Assembly: GCA_902558075.1 (NCBI GenBank)
Contig: CACECO010000001.1
Span: 124,001 to 188,000, forward strand
Reading direction: 5' to 3'
Source of the DNA: an uncultured Litorivicinus sp.
GTDB taxonomy: Bacteria; Pseudomonadota; Gammaproteobacteria; Pseudomonadales; Litorivicinaceae
DNA: 64,000 nucleotides
Every line of letters starts with the position of its first letter. The first letter of the stretch is position 1. Below, piece after piece: positions 1-64,000 of this stretch. The notes below the pieces were generated by a model. It saw nothing but the letters and a program-made list of their open reading frames with translations, was not told the origin of the DNA and did no database searches. The position numbers and the translations under genes are program-made.

Positions 1-257
1 ATTTTCCGATCCAAAACAGCCTCAATGACTGGTTTGCCGCGCGACATGGCATTACCAATCACAACCATGTCTAGATCATCAGTCAGAACGCTTGTGTCAA
101 AGCCCTCATGCAGAACAATCCCGGCATCTCGAAGCTGATCTGACATCGGGGGATACACATGCTGGTCTGAACCCGCTACGTCCCAACCCTTTTGGTGGCA
201 TAGTTGTGCGAGGCCACCCATAAAAGTACCGCAGATGCCAAGGATATGGATTTTCAA
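1..257 (-). CDS. mpl: UDP-N-acetylmuramate:L-alanyl-gamma-D-glutamyl-meso-diaminopimelate ligase, N-terminal part (truncated by window edge)
   Basis: Minus-strand reading gives (TTG start) MKIHILGICGTFMGGLAQLCHQKGWDVAGSDQHVYPPMSDQLRDAGIVLHEGFD..., the Mpl/Mur ligase N-terminus. Confidence 0.85.
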   Translation of the reverse strand, partial: MKIHILGICGTFMGGLAQLCHQKGWDVAGSDQHVYPPMSDQLRDAGIVLHEGFDTSVLTDDLDMVVIGNAMSRGKPVIEAVLDRK

Positions 258-439
258 TATGCATTCTCTCTCATTCGTCTTAAAGATAGTGTCATTGCGC
301 GCCGCAAACAGCAACGAGCGATCTTTTACCATTTTACGATGGCGATTCCTGAGCGTATCGGTTGAAATACAGACTGAAGCACCGGACACTTGCCGTCTAC
401 AAATGCATCGATTCGATCTATTAACCATCTGAGGACCTT

Positions 440-967
440 ATGAGCTTCAATGATATTCCTGCCGGAAAGGACATCCCAAACGACATCTACGTCGCAATTG
501 AAATCCCGTCAAACTCAACGCCAATCAAGTATGAAATCGAAAAAGAATATGACGCCGTATTCGTCGATCGGTTCATGGCAACACCTATGTTCTACCCAGC
601 GAACTACGGTTATGTACCTAATACACTTGCAGACGACGGAGATCCGCTCGACGTATTGGTGGTAACACCTTACCCCGTGCAGCCGGGGTCAATCATTCGT
701 GCTCGTCCAATTGGTATTTTGGATATGAGCGACGAGGCCGGTCGCGACTCAAAAGTGCTGGCGGTACCGCATCATAAGTTGACTGAACTTTATAAGGATG
801 TGAAAGAGCCTAGAGACCTGGGGTCGTTGCTTCTCGATCAAATCGCCCACTTCTTCGAGAACTATAAAGATCTCGAAGCGGACAAATGGGTCAAAGTCGA
901 CGGTTGGCGTGGATCTGGTCCAGCTCGCGACGCTGTGATTGCCTCGGTCGAAGCAGCTAAAACGTAA
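440..967 (+). CDS. ppa: Inorganic pyrophosphatase (soluble family I)
   Basis: [23 protein letters not shown]...[32 protein letters not shown] signature. Confidence 0.97.
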
Positions 968-1987
968 TCAACCCTGCGCCAACAGTGCACGCAAGTCCGA
1001 GATGGCTGCGTGCGCTCTGGAAATGTAACTGGCCATCACTAGAGAGTGGTTCGCAAAAACCCCAAATCCAGAGCCATTGAGAATTATCGGCGACCAAACA
1101 GTTTGCTGAGTCGCTTCTAATTCGCGAATCACTTGTTTAAGCGATACACGCGCGTTCTTTTTATCGAGAACCGAACCAAAATCTTTTTCGATCGCGTTCA
1201 GTATATGTAACAAAGCCCAAGCTGAGCCCCGCGCTTCAAAAAAGATATCGTCAATTTTGAGCCATGGCGTTTTAACCATCCGTTCTGACACATCCTGTGT
1301 CGATTGGCCCGCTGCAGGATCACCCGCTAAATCTGTATTAAATCTCGTTTGCCCAACGCTTGCCGATAATCTTTGACTCAGCGAACCGAGGCGCGTCTCG
1401 ACATCAGCCAAATAGTTACGGAGGTTATCTGCGCGTGCATAGAGTTGTGCATTCTCCCCCGGTGTTGCCAATCGGCCATGATATGACTTCAATGACTCGA
1501 CTGCTTTTAGGTAGCTTGACTCAGCAGAAGGGAACCATTTCCCGCTGTCGTAGTTCAGGGCAGGCTCAGCGACCACCAGATCAGCATCCTCAGTCGACTG
1601 AGACTGACTACGTGACAAATCTTTACGTAATGCTCGGGCCAGATCTCGCACCTGGACCAATGTCCCAAATTCCCAGTTAGGCATATTGTCGAGCCAAAGC
1701 CCTGGTGGTGTCACGTCGTTCGATAGATAGCCACCAGGCTTATCCAGTAAAGTCTCGGTGATGAAGATCAAGGTTCCAACGGTGGCGCTACCTATCGTGA
1801 CCTGATGATCAACAGGTATCGTCTCTTCCAAGATCTCTTCGATCCGTTGTTGTTGAGGTGGCTGACTCCAGTGGATCCCCAACAACACTGCGCCGAGCAA
1901 ATACAACACCGCAGCACCCCCGCCCGCGACGATCCATGTTGATTGGTTACCGAGATTGGCCAGCCGGTTCTTCAAAGCTTCGAGCAT
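968..1987 (-). CDS. DUF2333 family protein
   Basis: 339-aa ORF, N-terminal TM segment, resembles the gammaproteobacterial DUF2333 family. Confidence 0.7.
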   Translation of the reverse strand: MLEALKNRLANLGNQSTWIVAGGGAAVLYLLGAVLLGIHWSQPPQQQRIEEILEETIPVDHQVTIGSATVGTLIFITETLLDKPGGYLSNDVTPPGLWLDNMPNWEFGTLVQVRDLARALRKDLSRSQSQSTEDADLVVAEPALNYDSGKWFPSAESSYLKAVESLKSYHGRLATPGENAQLYARADNLRNYLADVETRLGSLSQRLSASVGQTRFNTDLAGDPAAGQSTQDVSERMVKTPWLKIDDIFFEARGSAWALLHILNAIEKDFGSVLDKKNARVSLKQVIRELEATQQTVWSPIILNGSGFGVFANHSLVMASYISRAHAAISDLRALLAQG

Positions 1988-2054
1988 GGTTAATCCGTTT
2001 CTCTAATTCTAAACAACGAGTATCATCAACCAATATGACAACGGGAGGAAATCA

Positions 2055-2471
2055 GTGCAACGCGTTATCTCAAGTTTTATTGTAGCCACCTGTTTTTCAG
2101 CGACTACTTCTGCGCAGGGACAAAGCTCATTTGGCTCAAGTTTTGGTGCTCCAGATCTGCTAGCACCAGAGCAGGCGTTCATCGTCTCGCAACCACGGGC
2201 CGATGTGATTGAAATCACGATTGCAGACGGTACTTATCTTTACGATGACCGGACGATCGTGCAAAACGATGCGGGCGACATTCTCAAAACGGAGCGTTCT
2301 CCATCTGAAATGTATGATGATCCGCTTTTCGGACCAACGCCGATTCATAAGAAACGCTTATGGATGACGATCTCGAATGCACCCGATCTGATGGTTTTGA
2401 CCTATCAAGGCTGTGCAGATATTGGATTTTGCTACCCGCCACAACAAACAGAACTGTCATTTTCACGGTAA
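2055..2471 (+). CDS. Stand-alone DsbD N-terminal (alpha) domain protein
   Basis: GTG start with SD GGGAGG; signal peptide; ...LMVLTYQGCADIGFCYPPQQTELSF as in the DsbD alpha domain; stops without TM or gamma domains. Confidence 0.75.
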   Translation: MQRVISSFIVATCFSATTSAQGQSSFGSSFGAPDLLAPEQAFIVSQPRADVIEITIADGTYLYDDRTIVQNDAGDILKTERSPSEMYDDPLFGPTPIHKKRLWMTISNAPDLMVLTYQGCADIGFCYPPQQTELSFSR

Positions 2472-2515
2472 ATCGCGCAAAATTGCGACACGTTTAAAGA
2501 ATTTGTGTTGATTTT

Positions 2516-2953
2516 ATGTCCAAGGTACTAGTGCTGAATGGCCCAAATCTGAATCTACTCGGACGACGAGAGCCTGGCGTCTATGGCACCACGACGCTAC
2601 AGGAACTGGAAAATGGCCTGTCAGCCATCGCACCCTCCGGGATGATGCTTGAGTTTTTTCAGAGCAACCACGAAGGCCAGATGACCGATCGAATTCATCG
2701 AGTCATGGATGAACCGGTTGATGGGCTTGTTATAAACCCGGGTGCCTGGACACATACCAGCGTTGCCATTCGTGATGCACTCAGTGCAGTTGCTGCTCCC
2801 TTTGTCGAAGTACATATTTCGAACGTGCATGCGCGCGAGGCATTTCGTCATCACTCTTATCTCTCTGATGTCGCACTCGCAGTCATCGTAGGATGCGGAA
2901 CACAGGGCTACGCATTCGCTCTAGAAACACTGAAACAACACTTAAAAGGCTAA
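2516..2953 (+). CDS. aroQ: Type II 3-dehydroquinate dehydratase
   Basis: [22 protein letters not shown]...[17 protein letters not shown]...[11 protein letters not shown]. Confidence 0.97.
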
Positions 2954-2959
2954 GGTTCG

Positions 2960-3418
2960 ATGATGGATATTCGTAAGATCAAAAAATTGATCGAACTGCT
3001 GCACGACACGGACGTTGCTGAAATCGAAATTTCAGAGGGCGAAGAAAGTGTCCGTATTACACGTGGTAGCACCAACCAAGTTGTTGTTCAAACACCACAG
3101 ATGACTGCACCCCAAGCGATGGTGGCGCAACCCGCAACACCTCAGCCCATTTCCAATGAACCACCGGGAGTGGTAGCACCAGCCGGCCATCAAGTGAAAT
3201 CACCAATGGTTGGCACTTTCTATCGCTCACCATCCCCGGATACAGTAGCGTTTATCGAGATTGGGAGTGAGGTCAAACAAGGCGATACACTCTGCATCGT
3301 TGAGGCAATGAAGATGATGAATCAGATCGAGGCAGATGCTTCGGGTAAAGTCCTTGCGATTCTTGTAGACGATGGTGATGCCGTTGAGTTCGAGCAACCA
3401 CTCGTCGTCATTGGATAG
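2960..3418 (+). CDS. accB: Acetyl-CoA carboxylase biotin carboxyl carrier protein
   Basis: C-terminal biotinyl motif [13 protein letters not shown]. Confidence 0.97.
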
Positions 3419-3422
3419 TTTA

Positions 3423-4766
3423 ATGTTTGCAAAAATCGTCATTGCCAACCGCGGAGAAATCGCGCTTCGCATTTTAAGAGCGTGTCGGCAACTGGGTATT
3501 CGCACGGTTGCTGTGCACTCGGTATGCGATCGAGACTTGAAACACGTCAAACTCGCGGACGAAACTGTTTGTATCGGCCCGAACCCCCCAAATCAAAGCT
3601 ATCTGAACGTTCCCGCCATTATCGCGGCAGCTGAGGTAACGGATGCACAAGCGATCCATCCAGGCTATGGGTTCTTGGCTGAAAACGCAGATTTTGCGGA
3701 GCGCATCGAACAGTCCGGTTTTACATTTATTGGCCCGTCTGCGGCAACAATCCGATTGATGGGCAATAAAGTTGCCGCAATTGAAGCTATGCAAGCGGCA
3801 GGTGTACCCACGGTACCTGGATCCAATGGCCCCTTGGCCGACGATGACGCAAAAAATCTACAAATTGCAAAAGACATCGGATTCCCCGTGATTGTTAAGG
3901 CAGCAGCAGGTGGTGGTGGTCGCGGAATGAGGGTCGTTCACACAGAATCCAACCTTCTAAGTTCAATTCAGATCACAAAATCCGAAGCACAAGCGGCCTT
4001 TGGTGATGAAACCGTTTACCTAGAAAAGTTTCTCGAAAAACCACGTCATGTCGAAGTCCAAGTGTTAGCTGATCAACACGGCAACGCGATCCACCTCTAC
4101 GATCGCGATTGTTCACTGCAACGTCGACATCAAAAAGTACTGGAAGAAGCACCCGCGCCTGAAGTCCACCCAGAAGCGCGTGCACAGGTTTTTGAAGCTT
4201 GCGTGACGGCTTGTAAGAACATAGGTTACGTCGGAGCCGGCACCTTTGAATTCTTGTATGAAGACGGTCGTTTCTACTTCATCGAAATGAATACGCGTGT
4301 GCAGGTTGAGCACCCTGTGAGTGAAATGGTGACCGGAATCGACATCATCCACGAACAAATCTCGGTTGCTGCCGGTCATCCACTCTCGGTCACGCAAAAC
4401 CAAATCAAGCTGAATGGACATGCGATTGAATGCCGCATCAATGCAGAAAACCCCAATACGTTTCTGCCAAATCCTGGTTTAATTTCGAGGTATCATCCTC
4501 CGGGTGGACCGGGTATTCGCGTGGATTCACATATCTATTCAGGTTACGCAGTGCCTCCATATTACGATTCAATGATTGCCAAATTCATCACGCACGGGGC
4601 AACACGAGAGGAAGCATTAAGACGTATGGAAATTGCCCTATCTGAATCATTAATTGATGGCATTCAGACCAATATTCCTCTGCAACGTGACATCGTGACA
4701 GATACCACCTTTCTGAACGGACCGGTCAGTATCCACTATCTCGAGAAAAAACTGGGTCTATCGTGA
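3423..4766 (+). CDS. accC: Acetyl-CoA carboxylase biotin carboxylase subunit
   Basis: [26 protein letters not shown]...; ATP-grasp motifs; start inside the supplied ORF. Confidence 0.97.
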
Positions 4767-5647
4767 CCAGATTTCGGCAGCTCACAATTTCAGCGACTGG
4801 TGATCAAGCAGAGCTCCTCGAGGAGCTCTTCCTTTTAGCAGACGCTAAAGCAGTGACGCTGGTTGATGATGGAAATTCACCGATTTTTGAACCACCAATG
4901 GGAAGTCATCCGGTCTGGCAACAAACTAAGTTGCAGGGACTATTTTACGACCAAAGACCCGACGCTAAAATCCTCGGAGATCTTGCAACGTATTTCGAGC
5001 GCGCAAACATACTTATTGAACTGCCGAAAGAGCTGACGGTGCTTGCAGATCAAGATTGGGTCAGACTATCGCTTGACCAATTTAAACCGATCAAAATTGG
5101 TGGGTTCTGGGTCAAACCAACCTGGAATGACGAACCAACGCCTCAGGATCTCACGATATTGAATTTAGATCCTGGTCTGGCATTTGGTACAGGCATGCAT
5201 CCAACGACGCAGTTGTGTCTTGAATGGTTCAGTGCCAACCCACCCTCATTCCAGACTGTGATGGACTTTGGTTGCGGGTCAGGAATTTTGGGTATTGCAG
5301 CGGGTTGCCTTGGTGCGAGCCAAATCACTGGGCTTGATATCGACCCACAAGCACTCATTGCGACCAAACATAATGCAAAGTTGAATCACTTAGTGATTGA
5401 GACACTGCTACCCGATCAGACATCGAGCCGTACTTTTGATGTTGTAATCGCCAATATCCACGTGAATCCTTTAACTGAGCTTGCGAGAACCCTTACTGAG
5501 CTTACTCGACCGGGAGGAAAAATTGTGATGGCTGGTCTATTGGATGAACAGGCTCCACAGGTAAAGGCTGCTTACCCCGCAATCACCTTTGATGTCGATC
5601 AATCGAGAGAGGGCTGGACTCTTCTCTCAGGAACAAAAACCGAGTAA
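4763..5647 (+). CDS. prmA: Ribosomal protein L11 methyltransferase
   Basis: [21 protein letters not shown]...[15 protein letters not shown]; downstream of accC. Confidence 0.95.
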
Positions 5648-5652
5648 TCGTT

Positions 5653-6642
5653 TTGCGTATTGGCTCTCATCAATTTGATAATCCTGTCTGGCTAGCACCC
5701 ATGGCTGGCGTCACCGACCGCCCCGTTCGGGTCCTATGCAGAAAGCTTGGAGCAGGCATGGCAATTTCCGAAATGATTCACTCAGACAGCAGCCTCTGGG
5801 GTACGAGAAAGAGTGATCGGCGACTAGATATTCAAGATGAGCCAGGGCCAATTAGTATTCAAATTGCAGGATATGATCCTCAAATGATGGCAAGGGCTGC
5901 TCGCGCCAATGAAGAGCGCGGAGCAGATATCATCGATATCAATCTCGGCTGCCCGGCTAAGAAGGTACTCAAAAAAGCAGCTGGCTCAGCACTCATGCGT
6001 GATGAAGCACTCTGTGCAGAAATTTTTCGTCAAGTAATAAAAGCCGTACAAATTCCCGTCACAGTCAAAATGAGAACAGGATGGGATCAGTTATCAAAAA
6101 ACGGTCCGGTAATCGCAAAAATAGCCCAAGATCTAGGACTACAGGCAGTAACGATGCATGGAAGAACGCGTTGCGATCTGTACAAAGGTGAAGCCGAATA
6201 CGATACGATTCGACGGACACGCGACGCAATCCAAATTCCATTGATCGCCAACGGCGACATTACATCGACCGAAAAAGCGCGCGACGTGCTGTGGGCAACC
6301 GGCGCAGATGCAGTCATGATCGGTCGCGGGACGCAAGGCGATCCGTGGCTACCCGGACGGATCGCCGCTGAGCTCAGCGGCAGGTTCCTCTCTCGACCCA
6401 CTGTTGAGATTCAAATCAGAACCATGGCCGAACTCGTCAAACAAATTCAACTGTTCTATGGGGAAAGAATTGGCGTGAAAATGGCACGCAAGCACATGCA
6501 ATGGTTTTTAAAACGATTTGCAAATGGGGCCGAAGCATGGTCACAATTGCAAACTGTTGCCGATGCAGATGCGCAGTATCAACGATTTAAAGAATTACTA
6601 GACGGAGGAGGACTCCGCGATGGGATTAAAAGAACTGGTTAG
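5653..6642 (+). CDS. dusB: tRNA-dihydrouridine synthase B
   Basis: NPVWLAPMAGVTDRPVRVLCRKLGAGMAISEM...INLGCPAKKVLKKAAGSALM; upstream of fis. Confidence 0.95.
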   Translation: MRIGSHQFDNPVWLAPMAGVTDRPVRVLCRKLGAGMAISEMIHSDSSLWGTRKSDRRLDIQDEPGPISIQIAGYDPQMMARAARANEERGADIIDINLGCPAKKVLKKAAGSALMRDEALCAEIFRQVIKAVQIPVTVKMRTGWDQLSKNGPVIAKIAQDLGLQAVTMHGRTRCDLYKGEAEYDTIRRTRDAIQIPLIANGDITSTEKARDVLWATGADAVMIGRGTQGDPWLPGRIAAELSGRFLSRPTVEIQIRTMAELVKQIQLFYGERIGVKMARKHMQWFLKRFANGAEAWSQLQTVADADAQYQRFKELLDGGGLRDGIKRTG

Positions 6643-6847
6643 AAAACAGATCGATCAGTACTTTGACGAACTTGATGGTGAAATACCACAAGACCTATAC
6701 GACCTCGTTGTTGGCCAAGTCGAGCATGCGTTGCTTGAGGCTGCTCTCAACCAAAGCAACAACAATCAATCAAAGGCAGCCGAGATGCTAGGCATCAGCC
6801 GTGGGACATTACGTACCCGCATGAAACTCTTCGGTCTTCTCTCCTAG
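6620..6847 (+). CDS. fis: DNA-binding protein Fis
   Basis: 75 aa; C-terminal HTH NNQSKAAEMLGISRGTLRTRMKLFGLL. Confidence 0.92.
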   Translation: MGLKELVRKQIDQYFDELDGEIPQDLYDLVVGQVEHALLEAALNQSNNNQSKAAEMLGISRGTLRTRMKLFGLLS

Positions 6848-6900
6848 ACTGCTCAAGACACTGGTATACTTGTTGCTTTTTTAGGGAGCGTTAATCAAGG

Positions 6901-8466
6901 ATGTCAGCCACCGATTCAGTTCAGGTGCGTCGAGCACTTCTCAGTGTTTCAGATAAAACAAACTTAATTGACTTTGCCCAAGGTCTCCACGATCTTGGTG
7001 TTCAGTTAGTATCCACGGGCGGCACATTTCGCACGCTTCAAGATGCGGGCCTACCGGCGATCGAAGTCTCCTCAGTCACTGAATTCCCTGAAATGATGGA
7101 TGGACGTGTCAAAACCCTTCACCCAAAAATTCACGGGGGAATTCTTGGCCGCCGCAACCAAGATCAAGCGGTCATGGCAGCACATGGAATCGAAGCGATC
7201 GATCTTGTCTGTGTCAACCTATATCCTTTTCAGGAAACGATTGCGAACCCTGACATGACTCACGACGATGCGATTGAAAATATTGATATCGGTGGTCCGG
7301 CGATGGTTCGCTCAGCGGCCAAGAATCGTCAATTTGTCAGCATCGTGACGTCACCACTTCAATATCAAACGGTGTTATCTGAACTCAAAGAAGTAGGCGG
7401 ACTGTCATTTGAGACTCGAAAGCAACTCGCAAAGGCTGCCTTCCAGCATACTGCTGCGTATGACGGAGCGATTGCCAATTATTTAGGGCGCGATGACGAT
7501 GCGGCTCAGTATCCAGAAAAACTATTTATGCATTTTGAGCGTGATTCGGTCTTACGTTACGGCGAAAACCCTCACCAGTCCGCTGCGTTTTATCGCGACC
7601 CAAGTGTTACCGAATCATCTGTTAGCACATCACAGCAACTCGCAGGCAAAGCACTCTCCTTTAACAACATTGCAGACACCGATGCGGCGCTTGAATGTGT
7701 TCGCCAGTTTGATCGACCGGCATGCGTTATCGTGAAACACGCAAACCCATGCGGCGTTGCCATCGAAAAGTCGATTCTTGACGCCTATGAAAAAGCATTT
7801 GAGACAGACCCCACCAGTGCATTTGGTGGAATTATTGCCTTCAACCGTCCACTTGATGCGAAAACAGCGGATCGGATTTTAGAACGCCAATTCGTGGAGG
7901 TCATTATCGCTCCAAGCGTTGAAACCGGTGTTATTGGACTCTTTGCCAAAAGGCCATCGGTTCGCTTACTGACCGTTGGTTCACTCGCACAAAATTCTGG
8001 GCAGGCGGATTACCGTCGTGTTCAGGGTGGACTTTTGATTCAAGACACCGACACAGGATCGAGAACAGAATCTCAACTCACGTGTGTCACAGACACCAAA
8101 CCAACTGCCGCACAAATGGCAGATCTTTTGTTTGCGTGGAAAGTCGCGAAGTTTGTAAAATCCAATGCGATTATCTACGCCAAAAATAACCAGACGATTG
8201 GTGTTGGGGCAGGTCAGATGAGCCGTATCTATTCGGCACGAATTGCAGCGATCAAAGCACAAGACGCCAATCTTGAAGTGGCAGGTAGTGTGATGGCCTC
8301 AGATGCGTTTTTCCCATTTAGAGATGGCATCGATGCTGTCTCTGAATCTGGAATCGCCGCAGTAATCCAGCCCGGTGGGTCCATTCGTGATGACGAAGTC
8401 ATCAAAGCCGCAAACGAACACGGTATCGCAATGGTTTTCACTGGTATGCGTCACTTCCGACATTAA
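6901..8466 (+). CDS. purH: Bifunctional AICAR formyltransferase/IMP cyclohydrolase
   Basis: [20 protein letters not shown]...[18 protein letters not shown] motif. Confidence 0.97.
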
Positions 8467-8475
8467 GGTTTGATT

Positions 8476-9756
8476 ATGAAAATTCTTGTTATTGGCGACG
8501 GTGGCCGCGAACACGCGCTTGCTTGGAAACTAGCACAATCTCCCCGAGTAACAACCGTCTTTGTCGCACCAGGAAATGCCGGCACAGCGCTCGAAGATAC
8601 AATCACCAACGTGGATCTTTCTGTTTCTAACTTAGATGGCTTGGTGACATTCGCAGAAAGTCAGAACATTGACTATACCGTTGTAGGACCAGAGGCTCCC
8701 CTTGTGAACGGAATTGTCAATCGCTTTGAAGCAGAAGGGCTTCGTTGCTTCGGTCCACGAGCTGATTGCGCGCAACTAGAGGGATCCAAAGCGTTTACCA
8801 AAGAATTTTTAAGACGTCACAATATTCCCACTGCTACCTGCGGTATCTTCACAGATGTCGACCAAGCGATCGCCCACCTCTATAAAGTCGGTGCACCGAT
8901 TGTTGTTAAAGCCGATGGGTTAGCCGCAGGTAAAGGTGTCATCCTTGCAAAGACACTGAATGAAGCGAAATCTGCCGTACGCGATATGCTTCAAGGAAAC
9001 CAGTTTGGAGATGCTGGCAGTCGCGTTGTGATCGAAGAATTCCTAACCGGAGAAGAAGCAAGCTTCATTGTGATGGTCGATGGTACTGATGTTCTTCCAC
9101 TGGCATCCTCACAGGATCATAAGGCTGCTCACGATGGTGATACGGGACCTAACACCGGAGGGATGGGAGCATATTCACCCGCACCAGTTGTTGATCAAAC
9201 CTGTCATGACCGCATTATGGCGGAGGTGATTCAGCCAACAATCCATGGACTAGCCGCCGATGGATTGAGATATCGCGGGTTCCTCTACGCTGGCATTATG
9301 GTGACCGCTGATGGGACACCCAAAGTACTCGAATATAATTGCCGATTAGGTGATCCTGAAACTCAGCCGATCCTTTTGCGTTTAAAGAGTGATCTACTCG
9401 ACTTGGTTGAAGCTGCATGTCACGGTGGTTTGGCGAACCAAATCGCTGTGTGGGACTCGCGTGCCGCCTTGGGTGTGATCATGGCGGCAACTGGATACCC
9501 CGGCGACTACACCAAAGGAAGCGCTATTCGATTGGGCCAGGACATTGCTGACACCAAGGTGTTTCATGGCGGAACTGCAATGAACCATGACCAACCTGTC
9601 ACATCAGGTGGCCGAGTGCTCTGCGTGACTGCAGTTGGATCAGGAGTAACAGATGCTCAAGCCAAAGCATATGAGCGTTTGAACACCATACAATTCGAGG
9701 GAGCTGAGTATCGCACTGATATAGGATATCGAGCAGTCGAGCGCGAAAATGGTTAA
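8476..9756 (+). CDS. purD: Phosphoribosylamine-glycine ligase
   Basis: MKILVIGDGGREHALAWKLAQSP...; ATP-grasp. Confidence 0.97.
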   Translation: MKILVIGDGGREHALAWKLAQSPRVTTVFVAPGNAGTALEDTITNVDLSVSNLDGLVTFAESQNIDYTVVGPEAPLVNGIVNRFEAEGLRCFGPRADCAQLEGSKAFTKEFLRRHNIPTATCGIFTDVDQAIAHLYKVGAPIVVKADGLAAGKGVILAKTLNEAKSAVRDMLQGNQFGDAGSRVVIEEFLTGEEASFIVMVDGTDVLPLASSQDHKAAHDGDTGPNTGGMGAYSPAPVVDQTCHDRIMAEVIQPTIHGLAADGLRYRGFLYAGIMVTADGTPKVLEYNCRLGDPETQPILLRLKSDLLDLVEAACHGGLANQIAVWDSRAALGVIMAATGYPGDYTKGSAIRLGQDIADTKVFHGGTAMNHDQPVTSGGRVLCVTAVGSGVTDAQAKAYERLNTIQFEGAEYRTDIGYRAVERENG

Positions 9757-10439
9757 TCCAAGGGGAAAGAAATCACTCCAGCCAACTGAATGTGCTGTGG
9801 CGTGATTTCTGTCCCCAGAGCATGAAACATAACGCCAAGATCACGAGCTCTCTGACACGCATCGGCAAAAGCGCCATCAAGCTCTCGATATGGGCTCACA
9901 AACTGAATTCCGGTATGCATCGCAACAAAGACCAAATGCGTCTCGATTCCATCGGCGGCCATGTCTGCCAAAAGATTCACATGTTGCGTTGCACGCTCAG
10001 ATGGCGCATCTGGAAATAATCCGACACCCCAATCGCCACACAACGTGACCGATTTGATTTCAACGTATACCGGTCGACTACCACGCGCCAATTCAAGGTC
10101 AAAGCGATGTGACCCGACAGTCGGCTCACGGCGGACAAAGGTCACCTCTGGGATCCAACGTGACAAATCAGTCAAGGACAATAACTCATTGGCCCGAGCG
10201 GTGTTAATACATGCCATGCCCAAAGATGTTTCAACTAATTCCCAAGCAAACCCTAATTTTCGCGCGGGTGGTTGTTGACGAAACCAAACACGTGAACCTT
10301 CATCAAGCAATCCAGTCATACGACCTGTGTTTGCACAGTGAGCGGTAATCACCCCATCACTTGTATCGATGTCAGCAAAAAATCGTTTGTATCGACGAAC
10401 AAACCGCCCTTCGATTAGCGATTGCTGATACTTAATCAT
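9753..10439 (-). CDS. sfsA: DNA/RNA nuclease SfsA (sugar fermentation stimulation protein homolog)
   Basis: LIEGRFVRRYKRFFADIDTSDGVITAHCANTGRMTGLL...; start placed at MIKYQQSL inside the supplied ORF. Confidence 0.92.
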   Translation of the reverse strand: MIKYQQSLIEGRFVRRYKRFFADIDTSDGVITAHCANTGRMTGLLDEGSRVWFRQQPPARKLGFAWELVETSLGMACINTARANELLSLTDLSRWIPEVTFVRREPTVGSHRFDLELARGSRPVYVEIKSVTLCGDWGVGLFPDAPSERATQHVNLLADMAADGIETHLVFVAMHTGIQFVSPYRELDGAFADACQRARDLGVMFHALGTEITPQHIQLAGVISFPLD

Positions 10440-11604
10440 GAATAAAACGGGCCATTCTATCGAGTGCTTCGAGCAATCGATCAACCGGTTGCGTATAGGC
10501 GATACGAAGCCAGGTTGGTGGAAGACTGTGCGAAAAATCAATGCCTGGAGTAATCGCGACACCTGTCTTACGAATTAAATCGGAACAGAATTGCTGACTT
10601 TCACTCGTGATATCTGATGCATCTACAAACACGTAAAACGCACCATCAGGCTCCGCAGCAATCTGAAAACCCATCGCCTCTAGGCGAGGGATTAACAGGT
10701 CGCGGCGCGCTTTCAATTCGCGCCGATGCATCTCTGCTTCTTGCAACGCTTCAGACTCGAAACAAGCAAGCGCGGCTTCTTGTGCAAATGATGGCGCACA
10801 AATGAAAAGGTGCTGCGCTAATCGTTGTGTCGCTTCGAGCGCATAATCTGGAATCACAAGCCAGCCAAGGCGCCAACCTGTCATGTTGAAATATTTCGAA
10901 AAACTTCCGACCACGAAATGTTGATCCGAGATCGTAAGACTGCTGCACAACGCATCGTTAAACGCGAGACTCTGATAGATCTCATCGACAATTAAGTGGC
11001 GATGCGTTGTTAAGCACCAGTGGATCATCCGCTCAAGCTCTGCACGAGGAACAGCCTGTCCTGTTGGATTTGCTGGATGTGCGAGCATTAGTGTCCGATC
11101 ATTCGCTGTCACCTCCGCCTCGAGTGCTTTACACGTTGGCTGAAACTGCGTTGTCACGTCGGTCGTAATCCAATGAACTTCGCCGCCCACTGCTTCGACA
11201 AATCTTGGATTGCATGGATATGCTGGATCAGCCATCAGTACCCCATCTCCGGGGTTTGTGGTTGCAGCTGAAGCCAACAAGAGACCTCCTGATGCTCCCA
11301 TAGTGATCTGTATTCGTCGCGCTGGTACATCCAAACCGTGCGATTGATACCAAGCCGATAGTGCATCTCTTAACCTCTCAACACCACGAGAATCAGTGTA
11401 TCTGGTCTTCCCAGCTTCCAAGGCAGTGCAGGCGCGCTCAATTACAGACGACGATGTTGGAAAATCAGGCTCCCCGACTTCAAGGTGAATCACATCAACA
11501 CCCCGAGACTCCAGTTCTTCTGCAATCCGGACTACTTCCATCACATGAAAAGGAGGGATCGTCTGCAATCTGTCAGCCAATGGGCGCGGATCAAGAGGTC
11601 TCAA
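10432..11604 (-). CDS. Class I/II pyridoxal-phosphate aminotransferase
   Basis: VIHLEVGEPDFPTS..., SFSKYFNMTGWRLGWLV PLP-lysine motif. Confidence 0.9.
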   Translation of the reverse strand: MRPLDPRPLADRLQTIPPFHVMEVVRIAEELESRGVDVIHLEVGEPDFPTSSSVIERACTALEAGKTRYTDSRGVERLRDALSAWYQSHGLDVPARRIQITMGASGGLLLASAATTNPGDGVLMADPAYPCNPRFVEAVGGEVHWITTDVTTQFQPTCKALEAEVTANDRTLMLAHPANPTGQAVPRAELERMIHWCLTTHRHLIVDEIYQSLAFNDALCSSLTISDQHFVVGSFSKYFNMTGWRLGWLVIPDYALEATQRLAQHLFICAPSFAQEAALACFESEALQEAEMHRRELKARRDLLIPRLEAMGFQIAAEPDGAFYVFVDASDITSESQQFCSDLIRKTGVAITPGIDFSHSLPPTWLRIAYTQPVDRLLEALDRMARFIHD

Positions 11605-11694
11605 TATGTTCTCCAGTTGAAAGAAGGTGGTAGAGTCGTCGATGTTCTGATATTTTTTCGCGTCTCATTTTTATAGTGTGGAGTTTCGCCGACA

Positions 11695-12129
11695 ATGGCA
11701 ACGAATAAAAAAGAATCACTCTTAGGCTATGTAGATCCGTACCAAGCATCGAAAGGTGAAGAGTACATGAGTGAGGCGATGCGTGAACACTTCGTGCAGA
11801 TTCTTGATCTGTGGAAACGGAATCTTATGGAAGAAGTTGACCGCACCGTTTCGCACATGAAAGAGGAAGCAGCAAACTTCGCTGACCCAGCCGACCGTGC
11901 CACGCAAGAGGAAGAGTTCAGTCTCGAACTTCGTACCAGGGATCGTGAACGGAAACTGATTAAGAAGATCGATAAAACACTTGAGGCGATTGAAAACGAT
12001 GACTACGGTTTTTGCGAAACATGCGGAATCGAGATCGGTCTTCGTCGCCTAGAAGCGCGCCCAACAGCGACTCAGTGCGTCGACTGCAAAACACTCGACG
12101 AGCTCCGCGAAAAACAAACTGGCGCATAA
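11695..12129 (+). CDS. dksA: RNA polymerase-binding transcription factor DksA
   Basis: Zinc finger CETCGIEIGLRRLEARPTATQCVDC; GluQRS gene follows. Confidence 0.95.
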   Translation: MATNKKESLLGYVDPYQASKGEEYMSEAMREHFVQILDLWKRNLMEEVDRTVSHMKEEAANFADPADRATQEEEFSLELRTRDRERKLIKKIDKTLEAIENDDYGFCETCGIEIGLRRLEARPTATQCVDCKTLDELREKQTGA

Positions 12130-12133
12130 TCGT

Positions 12134-13003
12134 TTGGCTCAATATCGTGGTCGATTTGCACCCTCAGCGACCGGCCCGTTGCATCTCGGGTCCATTCTTG
12201 CTGCACTCGTCAGCTATATACATGCAAAACACCATCATGGTGATTGGTTGATTCGCATTGATGACCTCGACAGGAAACGGTGTAATCAAATCCATGTTGA
12301 TTCGATCCTTGATTGTCTGGATGCATTTGGATTCAGCCCCTCTGCATCGGTTTGTCGACAAACAGACCGCATATCGGACTACCAAAACGCTCTGAGTTCA
12401 CTCGAAGAACAAGGACGTCTCTATCCGTGTAGTTGTACTCGGAAATCACTTCCAAAAGGACCTTACCCGGGTTTTTGTCGTAATCAAATTGGCCAAACGT
12501 TGATCGCAGATAGAGCGGTGCGAATTGATGCCAGTGACATCGATCTGATGGTAGATGATCTAATTACGACGTCATCAATCAGCCAGCCATCCGGAGATTT
12601 TATCGTCAAGCGACGTGATGGATTCTTCGCCTATCAGCTGGCGTGTGCGGTCGATGAGCGGATCGATGGAATTACGCATGTGATCCGAGGAATTGATCTT
12701 CTTGATTCAACACCCATGCAACGGTTCATCATGAAATGTCTTGGGTATGAAAGCCCAACATACGGGCATTTTCCCGTTTTAGTCGGTGCTGATGGTACAA
12801 AGTTATCCAAACAAACATTCGCTGAACCTGTGGATTGGACTCGGCCAGGTGCGACTTTTGCCTTGATTTCACGATTACTGTTACTAAAAGATACACCCGG
12901 ACCGAACGAGCACGCACAAGTGTGGTTGGACTATTTTATATCGTTGGAAAATTTCATCCCATTGATTGTCAAGGCTTCAGAAGCCAATACCCTTTCGATC
13001 TAG
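12134..13003 (+). CDS. gluQ: Glutamyl-Q tRNA(Asp) synthetase
   Basis: YRGRFAPSATGPLHLGSILAALVSYIHAK...DLDRKRC; shortened GluRS-like protein after dksA; probable TTG start. Confidence 0.92.
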   Translation: MAQYRGRFAPSATGPLHLGSILAALVSYIHAKHHHGDWLIRIDDLDRKRCNQIHVDSILDCLDAFGFSPSASVCRQTDRISDYQNALSSLEEQGRLYPCSCTRKSLPKGPYPGFCRNQIGQTLIADRAVRIDASDIDLMVDDLITTSSISQPSGDFIVKRRDGFFAYQLACAVDERIDGITHVIRGIDLLDSTPMQRFIMKCLGYESPTYGHFPVLVGADGTKLSKQTFAEPVDWTRPGATFALISRLLLLKDTPGPNEHAQVWLDYFISLENFIPLIVKASEANTLSI

Positions 13004-13030
13004 AAACTCGTAAACTATCTCCAAACAAGG

Positions 13031-14365
13031 GTGCTTATGGCAACGCTACTTCTCGTTACAGACGAAGCAATTATTCGAAAGTCTATTCAACTTGGACTCG
13101 AGCAACGCAGACATCATGTGTTGATCGCCGAGTCGGTCAAGGAAGCGATATCCCAGAAAAGGGACATCGATTGCGTTGTTTGTGAGCATCGACTTGCCGA
13201 CGGATCAGGGATTGATTTGATATCTCACTTTAAACCCGTGCCTCTGATTTTACTTGTTGGCCAAGTGTCCCTCCAAGCCGGAATTTTGGCAATGCGAAAA
13301 GGCGCTTTCGATTGTTTCACCAAGCCTGTTGATCACAACGATTTGCTTCGATCGATCGAAAAAGCAACAGCGACGAGATCCACGATCAGCACAGACATGA
13401 TGATTGGACAGAGCGTAGTCATGCTGAAATTAAAAAAGCAGATATTACGAGTGGCCCCTCTTGAAACAACAATTTTAATCGGGGGTGAATCTGGAACTGG
13501 CAAAGAACTGGTCGCAAAATCCATTCATCAAATGTCCTCACGATCAGAAAAAGACATGATTTCAGTCAACTGCGCTGCAATCCCAAAGCCACTCATTGAA
13601 GCAGAGATCTTTGGCCACGTGAAAGGCGCATTTACGGGCGCAACACAGGATAGAGCTGGGTTAATCGAGTCCGCAGACGGATCGACTCTTTTCTTAGACG
13701 AAATCGGTGAGCTCCCATTAGAAGCGCAATCTCGATTGCTAAGAGTACTTCAGGAAGGCGAGATTCAAAGAGTGGGGAGCACCGACCGAACATATGTCAA
13801 TGTTCGATTGGTCGCCGCGACACATCGGAATTTGCTGGACATGGTCTCGAAAGGCCAATTTCGAGAAGACCTCTATTACCGACTCAATGTCATTGAACTG
13901 CGATGTCCACCACTCAGAGATCGTGGAGAAGATATCATGGTTCTTGCCGAAGCTGTTCTCGACCGGGTCAAACATCAGGTGAATCGACCCGAACTGAGAT
14001 TTAGTGACAGTATCCAGGCATCGATCAAAAGTCACCCATGGCCAGGTAACGTTCGAGAACTCGGTAATGTCATCGAAAGAGCAGTGGTCTTATCCGAAGG
14101 TCCTTTGATCGATCACTCGGATCTTGGACTAGCAGGCGCGCCCGATACAGATAACACGTTTTCTGCAAAAGAACAGCGGCCAATGGGTCGCGCCCAGCCA
14201 ACGATGTCGCTTGAAGACTATTTTCAACATTTTGTGCTGTCCCATGAAGACCAAATGAGCGAAACCGAGCTAGCCAAGCGACTGGGCATCAGCCGAAAGA
14301 GTCTTTGGGAGCGGAGAAATCGTCTGGGAATTCCTCGGCGTAAAGACGAGTTGAAAAATTCGTAA
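13031..14365 (+). CDS. cbrB: CbrB-like sigma-54-dependent response regulator with degenerate receiver
   Basis: Receiver + AAA+ (GAFTGA present) + Fis HTH ETELAKRLGISRKSLWERRNRLGIPRRK; located between gluQ and pcnB as cbrB is in Pseudomonas. Confidence 0.82.
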   Translation: MLMATLLLVTDEAIIRKSIQLGLEQRRHHVLIAESVKEAISQKRDIDCVVCEHRLADGSGIDLISHFKPVPLILLVGQVSLQAGILAMRKGAFDCFTKPVDHNDLLRSIEKATATRSTISTDMMIGQSVVMLKLKKQILRVAPLETTILIGGESGTGKELVAKSIHQMSSRSEKDMISVNCAAIPKPLIEAEIFGHVKGAFTGATQDRAGLIESADGSTLFLDEIGELPLEAQSRLLRVLQEGEIQRVGSTDRTYVNVRLVAATHRNLLDMVSKGQFREDLYYRLNVIELRCPPLRDRGEDIMVLAEAVLDRVKHQVNRPELRFSDSIQASIKSHPWPGNVRELGNVIERAVVLSEGPLIDHSDLGLAGAPDTDNTFSAKEQRPMGRAQPTMSLEDYFQHFVLSHEDQMSETELAKRLGISRKSLWERRNRLGIPRRKDELKNS

Positions 14366-14424
14366 CACCTACTTGCTACTTGTAGTAACGACACGTAACG
14401 ATTTTTCTCGAAAAAAAGTTACCC

Positions 14425-14742
14425 ATAGGTCTAATCTTAGTGATCTCTTATTTTGTATATGATTGCACCTGTTCGAGATAAGACTAATAAAAAAGAACAG
14501 AAGCAGTGACAACAATAAAAAGATAGCTGAATGAGATTACGGTTCACTGTGAGAACTGAGTTTCACGGGAGCAGATTTGTTTCCTTAGGCCGATAACAAT
14601 TAAAAAGCGAAAGCTAAGGCCTTAGTTGCCTAAATAGTAACTTGAGACTGAGATTGCACAATGAAAGGTAATTTCGATTGGTGCGAATAATAAAAATAAT
14701 CAACAACGCACAACCATTAAAAGGGGCGAAAGCCCCTTTTTT
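14425..14742 (+). ncRNA. Candidate CrcZ-like small RNA (5' end uncertain)
   Basis: ORF-free ~400-nt gap between cbrB-like gene and pcnB, ending in a strong intrinsic terminator; at least three AANAANAA motifs (14486-14493, 14511-14518, 14686-14693). Confidence 0.55.
14719..14742 (+). terminator. Rho-independent terminator
   Basis: AAAAGGGGC-GAAA-GCCCCTTTTTT. Confidence 0.9.
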
Positions 14743-14769
14743 GTTGATGGGCTCTGGTATCATTTCTAC

Positions 14770-16119
14770 TTGTGCTACTGGAGTCTTCTATTGTTTTCGG
14801 TGTTTAAAAAGAAATCTTCTCAAAGCGCTCACATCTTCAAAGATGTGGTGACTCAGGAGTATCACGGAATTAATCAACGAGATCTATCGCATGGCAGTTT
14901 ACGGGTCATTGAGGTCCTTCAACATGCAGGGTTCGAAGCCTATCTTGTTGGTGGAGGAATTCGTGATTTGTTACTCGGAAAACACCCAAAAGACTTCGAT
15001 GTTGCGACTAGCGCCAAACCAGTTGAAATTCAGAAACTATTTCGAAAAGCGCGTATCATCGGGCGACGCTTCCAGATCGTCCATGTTCGTATGGGGCCTG
15101 AAATCATTGAAGTGACAACCTTCAGAGGTTCTGCTGAAAATAGCCATTTACAACGAGCGAATGCGTCAGGCATGTTGGTTCGCGACAATGTCTTTGGATC
15201 AGTTGAGGATGACGCTGTACGCCGCGACTTCACAATGAACGCGCTCTACTACGATCCATCTAACCATGAAGTCCTGGACTTTGTTGGCGGCTACGATGAT
15301 CTCGAGGATGGGTTGATTCGAATCATTGGTGACCCTGAGACGCGCTACCGCGAAGATCCAGTGCGTATGCTTAGAGCTGTGAGGTTTGTTGGAAAGTTAG
15401 GCCTTCAACTCGAGGCTGACACAGCAGAACCCCTTCGGCGTCTCGCTCCCCTTTTGAGAGATGTCTCGCCATCGCGGCTATTCGATGAAATCTTGAAATT
15501 ACTTCAGGCAGGCCACGGTCAAGCAACGTTCCCTGAACTCGTTAAATACGATCTGTTACGACCGTTGTTTCCGCAAACTGAAGCCCTGTTCGGCGAGGCC
15601 GATGATTTGCACCACCAACACTTGATAGATCTAGCTCTTTTAAATACGGATAAAAGATTGAATGAAGGCAAGTCAGTGACCCCCGCATTCTTGTATGCAG
15701 CACTTCACTGGCCTAAGGTTCAGCATCGATGGGAAGAGCTCCAGGCTGAGGGACACGGACGCGCACCCGCCCTTGCAATCGCATGCTCTGAAACCCTCGA
15801 CTTTAATCAGCAATTCATTGCGATACCCAAGCGTTTCAGCGTCACCATCCGAGAAATCTGGGAACTGCAAATGAAGCTTGAAAAGCGACATGGCCGTCGT
15901 CCAGACTCAACCCTTGAGCATCCGAGGTTCCGTGCCGGATATGACTTCCTTCTGTTACGTGAACTCTCCGGTGAAATCCAAGGCGGGCTTGGCGAGTGGT
16001 GGACCCAGTATCAAATTGCCGATGACGCGCTACGCCGTGATCTGATTGCATCAGTCAAAGATGATCAGGACGAACTAAAAGCACGGTGTCCGCGCAGACG
16101 GTCGAAGCGCCGTGACTAG
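14770..16119 (+). CDS. pcnB: Poly(A) polymerase
   Basis: AYLVGGGIRDLLLGKHPKDFDVATSAKP...; followed by folK. Confidence 0.94.
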   Translation: MCYWSLLLFSVFKKKSSQSAHIFKDVVTQEYHGINQRDLSHGSLRVIEVLQHAGFEAYLVGGGIRDLLLGKHPKDFDVATSAKPVEIQKLFRKARIIGRRFQIVHVRMGPEIIEVTTFRGSAENSHLQRANASGMLVRDNVFGSVEDDAVRRDFTMNALYYDPSNHEVLDFVGGYDDLEDGLIRIIGDPETRYREDPVRMLRAVRFVGKLGLQLEADTAEPLRRLAPLLRDVSPSRLFDEILKLLQAGHGQATFPELVKYDLLRPLFPQTEALFGEADDLHHQHLIDLALLNTDKRLNEGKSVTPAFLYAALHWPKVQHRWEELQAEGHGRAPALAIACSETLDFNQQFIAIPKRFSVTIREIWELQMKLEKRHGRRPDSTLEHPRFRAGYDFLLLRELSGEIQGGLGEWWTQYQIADDALRRDLIASVKDDQDELKARCPRRRSKRRD

Positions 16120-16585
16120 TCACGTTTTCTTGGCACTTGGCTCAAATCTGAATGATCCAGTAGCCCAGATCCAACAAGCAATTACAGCCTTAGCAAGCTC
16201 AGTCGATGCAATTGAATGCGCGCCGCTTTATCAATCCAAACCGCTCGGACCGCAAGATCAACCGGACTTTGTAAACACAGTCATTTCAGGCTATACAGAC
16301 CTTAGTCCAAACGCGTTGTTGTCCGCCCTCCAAGGGATCGAAAAGCAACAGCAGCGAGTTAAAAACCAACATTGGGGACCAAGAACGATCGATATTGATA
16401 TCTTATTTTACGACGATCTTCGATTGAACACGCCTCAACTCACGATTCCGCATAAAGAGCTGTTTTATCGCTCATTTGTGACCATTCCACTGTTCGACCT
16501 AATTCCTAACGGAATAATGCCAACAGGTGACCAACTCGAACGAAACCGCTACGATTCCTCGAAGTTGGTTCAAATCGATACATAG
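16112..16585 (+). CDS. folK: 2-amino-4-hydroxy-6-hydroxymethyldihydropteridine pyrophosphokinase
   Basis: FLALGSNLNDPVAQI...WGPRTIDIDILFYDD. Confidence 0.95.
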   Translation: MTSHVFLALGSNLNDPVAQIQQAITALASSVDAIECAPLYQSKPLGPQDQPDFVNTVISGYTDLSPNALLSALQGIEKQQQRVKNQHWGPRTIDIDILFYDDLRLNTPQLTIPHKELFYRSFVTIPLFDLIPNGIMPTGDQLERNRYDSSKLVQIDT

Positions 16586-16595
16586 GAAGTACGCA

Positions 16596-17393
16596 GTGCC
16601 ACAGATCACCCTGAATACCCTCAAAAAACATCGCGCTGAAAATACAAAATTCAGTGTAGTCACTGCGTACGATGCCTGTTTCGCAAGCCTCGCCTCAGAC
16701 GCGGGCATCGACACGATTTTAGTTGGCGATTCGCTTGGTATGGTCCTCCAAGGACATCAAAGCACCCTGACGGTGACAGTCGGTGATATCGCCTACCATA
16801 CGCGTTGTGCAGCAGCCGCTGCATCTTCATGCTTGATCGTTGCCGATGTTCCTTTCATGGCGTCGGCCACCACGCAGGATGCAGTTTATACCGCCCGAGA
16901 GTTGATGCAAGCGGGTGCTCATGTTGTCAAAATCGAAGGTGGAACTAATCTCGTGGATCTCGTCAAACTGTATCGAGATCAAGGCGTTGCCACTTGTTGC
17001 CATCTTGGGCTGACACCGCAATTTGTCAATCAATTTGGCGGATATCGTGTTCAAGGCCGAACAGATGAAACCGCAAAGCGACTCATCGATGCCGCTGCAG
17101 CCCTCGACGACGCCGGAACAGACCTAATTTTACTCGAATGTGTTCCAAATCATGTCACTGAAGCAATCATGAATGTCACAACCGTTCCTGTCATTGGTAT
17201 CGGTGCCGGACCATCAACAACCGGTCAGGTACTCGTCATGCACGATCTGCTGGGGATTACCCCAGGTAAAAAGGCTCGGTTTGTGAAGAATTTCATGGCA
17301 TCCGCAGACTCAATTCTAGAAGCATTTCAAGCCTATAATCGAGCTGTTAAGAATGGCTCTTTCCCTGCACCGGAGCACTGCTTTGAAGAGTGA
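16596..17393 (+). CDS. panB: 3-methyl-2-oxobutanoate hydroxymethyltransferase
   Basis: PQITLNTLKKHRAENTKFSVVTAYDACFASLASDAGIDTILVGDSLGMVLQGH; GTG start inside the supplied ORF. Confidence 0.95.
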   Translation: MPQITLNTLKKHRAENTKFSVVTAYDACFASLASDAGIDTILVGDSLGMVLQGHQSTLTVTVGDIAYHTRCAAAAASSCLIVADVPFMASATTQDAVYTARELMQAGAHVVKIEGGTNLVDLVKLYRDQGVATCCHLGLTPQFVNQFGGYRVQGRTDETAKRLIDAAAALDDAGTDLILLECVPNHVTEAIMNVTTVPVIGIGAGPSTTGQVLVMHDLLGITPGKKARFVKNFMASADSILEAFQAYNRAVKNGSFPAPEHCFEE

Positions 17394-18246
17394 TTCATCG
17401 CCCATCATATTTAACACTGTCAGCGACCTCCGGATATTCTTGGCAATAGCGCGCGGTAACGGGAAAACAGTCGGTTTTGTGCCCACCATGGGTAACTTGC
17501 ATCAAGGGCATCTCGACCTAGTGGAAAAGGCCTCTGACATATCGGATGTTGTCGTTGTGAGCATCTTTGTAAATCCGATGCAGTTCGGCCCACATGAAGA
17601 TTTTGATGCCTACCCAAGAACCTTAAAGGCAGACTGCAAAGCGCTTACCAATCACCCTTGCGATGCGATATTTGCGCCAACGGTTCGCGAAGTCTATCCA
17701 AAAGGCGTAAACACAGAAATTGACCTACCGAGTTTATCTACCATTTTATGCGGACATCATCGTCCTGGACATTTCAAAGGTGTTGCGACGGTCGTGGCAA
17801 AGCTTTTGAATATCGTACAACCTGACGTCGCCGTCTTTGGGAATAAAGATTATCAACAACTACAAGTGATCCAGACCATGGTCGCTGATTTACTGATACC
17901 AGTAACCATCGTTGGAGCCGACACAACCCGAGAACCGAGCGGCCTTGCAATGAGTAGCCGAAATGCATATCTCTCTGCAGAAGAAAAAGAAGCAGCCGCA
18001 ATGCTCTATGGGGCATTGAAACGGATTGGGGACACACTGCGGAGCGATTCTCAGGTCAGTAAGACACTGAGACAGCAAAAGGAGCGACTGACCGCTGCCG
18101 GCTTCGTACTCGACTACTTGGAAATCAGAGACGCTCAAGACTTGTCAAAATCCTATGTTGAGGCGGCTTCAGCTGTCATATTGGTCGCCGCAAAGCTTGG
18201 TCGAGCACGACTGATTGATAGTCTGGTAATTGAGTTAAAACACTGA
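17353..18246 (+). CDS. panC: Pantoate-beta-alanine ligase
   Basis: VGFVPTMGNLHQGHLDLVEKA; alternative TTG start at 17383 would shorten the overlap with panB. Confidence 0.94.
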   Translation: MALSLHRSTALKSDSSPIIFNTVSDLRIFLAIARGNGKTVGFVPTMGNLHQGHLDLVEKASDISDVVVVSIFVNPMQFGPHEDFDAYPRTLKADCKALTNHPCDAIFAPTVREVYPKGVNTEIDLPSLSTILCGHHRPGHFKGVATVVAKLLNIVQPDVAVFGNKDYQQLQVIQTMVADLLIPVTIVGADTTREPSGLAMSSRNAYLSAEEKEAAAMLYGALKRIGDTLRSDSQVSKTLRQQKERLTAAGFVLDYLEIRDAQDLSKSYVEAASAVILVAAKLGRARLIDSLVIELKH

Positions 18247-18250
18247 CATA

Positions 18251-18277
18251 AAAAGCCCCGCAATTTGCGAGGCTTTT
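18251..18277. terminator. Bidirectional intrinsic terminator between panC and pnp
   Basis: AAAAGCCCCGC-AATTT-GCGAGGCTTTT hairpin (one mismatch) between converging genes. Confidence 0.8.
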
Positions 18278-18316
18278 CAACGTATTTCATCCGAGGCGCA
18301 TGCCTCCGATGTAAAC

Positions 18317-20392
18317 TTAAATATTTTTCATTGTGAGTTTAATACGACCGCGTGCGTCAACGTCAAGCACTTTGACCTTCACAACATCGCCGATCTTCAT
18401 ATAGTCTTCAACTTTCTCGACACGCTCTTCAGCTATTTGACTGATGTGAACCAAGCCATCTTTGCCAGGCAATATATTCACGAAGGCCCCGAAATCAACA
18501 ATTCGCTCGACTTTACCTTTATAAACACCTCCAATTTCTGCTTCGGCTGTGATTGCCTCAATCATCGAAATCGCTTTTTGCGCTTTTTCTTTGGTTTCTG
18601 CATACACTCGGACTAAACCATCATCATCAAGATCGACAGTCGCACCGGAGGTTTCGCAAATACTGCGGATCGTAGCCCCACCTTTACCAATGACTTCACG
18701 AATCTTGTCTGGGTCAATACGGAAGCTGTAGGTCCGTGGCGCTGTATCGGCAACTTCGTCACGTGCACAATCAATCACTTTGTTCATTTCACCCAGAATG
18801 TGCAAACGAGCATCCTGCGCCTGAGCCAACGCGACACGCATGATCTCTTCAGTAATACCTTGAATCTTGATGTCCATTTGCAGCGCAGTCACACCATCAG
18901 ATGAGCCAGCAACTTTGAAATCCATATCACCCAAGTGGTCCTCGTCACCCAAGATATCTGTCAAGACAGCATAACCATCGTCTTCTTTCACAAGACCCAT
19001 CGCAATACCCGCAACAGGGGCACGCAAGGGAACACCTGCATCCATTAGCGCTAGCGACGCGCCACACACAGATGCCATCGACGACGAACCATTTGATTCA
19101 GTAATCTCGCTCACAACACGAATGGTATAAGGGAATGTCTCTTCATCAGGAAGCATCGCGTAAACACCACGGCGGGCCAAACGGCCGTGACCGATCTCAC
19201 GGCGCTTCGGCCCGGATATCATACCGGCTTCACCAACACAGTAGGGAGGGAAGTTGTAATGCAGCATGAAGGTATCTTTTTCGTCACCCATCAAACCATC
19301 GACAATTTGTGCATCTCGCAGAGCGCCAAGCGTCGTCACAACAATCGCTTGCGTTTCACCGCGAGTAAAGACAGCCGAACCATGCGCACGCTTTAGCATC
19401 CCAACGTCACAATTGATCGGACGCACAGTTTTCTGGTCACGTCCGTCAATCCGTGGCAGCCCTTGAATAACGCGGCTACGAACCACGTTCTTTTCGACCT
19501 TACTGAAGAGCTCTCCAACCGCTTCAGCATTTTCACCATCAGCCCCACCAAATGAAGCGATTGCTTTTGAACGAATCTCACCCAAGGCGTTATAACGTGT
19601 CATCTTTTCAGAGATCTGGTACGCCTCGACGATGCGTGGCTGATACTGTTCTTCGATTTGTGACAGTAATGCTCCATCAATTGATGGAGCTTCCCATTCC
19701 CAAGCGTCATTACCGAACTTCTGGCCAAAGTCCCCAATTGCATCAATCGCAACTTGAAACTCTTGGTGGGCAAACATCACGGCTCCAAGCATCTGTTCTT
19801 CTGTCAGCTCATCTGCTTCAGACTCAACCATCAACACCGCGTCTTTTGTCCCAGCTACGACCATATCAAGACGTGAGTCAGACAGCTCGTCGAATGTTGG
19901 GTTCAATATGTACTGCCCATCTTCTGAAAAACCAACACGCGCAGCACCCAATGGTCCATTGAATGGAATACCTGAAATCGCGAGTGCGGCGGATGCGCCA
20001 AGCATCGCCGCAATATCGGAATCATGAGTTTTCGATGCAGACATCACTGTCAAAACAACCTGCACTTCGTTCATGAACCCATTTGGAAAGAGTGGGCGGA
20101 TCGGACGATCAATCAGACGCGATGTCAGCGTTTCTTTCTCTGTTGGACGACCTTCACGCTTAAAGTAACCGCCTGGGATTTTACCCGCAGCATATGTCTT
20201 TTCTTGGTAATGAACTGAGAGAGGGAAAAAATTCTGGCCAGGTTTGACATTTTTTGCCCCGACGACTGTTGCGAGGATTTGCGTCTCGCCCATTGATACT
20301 AAAACGGCACCCGTTGCCTGACGCGCGACAGCGCCCGTTTCCAGCGTGACATCTTGCCCGCCAAACTGAAATTGTACTATTTGCTTTTCCAT
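18317..20392 (-). CDS. pnp: Polyribonucleotide nucleotidyltransferase
   Basis: 691 aa with RNase PH repeats, KH ([17 protein letters not shown]) and S1 domains. Confidence 0.97.
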
Positions 20393-20410
20393 TATTTCCT
20401 ACTTCCAACA

Positions 20411-20429
20411 TGCCAGATCTCATCTGGCA
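20411..20429 (-). promoter_or_regulatory. Perfect hairpin in pnp leader
   Basis: TGCCAGAT-CTC-ATCTGGCA, 8-bp perfect stem just upstream of pnp. Confidence 0.55.
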
Positions 20430-20439
20430 AAAATGCAAA

Positions 20440-20459
20440 AACGGCCCCGAAGGGCCGTT
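20440..20459 (-). terminator. rpsO downstream hairpin/terminator
   Basis: AACGGCCC-CGAA-GGGCCGTT between rpsO and pnp. Confidence 0.75.
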
Positions 20460-20473
20460 CTCGTTTAGACCGA

Positions 20474-20743
20474 TTAACGGCGCAGACCAAGTTCCTTGAT
20501 CAATGCTGCATAGCGGCCCAGATCCTTTGACTTCAGATAGTCGAGCAACTTCCGACGCTGGTTGACCATGCGAATCAAACCACGACGACTATGGTGATCG
20601 TGGATGTTTTTTTTAAAGTGGCCTTGTAGTGCTTGGATATTTGCGGTCAACAAAGCTACTTGAACTTCTGGTGAACCTGTATCGGTTTCACCACGGCCAA
20701 ACTTTTCAACGATTTCAGCTTTCTTTTCTACTGATAAAGCCAT
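20474..20743 (-). CDS. rpsO: 30S ribosomal protein S15
   Basis: [53 protein letters not shown]. Confidence 0.97.
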
Positions 20744-20774
20744 TTTTTCTGCTCCTACAACGGCATGCCCGACC

Positions 20775-21731
20775 TCATTGGTCAGAATCCGAACTGCCGC
20801 GCATGCCAGCAGCAGCCGGAGATAACATCCGTTTTGCAGTAATTATCCCGCTAGACTTAACGGAAACAATTCCGATAAACGGACCACCTGTGAAATAAGC
20901 GCGCGCATTATCGCACACATCGACTCGTTTACCAGAGACATTTTGCCCTTGAATCAATATCGTGCATTCGTTTTCGGTCAAATCAACCCGCGGGAAATGA
21001 CTTAGGATTGCATCGATCGGCAACAACGACGAATCAATTAGTGATGGATCGTCGTCTTGAAGGGACTCGAATGCATTCCATGCATGCGCCTGCTCAAGCG
21101 AAAATCCACCCGACAGATCGCGCCGTAAACGACTCAAATGGGCAACAGAGCCAAGTGCGTCACCGATCGATTCAGCAAGGCTTCTAATGTAGGTACCTTT
21201 TGAACATCGAACACAGATATCAATCCAACCTTCGTTTACATCAAACTGCAATAGGTGATTACTGAAGATTTGAATCAGGCGAGGTGACCGCTCAACCTGT
21301 TTTCCCTGCCGAGCTAATTTATACAGTGGTTGTCCTTGATACTTCAGGGCTGACACCATCGGTGGCACCTGCATCTGAGTACCCGTCAGCGCGGACAATA
21401 CAGTGGCGATCTTCGATTCTGTTAATTCAGGAATCGGTTTGACTAAAATGACTTTGCCATCGGCATCCAGCGTATCAGTTGCGGAACCGAGTTGAATACG
21501 CGCCAAATACCCTTTATGAGCATCCAATCCGTATTGACTGAATTTTGTCGCCTCTCCAAAGACAATCGGTAGAACCCCTGTAGCCATTGGATCTAGCGCC
21601 CCTGTATGACCCACTTTTTTGGCTTTAGACCACCGTTTTAAACGACTGACCACACCATTGGATGTCAAACCTTGAGGCTTATCCACAATGAGGATCCCGT
21701 TTAAATCGCGACCCTTGTTGCGCTTACTCAT
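20775..21731 (-). CDS. truB: tRNA pseudouridine(55) synthase
   Basis: [22 protein letters not shown]...[18 protein letters not shown]. Confidence 0.96.
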
Positions 21732-22102
21732 CGTTCGCGTCGATCACTCTGTAATGCCTGATAGATCAGCGCATTAATTCGCGCTCCGCGTTTAAGCGAA
21801 TCATCGTAGTGGAATCTAAGATGAGGCACCTTGCGAACTTTCAGCGCTCGACCAAGTTCCACTCGCAAAAAAGAAGACGCCTCGTTGAGGATCGTCAGAC
21901 TCTCAATAATCTTCTCATCAGAGTCGTCAGTGACTAACGCGGTGACATTCACATCCGCATATGACAGATCTTTGGATAGATCAACAAAATTAACTGTGAC
22001 CATACCAATGCGAGGATCCTTTAATTCACGCTGGATAAGGAGAGCAAGATCCCGCTTGATCTGCTCACCCAAACGCTGAGTGCGACTAAATTCCGCCGGC
22101 AT
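21728..22102 (-). CDS. rbfA: Ribosome-binding factor A
   Basis: RTQRLGEQIKRDLALLIQRELKDPRIGMVTV; between truB and infB. Confidence 0.95.
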   Translation of the reverse strand: MPAEFSRTQRLGEQIKRDLALLIQRELKDPRIGMVTVNFVDLSKDLSYADVNVTALVTDDSDEKIIESLTILNEASSFLRVELGRALKVRKVPHLRFHYDDSLKRGARINALIYQALQSDRRER

Positions 22103-24588
22103 TAGATTTTCCGTGCAACCTCGCGAACATCGAAAACCTCGATTTTATCGCCCGCCTTCACGTCGGTGTAATTCCTTACGCCGATACCGCACTCGGTACC
22201 ATTTCGCACTTCGTTGACGTCGTCTTTGAATCGACGGAGCGACTCAAGTTCACCCTCGTAAATCACGACGTTATCGCGTAGAACTCGAATTTTCTTGTTT
22301 CGAGATACAATACCCTCGACCACCATACAACCGGCAATCTGACCGAATTTTGGCGAATTGAAGACATCGCGTACCTCAGCCACACCCACAATTTCTTCAC
22401 GCAATTCAGGCGCGAGAAGACCAGACATTGCCGCTTTCACATCATCAACGATGTCGTAAATGACACTGTAATACCGCAGTTCGATCCCATCACGCTCAAT
22501 AATCTGACGGGCGCCAGCATCCGCACGGACATTGAAGCCCAAGACAATTGCACCAGCAGACGACGCAAGCGTCGCATCGGATTCAGTAATTCCGCCAACT
22601 CCTTGTGCAATTAAATTCACTCGCACTTCATCTGTCGCAAGCTTGAGGAGTGCGGCTGACAAGGCTTCAAGCGTGCCTCGCACATCGGTTTTCAAAACAA
22701 TATTGAGATTGGATACCTCACCAGCTTCCATATTAGCGAACATTTGATCTAGCTTTTGCGCCTGCTGACGCTTGTGTTCAGCATCACGAGTGCGCTCTGA
22801 ACGGAATTCAGCAACTTCACGCGCCTTCCGCTCATTCTCGAGCACCATGAGCTCGTCACCCGCATCTGGAGTTCCTGACAGACCTAGAATCTCAACAGGA
22901 ATCGATGGACCTGCTTTTTTAATTTGCTTGCCGTTTTCATCCACTAATGCGCGGACTTTACCGACTTGCTCACCAGCGAGGATGGCATCTCCAACTTTCA
23001 AAAGCCCATTTTGCACAAGCACTGTTGCGACGGGACCACGACCGCGATCAAGACGTGACTCAACAACGGTTCCACGAGCCTGACCTTCGTGAACAGCGGT
23101 TAGTTCCAACAGCTCAGATTGCAATAACACCGCTTCCAAAAGCTCATCGATCCCTTGACCATTATGTGCGCTCACTGAAATAAATTGAACATCCCCACCC
23201 CAGTCCTCTGGAATCACCTCTTGACTCGCCAGCTCGGTCTTTACACGATCCGGATCTGCTTCTTCCTTATCAATTTTGTTGACTGCCACAACCATTGGGA
23301 CACCCGCCGCGCGCGCGTGCTGAACCGCTTCCTCCGTCTGTGGCATGACGCCATCGTCAGCTGCAACGACAAGAATGACCACGTCAGTGACCTGCGCACC
23401 ACGTGCACGCATACTCGTAAAAGCCGCGTGACCTGGCGTATCAATAAACGTAATCATTCCGTTATCAGTGTCGACGTGATAGGCACCGATGTGTTGGGTG
23501 ATCCCCCCGGCTTCGCCAGCGGCGACACGCGATTTCCGAATTCGGTCAAGTAGCGAAGTTTTCCCGTGGTCTACATGCCCCATCACGGTCACAACTGGTG
23601 CACGAGGCGCACGCTCACCTTGAAGTTCTTGATAATCGTCAAGCATGGATTGCTCGAGTGCATCATCGGCGACAACTTCAATTTTATGCCCCATTTCCTC
23701 GACAACCAGCACGGCTGTGTCTTCATCCAGAACTTGGTTGATGGTAGCCATGACACCCATCTTCATCAGGATTTTGATCAGCTCACCTGACTTCACAGCC
23801 ATTTGGTTAGCCAATTCAGCGACGGTCACAGGTCCTGAAATCTTCACCTCGCGAATAATCGGCGCGGCTGGCTTTTCGAATTTATGCGAGGACAGCTCCT
23901 CAGCCGCTTTACCCGGCTTCCGTCGACCACGCATTTTAGGCCCACGCTCATCGTCGGTTGCGGCAATCTTGCCGCGCTTATCATCGCGTTTGCCTAATGG
24001 CTTACCATGACGCCGCGGTTCGTCATCATCGTTCGGACGATCACGGCGTGCGTGTGATTCTTTTCTGTGACGCCGGCCATCATCTTCTTTAGGCGGTGGT
24101 GGTGGCTCGACGATAGGCGCCGCAATCACTGCTTCTTCCGCAGGTAGCGCACTCTCTTCAGAAACAGGCGCTTTCGGGGAAGCCTCGGCTTCAACAGAAC
24201 GCGCAACCGACTCGGCCTCGCGACGTGCCCATTCTTCTGCTTCTTGAACCTCGCGTACTTTCGCGTCCTCAATTTCACGCTGTTTTTCTGCTTCCGCAGT
24301 CAAATCTCGATGCACATAGGTACGCTTTTTGCGCACCTCAACATTCACAGCACCGGCACCTGCCTTGATAGTTGATGTCGATTTACGACGTAACGTGACT
24401 TTGGCAGGTTCCGCAGAGACTTTCGCTTGTCCTGAACGAATATGTGCAAGGAGTTTCTGTTTCTCGTCATCCGTCACGACATCATCTGACGATAATTTAT
24501 CGATTCCAGCCCCCGCCATCTGAGAGAGTAATTGCTCAGCTGATATACCAACCAGTGTGGCCAGCTGTTTTACTGTTGTGTCAGACAA
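22102..24588 (-). CDS. infB: Translation initiation factor IF-2
   Basis: [23 protein letters not shown] GTPase motif; 828 aa. Confidence 0.98.
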
Positions 24589-24591
24589 AAC

Positions 24592-26112
24592 CTACTCCTG
24601 TTCGCTACTTTCTTCGGCTGATTCGTCAGCATCGTCTGCGAACCACGGTTCACGCGCTTTCATGATGAGAGTTGCTGCAGCAGCTTCATCCACCCCTTCG
24701 ATTTCAGTCAATTCATCAACTGAAAGTTCTGCCAACTCTTCCATGGTGCAAACCCCATGATCGGCAAGCTGATACGCAAGTCCCGGTGTCATCCCCTCCA
24801 ACGTCAAAAGATCATCCTGTGGCTCACGTGTTTCATCACCAGCAAGAGCAACTGTCAACAACACATCACGTGATCGTGCCCTCAGAGTTTCCACCAGATC
24901 TTCATCGAACCCATCGATTGAGAGCATCTCCTCAACAGGGACATAAGCCACTTCGTCAATCGAAGTAAACCCTTCTTCAACCAAGGTACGCGCTAATTCA
25001 GCATCTGCATCGAGTCGAACCATAAACATATTGACGAGCTTCTCGGACTCAGCTTCCTGCCGCTCGACAGCCTGTTCCTCACTCATCACATTGAGCTTCC
25101 AAGCGGTCAGCTCAGACGCCAATCGCACATTTTGACCACCACGACCAATCGCTTGAGCTAAATTGTCACCGGTGACCGCGACATCCATCGACCGATTATC
25201 TTCATCCATCACAATTGAAGACACTTCCGCTGGCGCCATGGCATTAATCACGAGTTGCGCTGGGTTGTCGTCCCATAAAACAATATCCACACGCTCTCCA
25301 TTGAGCTCGTTAGAAACGGCTTGCACGCGAGCGCCGCGCATACCGACGCAAGCACCCACCGGATCAATTCGTCCATCGTTGGTCTTTACAGCAATTTTTG
25401 CTCTCATTCCAGGATCGCGAGCAGCACCACGAATTTCGATGGTTTCTTCAGCGATCTCTGGGACTTCGATTTTGAACAGTTCAATCAAAAATTCAGGCGA
25501 ATTACGAGACAGGATCAATTGTGGGCCACGACCCTCGGTACGAATTTCTTGCAAAATCGCGCGAACACGGTCATTCACTCGAAAAATTTCGCGGCCGATC
25601 AAATTCTCACGTGGCATGAGTGCTTCGGCGGCACCTCCCAAATCTACAATCACTGAATCACGAGTCACTTTTTTGACTGTTCCGTTAATCAGGCTCAGCA
25701 GTCGACTTTCATAATCTGAAACAACTTTTTCACGCTCAGCTTCGCGGACTTTCTGAACGATGACTTGCTTGGCGGTCTGTGCTTCGATGCGACCGAAATC
25801 AACTGACTCAACTTCAATTTCGTATTCATCACCAATTTGAAGCTCCGTATCGATTTCGGCTGCTTCTTCAGTGGTCAGCTCTGAACCCAGGATGGCCAGA
25901 TGGTCGTCTGGCACAACAACCCAGCGACGAAAGGTATCGTAATCTCCAGTTGCGCGGTCAATCGCAACACGAATATCTGCCTCTTCATCCTCATAACGCT
26001 TACGGGTAGCTGTCGCCAACGCCTGCTCGATTGCTTCAAATACGATACCTTTTGGAATCCCCTTTTCGTTTGAAAAGAGTTCGACTACCTGAAGGATTTC
26101 CTTACTTCCCAT
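24592..26112 (-). CDS. nusA: Transcription termination/antitermination factor NusA
   Basis: N-terminal NusA, S1 and KH domains ([27 protein letters not shown]). Confidence 0.97.
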
Positions 26113-26599
26113 CTTTGCTTCCGCCTACCTGTGTGACATCAGTCACAACCAATTGACCTCGTTCTACATGCTCTGCTGGAAATTCATATTCTGTATCCCG
26201 AAATTGCAAAAGCACCGCCTGATTCTCGACACCAGCGATGACGCCAGCAAAATTTTTCCTGCCCTCAAAAGGGACATTGAGCTTAAGCTTGATTTGAGAA
26301 CCAATAAATCGCTCAAAATGCTCAATCTCATACAACACACGCTCGATTCCAGGCGATGACACCTCAAGGGTGTATCGCTCAGGAAGTGGGTCTTCAACAT
26401 CTAGAATACGCGAGACCTGACGACTCACAGCCTCGCAATCATCAACTGTCACTGGACGATTTATATGATCGATCACCAGGCGTAATGTTAACCGGTTTGC
26501 GCTGCTAATAATTTCAATCGCCCACAGTTCCAGATCAAGCGCAGTGACACTTGGTCCCAGAAGCTCTTTGAGTTGCTGTTGCTTCGGTGTCATTTCCAA
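26102..26599 (-). CDS. rimP: Ribosome maturation factor RimP
   Basis: [51 protein letters not shown]. Confidence 0.95.
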
Positions 26600-26607
26600 C
26601 CGCCAAA

Positions 26608-26632
26608 AACAAAAAAACCCCTAATGGGGTTC
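26608..26632 (-). terminator. Intrinsic terminator/attenuator upstream of rimP
   Basis: Minus strand GAACCCCATTAGGGGTTTTTTT: GC stem plus T-run just before rimP. Confidence 0.7.
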
Positions 26633-26741
26633 AAGGCCAGCGTATTCTCTTCTTACAGCACTTGGCGGAACGCAAATCCTACCAAGGCCCCCTTGCAAAA
26701 AGCCGCGACATTATGACGGAGACCTTGTAGTAAATCAATCG

Positions 26742-26966
26742 TTAAGCTCGAGCGATTCGATCGACCGTACAGCGCTCTCCTGCGGGACACAAAAGATTGC
26801 GAAGTACCTTGTCTGACCGTTCGATAAGACCATCAGAGTCACCTAGAGTTGGATAGGGTCTGAAGTTCCACATTTTGGAACTCCGCACAAAACGAACAAT
26901 ACCGATTGGAGATCCTTTACGAAAAACCTCAAAACTTCGTCGACCGAGTCGTTTGATTATCAGCAT
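26742..26966 (-). CDS. Small hypothetical protein (74 aa)
   Basis: ORF only, intergenic position, no recognised family. Confidence 0.3.
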   Translation of the reverse strand: MLIIKRLGRRSFEVFRKGSPIGIVRFVRSSKMWNFRPYPTLGDSDGLIERSDKVLRNLLCPAGERCTVDRIARA

Positions 26967-27078
26967 CGTCGGGCCTCTTTAAAACCAATGTTGGGTTCCT
27001 AATCTAGGCATCACAGCCAATTTTTTCAAACCCTCGTGGTATTAGACGGTTTCGCAACCGCAAAAGAGTGCAGTGATT

Positions 27079-27450
27079 TTAACCCAGATAGTCGATAATC
27101 ACTGAAAGCCAGAGAGCTCTGGCAAGGATCAGCGCCACAAACACTGCTCCAGCACACAAGTCTTTAGCCCCACCGGAGAGTTGTTGTGGTTCATCGCCCA
27201 CACCATTAATGACCGCCTCAATCGCTGAGTTGACGAGCTTAACAATGACAACAAGTAATAAGGATGATATCAACATGTCTATCCCAACGGCATCACGACT
27301 AAGCCAGACAGCGAAGGGGATAAGGGCGCCGGTTTAGACTACTTCCTGACGAAAAGCAGACTCATACTTCCATGTGGGCCGAATTCCTTTTGCAGAATAT
27401 CCAGCCACCTCAATGATACGCGTCAAACCGTGATAACCGAGCTTCGCCAT
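27079..27450 (-). pseudogene. dgkA: Diacylglycerol kinase interrupted by one in-frame TAA codon
   Basis: Minus strand: MAKLGYHGLTRIIEVAGYSAKGIRPTWKYESAFRQEVV*TGALIPFAVWLSRDAVGIDMLISSLLLVVIVKLVNSAIEAVINGVGDEPQQLSGGAKDLCAGAVFVALILARALW; DgkA-like on both sides of a TAA at 27334-27336. Confidence 0.82.
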
Positions 27451-27532
27451 TGAACTTTCCATCTGATGTCAAAAAACCGTTGAAGACAAATCAATTTGGA
27501 GCTCAGGGGAAATAACAACAATATTCAAATGA

Positions 27533-27618
27533 TGGTGCCGAAGGCCGGACTTGAACCGGCACGAGCTACGCTCACTACCCCCTCAAGATAGCGTGTCTAC
27601 CAATTCCACCACTTCGGC
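27533..27618 (-). tRNA. tRNA-Leu (anticodon GAG)
   Basis: GCCGAAGTGGTGGAATTGGTAGACACGCTATCTTGAGGGGGTAGTGAGC...GGTTCAAGTCCGGCCTTCGGCACCA; anticodon loop TTGAGGG; long variable arm; near secG. Confidence 0.95.
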
Positions 27619-27662
27619 AAGGGACGCGCAGATTAATGATCTGCGCCTAAAAAATCAAGAAA

Positions 27663-27989
27663 TCAGTCGACCGTTTTCGGTGCAACAGGCTCTTGAATTA
27701 CAGATTGCTCGCCTTGAGCTGGCACTTCGGGCAAGCCAAAAGTACCTACCGCTTTGGCTTTCTGCTGAGCAATCACTGCCAACCCAAGGCTCGTGGCAAA
27801 GAAAAGAGCAGCCAAACCCGCGGTAAGTTTCACCAGGAAACTTCCTGCGCCCGCTGAACCGAAGACTGTCTGCGAAGCGCCACCACCGAAGGAGGCACCG
27901 GCATCAGCACCTTTTCCTTGTTGGATCAAAACGAGGCCGATGACTGATGCCCCAATCAACACATGCACAATTAAGAGAATCGTTTCCAT
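27663..27989 (-). CDS. secG: Preprotein translocase subunit SecG
   Basis: METILLIVHVLIGASVIGLVLIQQGKGADAGASFGGGASQTVFGSAGAGSFL. Confidence 0.95.
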   Translation of the reverse strand: METILLIVHVLIGASVIGLVLIQQGKGADAGASFGGGASQTVFGSAGAGSFLVKLTAGLAALFFATSLGLAVIAQQKAKAVGTFGLPEVPAQGEQSVIQEPVAPKTVD

Positions 27990-28714
27990 TATTTCCGTTC
28001 CCATGCAGCAACAATCGCTGCAAATTTATCTGCTTTCAAAGAGGCTCCACCCACTAGGGCACCCGACACACCTTCGGCTAAAAAAACCTCATCAGCCGAT
28101 TCCGGAGAAACACTCCCCCCGTATAAAACTAACGCATCTGCTTGACCGACTACATCACGAACAGTCGCGTGCATTTCTGCGATATCCGCCCGCGTCGCAG
28201 ATAAACCAGTACCAATAGCCCAGACAGGCTCATAAGCGATCACAACACCGCTCACATCCAAACCCGCTGTCAACAACGGTCTCAATTGTTGGGCAACCAC
28301 ATCGAGCGCACGACCAGACTCACGCTCCTCCCGCGTTTCGCCGACGCAAAACACAGGAAACATGCCAGTCTCGAGCACCGCTGCAACCGCAGGCAACAAG
28401 CTTTCTGAGGTTTCGCCAAAACGTGCTCGTCGCTCCGAATGCCCTAAAATCGCCATCGAGCAACCAGCATCATGAGCCATATCTGCATTGATACACCCAG
28501 TATGTGCCCCAAACTGATCGCCGATACAATCTTGAGCGCCTAGCAGAATGGATGATCTGTCTAAGACGTGCGCGATCGGATCAATCCATAAAGCAGGCGG
28601 ACAAATTCCAACACGTGTTGCAGATTGATGCTCAATACCAGCAACAGCTTGAGCTAATGCAATTGCATCAGCTCGGACCGTATTCATCTTCCAATTTCCG
28701 ATAATCATCGACAT
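27989..28714 (-). CDS. tpiA: Triose-phosphate isomerase
   Basis: MIIGNWKMNTVRADAIALAQ...AILGHSERRARFGE...VIAYEPVWAIGTG. Confidence 0.96.
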   Translation of the reverse strand: MSMIIGNWKMNTVRADAIALAQAVAGIEHQSATRVGICPPALWIDPIAHVLDRSSILLGAQDCIGDQFGAHTGCINADMAHDAGCSMAILGHSERRARFGETSESLLPAVAAVLETGMFPVFCVGETREERESGRALDVVAQQLRPLLTAGLDVSGVVIAYEPVWAIGTGLSATRADIAEMHATVRDVVGQADALVLYGGSVSPESADEVFLAEGVSGALVGGASLKADKFAAIVAAWERK

Positions 28715-28736
28715 CTCTTTCCTCTGAGCGCGGAAG

Positions 28737-30083
28737 TTAGCTGATTGAGGCGACTTTTTCCACCGATGTTGCAATCTGCTCAGCACAATCCTTCACTTCG
28801 GTCGCGTTAACACCCTCAACCATCACGCGAACCACCGGTTCTGTCCCACTTGGACGTAACACGACCCGACCTGAAGCACCCAACTGCGATTCAACAGAAT
28901 TGACTGCGTCTTTCACCAGTTGATGATCCAGATGATTACGGGAAACAAGAGGAACGTTGATAAGGATTTGTGGATACTTTGTCATACCATGACGCGCTTG
29001 GCTCAATGTTTGCCCAGAGAGTAATAGTGCATTGACGACCTGAAGCGCGGCCACCAGTCCATCGCCGGTCGATGTCAGGTCAGAGCAAATAATGTGACCA
29101 GAAGTCTCACCGCCCAAGGTCCACTGGCGCTCCTCCATTGCCTCAATCACATAACGGTCGCCCACTTTCGTTCGTACAAATGGAACTTGCATGTCAGCCA
29201 ACGCTTTTTCGAGGCCTAGATTAGTCATTAAAGTGCCAGCGACACCACCATCCATGTGACCACGCTGATGTCGAGATGCGGCGATGATGTATAAAATCTC
29301 GTCGCCATCAACAAGCGCACCATTTTCGTCGACTAAGACCACCCGATCAGCGTCGCCATCAAGTGCGATACCGAGATCAGCTTGCGTTGAAACAACAGCC
29401 TCAATCAACGCATCAGGTGCTGTCGACCCAACCCCATTGTTGATGTTGAGTCCATCGGGAGTCACACCTATCGCCTCAACAGTTGCGCCGAGTTCTCGAA
29501 GCACCTTGGGCGCGACTTGATAGGCCGCCCCGTTTGCACAATCGACGATCACTTTCAATCCCGAGAGGTCTGTACCGAGGCGCAAAGTGTGCTTGCAAAA
29601 TTCGATGTACCGACCAGCAGCATCATCAGCCCGAGAGGCACGCCCCAATAGCGGCCCGTTCACTGTGGTTAAAGGCTCATCGAGCAGTCGCTCAATTTCA
29701 TGCTCCACATCATCAGGCAGTTTAGTTCCGTTCTTGTCAAAGAACTTGATGCCGTTATCTTCATAGCCGTTGTGGCTTGCGCTGATCACGATCCCACCCT
29801 CAGCTGAGAATGTCCGCGTCAGATATGCAATGGCGGGAGTTGGCATTGGTCCAAGCATCACAGGATCAACACCAGCCCCGATTAAGCCAGCTTCGAGTGC
29901 GGTTTCAAACATATACCCAGAGAGCCGTGTATCTTTTCCAATCAGGACCTTGGGGCGGCTGGTATGGCCCTGACGGACTGTTTGACCGAATGCCCAACCG
30001 AGCTTGAGTACAAATTCTGCTGTGATGCATCCTTCACCAACTCGGCCTCTGACACCGTCTGTTCCGAAATACTTTCGACTCAT
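28737..30083 (-). CDS. glmM: Phosphoglucosamine mutase
   Basis: [14 protein letters not shown]...[19 protein letters not shown]. Confidence 0.97.
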
Positions 30084-30085
30084 AT

Positions 30086-30931
30086 TTACTGCGTTCCCTG
30101 CGTTAATGTTTGCATCACGGCCATTGCGTCACGCGTCTCAGCAACATCATGAACCCGCAAAATTGCAGCGCCATACGATGCTGCAACCGCCGCTGCCACA
30201 GCGCTTCCCGTAACACGTTGTTCGATTGGACGGCCGGTCATATCCCCTATCATGGTCTTCCGAGAGACCCCGACCAACACAGGGTATCCGCTTTGAACAA
30301 AGCGATCCAAACTTCTGAAAAGAGCGACATTATGTTCAAACGTTTTCCCGAATCCAAAGCCCGGGTCGAGCAGCAACTGATCTGTGGTAAATCCTGCATC
30401 TCGGCAGACATCAACACGTGTCATCAGCCACTCGTACACATCGTCCACAGCATCATCATATGTTGGCTGTTTTTGCATCGTCTGTGGCGTGCCTTGCATA
30501 TGCATCAAACAAACGGGGAGACCTGTCTGCAACGCCGCGGCCATCGCTCCTTCACGCAGCAATGCCCTCACATCATTAATCATCCGGGCACCATGAGCGG
30601 CACTCTCAATCATGACATTCGGAGTGGAAGTATCAACTGAGATAACTGTATCAAATCGAGCGGATAGTGCTTCGACTACTGGAACAACTCGGTCAAGTTC
30701 TTCACTTTCAGGAACGGGTGCCGCCCCCGGACGCGTGCTCTCTCCACCTACATCGAGTATGGTCGCACCTTCAGTCAGGCAACAGTCGGCACGCGATAAT
30801 ATCGCATCGAACGACGCTTGCCCGTCAAAAAGCTTGCCGCCATCAGAAAATGAGTCGGGTGTAATATTCAGAACAGCCATGATCTGAGGTCCTTGGAACC
30901 CCAGATCAGGCCATGCGACCTTTCGCATCAC
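30086..30931 (-). CDS. folP: Dihydropteroate synthase
   Basis: [20 protein letters not shown]...[16 protein letters not shown]. Confidence 0.96.
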
Positions 30932-30933
30932 CG

Positions 30934-32874
30934 CTAATTGGTTGGCGCTGCGCCATCCTCTGAAGCAGTATCAGAAGCGTCGTTTCTAGCCGCTTCATGC
31001 AAATCATCATTTATGTCTGGCGACCCGCCTTGTGGCTTGTCACTGTCATTCCAATCCGCTGGAGGACCAGGTTTCCGACCTTCCATGATCTGATCGATTT
31101 GTTTCGTATCGATTGTTTCGTATTCCATCAAACAATCGGCCATGACATGAAGTTTATCCATATTCTCTTCGAGCGTTGTTTTGGCCGTCTGATAACAAGA
31201 ATCCAAGATATCTTTAACTTCTTCGTCAATCAAGCGTGCAGTGTCGTCTGACTGACCATGCACTGGACGGCTCATCGAACGGCCTAAAAAAGGCTCGTTG
31301 TCTTCTTCATCGTACATCTGCGGCCCAAGCCTCTCGGACAGACCCCACTTCGTCACCATGTTGCGAGCGATCGAGGTCGCACGCTGAATATCGTTTGATG
31401 CACCTGTGGTCACGCCTTCGGCACCCAAAGTAAGTTCCTCAGCAATCCGACCACCGTATAACGAACAAATCTGACTTACCAAACCCCGCTTGGAATGGCT
31501 GTACTTATCTTCTTCCGGCAAAAACATGGTGACACCTAACGCTCGCCCTCGAGGGATGATCGACACCTTATATACTGGGTCATGCTCTGGCATTAATCGG
31601 CCAACAATAGCGTGACCAGCCTCGTGGTACGCCGTGTTCCGTTTTTCAGATTCTTTCATCACCATGGACCGACGCTCGGCACCCATCATGATCTTATCTT
31701 TCGCCTGCTCAAAGTGGCTCATAGCCACCACCCGCGTACTCGCACGAGCGGCAAATAATGAGGCTTCGTTGACCAAATTCGCGAGATCAGCGCCAGAAAA
31801 GCCAGGCGTACCCCTAGCAATCAACGATGCGTCCACTTCTGGAGCAAGTGGCGCTTTCTTCATGTGAACCTTGAGAATTTGTTCACGCCCACGAATGTCT
31901 GGAAGCCCAACAACCACTTGCCGGTCAAATCGACCCGGACGGAGTAATGCTTGATCGAGTACATCTGGTCGGTTAGTCGCGGCAATGACGATAACTCCAT
32001 CATTGACATCAAAGCCATCCATCTCGACCAACAACTGGTTCAATGTCTGCTCACGTTCATCGTGACCGCCACCGAGCCCGGCACCACGCTGACGGCCAAC
32101 AGCATCAATCTCATCAATGAAAATGATACAAGGCGCCTGTTTCTTCGCTTGCTCAAACATGTCACGCACTCGCGATGCACCAACACCAACGAACATCTCG
32201 ACGAAATCTGATCCTGAAATAAAAAAGAAGGGTACTTTGGCTTCGCCAGCGATTGCCTTCGCTAACAATGTTTTACCAGTTCCCGGAGGTCCTGCCATCA
32301 GAACACCACGAGGGATCCGCCCACCAAGCCTCTGGAACTTGCCTGGATCTTTCAAAAATTCAACCAGTTCCGCAACATCGTCTTTAGCCTCATCACAACC
32401 AGCAACATCGGCAAACGTAGTTTTAATTTGGTCTTCACTAATCAAGCGAGCCTTTGATTTTCCAAAGGACATCGGGCCACCACGACCACCGCCCATACCG
32501 CCCTGCATTTGACGCATGAAAAACATGAAAATCGCGAGAATGATCAGCACCGGGAAAGCGGCAACTAAAAGTTGCATCCATACCGACTGCTGCTCTGGCT
32601 TACGACCTTCGACAACGACATTGTGCTGGAGCAAGTCATCCATCAATCGTGGATCCTGCACTGCCGGACGGACAGTCTCGTAAACATCGCCATTGGCACG
32701 CGTTGCAATAATCGACTGTCCGTCGATGATGACGCGACGAATCTGGTCTCTATTCACTTCCTCAACGAACTGAGAGTAGTTAATCTGCTGTGACTGTGTT
32801 TCTACGCTGAAGTTGTTAAATACTGTAAGTAAAACAGCAGCGATTACCAACCAAAGCACCAAATTTCTCGCCAT
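30934..32874 (-). CDS. ftsH: ATP-dependent zinc metalloprotease FtsH
   Basis: AAA+ [23 protein letters not shown] zinc site. Confidence 0.97.
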
Positions 32875-32945
32875 AATCTTCTCCATGCTTTCAGAGGAGT
32901 CGAGCCCCTCAATATAATTAGTTTATTTGGGCAGGCCAACCGAAT

Positions 32946-33575
32946 TCAAAGGGTTGAACCGCGAAACCCCATTGCTAACAGATAAGTTTCTCGGCTACGC
33001 GAACGCGACGCGTCAGGTTTCCGCGTTTTTAGGACAGAGAAATCCGTTCGAAGCGCCTGAGAAAATTCATCGAACCCCTCGCCCTGAAACACTTTTACGA
33101 AAAAAGCACCGCCGGGATTCAACGTCTGTCGCGCAAAGTCGAGGGCTAGTTCGCATAGATACATAGCCCTCGGTTGATCCACAGATTTATTTCCTGACAA
33201 ATTTGGCGCCATATCAGACAAAACAACATCAACCCGAACCCCGTTTAATGACTGCATCAAGCGATCAAGAGCCGCTTCTTCGGTAAAGTCCCCCAAAATA
33301 AATTCCACGTCCGCGACTGAGTCCATCGTGAGAATATCAAGCGCAAATACCCGGCCAGAGGGGCCGGTCCAATTCGCAACTAACTCAGTCCAACCGCCAG
33401 GGGCGGCCCCTAGATCGACGACGACGTCCCCTGATTTAATCAATTGGTCCTTCGCTTGTACTGCTTCCAGTTTAAAGCTGGCCCGCGACCGACGACCTTC
33501 CGCTTGTGCTTTCTGAACGTACGGATCATCAAAATGTTCTTTTAGCCAGCGACCGCTGGACTTGGATCGTGCCAT
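32946..33575 (-). CDS. rlmE: 23S rRNA (uridine 2'-O) methyltransferase RlmE
   Basis: RASFKLEAVQAKDQLIKSGDVVVDLGAAPGGWTE...VVLSDMAPNLSGN. Confidence 0.95.
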   Translation of the reverse strand: MARSKSSGRWLKEHFDDPYVQKAQAEGRRSRASFKLEAVQAKDQLIKSGDVVVDLGAAPGGWTELVANWTGPSGRVFALDILTMDSVADVEFILGDFTEEAALDRLMQSLNGVRVDVVLSDMAPNLSGNKSVDQPRAMYLCELALDFARQTLNPGGAFFVKVFQGEGFDEFSQALRTDFSVLKTRKPDASRSRSRETYLLAMGFRGSTL

Positions 33576-33614
33576 GTTTTGTTCTACACTCGCGGCCCCT
33601 CGATGGAGACAACT

Positions 33615-33917
33615 ATGTTAACACCGGAACGCAAAAAACAGATGCGGGCGATTGGGCATCACTTGAAGCCGATTGTACTGTTGGGCGATCAAGGAATGTC
33701 TAATGGTTTACTCGACGAACTCAATCGTGCACTGAACGATCATGAGTTAATCAAAATTAAAGTTCGCGCAGAGCGTGACGCGCGGAAAGTTTTAATTGCC
33801 TCACTTTGCGAGGAAACCGGCGCTCAATGCGTGCAATCAACCGGTGCAATGGCGCTACTTTTTAGGGCCGCGGACCGACCCAACCCTCGTTTATCAAATC
33901 TGATCCGGCCAATCTAA
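33615..33917 (+). CDS. yhbY: YhbY family CRM-domain RNA-binding protein
   Basis: MLTPERKKQMRAIGHHLKPIVLLGDQGMSNGLLDELNRALNDHELIKIKV; divergent from rlmE. Confidence 0.92.
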   Translation: MLTPERKKQMRAIGHHLKPIVLLGDQGMSNGLLDELNRALNDHELIKIKVRAERDARKVLIASLCEETGAQCVQSTGAMALLFRAADRPNPRLSNLIRPI

Positions 33918-34394
33918 TTATCGATGTTCAACAGAGTCGATCTCGTATTCGACGACACCGCCAGGGGTTGTTACCGACACTTCGTCCCCCTCTTCTTTCC
34001 CAATCAACCCTCGGGCGATTGGTGATGTCACAGAAATCTTTCCATTTTTCACATCCGCCTCATCTTCACCCACAATTTGGTAGGTCACTAATTGGTCAGT
34101 TTCTAAATTAATGAGCGTCACGGTCACGCCAAAAATCACTTTGCCGGTATTTTCAATTTGCGTCACATCAATCACTTGAGCATGGGATAGCTTCGCCTCG
34201 ATATCTTTAATCCGGCCTTCACAGAATCCCTGCTGCTCTCGCGCAGCGTGGTACTCAGCATTTTCTTTCAGATCACCGTGCTCACGCGCTTCAGCAATTG
34301 CAGTGACAATGCGCGGGCGTTCAACTTGCTTTAAACGCTGCAGTTCATCCCGAAGCGACGATTCGCCGAATTTGGTCATCGGTATCTTACTCAT
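33918..34394 (-). CDS. greA: Transcription elongation factor GreA
   Basis: [33 protein letters not shown]. Confidence 0.96.
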
Positions 34395-34405
34395 TTGATT
34401 CCTTA

Positions 34406-37400
34406 TTATTGTGTTTCGACGCGACGATGAAGCTCCTGAAGTCGTCGGACTTCACGTTCGTTACCAAACTTCAGCGCACGCACAATCGATTCGCCACCTG
34501 CCAAGGTCGTTGTATAACAAACTTTGTGATTCAACGCTGATCGACGAATCGTTGCAGAGTCCATGATCGCCTGTCGACCCTCAGTTGTATTTACGATAAA
34601 CGCGATTGAATCATTTTTTATCATATCAACAATATTTGGCCGACCTTCCATCACTTTATTCACACGCTGGCAAACAATGCCAGAATTAATTAAGTGATCG
34701 CAGGTTCCACCAGTTGCGACTAGCTCAAATCCCAATTCAATTAACGATCGTGCAAGAACTGCAGCGCGAGCCTTATCTGCATCGCGAACAGACACAAAAG
34801 CACGCCCCATACTCGGCAACCGATCGCCGGCAGCCGTATGCGCCTTGGCAAAGGCCTCATCAAAACTGTCACCGGTTCCCATGACTTCGCCGGTTGACTT
34901 CATTTCAGGACCCAGGATCGGGTCGACACCTGGGAATTTTGCGAAGGGGAAAACGCTCTCTTTCACACTAAAATATGGCGGAATCAGTTCCTTGGTCATG
35001 TTCTGCGCTTCAAGGGACGTACCCACCATGCAACGTGCAGCGACTTTCGCTAGAGACACCCCGACACATTTCGAGACAAAAGGGACTGTTCGTGAGGCAC
35101 GTGGATTCACTTCGATAACATACACATCCTCGCCCTGTACAGCCATCTGTACATTCATTAAGCCGACAACATTCAACTCACGCGCCATTCGGATCACTTG
35201 ATCACGAATTTCATCCTGAATGTGTTTTGGCAAACTATAGGGTGGCAGTGAACATGCAGAGTCACCCGAGTGAACGCCAGCCTGTTCGATGTGTTCCATT
35301 ATGGCACCAATCACCACGTGATCACCGTCACTCACTGCATCCACGTCAACTTCGATTGCTGGATCGAGAAAGTGATCGAGAAGCACTGGAGAGTCATCAC
35401 TCGCAACCACAGCATCCTGAAGATAACGTTTCAGCTCAGAGAGATTTGAAACCACTTCCATCGCTCGCCCTCCAAGAACATAGGAGGGACGCACAACTAA
35501 AGGGAAACCAATGCTTTCTGCCAAAGCCAGTCCTGCTTCAAGACTCCGCGCGGTCGCGTTCGCCGGTTGCCTCAGACCCAAACGCGTTACCATTTGTTGG
35601 AATCGCTCCCGATCTTCAGCACGGTCAATGGCTTCGGGCGAAGTACCGACAATAGGAACACCGGACGCCTCAAGTTCACGTGCAAGCTTCAGCGGTGTCT
35701 GACCACCAAACTGAACAATCACGCCCTTTGGCCGTTCGATATCGATAATCGCCAACACATCCTCAAGAGTCACCGGCTCGAAGAACAGACGATCTGAAAT
35801 GTCGTAGTCAGTAGAGACAGTCTCGGGGTTACAGTTCACCATAATGGTTTCATAACCATCTTCACGCATCGCAAATGCAGCATGAACACAGCAATAATCG
35901 AATTCAATACCTTGACCGATTCGATTCGGACCACCACCCAAGACCATAATCTTGTCACGGCATGATGGGTTCGCCTCACACTCTTTCTCATAGGTTGAAT
36001 AGAGATATGCCGTTGGTGTCGCAAACTCACCAGCACAGGTGTCTACGCGTTTATACACAGGTCTTACATCAAGTTTAAAGCGACGTTCGCGTAATTCTTT
36101 CTCTGACACATCGAGGAGCGCTGCTAAACGTTTGTCAGAGAATCCCTTGCGCTTTAAACGCCACAGTGAATCACGATCGAGATCCGATAGAGCCATCTCC
36201 GTCATACGCGCCTCGTCCCAAACCAAATCTTCGATTTGCGCAAGGAACCAAGAATCAATTTTCGAGACCTGAAAGACCTCATCAATGCTCATTCCACTAC
36301 GGAATGCATCAGCCACGCACCATAAACGACGTGGACTAGGATTCGCGAGCTCATGACGCATTGCCTGCACAGACTCTTCAGAATCCCACTCAAACGTTGG
36401 ATCCAAACCGCTGACACCAATTTCGAGACCACGTAATGCCTTCTGCATCGACTCCTGAAAGCTTCGGCCAATCGCCATCACTTCACCGACAGATTTCATC
36501 TGTGTCGTCAAACGGCTATCAGCTTGCGGGAATTTTTCGAATGTAAAGCGAGGGACCTTTGTCACAACATAATCGATTGATGGTTCAAATGACGCGGGTG
36601 TTGCACCACCAGTGATTTCATTGGCAAGTTCATCAAGCGTGTAACCAACCGCCAATTTGGCGGCGACCTTCGCAATCGGGAAGCCTGTCGCTTTCGATGC
36701 GAGTGCGGATGAACGTGACACACGCGGGTTCATCTCGATCACCATTAAGCGACCATTGTCCGGATTCACGCCAAACTGAACATTAGAACCGCCAGTTTCG
36801 ACACCAATTTTACGCAACACAGCCACCGAGGCATTGCGCATGATTTGATATTCTTTGTCGGTCAATGTCTGTGCCGGAGCAACGGTGATGGAGTCGCCTG
36901 TGTGCACACCCATTGGATCGAAGTTTTCGATAGAGCAGACGATGATGCAGTTGTCCTTATGGTCACGCACCACTTCCATCTCGTATTCTTTCCAGCCGAG
37001 TAGAGACTCGTCTATCAATAATTCATTTGTCGGTGATAAGTCGAGGCCACGCTCGCAAATCTCTTCAAATTCTTCGCGATTATAAGCAACACCGCCGCCT
37101 GATCCACCCATGGTGAACGACGGACGAATGATGCATGGAAAACCAAGATCATCGGCGGCAATAAGCGCTTCGTCGATCGTATGCGCAATATGGCTGCGTG
37201 GCGTTTCAAGCCCGATTGCTTTCATCGCTTTGTCGAAACGGTCCCTGTCTTCAGCCTTGTCTATGGCATCCGCATTCGCGCCTATTAACTGAACTCCGTA
37301 CTTTTCGAGAATCCCTTCTCGATCCAAATCGAGCGCGCAATTCAGTGCAGTTTGACCACCCATGGTTGGTAGCAATGCACTCGGACGCTCTTTCTCAATC

Positions 37401-37630
37401 ACCTTTGCAACGGACTGCCAGCGGATTGGCTCAATGTACGTTGCATCTGCCATCGCTGGATCAGTCATGATGGTAGCGGGGTTTGAGTTCACCAAAATAA
37501 CTCGATAATCTTCTTCGCGAAGCGCTTTACATGCCTGTGCGCCCGAGTAGTCGAACTCACACGCCTGCCCAATAACGATCGGACCCGCACCGATAATCAG
37601 AATCGATTCAAGATCAGTACGTTTTGGCAT
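34406..37630 (-). CDS. carB: Carbamoyl-phosphate synthase large subunit
   Basis: 1074 aa, duplicated ATP-grasp, [25 protein letters not shown]. Confidence 0.98.
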
Positions 37631-38802
37631 CAGCGGACCTCCATGTTCGCGATAAATTGATCAAACAATGGGGCCACATCATGCGGCCCTGGGCTAGCTT
37701 CAGGGTGACCCTGAAAACTGAATGCTGAAGTATCAGTTCGTGTTATCCCCTGCACAGACTGATCAAATAACGACTTATGCGTCATCCTGAGGTTCGCTGG
37801 CAAGGTGTGTTCATCAATCGCAAAACCGTGATTTTGACTGGTGATCATGACAACCCCCGACTCGATGTCCTGAACAGGATGGTTCGCACCGTGGTGACCG
37901 AACTTCATTTTCATCGTTTTCGCGCCAGATGCGAGACCGAGGAGTTGGTGACCTAGACAGATCCCAAACACCGGAATTTTCGTTTCCAAAATGTCCTGAA
38001 TCGCCTCGATCGCGTATGTGCAAGGCTCGGGATCTCCAGGTCCATTCGACAAGAACACCCCATCAGGATTCATCGCTAACACATCTTCCGCTGGAGTTTT
38101 CGCAGGCAAAACGGTTAAGCGGCATCCGCGATCAGCGAGCATTCTCAAAATATTGCGCTTCACCCCAAAGTCATACGCAACGACATGGAAGCGAGCATTC
38201 TCCTTGTTAGGATATCCCTCGCCCAGAACCCACGAACCCTCATCCCACTCGTACGCTGATGCAGTTGTAACCTCTTTAGCGAGATCCATACCGGCGAGCC
38301 CGGGGAACTCAGCCAGTGCGGCCTGTGCTTTCGCAACACCCGTATCTAAACATGCCTCAACACCCGCAATAATGACACCGGCTTGAGCCCCTTTATCACG
38401 CAAAATACGAGTCAGCTTGCGTGTATCGATGTCTGATATTGCAACAATGCTCGCTGATTTTAAGTAGGTGTCCAGTGATTCATGTGCACGGAAATTACTC
38501 GGCAAGAGCGGTAGGTCACGAATGATCAATCCACCTGCATGAATCATGTTCGACTCTTCATCCTCCGGAGTCACGCCCGTATTTCCGATGTGTGGATACG
38601 TCAACGTAACTAATTGTCTCGCATACGACGGGTCGGTCAGGATTTCCTGATAACCCGTCATTGCGGTGTTAAAAACAACTTCGCCAACGGATATCCCGTC
38701 CGCGCCGATGGAGCGACCGGCAAACTGTGTGCCGTCCGCAAGTATTAAAATTGCAGGTGAATTCAACCGAGAGTCCTCTGTCTCGACAGACTCGGCTAGC
38801 AC
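37630..38802 (-). CDS. carA: Carbamoyl-phosphate synthase small subunit (start may lie ~40 nt downstream)
   Basis: Glutaminase [32 protein letters not shown]. Confidence 0.96.
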
Positions 38803-38868
38803 CGAGCGATTGACGGCGCATTTTAGGGAGATTAGACCGAGAAGTCTATCTACGCTGTAAGGTTTTGC

Positions 38869-40805
<1,937 letters not shown>

Positions 40806-40840
40806 TCAGTTCTTCTTCCCTGAGACTTGAGTCATGCAAC

Positions 40841-42766
40841 TCACTTCTTTTCGTCGTCCTTCACTTCTTCAAACTCAGCGTCAACAACATCATCATCTTG
40901 TTTTGAAGGATCTGCATCTGCACTTGTATCAGTCGCATCTGCACCAGCGTCTGCCGCTGCGTAAAGCTTCTCTGCAATCTTCGCCGAAGCCTCGGTCAAA
41001 GCTGTCGTCTTTGCAGTGATTTCATCCTTATTATCACCCATCAACGCCTCTTCAAGCTCAGAAATAGCCGCCTCAACTGGTACTTTTTCTTCGTCAGTCA
41101 GCTTGTCACCGGCATCTGCCATTGACTTCTTAGTCGCGTGGATCATACCGTCGGCAGTATTCCGCGCACCGATCATTTCTTCGAACTTTTTATCCGCTTC
41201 AGCATTCGCTTCCGCATCTTTCACCATCTTCTCGATTTCTTCATCCGACAGCCCAGAGGACGCTTTGATCACAATCGACTGTTCTTTACCGGTCGCTTTG
41301 TCTTTAGCAGACACATTCAAAATACCGTTCGCATCGATGTCGAAGGCAACTTCAATCTGTGGAATACCACGGGGTGCCGGTGGAATATCAGCCAGATCGA
41401 ATCGACCTAACGACTTATTTTGACCCGCCTGTTTACGCTCACCCTGTAAGACATGAATGGTCACTGCGGTCTGATTGTCTTCAGCTGTTGAAAACACCTG
41501 GGTCTTTTTAGTTGGGATGGTGGTGTTTTTATCGATCAATGCAGTCATGACACCACCCATGGTCTCAATACCAAGAGACAGAGGCGTCACATCGAGAAGT
41601 AACACATCTTTTACGTCACCGGCTAGGACCGCGCCTTGAATGGACGCACCCATCGCAACAGCTTCATCTGGGTTGACATCACGACGCGGCTCTTTGTTAA
41701 AGAACGCCTTCACCTTGTCTTGAACCAGTGGCATCCTTGTTTGACCACCAACAAGAATTACATCGTTTATGTCAGAGGTTGAATGACCTGCATCCTCAAG
41801 CGCCTGCTTCACCGGCGCCAGTGTGCGCTCAACCAGATCCTCGACTAATGACTCGAGCTTCGCCCGCGTCAACTTAAGATTCAAGTGCTTAGGGCCACTT
41901 GCGTCAGCTGTGATATAGGGCAAATTTACATCTGTTTGCTGGCTAGAAGATAACTCGATCTTCGCCTTCTCAGCGGCTTCTTTCAAACGTTGCATCGCCA
42001 ATGGATCGCCTTTGAGATCCATTCCCTGATCTTTCTGGAATGACTCTGCCAGGTAATCAATCACTCGCAAGTCAAAATCCTCGCCGCCAAGAAATGTGTC
42101 GCCGTTGGTGGACAACACCTCAAACTGGTGCTCGCCGTCAACTTCAGCAATTTCAATGATCGAGATGTCAAAGGTACCACCACCCAAATCATAGACAGCA
42201 ATTACCGAATCACCGCGGGCCTGGTCCATTCCATAAGCAAGAGCGGCAGCGGTCGGCTCATTGATGATCCGTTTGACATCGAGACCTGCAATCTTACCCG
42301 CGTCCTTCGTGGCTTGACGCTGACTGTCATTGAAATATGCTGGAACCGTAATCACCGCTTCCGTCACGTCTTCCCCGAGATAATCTTCGGCGGTCCTTTT
42401 CATCTTTTTCAAGACTTCGGCCGAGATTTGAGGAGGAGCAAGCCTCTCTCCCTTGACATCAATCCATGCATCGCCGTTATCGGCACCTACAATTTTATAG
42501 GGAACCATTTTGATGTCTTTCTGCACCACATCATCACTGAACTTGCGACCGATCAAGCGCTTAACAGCAAATAGTGTGTTATCTGGGTTCGTTACAGACT
42601 GTCGCTTGGCGGGCTGTCCGACCAGCGTTTCGTCATCCGTATAAGCAATAATCGACGGTGTCGTACGATCACCCTCAGCATTCTCGATGACACGTGGCTT
42701 CCCACCTTCCAGCACAGCCACGCAAGAATTTGTTGTACCAAGATCGATTCCTATGATCTTACCCAT
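40841..42766 (-). CDS. dnaK: Chaperone DnaK
   Basis: [38 protein letters not shown]. Confidence 0.98.
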
Positions 42767-42847
42767 GGTGTTTCCTCTCTATTCATCCATGTCCGGATGC
42801 CCGGCTTTCCTAACATTTATTGCGGTTTTTTATCCGCATTCAAGTAA

Positions 42848-43462
42848 CTAGTTCGAAGCACCTTTGGTCACCATGACCATCGCTGCTCGGATCACTCGTC
42901 CTTCCAATTTGTAGCCTTTCTGCATCACTGCCATCACTGTGTTTGGATCATGATCCGCTGACTCCACCATACTCATCGCCTGGTGCTCTTGCGGGTCAAA
43001 TGCTTCTCCAACCGGATTGATAGGCTCGACTCCATGCCGCGCCGCTGTATCCAAAAGAAGCTTGTGCGTCATTTGAGTCCCCTCAAGCATCGACGCATCA
43101 AAACTCTCTGTGGTCTGGGCAAGTTCAAGTGCTCGATCCATCGAATCTAATACTGCGAGTAAATCCTTAACAAATTTCTCAACTGCGTATTTGTGTGCAT
43201 TCTCGACGTCGCGCTCGGCACGACGACGAGCATTTTGCAGATCTGCTTGGGAGCGGATCAACGCTTCCTTGAGCTCTTCAACTTGGGTTTCCAAGCTAGC
43301 CGAATCACCATCATTGAGTTCAGCTGGTTCATCACTGGTATCAATCTCTTCATTTTCGTTATCTTGAGTCGCGTCGTCATCAAGCTCTCCACTTTGGATT
43401 TCAGACGCTTCCTCTGTGTCTTTCACGACGTCCTCATCCGCTGGTGATTTTTCGTCGGCCAT
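42848..43462 (-). CDS. grpE: Nucleotide exchange factor GrpE
   Basis: RADLQNARRRAERDVENAHKYAVEKFVKDLLAVLDSMDRAL. Confidence 0.95.
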   Translation of the reverse strand: MADEKSPADEDVVKDTEEASEIQSGELDDDATQDNENEEIDTSDEPAELNDGDSASLETQVEELKEALIRSQADLQNARRRAERDVENAHKYAVEKFVKDLLAVLDSMDRALELAQTTESFDASMLEGTQMTHKLLLDTAARHGVEPINPVGEAFDPQEHQAMSMVESADHDPNTVMAVMQKGYKLEGRVIRAAMVMVTKGASN

Positions 43463-43553
43463 AAACTACTCCTTGTTTCCCCCTTGAGTGAGCTACACTC
43501 GCAACTGCAACGCTTGTATAAGGTCATATCCGCGAGTTTCAACAGACACACAA

Positions 43554-45212
43554 ATGCTCTCACAACTGAAAATTAAAAACTTAGCGACACTTGAGTCAGT
43601 TGACCTTGAACTGACCAGTGGATGTATCGCAGTGACCGGCGATACAGGAGCCGGTAAATCGCTGATTCTCGATGCGCTTGAACTCGCTCTGGGGGCTCGT
43701 GCTGATCTCGGGCTGGTACGCGCCGGGACGGAGCGCGCGCAGATCATTGCTGAATTCGATATTGAGCGCCTCCCTCAAGCAAAAGCATGGCTGAGTGAAA
43801 ATGAACTGGACCAAGACGATGAGCTGGTTTTAAGACGAACACTGTCTTCAGAAGGCCGCTCGAAGGCCTATGTCAACGGGACTCCGATCTCAACTTCGCA
43901 ATTGAAGGAACTGTCAGAGCAACTCGTTTTGATGCACACACAACATGGGAACCAAAAACTGCTCCAATCGAAGCATCAGCTAGAACTATTGGATGAATAT
44001 GCTGACCAAGGCCTGGCACGTCAGCACACATCGGCCGCCGTGACGGAATGGATAGATACCCTATCGAAATTGCATGCACTTCGGGCTGACGCATCAAAAG
44101 CAGACGCCGAACGAGAGCTTCTCAGTTTCCAAGTCGAAGAACTCAACGCGTTTAACCTTCAGGCCGGTGAATTCGAACAACTAGACCAAGAGCAGCGTCA
44201 GTTGGCAACCGGCGATGCTTTTATCCGAGTCACCGAACAAACAGTCGCGCTTCTTTCGGGCGACGAAACCGGTGGAATAATCAGTCATACAGAAAAAATC
44301 GCCGGCGACGTTAGTCAAATTGCAGATGGCCATCAGGGATTAGGGAATGCGGCTAAGCTCCTCGAGCAAGCAGCCATTGCGCTGAGTGAAGCGAAAAGCG
44401 AAATCCAACATGCACACGATAAATTCGATCTTGATCCAGAGCGCCTGCAGTTTGTTGAGGATCGTCTTACACAGATATTTCAGCTCGCAAGAAAACACAA
44501 AATTGAACCAGAAGACCTCGTCCAACATCATACAAACCTTGCGTCGCGACTCGTGGGAATTGCCGAAGCGAATGATCGAATTCCGATGCTGGAACAAAAA
44601 GCTGCAGAGCTTGAGATCATCGCGCAGCAAAAAGCCACTGAATTGACGACCTTACGAGCCGCTGCCGCAGAGCAACTGTCTCGAGAAGTTACTACCAACT
44701 TTCCCGATCTAGGGATGGAATATGCGCGATTAGATATACGCCTGATCCCCAACGAAACACTATCGGCTACCGGCGCCGAATCTGTTCAGTTTTTTTTCCA
44801 GCCCAATCCAGGTCAACAAGGTGGTCCCCTGTCGAAAATCGCATCTGGTGGCGAACTGTCTCGCGTTAATTTGGCGATTCAAGTCATCACAGCGACTAGA
44901 TTAGCGACACCAACCTTGGTCTTCGATGAAGTCGATGTCGGCATCGGCGGGAAGACTGCCGCAAAAGTCGGCGAACTGTTGACTGAATTGGCTATGAATG
45001 CCCAGGTGCTCGTTGTCACTCACCAACCACAGGTTGCAGGGCAAGCAGATCAGCATTTGCATGTGCAAAAACAATGGGATGAGGACGTGACAGTTTCACA
45101 GGCTCGTCTTTTGGCACACAGTGAACGCATTGATGAAATTGCGCGAATGCTTGGCGGGCACTCGATCACTGAACGTACGCGACAGGCTGCAACAGATCTG
45201 TTGCGAAATTAA
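43554..45212 (+). CDS. recN: DNA repair protein RecN
   Basis: MLSQLKIKNLATLESVDLELTSGCIAVTGDTGAGKSLILDAL...; start inside the supplied ORF. Confidence 0.96.
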   Translation: MLSQLKIKNLATLESVDLELTSGCIAVTGDTGAGKSLILDALELALGARADLGLVRAGTERAQIIAEFDIERLPQAKAWLSENELDQDDELVLRRTLSSEGRSKAYVNGTPISTSQLKELSEQLVLMHTQHGNQKLLQSKHQLELLDEYADQGLARQHTSAAVTEWIDTLSKLHALRADASKADAERELLSFQVEELNAFNLQAGEFEQLDQEQRQLATGDAFIRVTEQTVALLSGDETGGIISHTEKIAGDVSQIADGHQGLGNAAKLLEQAAIALSEAKSEIQHAHDKFDLDPERLQFVEDRLTQIFQLARKHKIEPEDLVQHHTNLASRLVGIAEANDRIPMLEQKAAELEIIAQQKATELTTLRAAAAEQLSREVTTNFPDLGMEYARLDIRLIPNETLSATGAESVQFFFQPNPGQQGGPLSKIASGGELSRVNLAIQVITATRLATPTLVFDEVDVGIGGKTAAKVGELLTELAMNAQVLVVTHQPQVAGQADQHLHVQKQWDEDVTVSQARLLAHSERIDEIARMLGGHSITERTRQAATDLLRN

Positions 45213-46174
45213 GCGCCGATCAGCCAATTGGCTGCCCAATGATATAGCGGGATACCGAAAATAATATTAAATGGGAACGTCAGACCAAGCGATAGCCCGA
45301 GGTACAAGCTTGGATTGGATTCTGGTAACGCGTGCTGTAAAACAGCAGGGACAGCTATATAGGAGGCCGATCCTGCAAGGACGGCCAACAGGGTTGCATT
45401 GGCGACTGACAGACCACCCACCCATGCCAGCGTCAATGCGATTGAGCCGTGCGTCAGGGGCGCAATCACTCCATAGACTGCCAATCGCTTCGGCACACCA
45501 CTCAAGTCAGCGAGTCGTTTGGCAGTAGCTACGCCCATATCAAGCAAGAAAAACGCGAGCATGCCTTTAAAGATCATGCCGGTAAATGGATCCATAATCA
45601 TTTTACCGGTCACCCCAGTGATCATCCCGATGATCATCGCGCCCAACAGTAGAATCTGGGCACCCTCAGTGAACGACTCCCTCATCACAGCCACGAAACC
45701 TTGATGCTCCCGACGCTCCTCTTGCGTTCGGTAAAGATTCGCCATTACGATCGCGAAGAGAATCGCCGGCGATTCCATTAACGCCATGGCAGCAGCCATG
45801 TGACCACCGTACTCGAGACCATTAGTTTCTAAAAATTGCGTTGCCGTGATGAACGTAACCGCAGAAACAGAACCGTAAGTCGCCGAAATCGCCAGCGCAT
45901 CCAACGGATCAATCATATTCTCTAGCACAATAAAGCTTACCAGTGGGATGACTAGAGCGAGACCAGTCGCAAACACAAGATCTCTCAGAATTGCCGAGTT
46001 AAAACCACTTTCTGCAAGAGAAAACCCACCCTTGAGTCCGAGCGCCATCAATAAGTAGAGCGATAAGAAGCGAGCGATCGCACCAGGGATTTCCAGATTG
46101 GAGCGCACAAGACCAGCAAATAAACCGAGTACGAAAAAGAGAACACTCGGATCGAGGAGAGGGCTCGACCCCAT
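45209..46174 (-). CDS. SbtA-type sodium-dependent bicarbonate transport family permease
   Basis: PSVLFFVLGLFAGLVRSNLEIPGAIARFLSLYLLMALGLKGGFSLAESG, ~10 TM segments. Confidence 0.85.
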   Translation of the reverse strand: MGSSPLLDPSVLFFVLGLFAGLVRSNLEIPGAIARFLSLYLLMALGLKGGFSLAESGFNSAILRDLVFATGLALVIPLVSFIVLENMIDPLDALAISATYGSVSAVTFITATQFLETNGLEYGGHMAAAMALMESPAILFAIVMANLYRTQEERREHQGFVAVMRESFTEGAQILLLGAMIIGMITGVTGKMIMDPFTGMIFKGMLAFFLLDMGVATAKRLADLSGVPKRLAVYGVIAPLTHGSIALTLAWVGGLSVANATLLAVLAGSASYIAVPAVLQHALPESNPSLYLGLSLGLTFPFNIIFGIPLYHWAANWLIGA

Positions 46175-46602
46175 TACTTTTTCACACAGCAGTCATAACA
46201 AGTGACATAAATTACATGCGTGTGGTCAACAATTTCGCATCCATGGTCTTTAGCAATTTTCTCCTGCAGGGCTTCAATTTCAGGACTCACGTACTCAATA
46301 ACCTGATGGCATTGAACACAGACCATATGGTCGTGGTGATCGTCGGGTTTTAATTCAAACACACTGGTCGTGGCGTCAAACTGATGACGCTCCACTAGTC
46401 CGGCTTCTTGAAATTGCGTCAGTACTCGATAAATCGTCGCGAGATTCACATCAATGCCAGACTCATGCAGTTTCCGATAGACCACCTCCGCCGACATATG
46501 CTCTCCTTCATTGGCAAGCAATAGCTGTAAGACATGAATCCGCGGAAGCGTCGCTTTTAGTCCTGCTTTTTTTAATTCATCAGTTTCGTATTGCATCATC
46601 AA
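46174..46602 (-). CDS. fur: Ferric uptake regulator Fur
   Basis: LKKAGLKATLPRIHVLQLL...HHDHMVCVQCHQVIEY. Confidence 0.95.
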   Translation of the reverse strand: MMMQYETDELKKAGLKATLPRIHVLQLLLANEGEHMSAEVVYRKLHESGIDVNLATIYRVLTQFQEAGLVERHQFDATTSVFELKPDDHHDHMVCVQCHQVIEYVSPEIEALQEKIAKDHGCEIVDHTHVIYVTCYDCCVKK

Positions 46603-46661
46603 TGGACTCGTCGGCTAGGCATCTTTATTATTCTGCCAAGAATTCTCTCAGGAAGATATCG

Positions 46662-47057
46662 ATGCGACTGATTTCCACTCTCGTTCTGATTACCACCATC
46701 GTACTCACTGGCTGCAGTTTCCCTGGTGTCCACAAAAATCCTGTGAAACAAGGTAATCAACTCATCCCAGAGCGTGTCGAGCGGTTGGAAGTAGGAATGT
46801 CAAGAGATCAAGTCCAGTTCCTGCTTGGGTCACCAATCACTGTGAATACGTTCAATCCCAACCGCTGGATTTATTTGGAGCGAATCGATTTTGATGGCGA
46901 AGTTCAACAAAATACCTATCTGATTGTGAACTTTACGAACGATCAAGTTTCTGAGATTCAGCGCGAGTCCGGCGGCTCTCCTTCGGATCCGCTATTAAAG
47001 ATCGATACAACTCCACCCGATCGCCCGGATGAAGGATCGTGGTGGTGGCCGTTTTGA
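46662..47057 (+). CDS. bamE: Outer membrane protein assembly factor BamE (SmpA/OmlA)
   Basis: Lipoprotein signal LTGC; RVERLEVGMSRDQVQFLLGSP; divergent from fur. Confidence 0.93.
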   Translation: MRLISTLVLITTIVLTGCSFPGVHKNPVKQGNQLIPERVERLEVGMSRDQVQFLLGSPITVNTFNPNRWIYLERIDFDGEVQQNTYLIVNFTNDQVSEIQRESGGSPSDPLLKIDTTPPDRPDEGSWWWPF

Positions 47058-47223
47058 TACGGACGCCAAAGACCCCCATCGGAGTTGTTGCAAGATCGAT
47101 TTCTGGGAATTCGGCCGCTAAACCAGACAGATCTGCGGCCTGATATACAGTTGTTCCTTCGGGCACATCCAAGTCAACTAAGTATTGTTGATCGGGCTTT
47201 GCGTAAACGACCTGAACTTTCAA
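46933..47223 (-). CDS. RnfH family (UPF0125) protein
   Basis: KVQVVYAKPDQQYLVDLDVPEGTTVYQAADLSGL...GDRVELYRSLIADPKESRR; next to ratA. Confidence 0.9.
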   Translation of the reverse strand: MKVQVVYAKPDQQYLVDLDVPEGTTVYQAADLSGLAAEFPEIDLATTPMGVFGVRIKTATTTILHPGDRVELYRSLIADPKESRRTRAESQKLDRS

Positions 47224-47226
47224 AAC

Positions 47227-47661
47227 CTACCGACCATATAACTGATCTGCACGATCACAAAACGCATCAACAAGGCTTCCAGCGATTTGCGAAAACACAG
47301 CGCCGATTGCCATGGCGATTAGTTTACCCGCAAATTCAAATTCAAGATCGAGGCTCACGCGACAGCAGTCCTCGCCAACTGACTCAAAACGCCAACGTCC
47401 TGATAACGATTTAAAGGGTCCATTCACCAAAGATAAATCGATCTGTTCCGGTGGCGTTAAATTATTTTTCGTCGTAAACGCTTGCCGAATACTACCTTTT
47501 TGAATCAATAGCTCTCCGATAATGACTGTGTCAGATGAATCGATGACCCGTGCAGCACCGCACCAGGGTAAAAATTCGGGATAGCACGCAAAGTCGTTGA
47601 CCAGTTCAAACATTTGCTCTGGAGTGTGAGACACTAGTGCGGATCTTGTGATTTTCGGCAT
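47227..47661 (-). CDS. ratA: RatA-type START/coenzyme Q-binding ribosome association protein
   Basis: [39 protein letters not shown]; start inside the supplied ORF. Confidence 0.92.
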
Positions 47662-47715
47662 CAATTCCTCAATCGCTGTTTGAAAAAACGGAAAATATAC
47701 GTAAAGTCGCCCGCC

Positions 47716-48192
47716 ATGGCCAAAAAATCGAACAGTAATAGCAATCAAATCGCTCAAAATAAACGCGCCCGTTTTGATTATCACATCGACGAAACATTCG
47801 AGGCCGGCATGCAACTCAACGGTTGGGAAGTGAAATCGATCCGTGCTGGGAAGGCCAACTTAAGCGATACCTACGTGATCATTCGTAACGGCGAGGCCTA
47901 CCTTTTAAATTCACAAATCACGCCGTTGGATACTGCGTCAACACACGTGATCGCGGATCCGACGCGCACGCGAAAACTGCTTCTCCACAAAAAAGAACTC
48001 GCAACGATTCACGGCGCCTTAAGCCAAAAAGGGCATGCATGTGTTCCACTCGAAATGTACTGGAAAGGTCCGCTAGTCAAAATCAAAATTGGACTGGCCC
48101 GTGGGAAGAAACAACACGATAAACGCGATACCATCCGTGATCGCGAGTGGAATATCGAGAAGCAGCGCGCTGTCCGTCACCGTGTTCGCTGA
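47716..48192 (+). CDS. smpB: SsrA-binding protein SmpB
   Basis: [43 protein letters not shown]. Confidence 0.97.
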
Positions 48193-48803
48193 TGTCTGAA
48201 TTGGATTGGATTAAACTGGCTTTTCTGTGCCTAGCTGGAGCCGCTTCTCCCGGCTTATCGTGGCTACTCATCTTGTCGATGTCGGCCTCTCGAGGGACGG
48301 CCGTTGGTATCAGCGGTGCGCTTGGGCATGGCCTTGGTATCATGGTGTTCGGACTGACAACAGTCTTTGGTCTCTCTGCTTTGCTAATCGCTCTACCGGA
48401 ACTCACAGCCGCTTTGACCTTCCTCGGAATCGCACTTCTGGTTTATTTCGGATATCAGTTGGTCATCGCGGGTGACATGCCCCTTCCTGGCAAACTGACG
48501 ACCAAGAGTGGCTTTATCGCGGGCTTTTCGATTGCGATCGTGAACCCGAAAGTCCTGATATTTTTCTTAGCTGTTTTCGGGCCTTTCGTCGATCCTCAGC
48601 ACACACTGTACACCCGGCTCACTATGGGAGCGTTAGCCGGAGGTATTGATGCGACGGTCTATGTTGGTGTAGCGCTCTCGGGTACGATACTGAAGCAACG
48701 ACTCGAAAGCGGGCGTATCCAGCTCGTCAATCGACTGATTGGCATCCTATTAATTGCTTCTGGTGTTTGGATTTTCATTCAAGAGATTTCAAATTTTCTC
48801 TAA
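48192..48803 (+). CDS. LysE family translocator
   Basis: LysE/RhtB-like permease with G/P-rich TM1 (AGAASPGLSWLLILSMSASRG). Confidence 0.8.
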   Translation: MSELDWIKLAFLCLAGAASPGLSWLLILSMSASRGTAVGISGALGHGLGIMVFGLTTVFGLSALLIALPELTAALTFLGIALLVYFGYQLVIAGDMPLPGKLTTKSGFIAGFSIAIVNPKVLIFFLAVFGPFVDPQHTLYTRLTMGALAGGIDATVYVGVALSGTILKQRLESGRIQLVNRLIGILLIASGVWIFIQEISNFL

Positions 48804-48824
48804 ATAGCCGATAATTGAAAATAT

Positions 48825-49183
48825 GGGGACGATATGGATTCGACGCCGGTTACAAAACCAAATGTGCATGCCGAGTAGTTCTACAGTGCTCGTAAACCCA
48901 ACTGTGGACTCGTTAGCTATAACTGCCAACGACGAAAACTACGCTCTAGCAGCTTAAGCTAGACCCTGGGTGGGGATCGTCTCTGGTCTTCATCAACAGG
49001 GTTCGAAACAGAGACTCGCTTCAATGCTGTGTTCGGGGTTGAGAAGTTAAACTTTTACTGAACTCGGAAAGGTTATCCCTGTGCGTTGGGAGATCCCGAC
49101 TTAAATTGAAAAACGCGACTAAGCATGTAGAGCGTTTGATAGCGGACTGACGGACGCGGGTTCAAATCCCGCCGTCTCCACCA
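48825..49183 (+). ncRNA. ssrA: tmRNA (SsrA)
   Basis: 5' GGGGACGATATGGATTCGACG; tag ORF at 48925-48957 encodes ANDENYALAA*; 3' GGGTTCAAATCCCGCCGTCTCCACCA. Confidence 0.97.
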
Positions 49184-49246
49184 TATTCTAATATTGAGTA
49201 GAAAGTTCAATATTTTCAATATCTTATGAAACCCGCAAATTCCATT

Positions 49247-49268
49247 GTATGGAGTTTGTATGGAGTTT
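49247..49268 (+). repeat. Two perfect tandem 11-bp repeats GTATGGAGTTT
   Basis: GTATGGAGTTTGTATGGAGTTTGTA 64 nt past the tmRNA 3' end. Confidence 0.9.
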
Positions 49269-49292
49269 GTAACTCATTAATTACTTCCTTAA

Positions 49293-49367
49293 CCCACCCC
49301 TCTGCAAGGGCCACCCAGAGGGTGTCCGGGTACTTTTAGGCAAGGCAGCAAACATTTTTGTATTCTA
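49293..49367. repeat. Copy A of a diverged ~75-bp intergenic repeat
   Basis: CCCACCCCTCTGCAAGGGCCACCCAGAGGGTGTCCGGGTACTTTTAGGCAAG... compare 50457-50531. Confidence 0.6.
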
Positions 49368-49394
49368 GCCGGGAGGTATTTTGGGAGATTACAT

Positions 49395-49808
49395 ATGGAT
49401 TACATTCTAGTCGCGTTAGTCGTGATAAATTTTTTATGCCTTTTAGTTTTATGGCGAATTAAATCTTCCGCTGGAGACGATCAACGGTGGGAATTGATTG
49501 TTCAAATACTCATGGACATTAGACACCAAACGGAAATCGATGGAGCCCAACTACGTAGCCGAGAGGATCTAAGTAAAGTTGTTGAAAGCGCCCGCTTGAT
49601 TCAGGATTCTGCTTTCAAAATCGAACTCGCAACCGCAACAGCGCAGGGTAAACTTGACTCAATTTACCGAATATTGAGTGAAATTAAAGGTCTTGTCACT
49701 TCTATTGTAAAAACATTAGAAAGGGACGACACACATCCCATCCAAATAGCTTTGTGGCAGATAGATAATGCCCTAAGGAGCATAGACAGCAACACGAGGG
49801 GTGACTGA
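49395..49808 (+). CDS. Hypothetical protein, N-terminal TM plus predicted helical region
   Basis: 137-aa ORF, MDYILVALVVINFLCLLVLWRIK TM segment. Confidence 0.6.
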   Translation: MDYILVALVVINFLCLLVLWRIKSSAGDDQRWELIVQILMDIRHQTEIDGAQLRSREDLSKVVESARLIQDSAFKIELATATAQGKLDSIYRILSEIKGLVTSIVKTLERDDTHPIQIALWQIDNALRSIDSNTRGD

Positions 49809-49995
49809 TTTTTCTCGTACCTTTAACGAATGTAGGTTTCCAGAGGTAATAGACATGAGTGGAAATAGCGTGAATACAATTCTTACACTCGCTTTGTTGT
49901 TTTTGAGCTCAACTGCGAACACATGATTCCTCGACGATATCATAGAGAGAGGATGATGATTTCATTGTCGAAGCCGTTGAGACCGGGGGAGCTAG

Positions 49996-50370
49996 ATGGA
50001 TAAGTTATCACGAGCATTTGCGGCAGTGATCGGTCTGGCGTTCCCTTTGATGGCTAGTGCTCAAGTCTTTTTCTGCCAAATGACTGAGTTTGTCATGATC
50101 GATACCGATGGTTCTAACAAGCTCACCAACCAACGATTTATTATGAAAGTTCTGCCAAATGCAGTTTCATTTAAATCGGATGGTTACTTCCAAAATACCC
50201 GCGCCTCTGTTGATCTTTGGCGTGGATATGGCGAGTGGTCAGCTACCACAGTTAATGCCTTGACATATGTTGATTCGGTTTATCGATTTGGTGATGGGAT
50301 TTTGAATGTCTCGGCGGTTTTTCAGAAGCAGATAACGTCGATCAGAGCTGAGTGTGAAGAGGATCAGTAA
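49996..50370 (+). CDS. Hypothetical secreted protein
   Basis: Signal peptide MDKLSRAFAAVIGLAFPLMASAQ; no recognised family. Confidence 0.6.
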   Translation: MDKLSRAFAAVIGLAFPLMASAQVFFCQMTEFVMIDTDGSNKLTNQRFIMKVLPNAVSFKSDGYFQNTRASVDLWRGYGEWSATTVNALTYVDSVYRFGDGILNVSAVFQKQITSIRAECEEDQ

Positions 50371-50456
50371 GTCCCTAAGTAAGGCCCCGACGGCTTCTCC
50401 CATCACGTTGCCCCAATGGACAGCGCGACCTATGTTTACGGAAACTAAAATAACTA

Positions 50457-50531
50457 CCCCACCCCTACGCTAGGGCCACCGGGGGGGGTCCGGATACATG
50501 TAAGCAAGTCCAACCAATTTTTCTATTTTTG
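50457..50531. repeat. Copy B of the diverged ~75-bp intergenic repeat
   Basis: CCCCACCCCTACGCTAGGGCCACCGGGGGGGGTCCGGATACATGTAAGCAAG...; alignable with 49293-49367. Confidence 0.6.
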
Positions 50532-50562
50532 CAATTGGGTTCTTGCTGATGAAGACAGGGGG

Positions 50563-50796
50563 TCAGGAGTGTTGAAGATGCACACTATCGAAGAAGAGAT
50601 CCGTTTTTCCATAACCGGATTGACTATCTAAAATTGATTGTGGGATGTCGACAACGTTGCACTCGTCATCGTCGTACAAACTTTTGACGTGGGCTTTTGC
50701 AATCTCCGGATCGTCGGTCTCCACTTCCATCTCTTCTTCCAGAGCAATGTTGTGGTCTGAGAAATTCACGGTGTATTTAACGAGATATCGATCCAT
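50563..50796 (-). CDS. Small hypothetical protein (77 aa)
   Basis: ORF MDRYLVKYTVNFSDHNIALEEEMEVETDDPEIAKAHVKSLYDDDECNVVDIP; plausible composition. Confidence 0.5.
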   Translation of the reverse strand: MDRYLVKYTVNFSDHNIALEEEMEVETDDPEIAKAHVKSLYDDDECNVVDIPQSILDSQSGYGKTDLFFDSVHLQHS

Positions 50797-50816
50797 CAGC
50801 GAGTTTAAATTAGGAA

Positions 50817-51296
50817 TTAGTCACTAATCTTTTCACCGTTTTTGTATATGCCAGAATATTTGTTTCCATATACATCGTAATCCACGTAAGGACCTTCTCT
50901 TTTGCCGTCCTTGTATTCAACCCAGAACGATAACTCGCCATTGTCGCGATACTCCACCCAAAGACCTTCTTCTTTGCCGTCCTTGAATGCAACCTTCAAA
51001 TAAACCTGTCCATTAGGATGATAGAACACCCAAGGCCCTTCTTCTTTGCCGTCCTTCCAAGCACCTTTTTTCTCTAACTGTCCTTTACGATGATGAAACG
51101 CCCAAGAGCCTTGTCGTTTACCGTCTTTTAAAAAGCCTTCTTGAAGTCCTGCTACCTCACCCGTAAAGGGAACATCAGTAAACTTTTTGTAAAAAAGACC
51201 CTCTCTTTCAACAAGATCACCCCATGTTTCACCAAGACTGGGGATCGACAGGGAAAGGAGGATGAGTAGAAGAGGGAACCTAAGGTGCATCAACAC
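50817..51296 (-). CDS. MORN-repeat-type secreted protein
   Basis: Signal peptide; repeats KDGKEEGPWVFYHPNGQVYLKVAFKDGKEEGLWVEYRDNGEL. Confidence 0.8.
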   Translation of the reverse strand: MLMHLRFPLLLILLSLSIPSLGETWGDLVEREGLFYKKFTDVPFTGEVAGLQEGFLKDGKRQGSWAFHHRKGQLEKKGAWKDGKEEGPWVFYHPNGQVYLKVAFKDGKEEGLWVEYRDNGELSFWVEYKDGKREGPYVDYDVYGNKYSGIYKNGEKISD

Positions 51297-52090
51297 CCCT
51301 TGTAGTCCTTAGCGACACATTCACGGGCCAGCTGTTGTGCTTTGGAGATGTCTGCAGGCGTCATTCTTTCTGCGATTAGTTCTCTGTTGTAGGATGCGTT
51401 TTCGCCTCCTAATGATGCAGAGATGTTGAACCACATATGTGCATAGATATTGTCTTGTAACACTCCCTTTCCCTTGCCAAACATCACCCCTAGGTTTGAC
51501 TGCGCATCTGCATCCCCCTGTTCTGCCGAAAGGGTGTACCACTTCACTGCCGTCTTGTAGTCCTGTGGAACGCCATATCCATTTTCATGCTTCACCCCAA
51601 GATTATATTGCGCACCCGTATGCCCCTGTTCTGCCGCAAGGGTGTACCACTTCACTGCCGTCTTGTCGTCCTGTGGAACGCCATATCCATTTTCATACAT
51701 CACACCAAGATTATATTGCGCTCTGGCATGCTCCTGTTCTGCCGCAAGGGTGTACCACTTCACAGCTGTCTTGTAGTCCTGTGGAACGCCATATCCGTTG
51801 TCATACATCACCCCAAGATTATATTGCGCTTTAGCATCCCCCTGTTCTGCCGCAAGGGTTAACCACTTCGCAGCGGTCTTGTCGTTCTGTGGAACGCCAT
51901 ATCCATTGCGATACATCAATGCCAGATTATATTGCGCAACGGCACTCCCCTGTTCTGCGAGAGGTATCCATTCCTGCAGTGCAGTAGCAAAATCTCCGCT
52001 TTGTGCGGCGGTCAGTCCTTTCTGGAAATCCCCAGCAGAACTTGGCAAGGAGAGGGATAGGAGGATAAGGATTGATAACAGTTGTTTCAT
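51290..52090 (-). CDS. Sel1-repeat (TPR-like) secreted protein
   Basis: Signal peptide; ~5 repeats AQYNLGVMYENGYGVPQDYKTAVKWYTLAAEQG. Confidence 0.92.
   Translation of the reverse strand: MKQLLSILILLSLSLPSSAGDFQKGLTAAQSGDFATALQEWIPLAEQGSAVAQYNLALMYRNGYGVPQNDKTAAKWLTLAAEQGDAKAQYNLGVMYDNGYGVPQDYKTAVKWYTLAAEQEHARAQYNLGVMYENGYGVPQDDKTAVKWYTLAAEQGHTGAQYNLGVKHENGYGVPQDYKTAVKWYTLSAEQGDADAQSNLGVMFGKGKGVLQDNIYAHMWFNISASLGGENASYNRELIAERMTPADISKAQQLARECVAKDYKGC
51515..51960 (-). repeat. 108-bp in-gene tandem repeat (36-aa Sel1 units)
   Basis: CCTGTTCTGCCGCAAGGG-type phrase recurs near 51515, 51623, 51731, 51839 and 51947. Confidence 0.9.
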
Positions 52091-52396
52091 ATCAATGTTT
52101 CTTTGATCTGGCAGATCTCAACCCGCTGATGTTTCTTGACGTAAAAGAGTACATCAGAGGACTTTTCAAAGCGATATGCGTATATCGTAAATAGTCAATT
52201 ACGGTACTTAAATAATTCTCAATATTAACAGCTACTTAAACCGGAAATCCCTTTTAAGATAAGGGCTTTTAGGTTAAACTATATCTATCTGGAATACCCA
52301 TAAGCCTTTGGCTCCAAACGTACTTAGTACGCAGACAAACCCTCTAGGAATTTCTTGCCAGCTGTCTGCATAAAATTATCTAAAGTAAAGAAGTCT

Positions 52397-53929
52397 ATGT
52401 CTAAAAACCATGTCTTTAAAACGGTCGTAGACCAACTCTCAATAGAATTAAATAACCGTTGTACTGAATACGGATTTAAGAAAAAAGTTACTTTAAAACT
52501 TTCCAATCTTAGACAGTCAGTCGAAGCCCTTATAGGACCTGTTCTCGTTGCAGAGAATAAGCACCCCGGGAGGGGATATGCTTCCATTCATCTAAATAAG
52601 AACTGGTATAGCAATTCCACGCGCTATAAGAAAAATCCCTCCTATCGTATCTTCGTAGAGAGAGCCTATCGTGGTCTACTCCATTTAGGGTATCTATCCC
52701 AAGCAAAAGCAGGGGTATCTTGTGGCTCTCGTGGTCTATATCTCACACGTTATAGGGCAACTCCCAACTTACTTAAACTTTTCGATTCCAAATCCCTCAC
52801 CGAACTTCCTGTTGTCTTCGCAGGACAGAGTGAGGTTAATGAAACCATCCGAGTTCAACATACTTATCAAAAACAAATACCCACCAACCAAGTGGATCAA
52901 TACGGACAACCTAAAACACGCACAGTGAAATATACAGAACTGATCGAGTACGAAGACACAGATCAAACCAATCAAATGCGTCACAACCTACAGCTGATCA
53001 ATAACCGAATCATGAATAAGTGGATCGATCTTGAGTTAAGTCAGGAGGAGTACACCAAGTTGGTTACACTGATGGCCAAGAGAAATAAAGATCATCTTGG
53101 AGAGAATCCCGACGATTTTCGCCCATTGATGCTGTCAAAGCTAAAGCTCTACCGTGTGTTTAATGATAGTGACTTTCAAACAGGTGGACGTTTTTATGGT
53201 GGCTGGTGGCAGGAAATACCATCGGAGTACAGAGACCGCATCGTGATTGATGGCAAAAGAACCGTACAGCTCGACTACTCTGGCTTACACCCGCATATTC
53301 TGTATCGCGAAAAGGGCCTTGAACTAGACGGTGATCCCTATGACATCGGCCTCACTCCGAACCGGAATACGGAGGACACGACTGGTTTCCGAAAAATGAT
53401 AAAGCAATGTTTTAACGCAATGCTTAACGCAGATAAGTGGATGCAACGGGCGCCACGAGGAAGCCAGCTGGGCCGCTATGGTGTCACTTGGAAACAGATC
53501 GTTAACGCGATAAAAGCAAAACATCCAGCGATTGCAGACCAGTTTTTTTCAGGAGCCGGATTGGGACTCCAACGGATAGATAGTGATCTCGCTGAAGAGA
53601 TCATGGTGACTTTAATCCAACGTTGCTCCGAAATTGTGGTTCTACCCGTACATGACAGTTTTATCGTCCATCATGGATATGAAACCGAACTTAGAGAGGC
53701 AATGGAAGATGCGTATCTTCAGAAATACGGAGCAATGCCGAAATTGAAGGCATCATATGAGATGCGTGTTGAGTCTACTGGTGTTCCTGACTTAGGAAGT
53801 TGGAATCACCAATCAGCGAACGACGATAGTTTAGTAGACTTGCTGGAGCTGTCTGAGAGCATCCCAAATGAGCGAAGGCTCAATCTTTTCCGATCACGAC
53901 CTTATTCAGCATCTACTGCCGTCATTTAA
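52397..53929 (+). CDS. Putative family A (Pol I/T7 RNAP-like) palm-fingers polymerase, uncharacterised
   Basis: Motif A-like VQLDYSGLHPHILY (53264-53305), O-helix-like RKMIKQCFNAMLNA (RxxxKxxxNxxxNA), LQRIDSDLAEEIM, motif C-like VVLPVHDSFIV (HD at 53651-53656). Confidence 0.65.
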   Translation: MSKNHVFKTVVDQLSIELNNRCTEYGFKKKVTLKLSNLRQSVEALIGPVLVAENKHPGRGYASIHLNKNWYSNSTRYKKNPSYRIFVERAYRGLLHLGYLSQAKAGVSCGSRGLYLTRYRATPNLLKLFDSKSLTELPVVFAGQSEVNETIRVQHTYQKQIPTNQVDQYGQPKTRTVKYTELIEYEDTDQTNQMRHNLQLINNRIMNKWIDLELSQEEYTKLVTLMAKRNKDHLGENPDDFRPLMLSKLKLYRVFNDSDFQTGGRFYGGWWQEIPSEYRDRIVIDGKRTVQLDYSGLHPHILYREKGLELDGDPYDIGLTPNRNTEDTTGFRKMIKQCFNAMLNADKWMQRAPRGSQLGRYGVTWKQIVNAIKAKHPAIADQFFSGAGLGLQRIDSDLAEEIMVTLIQRCSEIVVLPVHDSFIVHHGYETELREAMEDAYLQKYGAMPKLKASYEMRVESTGVPDLGSWNHQSANDDSLVDLLELSESIPNERRLNLFRSRPYSASTAVI

Positions 53930-54033
53930 TTTACTGTTTCAACAGTCTGAAAATAATCTGATAATGAGAGAACTCGGTAGCTGGATTTACCTTCAACGCG
54001 TATCGAATTCGATGAATTGATAGGTGATACTCA

Positions 54034-54519
54034 ATGAACTCCAAATTAGTCTACATGTTCATCCTATTTCTGCTTGGCACAAATGAAGCAATCTCGTGTC
54101 AACCAGCGCCGAGCTATTTATACCCAGATTCGTTCTCAGGTTCCGGTCAGGAACGCGGAAACCCGTGTGCTAATCTTTATTATCCCTACCACCCCGACAT
54201 TTTCTATGCACGTATTTTAATACTTTTTCCGATTCTTTCGCTCCTTAGTTATGGATTGATTGTTTTATACCGCATTGTTCAACATCGAATCTTGAGTAAA
54301 AACAGATTAGCTAGCTTAAAACAATATCTGGCCATTACAGCGATACAGGTATTCGACCTAGCGTTGATCTCTTTAGGTTTATGCACAGCGATTTCTTTCT
54401 ATATTTGGTTTTTCGTCACTCCAACAGTCGTCGGTTTTGCTTTCGCTTATTTTGCGTTGGTGCTGTTTCGATGTTCATTATGTAAAACACAGCCTTTTTT
54501 GAGTTTTACGAGCCAGTAG
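54034..54519 (+). CDS. Multi-TM hypothetical protein, paralog 1
   Basis: MNSKLVYMFILFLLGTNEA...; similar to 54597-55130. Confidence 0.65.
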   Translation: MNSKLVYMFILFLLGTNEAISCQPAPSYLYPDSFSGSGQERGNPCANLYYPYHPDIFYARILILFPILSLLSYGLIVLYRIVQHRILSKNRLASLKQYLAITAIQVFDLALISLGLCTAISFYIWFFVTPTVVGFAFAYFALVLFRCSLCKTQPFLSFTSQ

Positions 54520-54596
54520 AACTTAGGCAGTATTCATTGCTTAAACAAATTAACGCATTGTGTTTCGTGTTCAATAAATTGATCAGGTGATGCTCA

Positions 54597-55130
54597 ATGA
54601 ACTCAAAATTAGTCTGCATATTTATCCTATTGCTGCTTGGAACAAATAAAGCAGTAGCAACTTATATGACTATCCATAATTGGGAGGATGCCTTTGAGCG
54701 AAATATTGGTCCCTATGGATTACTGTCTTGGATTCACTCTTTGACCAGCCAACATTACCCCTTTTTCTATGCAGTCAGTTTAGTGACTGTTCCGACTTTA
54801 TTTGTTTTAGGTTACGGGCTGATTGTCATGGTGCGTTTTCTTCGAATCCGATACTTGTCTAACGATGCGTTCAATAACCAAAAACAGTATTTTACGATCA
54901 CTGGCATGCAAGTATTTGATCTTTTGTTAATCGCTTTATCGGTATCCACTTACCTCTGCACAACCTACGGCTATTGGTTATTACGCGACGCTACAATACG
55001 AGGAATTGCGACCACCTGTATGATCTTGGTGCTTGCTAGGTGTCTGATGCTGATGATTCAGGGGTTGTTCAAAATCTATCATTCGGTGAGAAAAAATCTT
55101 CATCCACTGAGCATGGAGAAAGACCAATGA
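54597..55130 (+). CDS. Multi-TM hypothetical protein, paralog 2
   Basis: MNSKLVCIFILLLLGTNKA...; shared blocks YGLIV and KQY..IT..QVFDL.LI.L. Confidence 0.65.
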   Translation: MNSKLVCIFILLLLGTNKAVATYMTIHNWEDAFERNIGPYGLLSWIHSLTSQHYPFFYAVSLVTVPTLFVLGYGLIVMVRFLRIRYLSNDAFNNQKQYFTITGMQVFDLLLIALSVSTYLCTTYGYWLLRDATIRGIATTCMILVLARCLMLMIQGLFKIYHSVRKNLHPLSMEKDQ

Positions 55131-55534
55131 ATAGACTCTTGAACTGGCTCAAGCTCAGAATAGAAAAGTCACCCATCCGCTTTGTAATCATTGGAGGGCC
55201 TATTGCTTACGGGCTTGGCATGACGATACTCGCGTTAACTTTTATTCCAATTGCGCGAGACCCTTTGCAGCCGGATGTACTCTATGTCTTCTACTTAAAT
55301 ATGGCGATTGGTTCTAGTCTGCCCATTGCTTTTCATTGGTTCGTCGCAAGATATGAACGAAAAGCAGTCCTTGCACAAGTCATTGCACTCATCCCAGCTG
55401 TATTCCTGTTTGGCATCGTTTCCTTGGGGGCTGGGATGATTGGGGTAAAAACACAATCCTGCATTGAAGATCCTGAAACAGGTGAAGTCAGGGATTGCCA
55501 GTACGGCTTTAGATTAATTACTGATAATGACTGA
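55127..55534 (+). CDS. Multi-TM hypothetical protein, translationally coupled (ATGA) to paralog 2
   Basis: MNRLLNWLKLRIEKSPIRFVIIGGPIAYGLGMTILALTFIPIARDP; overlap ATGA with upstream stop. Confidence 0.6.
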   Translation: MNRLLNWLKLRIEKSPIRFVIIGGPIAYGLGMTILALTFIPIARDPLQPDVLYVFYLNMAIGSSLPIAFHWFVARYERKAVLAQVIALIPAVFLFGIVSLGAGMIGVKTQSCIEDPETGEVRDCQYGFRLITDND

Positions 55535-55745
55535 GGATCTGTGTGATCAGGGTCAATGATGCCCGCAGATTTGAAGAATATTGCCATTGCTGATCGGGGA
55601 ATAAAGCAAATCCGAGTATCAAAGAAATTTGAGGACATTTGCATGAGTAGAAAATCCATCTTCTGCAAATTTTGCTTGATTGTCTTTGGTGCTCTGTTGG
55701 CTGAACACAGATTTTGTTTGCTTAGGCGAGGGCATGTGTAAAGTT

Positions 55746-56192
55746 ATGTTGAGTTCGATAAAAAGTTTGTTTGATTCTGTAGCTACCGATACTAACTTAG
55801 AACCAAAAGTTGATATTACTCGCAAGATTTCAATCGTTCTAATGATTGAGGTAGCACTTTCTGATGGTAATTTTGACGAAACTGAGAGAGTCCAACTCGT
55901 TTCAACGATTACAAAAAAGTGGAAGCTAGCAAGGCCAGTAGTCAATGATTTAATAAATTTGGCCGAGCAACAACAAGACTTATCGATCTCATTATTTGAA
56001 CACACTCATGTAATCAATCAATGCTTGTCCAGAGAAGAAAAAATTGGTCTCGTTGATTGCTTATGGGAGATAGCGTTTGCTGATGGACGCGCAGATCATT
56101 TCGAAGAGAATACCATTCGTAAAATTGCTGATCTAATTTATGTCGAGCACAAGGACTTTATTAAAAGCAAAATCAGAGTACGTGACCACTAA
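55746..56192 (+). CDS. TerB-like (tellurite resistance TerB family) protein
   Basis: ALSDGNFDETERVQLVSTITKKW...EEKIGLVDCLWEIAFADGRADHFEENTIRKIADLIYVEHKDFIKSK. Confidence 0.75.
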   Translation: MLSSIKSLFDSVATDTNLEPKVDITRKISIVLMIEVALSDGNFDETERVQLVSTITKKWKLARPVVNDLINLAEQQQDLSISLFEHTHVINQCLSREEKIGLVDCLWEIAFADGRADHFEENTIRKIADLIYVEHKDFIKSKIRVRDH

Positions 56193-56368
56193 AAAGTCAT
56201 TTGAAGCGCTGATGGCAAAGGTATGGAATATGAGATCAAGCCCCGATGTGCTTACCTTGGAATTTACTATCAAGTGAAACGCAAATACGCCCTATCGTTT
56301 GATAATAATAAGGCAGACTTATTTATCTCGTGCGGGCTTAATATCAAATAAAAAGGAAGTTCCGGTTG

Positions 56369-56592
56369 TCATTCAGGACTTACTTGTAATCTTGGAATGT
56401 GATCCACCATCTCCCGTTTCTGTGCCAGCTCCAAACCTGAATAGTAGGTCCGGCCGAGTTCTGTTGCACTCGCGGTCGAACGATCATGCCCTGTGAGTTC
56501 AGATGCTTTGAGTTCACCAAACTTATTCACCAGATAGGTTGAAAATGCGTGCCGAAATGAGTGGAACACATATTTAGAGTCTTCTAACTCTC
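56369..56592 (-). pseudogene. C-terminal remnant of a tyrosine recombinase/integrase
   Basis: ELEDSKYVFHSFRHAFSTYLVNKFGELKASELTGHDRSTASATELGRTYYSGLELAQKREMVDHIPRL after an in-frame stop: HxxR, GH and Tyr boxes but no N-terminal two thirds. Confidence 0.8.
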
Positions 56593-56779
56593 AAAATAGC
56601 ATCTAAAGTCGATGTGAGAGTCTCGCCTTCAGTTAATAACGTTTAGTTATCAGCGATTCTATAGAGATGGGCTTAAATAGTAGACTCTTAATCTTGTATT
56701 TTTGTCGACAAGAGGCTCGTTAATTTCGCGCGGGAACTCAATTGCTCTGGTACCACGCAGAACCTGATGTCTCAGTTGG

Positions 56780-57592
56780 CTAAGTAATATCGACATTTGA
56801 AGATAAAGCGTGTGAGACATACCAATCGTCTTGATTTGATAATGAAGTAAATACCCTTTGGTACCCGAATTTAGTTAAGTAAACGAAGATTTTTTCCCTA
56901 TTAATATTATTAAAATTATGTTCGACAGTAATGACGCCAATCTGATTTGTTGCCAGATTTATCGCTTCCAAGATCTCATATTCAGATCCTTCAGTATCCA
57001 AAGAAAGGTAATCGATCCTAGGCATATTAAATTTTGCCATCAACGTTACGATATTTATGCTTTCCTTTAACTTTTCGGTCCCTTGATTCTTTTTTCTTTT
57101 CCTGAAATGGGATTTGATCCCCGACAATTCTGGCGCATGATAATTGATAAATTCAACGTGTCCGACCGTTCCAGCCAGACATCCATGGAACCAATGACAC
57201 TCTCTTTTTTTGACTAACTCACGATCTCGCCAATAATCATTGGGTTCGACTAATACTCCGGACCATCCAAATTTTTGCTCTAGTAGAAACGTGTTGCTAG
57301 CTTGTTCACCGTCGCAAGCTCCAGCCTCGACGAATTGTCCTTGAAATGAAGGACCAAAAACACTTAACACAAAAATGTCTTGTGCGGTTTGGGATTTCGA
57401 ATCTTTAATAAGATTCTCCACAGTAACTTTGCTCAGAGAGGTCGAGTCCCATTTCGTCAGCAAATAGAACATATTTATACTTTTCTGAAGGTCACTGAAA
57501 TGCTGGCCAATCAAAGTCGATAGAATTTTTTTTGACAAACGGTTTATCACTTGTCTCAACTTCCATGTCATTGATGACTCCAAAGTTTTCAT
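56780..57592 (-). CDS. FkbM family methyltransferase
   Basis: FVEAGACDGEQASNTFLLEQKFGWSGVLVEPNDYW...IDYLSLDTEGSEYEILEAI. Confidence 0.88.
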   Translation of the reverse strand: MKTLESSMTWKLRQVINRLSKKILSTLIGQHFSDLQKSINMFYLLTKWDSTSLSKVTVENLIKDSKSQTAQDIFVLSVFGPSFQGQFVEAGACDGEQASNTFLLEQKFGWSGVLVEPNDYWRDRELVKKRECHWFHGCLAGTVGHVEFINYHAPELSGIKSHFRKRKKNQGTEKLKESINIVTLMAKFNMPRIDYLSLDTEGSEYEILEAINLATNQIGVITVEHNFNNINREKIFVYLTKFGYQRVFTSLSNQDDWYVSHALSSNVDIT

Positions 57593-57614
57593 GTCAGATC
57601 TACGGCACTTTATA

Positions 57615-57657
57615 ACATTAGTACTCAGTCATTAGTAACACTAGTACTCAGTCATTT
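57615..57657. repeat. 23-bp tandem direct repeat (2 copies)
   Basis: AACATTAGTACTCAGTCATTAGT / AACACTAGTACTCAGTCATTTCG; 15-bp perfect core TAGTACTCAGTCATT. Confidence 0.85.
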
Positions 57658-58255
57658 CGCGATGAATGTTGGAGGTGCTGTATTTGGATTTGCAACAACT
57701 GGAGAGCTCATGTTGTCGCTTTTAAATAAATTGGTCCAGTAACAGTCACGGATGCCAAGCGTTGGCGCTCGTGGGGCGAGCTTGTGAACTTTTTCCAGCC
57801 TTTATGCCTATTCATCGAATGGTCCGTGAAGCTGGCATCTTTTGCAATGGCACGACTAGGATTTTATACAGTACAGAATTTCTATGAGAGCGTTGATGAA
57901 AACAGCCTACTGATATGTTTTCTCTGTTCAATTGGCTTTTATCTCGAGTATGACCCCAGAATTGTAGGGCTTGGTGACAACGACAGTTAAACGCAAGACT
58001 ATCGTTAATCTATAGAAACTTCCTTTTGAACTGAATCAAACACAATCAAATTCTTCCTCAACACAAATATTTACGCTACAGGATTTCAACATCGAATTGC
58101 GGCTGCAACACCGCTAGATCGAAACAAGAAAAAAACACCGACACTTGCGGCAAAAAATTAAAATGAAAATTGATTCCATTTTTTGAAAGCGGCGCCCAAT
58201 TTGTGCTATTGTCTCGCCGCGATGATCCCCTACGATTATTTTTTGGAGAGATACT

Positions 58256-60421
58256 ATGACCGATCGCACTGCGCGCGGCGGCCTTCAGGTGGCGAATGAG
58301 CTCTATCGCTTCATCAATGAAGAAGCGATCCCAGGAACCGGTATCGACGAAACAAAGTTTTGGGCAGGTGTTGATTCCTTGATTCACGAACTCGCCCCAT
58401 TAAACCGGGAATTGGTTGCAAAACGTGATGTCATCCAAACGAAAATCGACGGATATCACAAAGCTCGTCAAGGTCAGCCCCATGATCCTGCAGACTACGA
58501 AGCTTTTTTACAGGATATTGGATACTTACTACCAGAACCTCAAAATGTAACTGTCTCGACAGATTGCGTTGATGCTGAAGTCGCGACGACTGCAGGCCCG
58601 CAACTCGTTGTCCCTGTGATGAATGCTCGCTACGCACTGAACGCGGCCAATGCGCGTTGGGGTAGCCTTTATGATGCGCTCTATGGTACCGACGTCATCT
58701 CGAACAATGGTGATGCAAGCACAGGACTCGAATACAACCCAATTCGAGGCGAAAAAGTCATCGCATTTGCCAAGACATTTCTCGATGAAAACTTCGGCCT
58801 TAAGAGCGGCACACATGCGACCGCCACATCATATAAAATTATTGGTGGCTCATTAAAAGTCCATACCCCAAGCGGTCTTGTTGGCTTAAAAAATCCAAAA
58901 AAGTTGGTGGGTTATCAGGGCGATACAGCGTCACCGACAGCAATCGTTTTAAAAAATCACGGGCTCCATGTGGAAATTCAATTTGATAAGACAAAGCCTG
59001 TGGGTAGCTCAGACCCGGCGGGAATTGCAGATATATTGATGGAGTCCGCGCTGACGACAATCATGGATTGCGAGGACTCTGTTGCAGCCGTTGATGCAGA
59101 GGATAAGGTTGTCGTCTACCGGAATTGGCTTGGTCTTATGAAAGGTAATCTCACTGAGTCCGTTTTCAAAACTAATAAAAATATGGTGCGCCGGCTCAAC
59201 CCTGATCGTAAATATATCAGCGTTAATGGATCCGAACTCACGCTCCCTGGACGGGCATTAATGTTTGTGCGTAATGTCGGCCATCTAATGACCAATGAGG
59301 CTATTTTAGATAGTGACGGGAACGAAGTCCCCGAGGGTATTCTCGATGGAATTTTCACCACGCTCATCGCAATTCACGATCTAAAGCGCACCGAAAACAA
59401 AAATTCAAGAGCCGGATCGGTCTACATCGTTAAACCGAAGATGCACGGACCCGAAGAAGTTAGCTTTGCGAATCGTCTTTTTGGAGCCATTGAAGACTTG
59501 CTTAATTTGCCACGCCATACAGTCAAAATGGGCATCATGGATGAAGAGCGTCGGACAACTGTCAACCTGAAAGCTTGCATCAACGCAGCATCTGAAAGGG
59601 TGGTCTTTATCAATACTGGATTTCTCGATCGAACAGGTGATGAGATGCACACGTCGATGCATGCAGGGCCAATGATTCGTAAAGTCCACATGAAAAAAGC
59701 GACGTGGATCAATGCGTACGAAAACTGGAATGTGGATATCGGTCTCGAATGTGGACTCCAAGGTAAAGCACAAATCGGTAAGGGCATGTGGGCGATGCCT
59801 GATTTAATGGCGGCCATGGTTGAACAAAAAATTGCGCATCCGCAATCGGGAGCAACCACAGCTTGGGTTCCTTCACCTACTGCCGCCACGTTACATGCCC
59901 TGCATTATCATCAAGTCGATGTCTTTGCAGTTCAAGATTCATTGAAAGGACAACGGCGTAATACGGTGGATGAAATCCTGGAAATCCCACTACGCGAAAA
60001 TCCCAATTGGTCACCACAAGTGATCCAATCTGAATTAGATAATAATGCGCAAGGAATACTTGGATACGTGGTTCGCTGGGTTGACCAAGGCGTCGGATGC
60101 TCAAAGGTCCCTGATATCAATAATATTGGTCTTATGGAGGATCGCGCGACGCTCCGAATTAGCTCTCAGGCCATTGCAAACTGGCTAACTCACGGAATCA
60201 TAAATGAAGCACAAGTGCGTGAAACGATGGAGCGTATGGCAAAAGTTGTAGACAGCCAAAATGCAGGCGATGCAGCATATCGGCCGATGGCTCCAAACTA
60301 TGATCAATCGACCGCGTTCCAAGCCGCGCTTGATCTTGTCCTCAAGGGTGTGGAGCAGCCCAGTGGATATACTGAGCCGGTTTTGCATCGTCGTCGTCTT
60401 GAGCTGAAACAAAGCATCTAA
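58256..60421 (+). CDS. glcB: Malate synthase G
   Basis: 721 aa; [53 protein letters not shown]. Confidence 0.97.
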
Positions 60422-60489
60422 CAAGGCTTGACAGACTCTCTGGAAAGCGCATATTGCTGTCGGTAATTGCGTTGTACCGGAGAGCTCGT

Positions 60490-61539
60490 GTGTTCAGATT
60501 CATACTCATCGCTTTAACCTGCCTGATTTCATCGTCTGCACACACTGCCGAGACTCCTGAACCTGTCCAACAAGTTACCAATTTCGACTCTTTCGAACTG
60601 CCTGAGTGGTTCAAGTTCAGCTTCCTCGATTTATCAGAGGACAATCTTGAGGCGACCGAAGACAACAAACATCTTGTTGTTTTTTTCTGGCAGGAATTCT
60701 GCGCCTACTGCAAGAACACGATCGAAAAGAATCTGACCCAACAATCCATCCGCCAGATTTTCGATGCACATTTCGATGTGGTGGCACTGAATATATGGGG
60801 AGACCGTGAGGTGTATGGTCTAGATGGTGAAGAGACCACAGAAAAAGAGATTGCTCGCTCACTAAATGTCCAATTTACCCCAACAATTATTTTCGTTAAT
60901 GCAGAGGGGGAGTCTGTGTTGCGACTGAATGGGCATGTGTCACCTCCAGAAATGCAACTGGCGCTCAATTATGTGCAGACCAAAACTTATGAATCACAAA
61001 CCATTTTTGAGTATCTCGCTGTGAATCAACCTCAAGCTGTCAACACTCAACTCAATACCCAACCGTTTATCGATAATGGAACGAACCTCGATACAGCAGG
61101 TCAGCCCAAAGCAATCCTTTTCGAACAAACCAACTGCCCAGACTGCGATACTTTCCATCGGTGCGTCCTAGCACTCGATTCTGTCCGTAATCGATTCAAG
61201 CCGTTCCAGACGGTACAGCTTGACATGTGGTCGAGTGCCCCAGTCACAACTCCGTCGGGTCAAATTACAACTGCGCGGGATCTTGCCCGAAACATGAACA
61301 TTATCTACGCACCAAGTCTGGTTCTTTTTGACTCAAATGGTTCAGAATTAATTCGCGTTGAGTCACAGCTCAGAAGCTTTCATACAGAAGCGGTCCTCGA
61401 GTATATCGCCGATGGTATCTATCAACGTGAACCAAATTTCCAGCGTTATATCGAAGAGCGTGGCGACATCATTCGAGCCAAAGGCGAGCAAGGCAAAACA
61501 ACAAGCACGCGAGATATTTGCCCCGAACTTTACGAGTAA
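60490..61539 (+). CDS. Exported protein with two thioredoxin-fold domains
   Basis: Signal peptide; FFWQEFCAYCKNTIEKN and a second FEQTNCPDCDTFHR; SoxW-like. GTG start, alternative TTG at 60454. Confidence 0.8.
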   Translation: MFRFILIALTCLISSSAHTAETPEPVQQVTNFDSFELPEWFKFSFLDLSEDNLEATEDNKHLVVFFWQEFCAYCKNTIEKNLTQQSIRQIFDAHFDVVALNIWGDREVYGLDGEETTEKEIARSLNVQFTPTIIFVNAEGESVLRLNGHVSPPEMQLALNYVQTKTYESQTIFEYLAVNQPQAVNTQLNTQPFIDNGTNLDTAGQPKAILFEQTNCPDCDTFHRCVLALDSVRNRFKPFQTVQLDMWSSAPVTTPSGQITTARDLARNMNIIYAPSLVLFDSNGSELIRVESQLRSFHTEAVLEYIADGIYQREPNFQRYIEERGDIIRAKGEQGKTTSTRDICPELYE

Positions 61540-61569
61540 CAATCATTTCCTGCCGTGTGTATACTGTGC

Positions 61570-61652
61570 GGCTGCGGCAGGGGCGCACGAGCTGAGAAGA
61601 ACCCTTTGAACCTGATCCGGTTAGTACCGGTGTAGGAAGCCTGAGACCAACA
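61570..61652 (+). promoter_or_regulatory. TPP (thiamine pyrophosphate) riboswitch / THI element
   Basis: GGGGCGCACGAGCTGAGAAGAACCCTTTGAACCTGATCCGGTTAGTACCGGTGTAGGAAGC; THI-box core CTGAGA...ACCC..TGAACCTGATC.GGTTAGTACC.G.GTAGG.A. Confidence 0.96.
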
Positions 61653-61706
61653 GACACCTCTCTGGTTGACCTTCTGCACGCAACTCAATGATCAGGAGTC
61701 AACGCA

Positions 61707-62666
61707 ATGCAACGCAAACATATTCTTCAATTCATCTGTTTGAGCCTATTGGTCGCTATGAGCTCAGCGCCAAAAGCCGCCACAGAAGAAATCACCGTGC
61801 TACTGGATTGGTTTATCAACCCAGATCACGCACCACTGATCGTCGCGGAACAAGAAGATCTTTTTGAAAACGCTGGCCTCAGAGTTAACCTCGTCGAACC
61901 CGCAGATCCATCACTCCCACCAAAGCTTGCGGCAGCAAAAAAAGCAGATCTCGCGATTAGCTACCAGCCGTCACTCATGGTCGACCTCAATAATTCGTTA
62001 CCGTTGATGCGCGTCGGCACGATCGTCAACCGTCCGTTGAATTCACTCGTCGTATTGGCTGATTCCGATATTCATTCAGTCAAGGACTTAAAAGGAAAAA
62101 CTGTCGGTTTTTCCGTTGGTGGATTTGAAGATGCAGTCCTTGGTGCAATGCTCGAAACTCACGGATTAACGCTAGACGACGTCGAACTGGTGAATGTGAA
62201 TTTTGCGTTATCACCCTCTCTGTATGCAGGACAAGTCGATGCCGTTATTGGGGCTTTCAGGAATTTTGAGTTGAACCAGATGGATATCGATGGCCGTCCC
62301 GGAAGAGCGTTCTATCCTGAAGAGCATGGTATTCCAACCTACGAGGAGCTGATTTTTGTAACCCACCCGGATTATGCAGGCACAGCAAAAATCGAACGCT
62401 TTCTTGATGTGATAGATAAGGCAAGTCAGCTGATCCTTCAATCGCCAGATGCGATGTATCGATCATTTGTCAGCTATCGCCCAAATGATCTCGATAACGA
62501 GCTAAATCGCCGAGCGTGGCGAGACACACTACCCAAACTAGCCCGTGAAACCCGCCAAACAGATGTCGATCAGTGGGAGCGGTTTTCTCAGTTTATGACA
62601 CAACGCGGACTCATCCGAAATCCACCACCCACCAAAACCTATCTCTTTCAATCAGGAGCTCAATGA
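61707..62666 (+). CDS. thiY: ThiY-like (NMT1/THI5-like) substrate-binding protein
   Basis: Signal peptide; EITVLLDWFINPDHAPLIVAEQEDLFENAGLRVNLVEPADPSLPPKLAAAKKADLAISYQPSL; under TPP riboswitch. Confidence 0.85.
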   Translation: MQRKHILQFICLSLLVAMSSAPKAATEEITVLLDWFINPDHAPLIVAEQEDLFENAGLRVNLVEPADPSLPPKLAAAKKADLAISYQPSLMVDLNNSLPLMRVGTIVNRPLNSLVVLADSDIHSVKDLKGKTVGFSVGGFEDAVLGAMLETHGLTLDDVELVNVNFALSPSLYAGQVDAVIGAFRNFELNQMDIDGRPGRAFYPEEHGIPTYEELIFVTHPDYAGTAKIERFLDVIDKASQLILQSPDAMYRSFVSYRPNDLDNELNRRAWRDTLPKLARETRQTDVDQWERFSQFMTQRGLIRNPPPTKTYLFQSGAQ

Positions 62667-63589
62667 ACGAAGTCTTTAACATCCTAGCCCCAGTGCTTGC
62701 TCTCGGGCTGATTGGCTACTCTGCAACACGATTTAAGTTTTTTTTAAGTTCACATCGTGACGGATTATCCAAGTACGTTTTCGACTTCGCCGTACCAATG
62801 CTCCTATTTTCAGCGGTTGTCGAACTAGAGGTACCCGTAGAATCAGCGACAGATTTCTTCGCCAGCTACTACATTCCACTATTCGTTATGTTTATGCTCG
62901 GCTTACTGATCAGTTGGCTCATTTTAAAGCGGCCGGTGGTCGAGGCAATGATCATCGGACTCGGATCATGTTTCTCGAACACCGTCTTACTCGGTGTCCC
63001 AATCATTCCCCGTGCTCTAGGGGAAGAAGCACTTTTTCCCCTCTTCCTACTCATTTCAGTTCACGGAATCATAATATTCACCGCGGTAACGACCGCGATT
63101 GAGATCGCAAAAGGACGCGATGCAGGTCTCATCAAATTACCCAAACAGGTACTGGGTGGGCTAATAGGAAACCCATTGATCATCGGACTGGGTCTCGGAT
63201 TTCTGTGGAGGCTGACCGGGCTAGGAATCCACCCAATCACCGCCGATCTTTTTCACCTCGTGACGACGAGCATCACGCCAGCTGCACTTTTTGTGCTGGG
63301 TAGCTCTCTTGCGAGTTACTCGATTTCAGGTTCTATAGGCCCCGCCCTACTGGTTACCATTTTAAAAAATACGCTGCACCCACTGGCGGTATTTTTACTT
63401 GGGTCTTGGCTTGGCCTCGAAATTTTATGGTTATCCGTTGCAACAATGCTGGCTGCGATGCCAACCGGGATTAATATGTACCTATTTGCAAGTCGTTATC
63501 AGATATCACCACCGACAGCAACAACAAGCATATTTATCTCAACCGTCTCATCGATGATCACGATCTCAATCGTGATTGCTCTATTTTAA
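62663..63589 (+). CDS. AEC (auxin efflux carrier) family permease
   Basis: MNEVFNILAPVLALGLIGYSATRF...; ATGA overlap with the thiY-like stop; ~10 TM. Confidence 0.85.
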   Translation: MNEVFNILAPVLALGLIGYSATRFKFFLSSHRDGLSKYVFDFAVPMLLFSAVVELEVPVESATDFFASYYIPLFVMFMLGLLISWLILKRPVVEAMIIGLGSCFSNTVLLGVPIIPRALGEEALFPLFLLISVHGIIIFTAVTTAIEIAKGRDAGLIKLPKQVLGGLIGNPLIIGLGLGFLWRLTGLGIHPITADLFHLVTTSITPAALFVLGSSLASYSISGSIGPALLVTILKNTLHPLAVFLLGSWLGLEILWLSVATMLAAMPTGINMYLFASRYQISPPTATTSIFISTVSSMITISIVIALF

Positions 63590-63598
63590 AAAAAATAT

Positions 63599-64000
63599 CT
63601 AAGGCTCGATCAGAATTGCTCGGAAATCATTCACATTAGTGCCAGTTGGCCCGGGGATGATTGATTGACCCAGTGTCTGGAAGAACGTATGTGCATCTTG
63701 ACGCTTCAGGGCATCACGATGGTCAAGATTCGCATCTCTCATCCGAGCGAGTGTCTGATCATCAATCACCGCGCCGGCAATCTCAGCAGCGCCGTCGACA
63801 CCATCGGTATCACATGCGATCGCTGAGATCCCTCGAGCACCATCGAGCGCATCAAGTAATGCCAGCGCAAAATGCGCATTGGGTCCACCCACACCACTAC
63901 CAGTTACCTTGACGGTTGTTTCACCCCCAGACAGCAAGCAAAGAGGTTTTGCGAGTGTTCGATGGCGCCGTTGCCATAAAGCTGTCTCAGCCATAACGCG
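63599..64000 (-). CDS. Glycerate 2-kinase (GckA/TtuD, MOFRL-type), C-terminal part, truncated by window edge
   Basis: PLCLLSGGETTVKVTGSGVGGPNAHFALALLDALDG...ACDTDGVDGAAEIAGAVID...GPTGTNVNDFRAILI. Confidence 0.9.
   Translation of the reverse strand, partial: RVMAETALWQRRHRTLAKPLCLLSGGETTVKVTGSGVGGPNAHFALALLDALDGARGISAIACDTDGVDGAAEIAGAVIDDQTLARMRDANLDHRDALKRQDAHTFFQTLGQSIIPGPTGTNVNDFRAILIEP

Follow-up and report, generated by a model that had tools for sequence, protein, structure and literature searches.

In Pseudomonas, the decoy RNA CrcZ sequesters the RNA-binding protein Hfq. The cbrA-cbrB-crcZ arrangement has been described in Pseudomonas and Azotobacter only (PMC8871633), and CbrAB has been termed exclusive to pseudomonads (PMC6296734). 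A search of the open-access literature for CrcZ or CbrAB in other genera of the order found nothing relevant, earlier notice elsewhere being possible. The genomes analysed here extend CbrAB and a CrcZ-like RNA beyond the range stated in both papers; CbrAB together with such an RNA in the gap before pcnB was found in the majority of the families sampled from the order.

The locus described here lies in the window, i.e. the whole 64 kb stretch of DNA analysed, from an uncultured Litorivicinus sp., with the gene order dksA-gluQ-cbrB-RNA-pcnB. The gap between the end of the cbrB orthologue and the listed start of pcnB, i.e. the first TTG of its frame, measures 404 bp and carries a structured RNA. 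Judging from sequence comparison, this RNA is probably a divergent Hfq/Crc decoy of the CrcZ lineage under CbrA-independent control.

A structured RNA between cbrB and pcnB

The original prediction had placed a CrcZ-like small RNA at 14425-14742. Its 3' end stands, as it coincides with an intrinsic terminator, the only terminator-like site in the gap (0.2 expected); its 5' end more likely lies near 14470 than at 14425, given the promoter position in relatives and the place of hairpin 1 (Table 1). The 3'-end sequence, A-rich runs, palindrome (CTAAGGCCTTAG, 14614-14625) and flanking TTAGGC (14585-14590) and GCCTAA (14628-14633) were all recovered, although the palindrome is not part of one nested hairpin and instead feeds two different conserved helices within the long branched arm. 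Matches to AAnAAnAA start at 14486, 14490, 14511, 14514, 14686, 14689 and 14692, i.e. in three clusters, and these seven overlapping matches compare with 0.6 in shuffled sequences; no 274-nt stretch on either strand of the 64 kb exceeds the count of the RNA.

Table 1. Features of the cbrB-pcnB region, in window positions
Feature	Position	Strand	Evidence or remark
cbrB orthologue, NtrC-type sigma-54 activator	13031..14365	+	Pfam Sigma54_activat 1.5e-69, Response_reg 5.2e-11
Two GTAAC half-sites, CbrB-site type	14385-14389 and 14395-14399	+	same pair with 10-bp spacing in most of the genus
Promoter region	14446..14469	+	sigma-54 -24 box absent in the window; TATGAT at 14458-14463 a possible -10 box
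CrcZ-like structured RNA, ~273 nt	14470..14742	+	alignment, fold, covariation; Rfam CrcZ 22.6 bits
Hairpin 1, A-rich loop AATAAAAAAGAA	14470..14499	+	two-sided changes in 2/5 pairs; 98.9% of cells paired
Hairpin 2 (predicted), A-rich loop AACAATAAAAA	14504..14529	+	predicted by most individual folds
Long branched arm	14533..14675	+	27-pair helix 98.4% paired; two-sided changes in inner helices
Hairpin 4 (predicted), A-rich loop AATAATAAAAATAATCAACAA	14681..14711	+	predicted by most individual folds
Intrinsic terminator AAAAGGGGCGAAAGCCCCTTTTTT	14719..14742	+	present in 19/19 genus members
pcnB for poly(A) polymerase I, synteny marker on the 3' side	14770..16119	+	TIGR01942 2.1e-158

From 5' to 3', two hairpins with A-rich loops are followed in the predicted layout by the long branched arm, another A-rich hairpin and the terminator. 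The folding energy of the window sequence is -75.2 kcal/mol, compared with -48.9 kcal/mol for shuffled sequences (z-score -6.5). Mean pair probability is 0.01-0.20 in the A-rich runs versus 0.59-0.69 elsewhere, A-rich sequence tending to be unpaired in any case. Conservation among relatives, whose absence would by the original prediction's own account have refuted it, was borne out: the RNA aligned in 19 genus members, window included, is full-length at the pcnB locus only, and retains its A-rich loops in all of them. Mean pairwise identity within the genus reaches 74% in the RNA and 48% in the upstream spacer.

In the alignment of these 19 members, standard pairs fill 97.6% of the pair cells, and 24 of the 60 pairs show two-sided changes. 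When the partners were displaced by 1 to 3 columns, 32-53% remained paired and 2-11 pairs had two-sided changes, a comparison that somewhat favours the structure because it was derived from the same alignment; shuffled controls gave 10.8 such pairs, with 0 of 500 reaching 24. Hairpin 4 varies in stem sequence among members, and the alignment is too gappy there for a pair count.

The best Rfam match over the gap is CrcZ (RF01675), with an E value of 0.0029 in a 3.5-kb search and a score far below the gathering cut-off of 95 bits. Two other genus members gave CrcZ matches at the same spot (25.7 and 23.6 bits), and an order-wide run with stricter filters did not call it. Among 217 genomes of the order, CrcZ reached the cut-off in 10, belonging to two families, f22 and f2 (family and order labels are those assigned by the genome search tool; f22 we take to be Pseudomonadaceae). 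Matches below the cut-off were found in 45 more, mostly just 3' of cbrAB or 5' of pcnB, and match scores decrease across the order. In other families, most of the gaps that were read combine GTTAC/GTAAC half-sites with a GG-N10-GC promoter and A-rich runs.

Other Rfam families over the region, such as STnc420 and SraG, were discarded (E > 1, largely terminator matches on the opposite strand), as was a viral origin of the element, viral contigs giving no match. Elsewhere in the order, the gaps of G030, G037, G053 and G054 (L056, L063, L079 and L080) hold two GG-N10-GC promoters each, and in G053 and G054 each promoter has its own, equally spaced GTTAC/GTAAC set; these paired promoters suggest tandem CrcZ-like units. 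In a Pseudomonadaceae genome, a match to the Pseudomonas sRNA P36 of Rfam (L140:5051-5111) lies just 5' of crcZ, over the CbrB sites.

Covariation, A-rich loops, synteny, sub-threshold Rfam matches in three members and the presence of crc and hfq in the genus lend good support to a CrcZ-like RNA. The original interpretation is qualified in three respects: the Rfam gathering score is missed widely, crc and hfq were not found in the incomplete assembly of the window, and the circuit is unlike that of CrcZ, with cbrA, the phospho-acceptor aspartate of CbrB and, in this genome, the sigma-54 box absent.

CbrB without CbrA and the promoter region

In the window, gluQ lies directly 5' of cbrB, and no cbrA was found between these adjacent genes in the 15 genus members that have both on one contig; in most other families, gluQ and cbrB are 3.1-3.6 kb apart, with cbrA in between. 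A CbrA query matched 175 of the 217 order genomes at E values up to 1e-60, including seven of the window's genus. A relocated CbrA was nevertheless rejected, since in the three genus genomes examined these matches are to another SLC5-kinase and cover the transporter half only. Separately, a large SLC5-histidine kinase, possibly of CrbS type, is kept in the genus (G000:C13:24844-26628, L154; open frame of 1307 aa).

The window's CbrB harbours an AAA+ domain with intact GAFTGA, and in its receiver Glu replaces the phospho-acceptor Asp (CEHRL). This substitution is found in 14 of 14 readable intact copies of the genus, window included, and likewise in the broken CbrB of G017. Across the order, receivers are damaged in four of five cbrA-less lineages versus 0 of 26 cbrA-bearing genomes; the Fisher p of 0.00016 is a rough guide, as families were treated as independent and the pattern was noticed before the test. 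The damage takes several forms: the receiver has Glu in G038 and G078 of family f15 and, in G105 of the same family, an Asp with other active-site residues lost; Asp is kept in f8 (G031, G073, G102 and G126), with the acidic pocket and Lys lost; and f41 (G094) has Asn at the phospho-site. In f43 (G096), cbrA was not found and the receiver is normal. A strict rule by which loss of cbrA turns Asp into Glu is therefore contradicted by the Asn of G094, by G105, by f8 and by G096.

CbrA of about 370-400 aa was also observed in two families (L157 in G024, L160 in G022 and L130 in G221), with one predicted membrane stretch and PAS-like and kinase parts, and without the SLC5 transporter half. It occurs alongside a normal CbrB in G024, a sister-genus genome with the gene at the locus, and in G221; in G022, also of the sister genus, the same kind of gene is on another contig and the CbrB N-terminus is unreadable. 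Family f26 (G049, G085 and G112) matched neither CbrA nor CbrB. In G049, gluQ adjoins pcnB without space for the RNA between them, and a single ExoIII-type gene was found, as would be expected had cbrAB, the RNA and crc been lost together.

In aspartate-less receivers, the Asp position is most often taken by Glu, and a phosphomimic role has been disproved for some of these pseudo-receivers (PMC12632262). The Glu of CbrB is possibly a built-in phosphomimic, an idea made attractive by its fixation across the genus; alternatively, it may stem from relaxed selection after kinase loss. With cbrA lost and the phospho-site of CbrB mutated, the carbon-sensing switch above the RNA therefore seems rewired.

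Upstream of the RNA, GTAAC is the motif of the reverse subsites in the P. putida crcZ promoter, whose CbrB site has an F1-R1-R2 layout (PMC6296734); the half-sites are spaced about 20 bp there, in contrast to the 10 bp of the window's genus. A sigma-54 promoter box precedes the RNA in 13 of 19 genus members. The window lacks the -24 box (TTTTGTATATGATTGCA), an absence that rests on one assembly, and the box is also absent in G005, G008, G012, G015 and G017. Of these, G008 has no cbrB and G017 a broken one, and both have lost their GTAAC sites wholly or in part; the window genome keeps cbrB and both GTAAC sites. No full sigma-70 site was found before the window's RNA; TATGAT could be the -10 box of a transcript starting near 14470. 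The window's genome harbours rpoN. In two other members, both with the sigma-54 box still in front of the RNA, rpoN is split into pieces with stops (G006, G006:C243:2600-3981) or was not found (G003, 92% complete), which is possibly an assembly error.

Crc, Hfq and competing explanations

Of 22 genus members, 19 yielded a crc gene and 18 an hfq gene. At eight loci inspected, crc lies between rph and pyrE in six; at the remaining two, just one of rph and pyrE adjoins it. The genus Crc matches P. aeruginosa Crc (4JG3) over its full length (7.5e-57); among the residues discussed in PMC6422490, the alignment shows K139, R140, R141, E193 and R230 kept and differences, which weigh against a CrcZ-type decoy, at E142, K155, R196 and R229. 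In the window's assembly, no crc or hfq was found, and a 2.9-kb gmk-rph-crc-pyrE query had no match; since this assembly is 72% complete, a gap in it is the simplest reading. The search for crc that the original prediction had proposed was positive for the genus and found nothing in the window's own assembly.

We infer that the RNA is transcribed, binds Hfq and Crc and influences catabolite repression. Its roughly 273 nt would expose AAnAAn runs in single-stranded loops; once made, it would capture Hfq (with Crc), and repression of catabolic mRNAs would be relieved. In most of the genus, CbrB probably drives the RNA at the sigma-54 promoter without CbrA. In the window species, because the sigma-54 box is gone, the RNA would rely on another promoter or on read-through from cbrB. 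A more daring scenario, which we regard as tentative and on balance doubtful, is a kinase-free switch: CbrB would be a fixed phosphomimic and the decoy set by the amount of CbrB only, some species, the window's included, would then have freed the RNA from sigma-54 and CbrB, with cbrB decaying thereafter, and kinase loss with subsequent receiver damage would have occurred several times in the order, RNA and Crc persisting.

Other readings have to be weighed against a CrcZ-lineage decoy. The outer strands of the arm (~14533-14557 and ~14651-14675) are near-invariant in the genus, more so than pairing alone requires, because 13 of the 27 pairs never vary. Such an arm is not known from CrcZ and suggests an extra or different job. 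Its near-invariance, and its not being seen in the two genomes of the sister genus, would suit a regulatory RNA associated with Hfq that acts mainly through the arm, by pairing with mRNAs or contacting another protein; the loops would then be no more than Hfq landing sites, sequestration being minor or absent. We consider this rather unlikely, as possible partners of the 16-nt core of the arm gave chance-level matches only elsewhere in the five genomes searched, and as it leaves the number of A-rich loops, kept in all members, unexplained. That the conserved block instead encodes a small protein (MRLRFTVRTEFHGSRFVSLGR, ATG at 14531) has next to no probability: a 21-codon open frame is indeed present in several members, but its ATG is absent in G003, G008, G009, G011, G012 and G013 and its core shows no synonymous variation, in agreement with the initial view that the gap holds no credible open reading frame.

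For the window species, the gap, around 56 bp shorter than those of close relatives, together with the absent -24 box and the failure to find a sigma-70 promoter, could also indicate a decaying remnant whose promoter was deleted and whose RNA is no longer produced. This is quite improbable, as the RNA is intact, every helix folds, the terminator is perfect and identity to G009 and G004 amounts to 89%; moreover, loss of the box does not bring quick decay, because the five other box-less members keep the RNA. About as improbable is a cis-acting pcnB leader or attenuator, whose structure and terminator would govern read-through from cbrB into pcnB. It would account for a terminator directly 5' of pcnB and for a window genome without an evident separate promoter, but in most members a sigma-54 promoter and CbrB half-sites lie directly before the RNA, A-rich loops and CrcZ synteny are unexpected for an attenuator, and the RNA persists even in G008, which has lost cbrB, and in G017, whose cbrB is broken.

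Taken as a CrcZ-lineage decoy, the RNA makes this small-genome genus a natural experiment in which the sensor kinase is gone while RNA and Crc remain, and Hfq/Crc control would therefore be separable from carbon sensing. The states seen range from full CbrA, through CbrA without its transporter half and no CbrA with Asp-to-Glu, to no sigma-54 box and no cbrB, and the order of losses is therefore testable.

Comparison with described systems

The RNA resembles CrcZ of Pseudomonas and Azotobacter in its place between cbrB and pcnB, its intrinsic terminator, its upstream CbrB half-sites and its AAnAAnAA runs at both ends of a structured middle, as well as in the sigma-54 promoter found in most of the genus and the presence of Crc and Hfq there. 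In contrast to CrcZ, it is shorter (~273 nt versus 397 in the Pseudomonadaceae genome read), carries a branched arm that is near-invariant and peculiar to it, scores 22.6 bits where the cut-off is 95 and belongs to a genome without CbrA or sigma-54 box, with Glu at the CbrB phospho-site. The CrcZ paralogues CrcY and CrcX are the same kind of A-rich decoy RNA but sit at other loci, whereas the window's RNA is at the crcZ locus; a second copy was considered, and no full-length one was found in the genus.

As to the regulator, the window's CbrB corresponds to that of CbrAB in its locus, its GAFTGA-bearing sigma-54-activating domain and its matching C-terminal DNA-binding end; the genus differs in lacking CbrA and in a receiver that no longer offers the usual Asp for phosphorylation. 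This orphan CbrB, with Asp replaced by Glu, also resembles the aspartate-less response regulators (PMC12632262), with the difference that here kinase loss and substitution can be traced at one locus, with intermediates in other genera.
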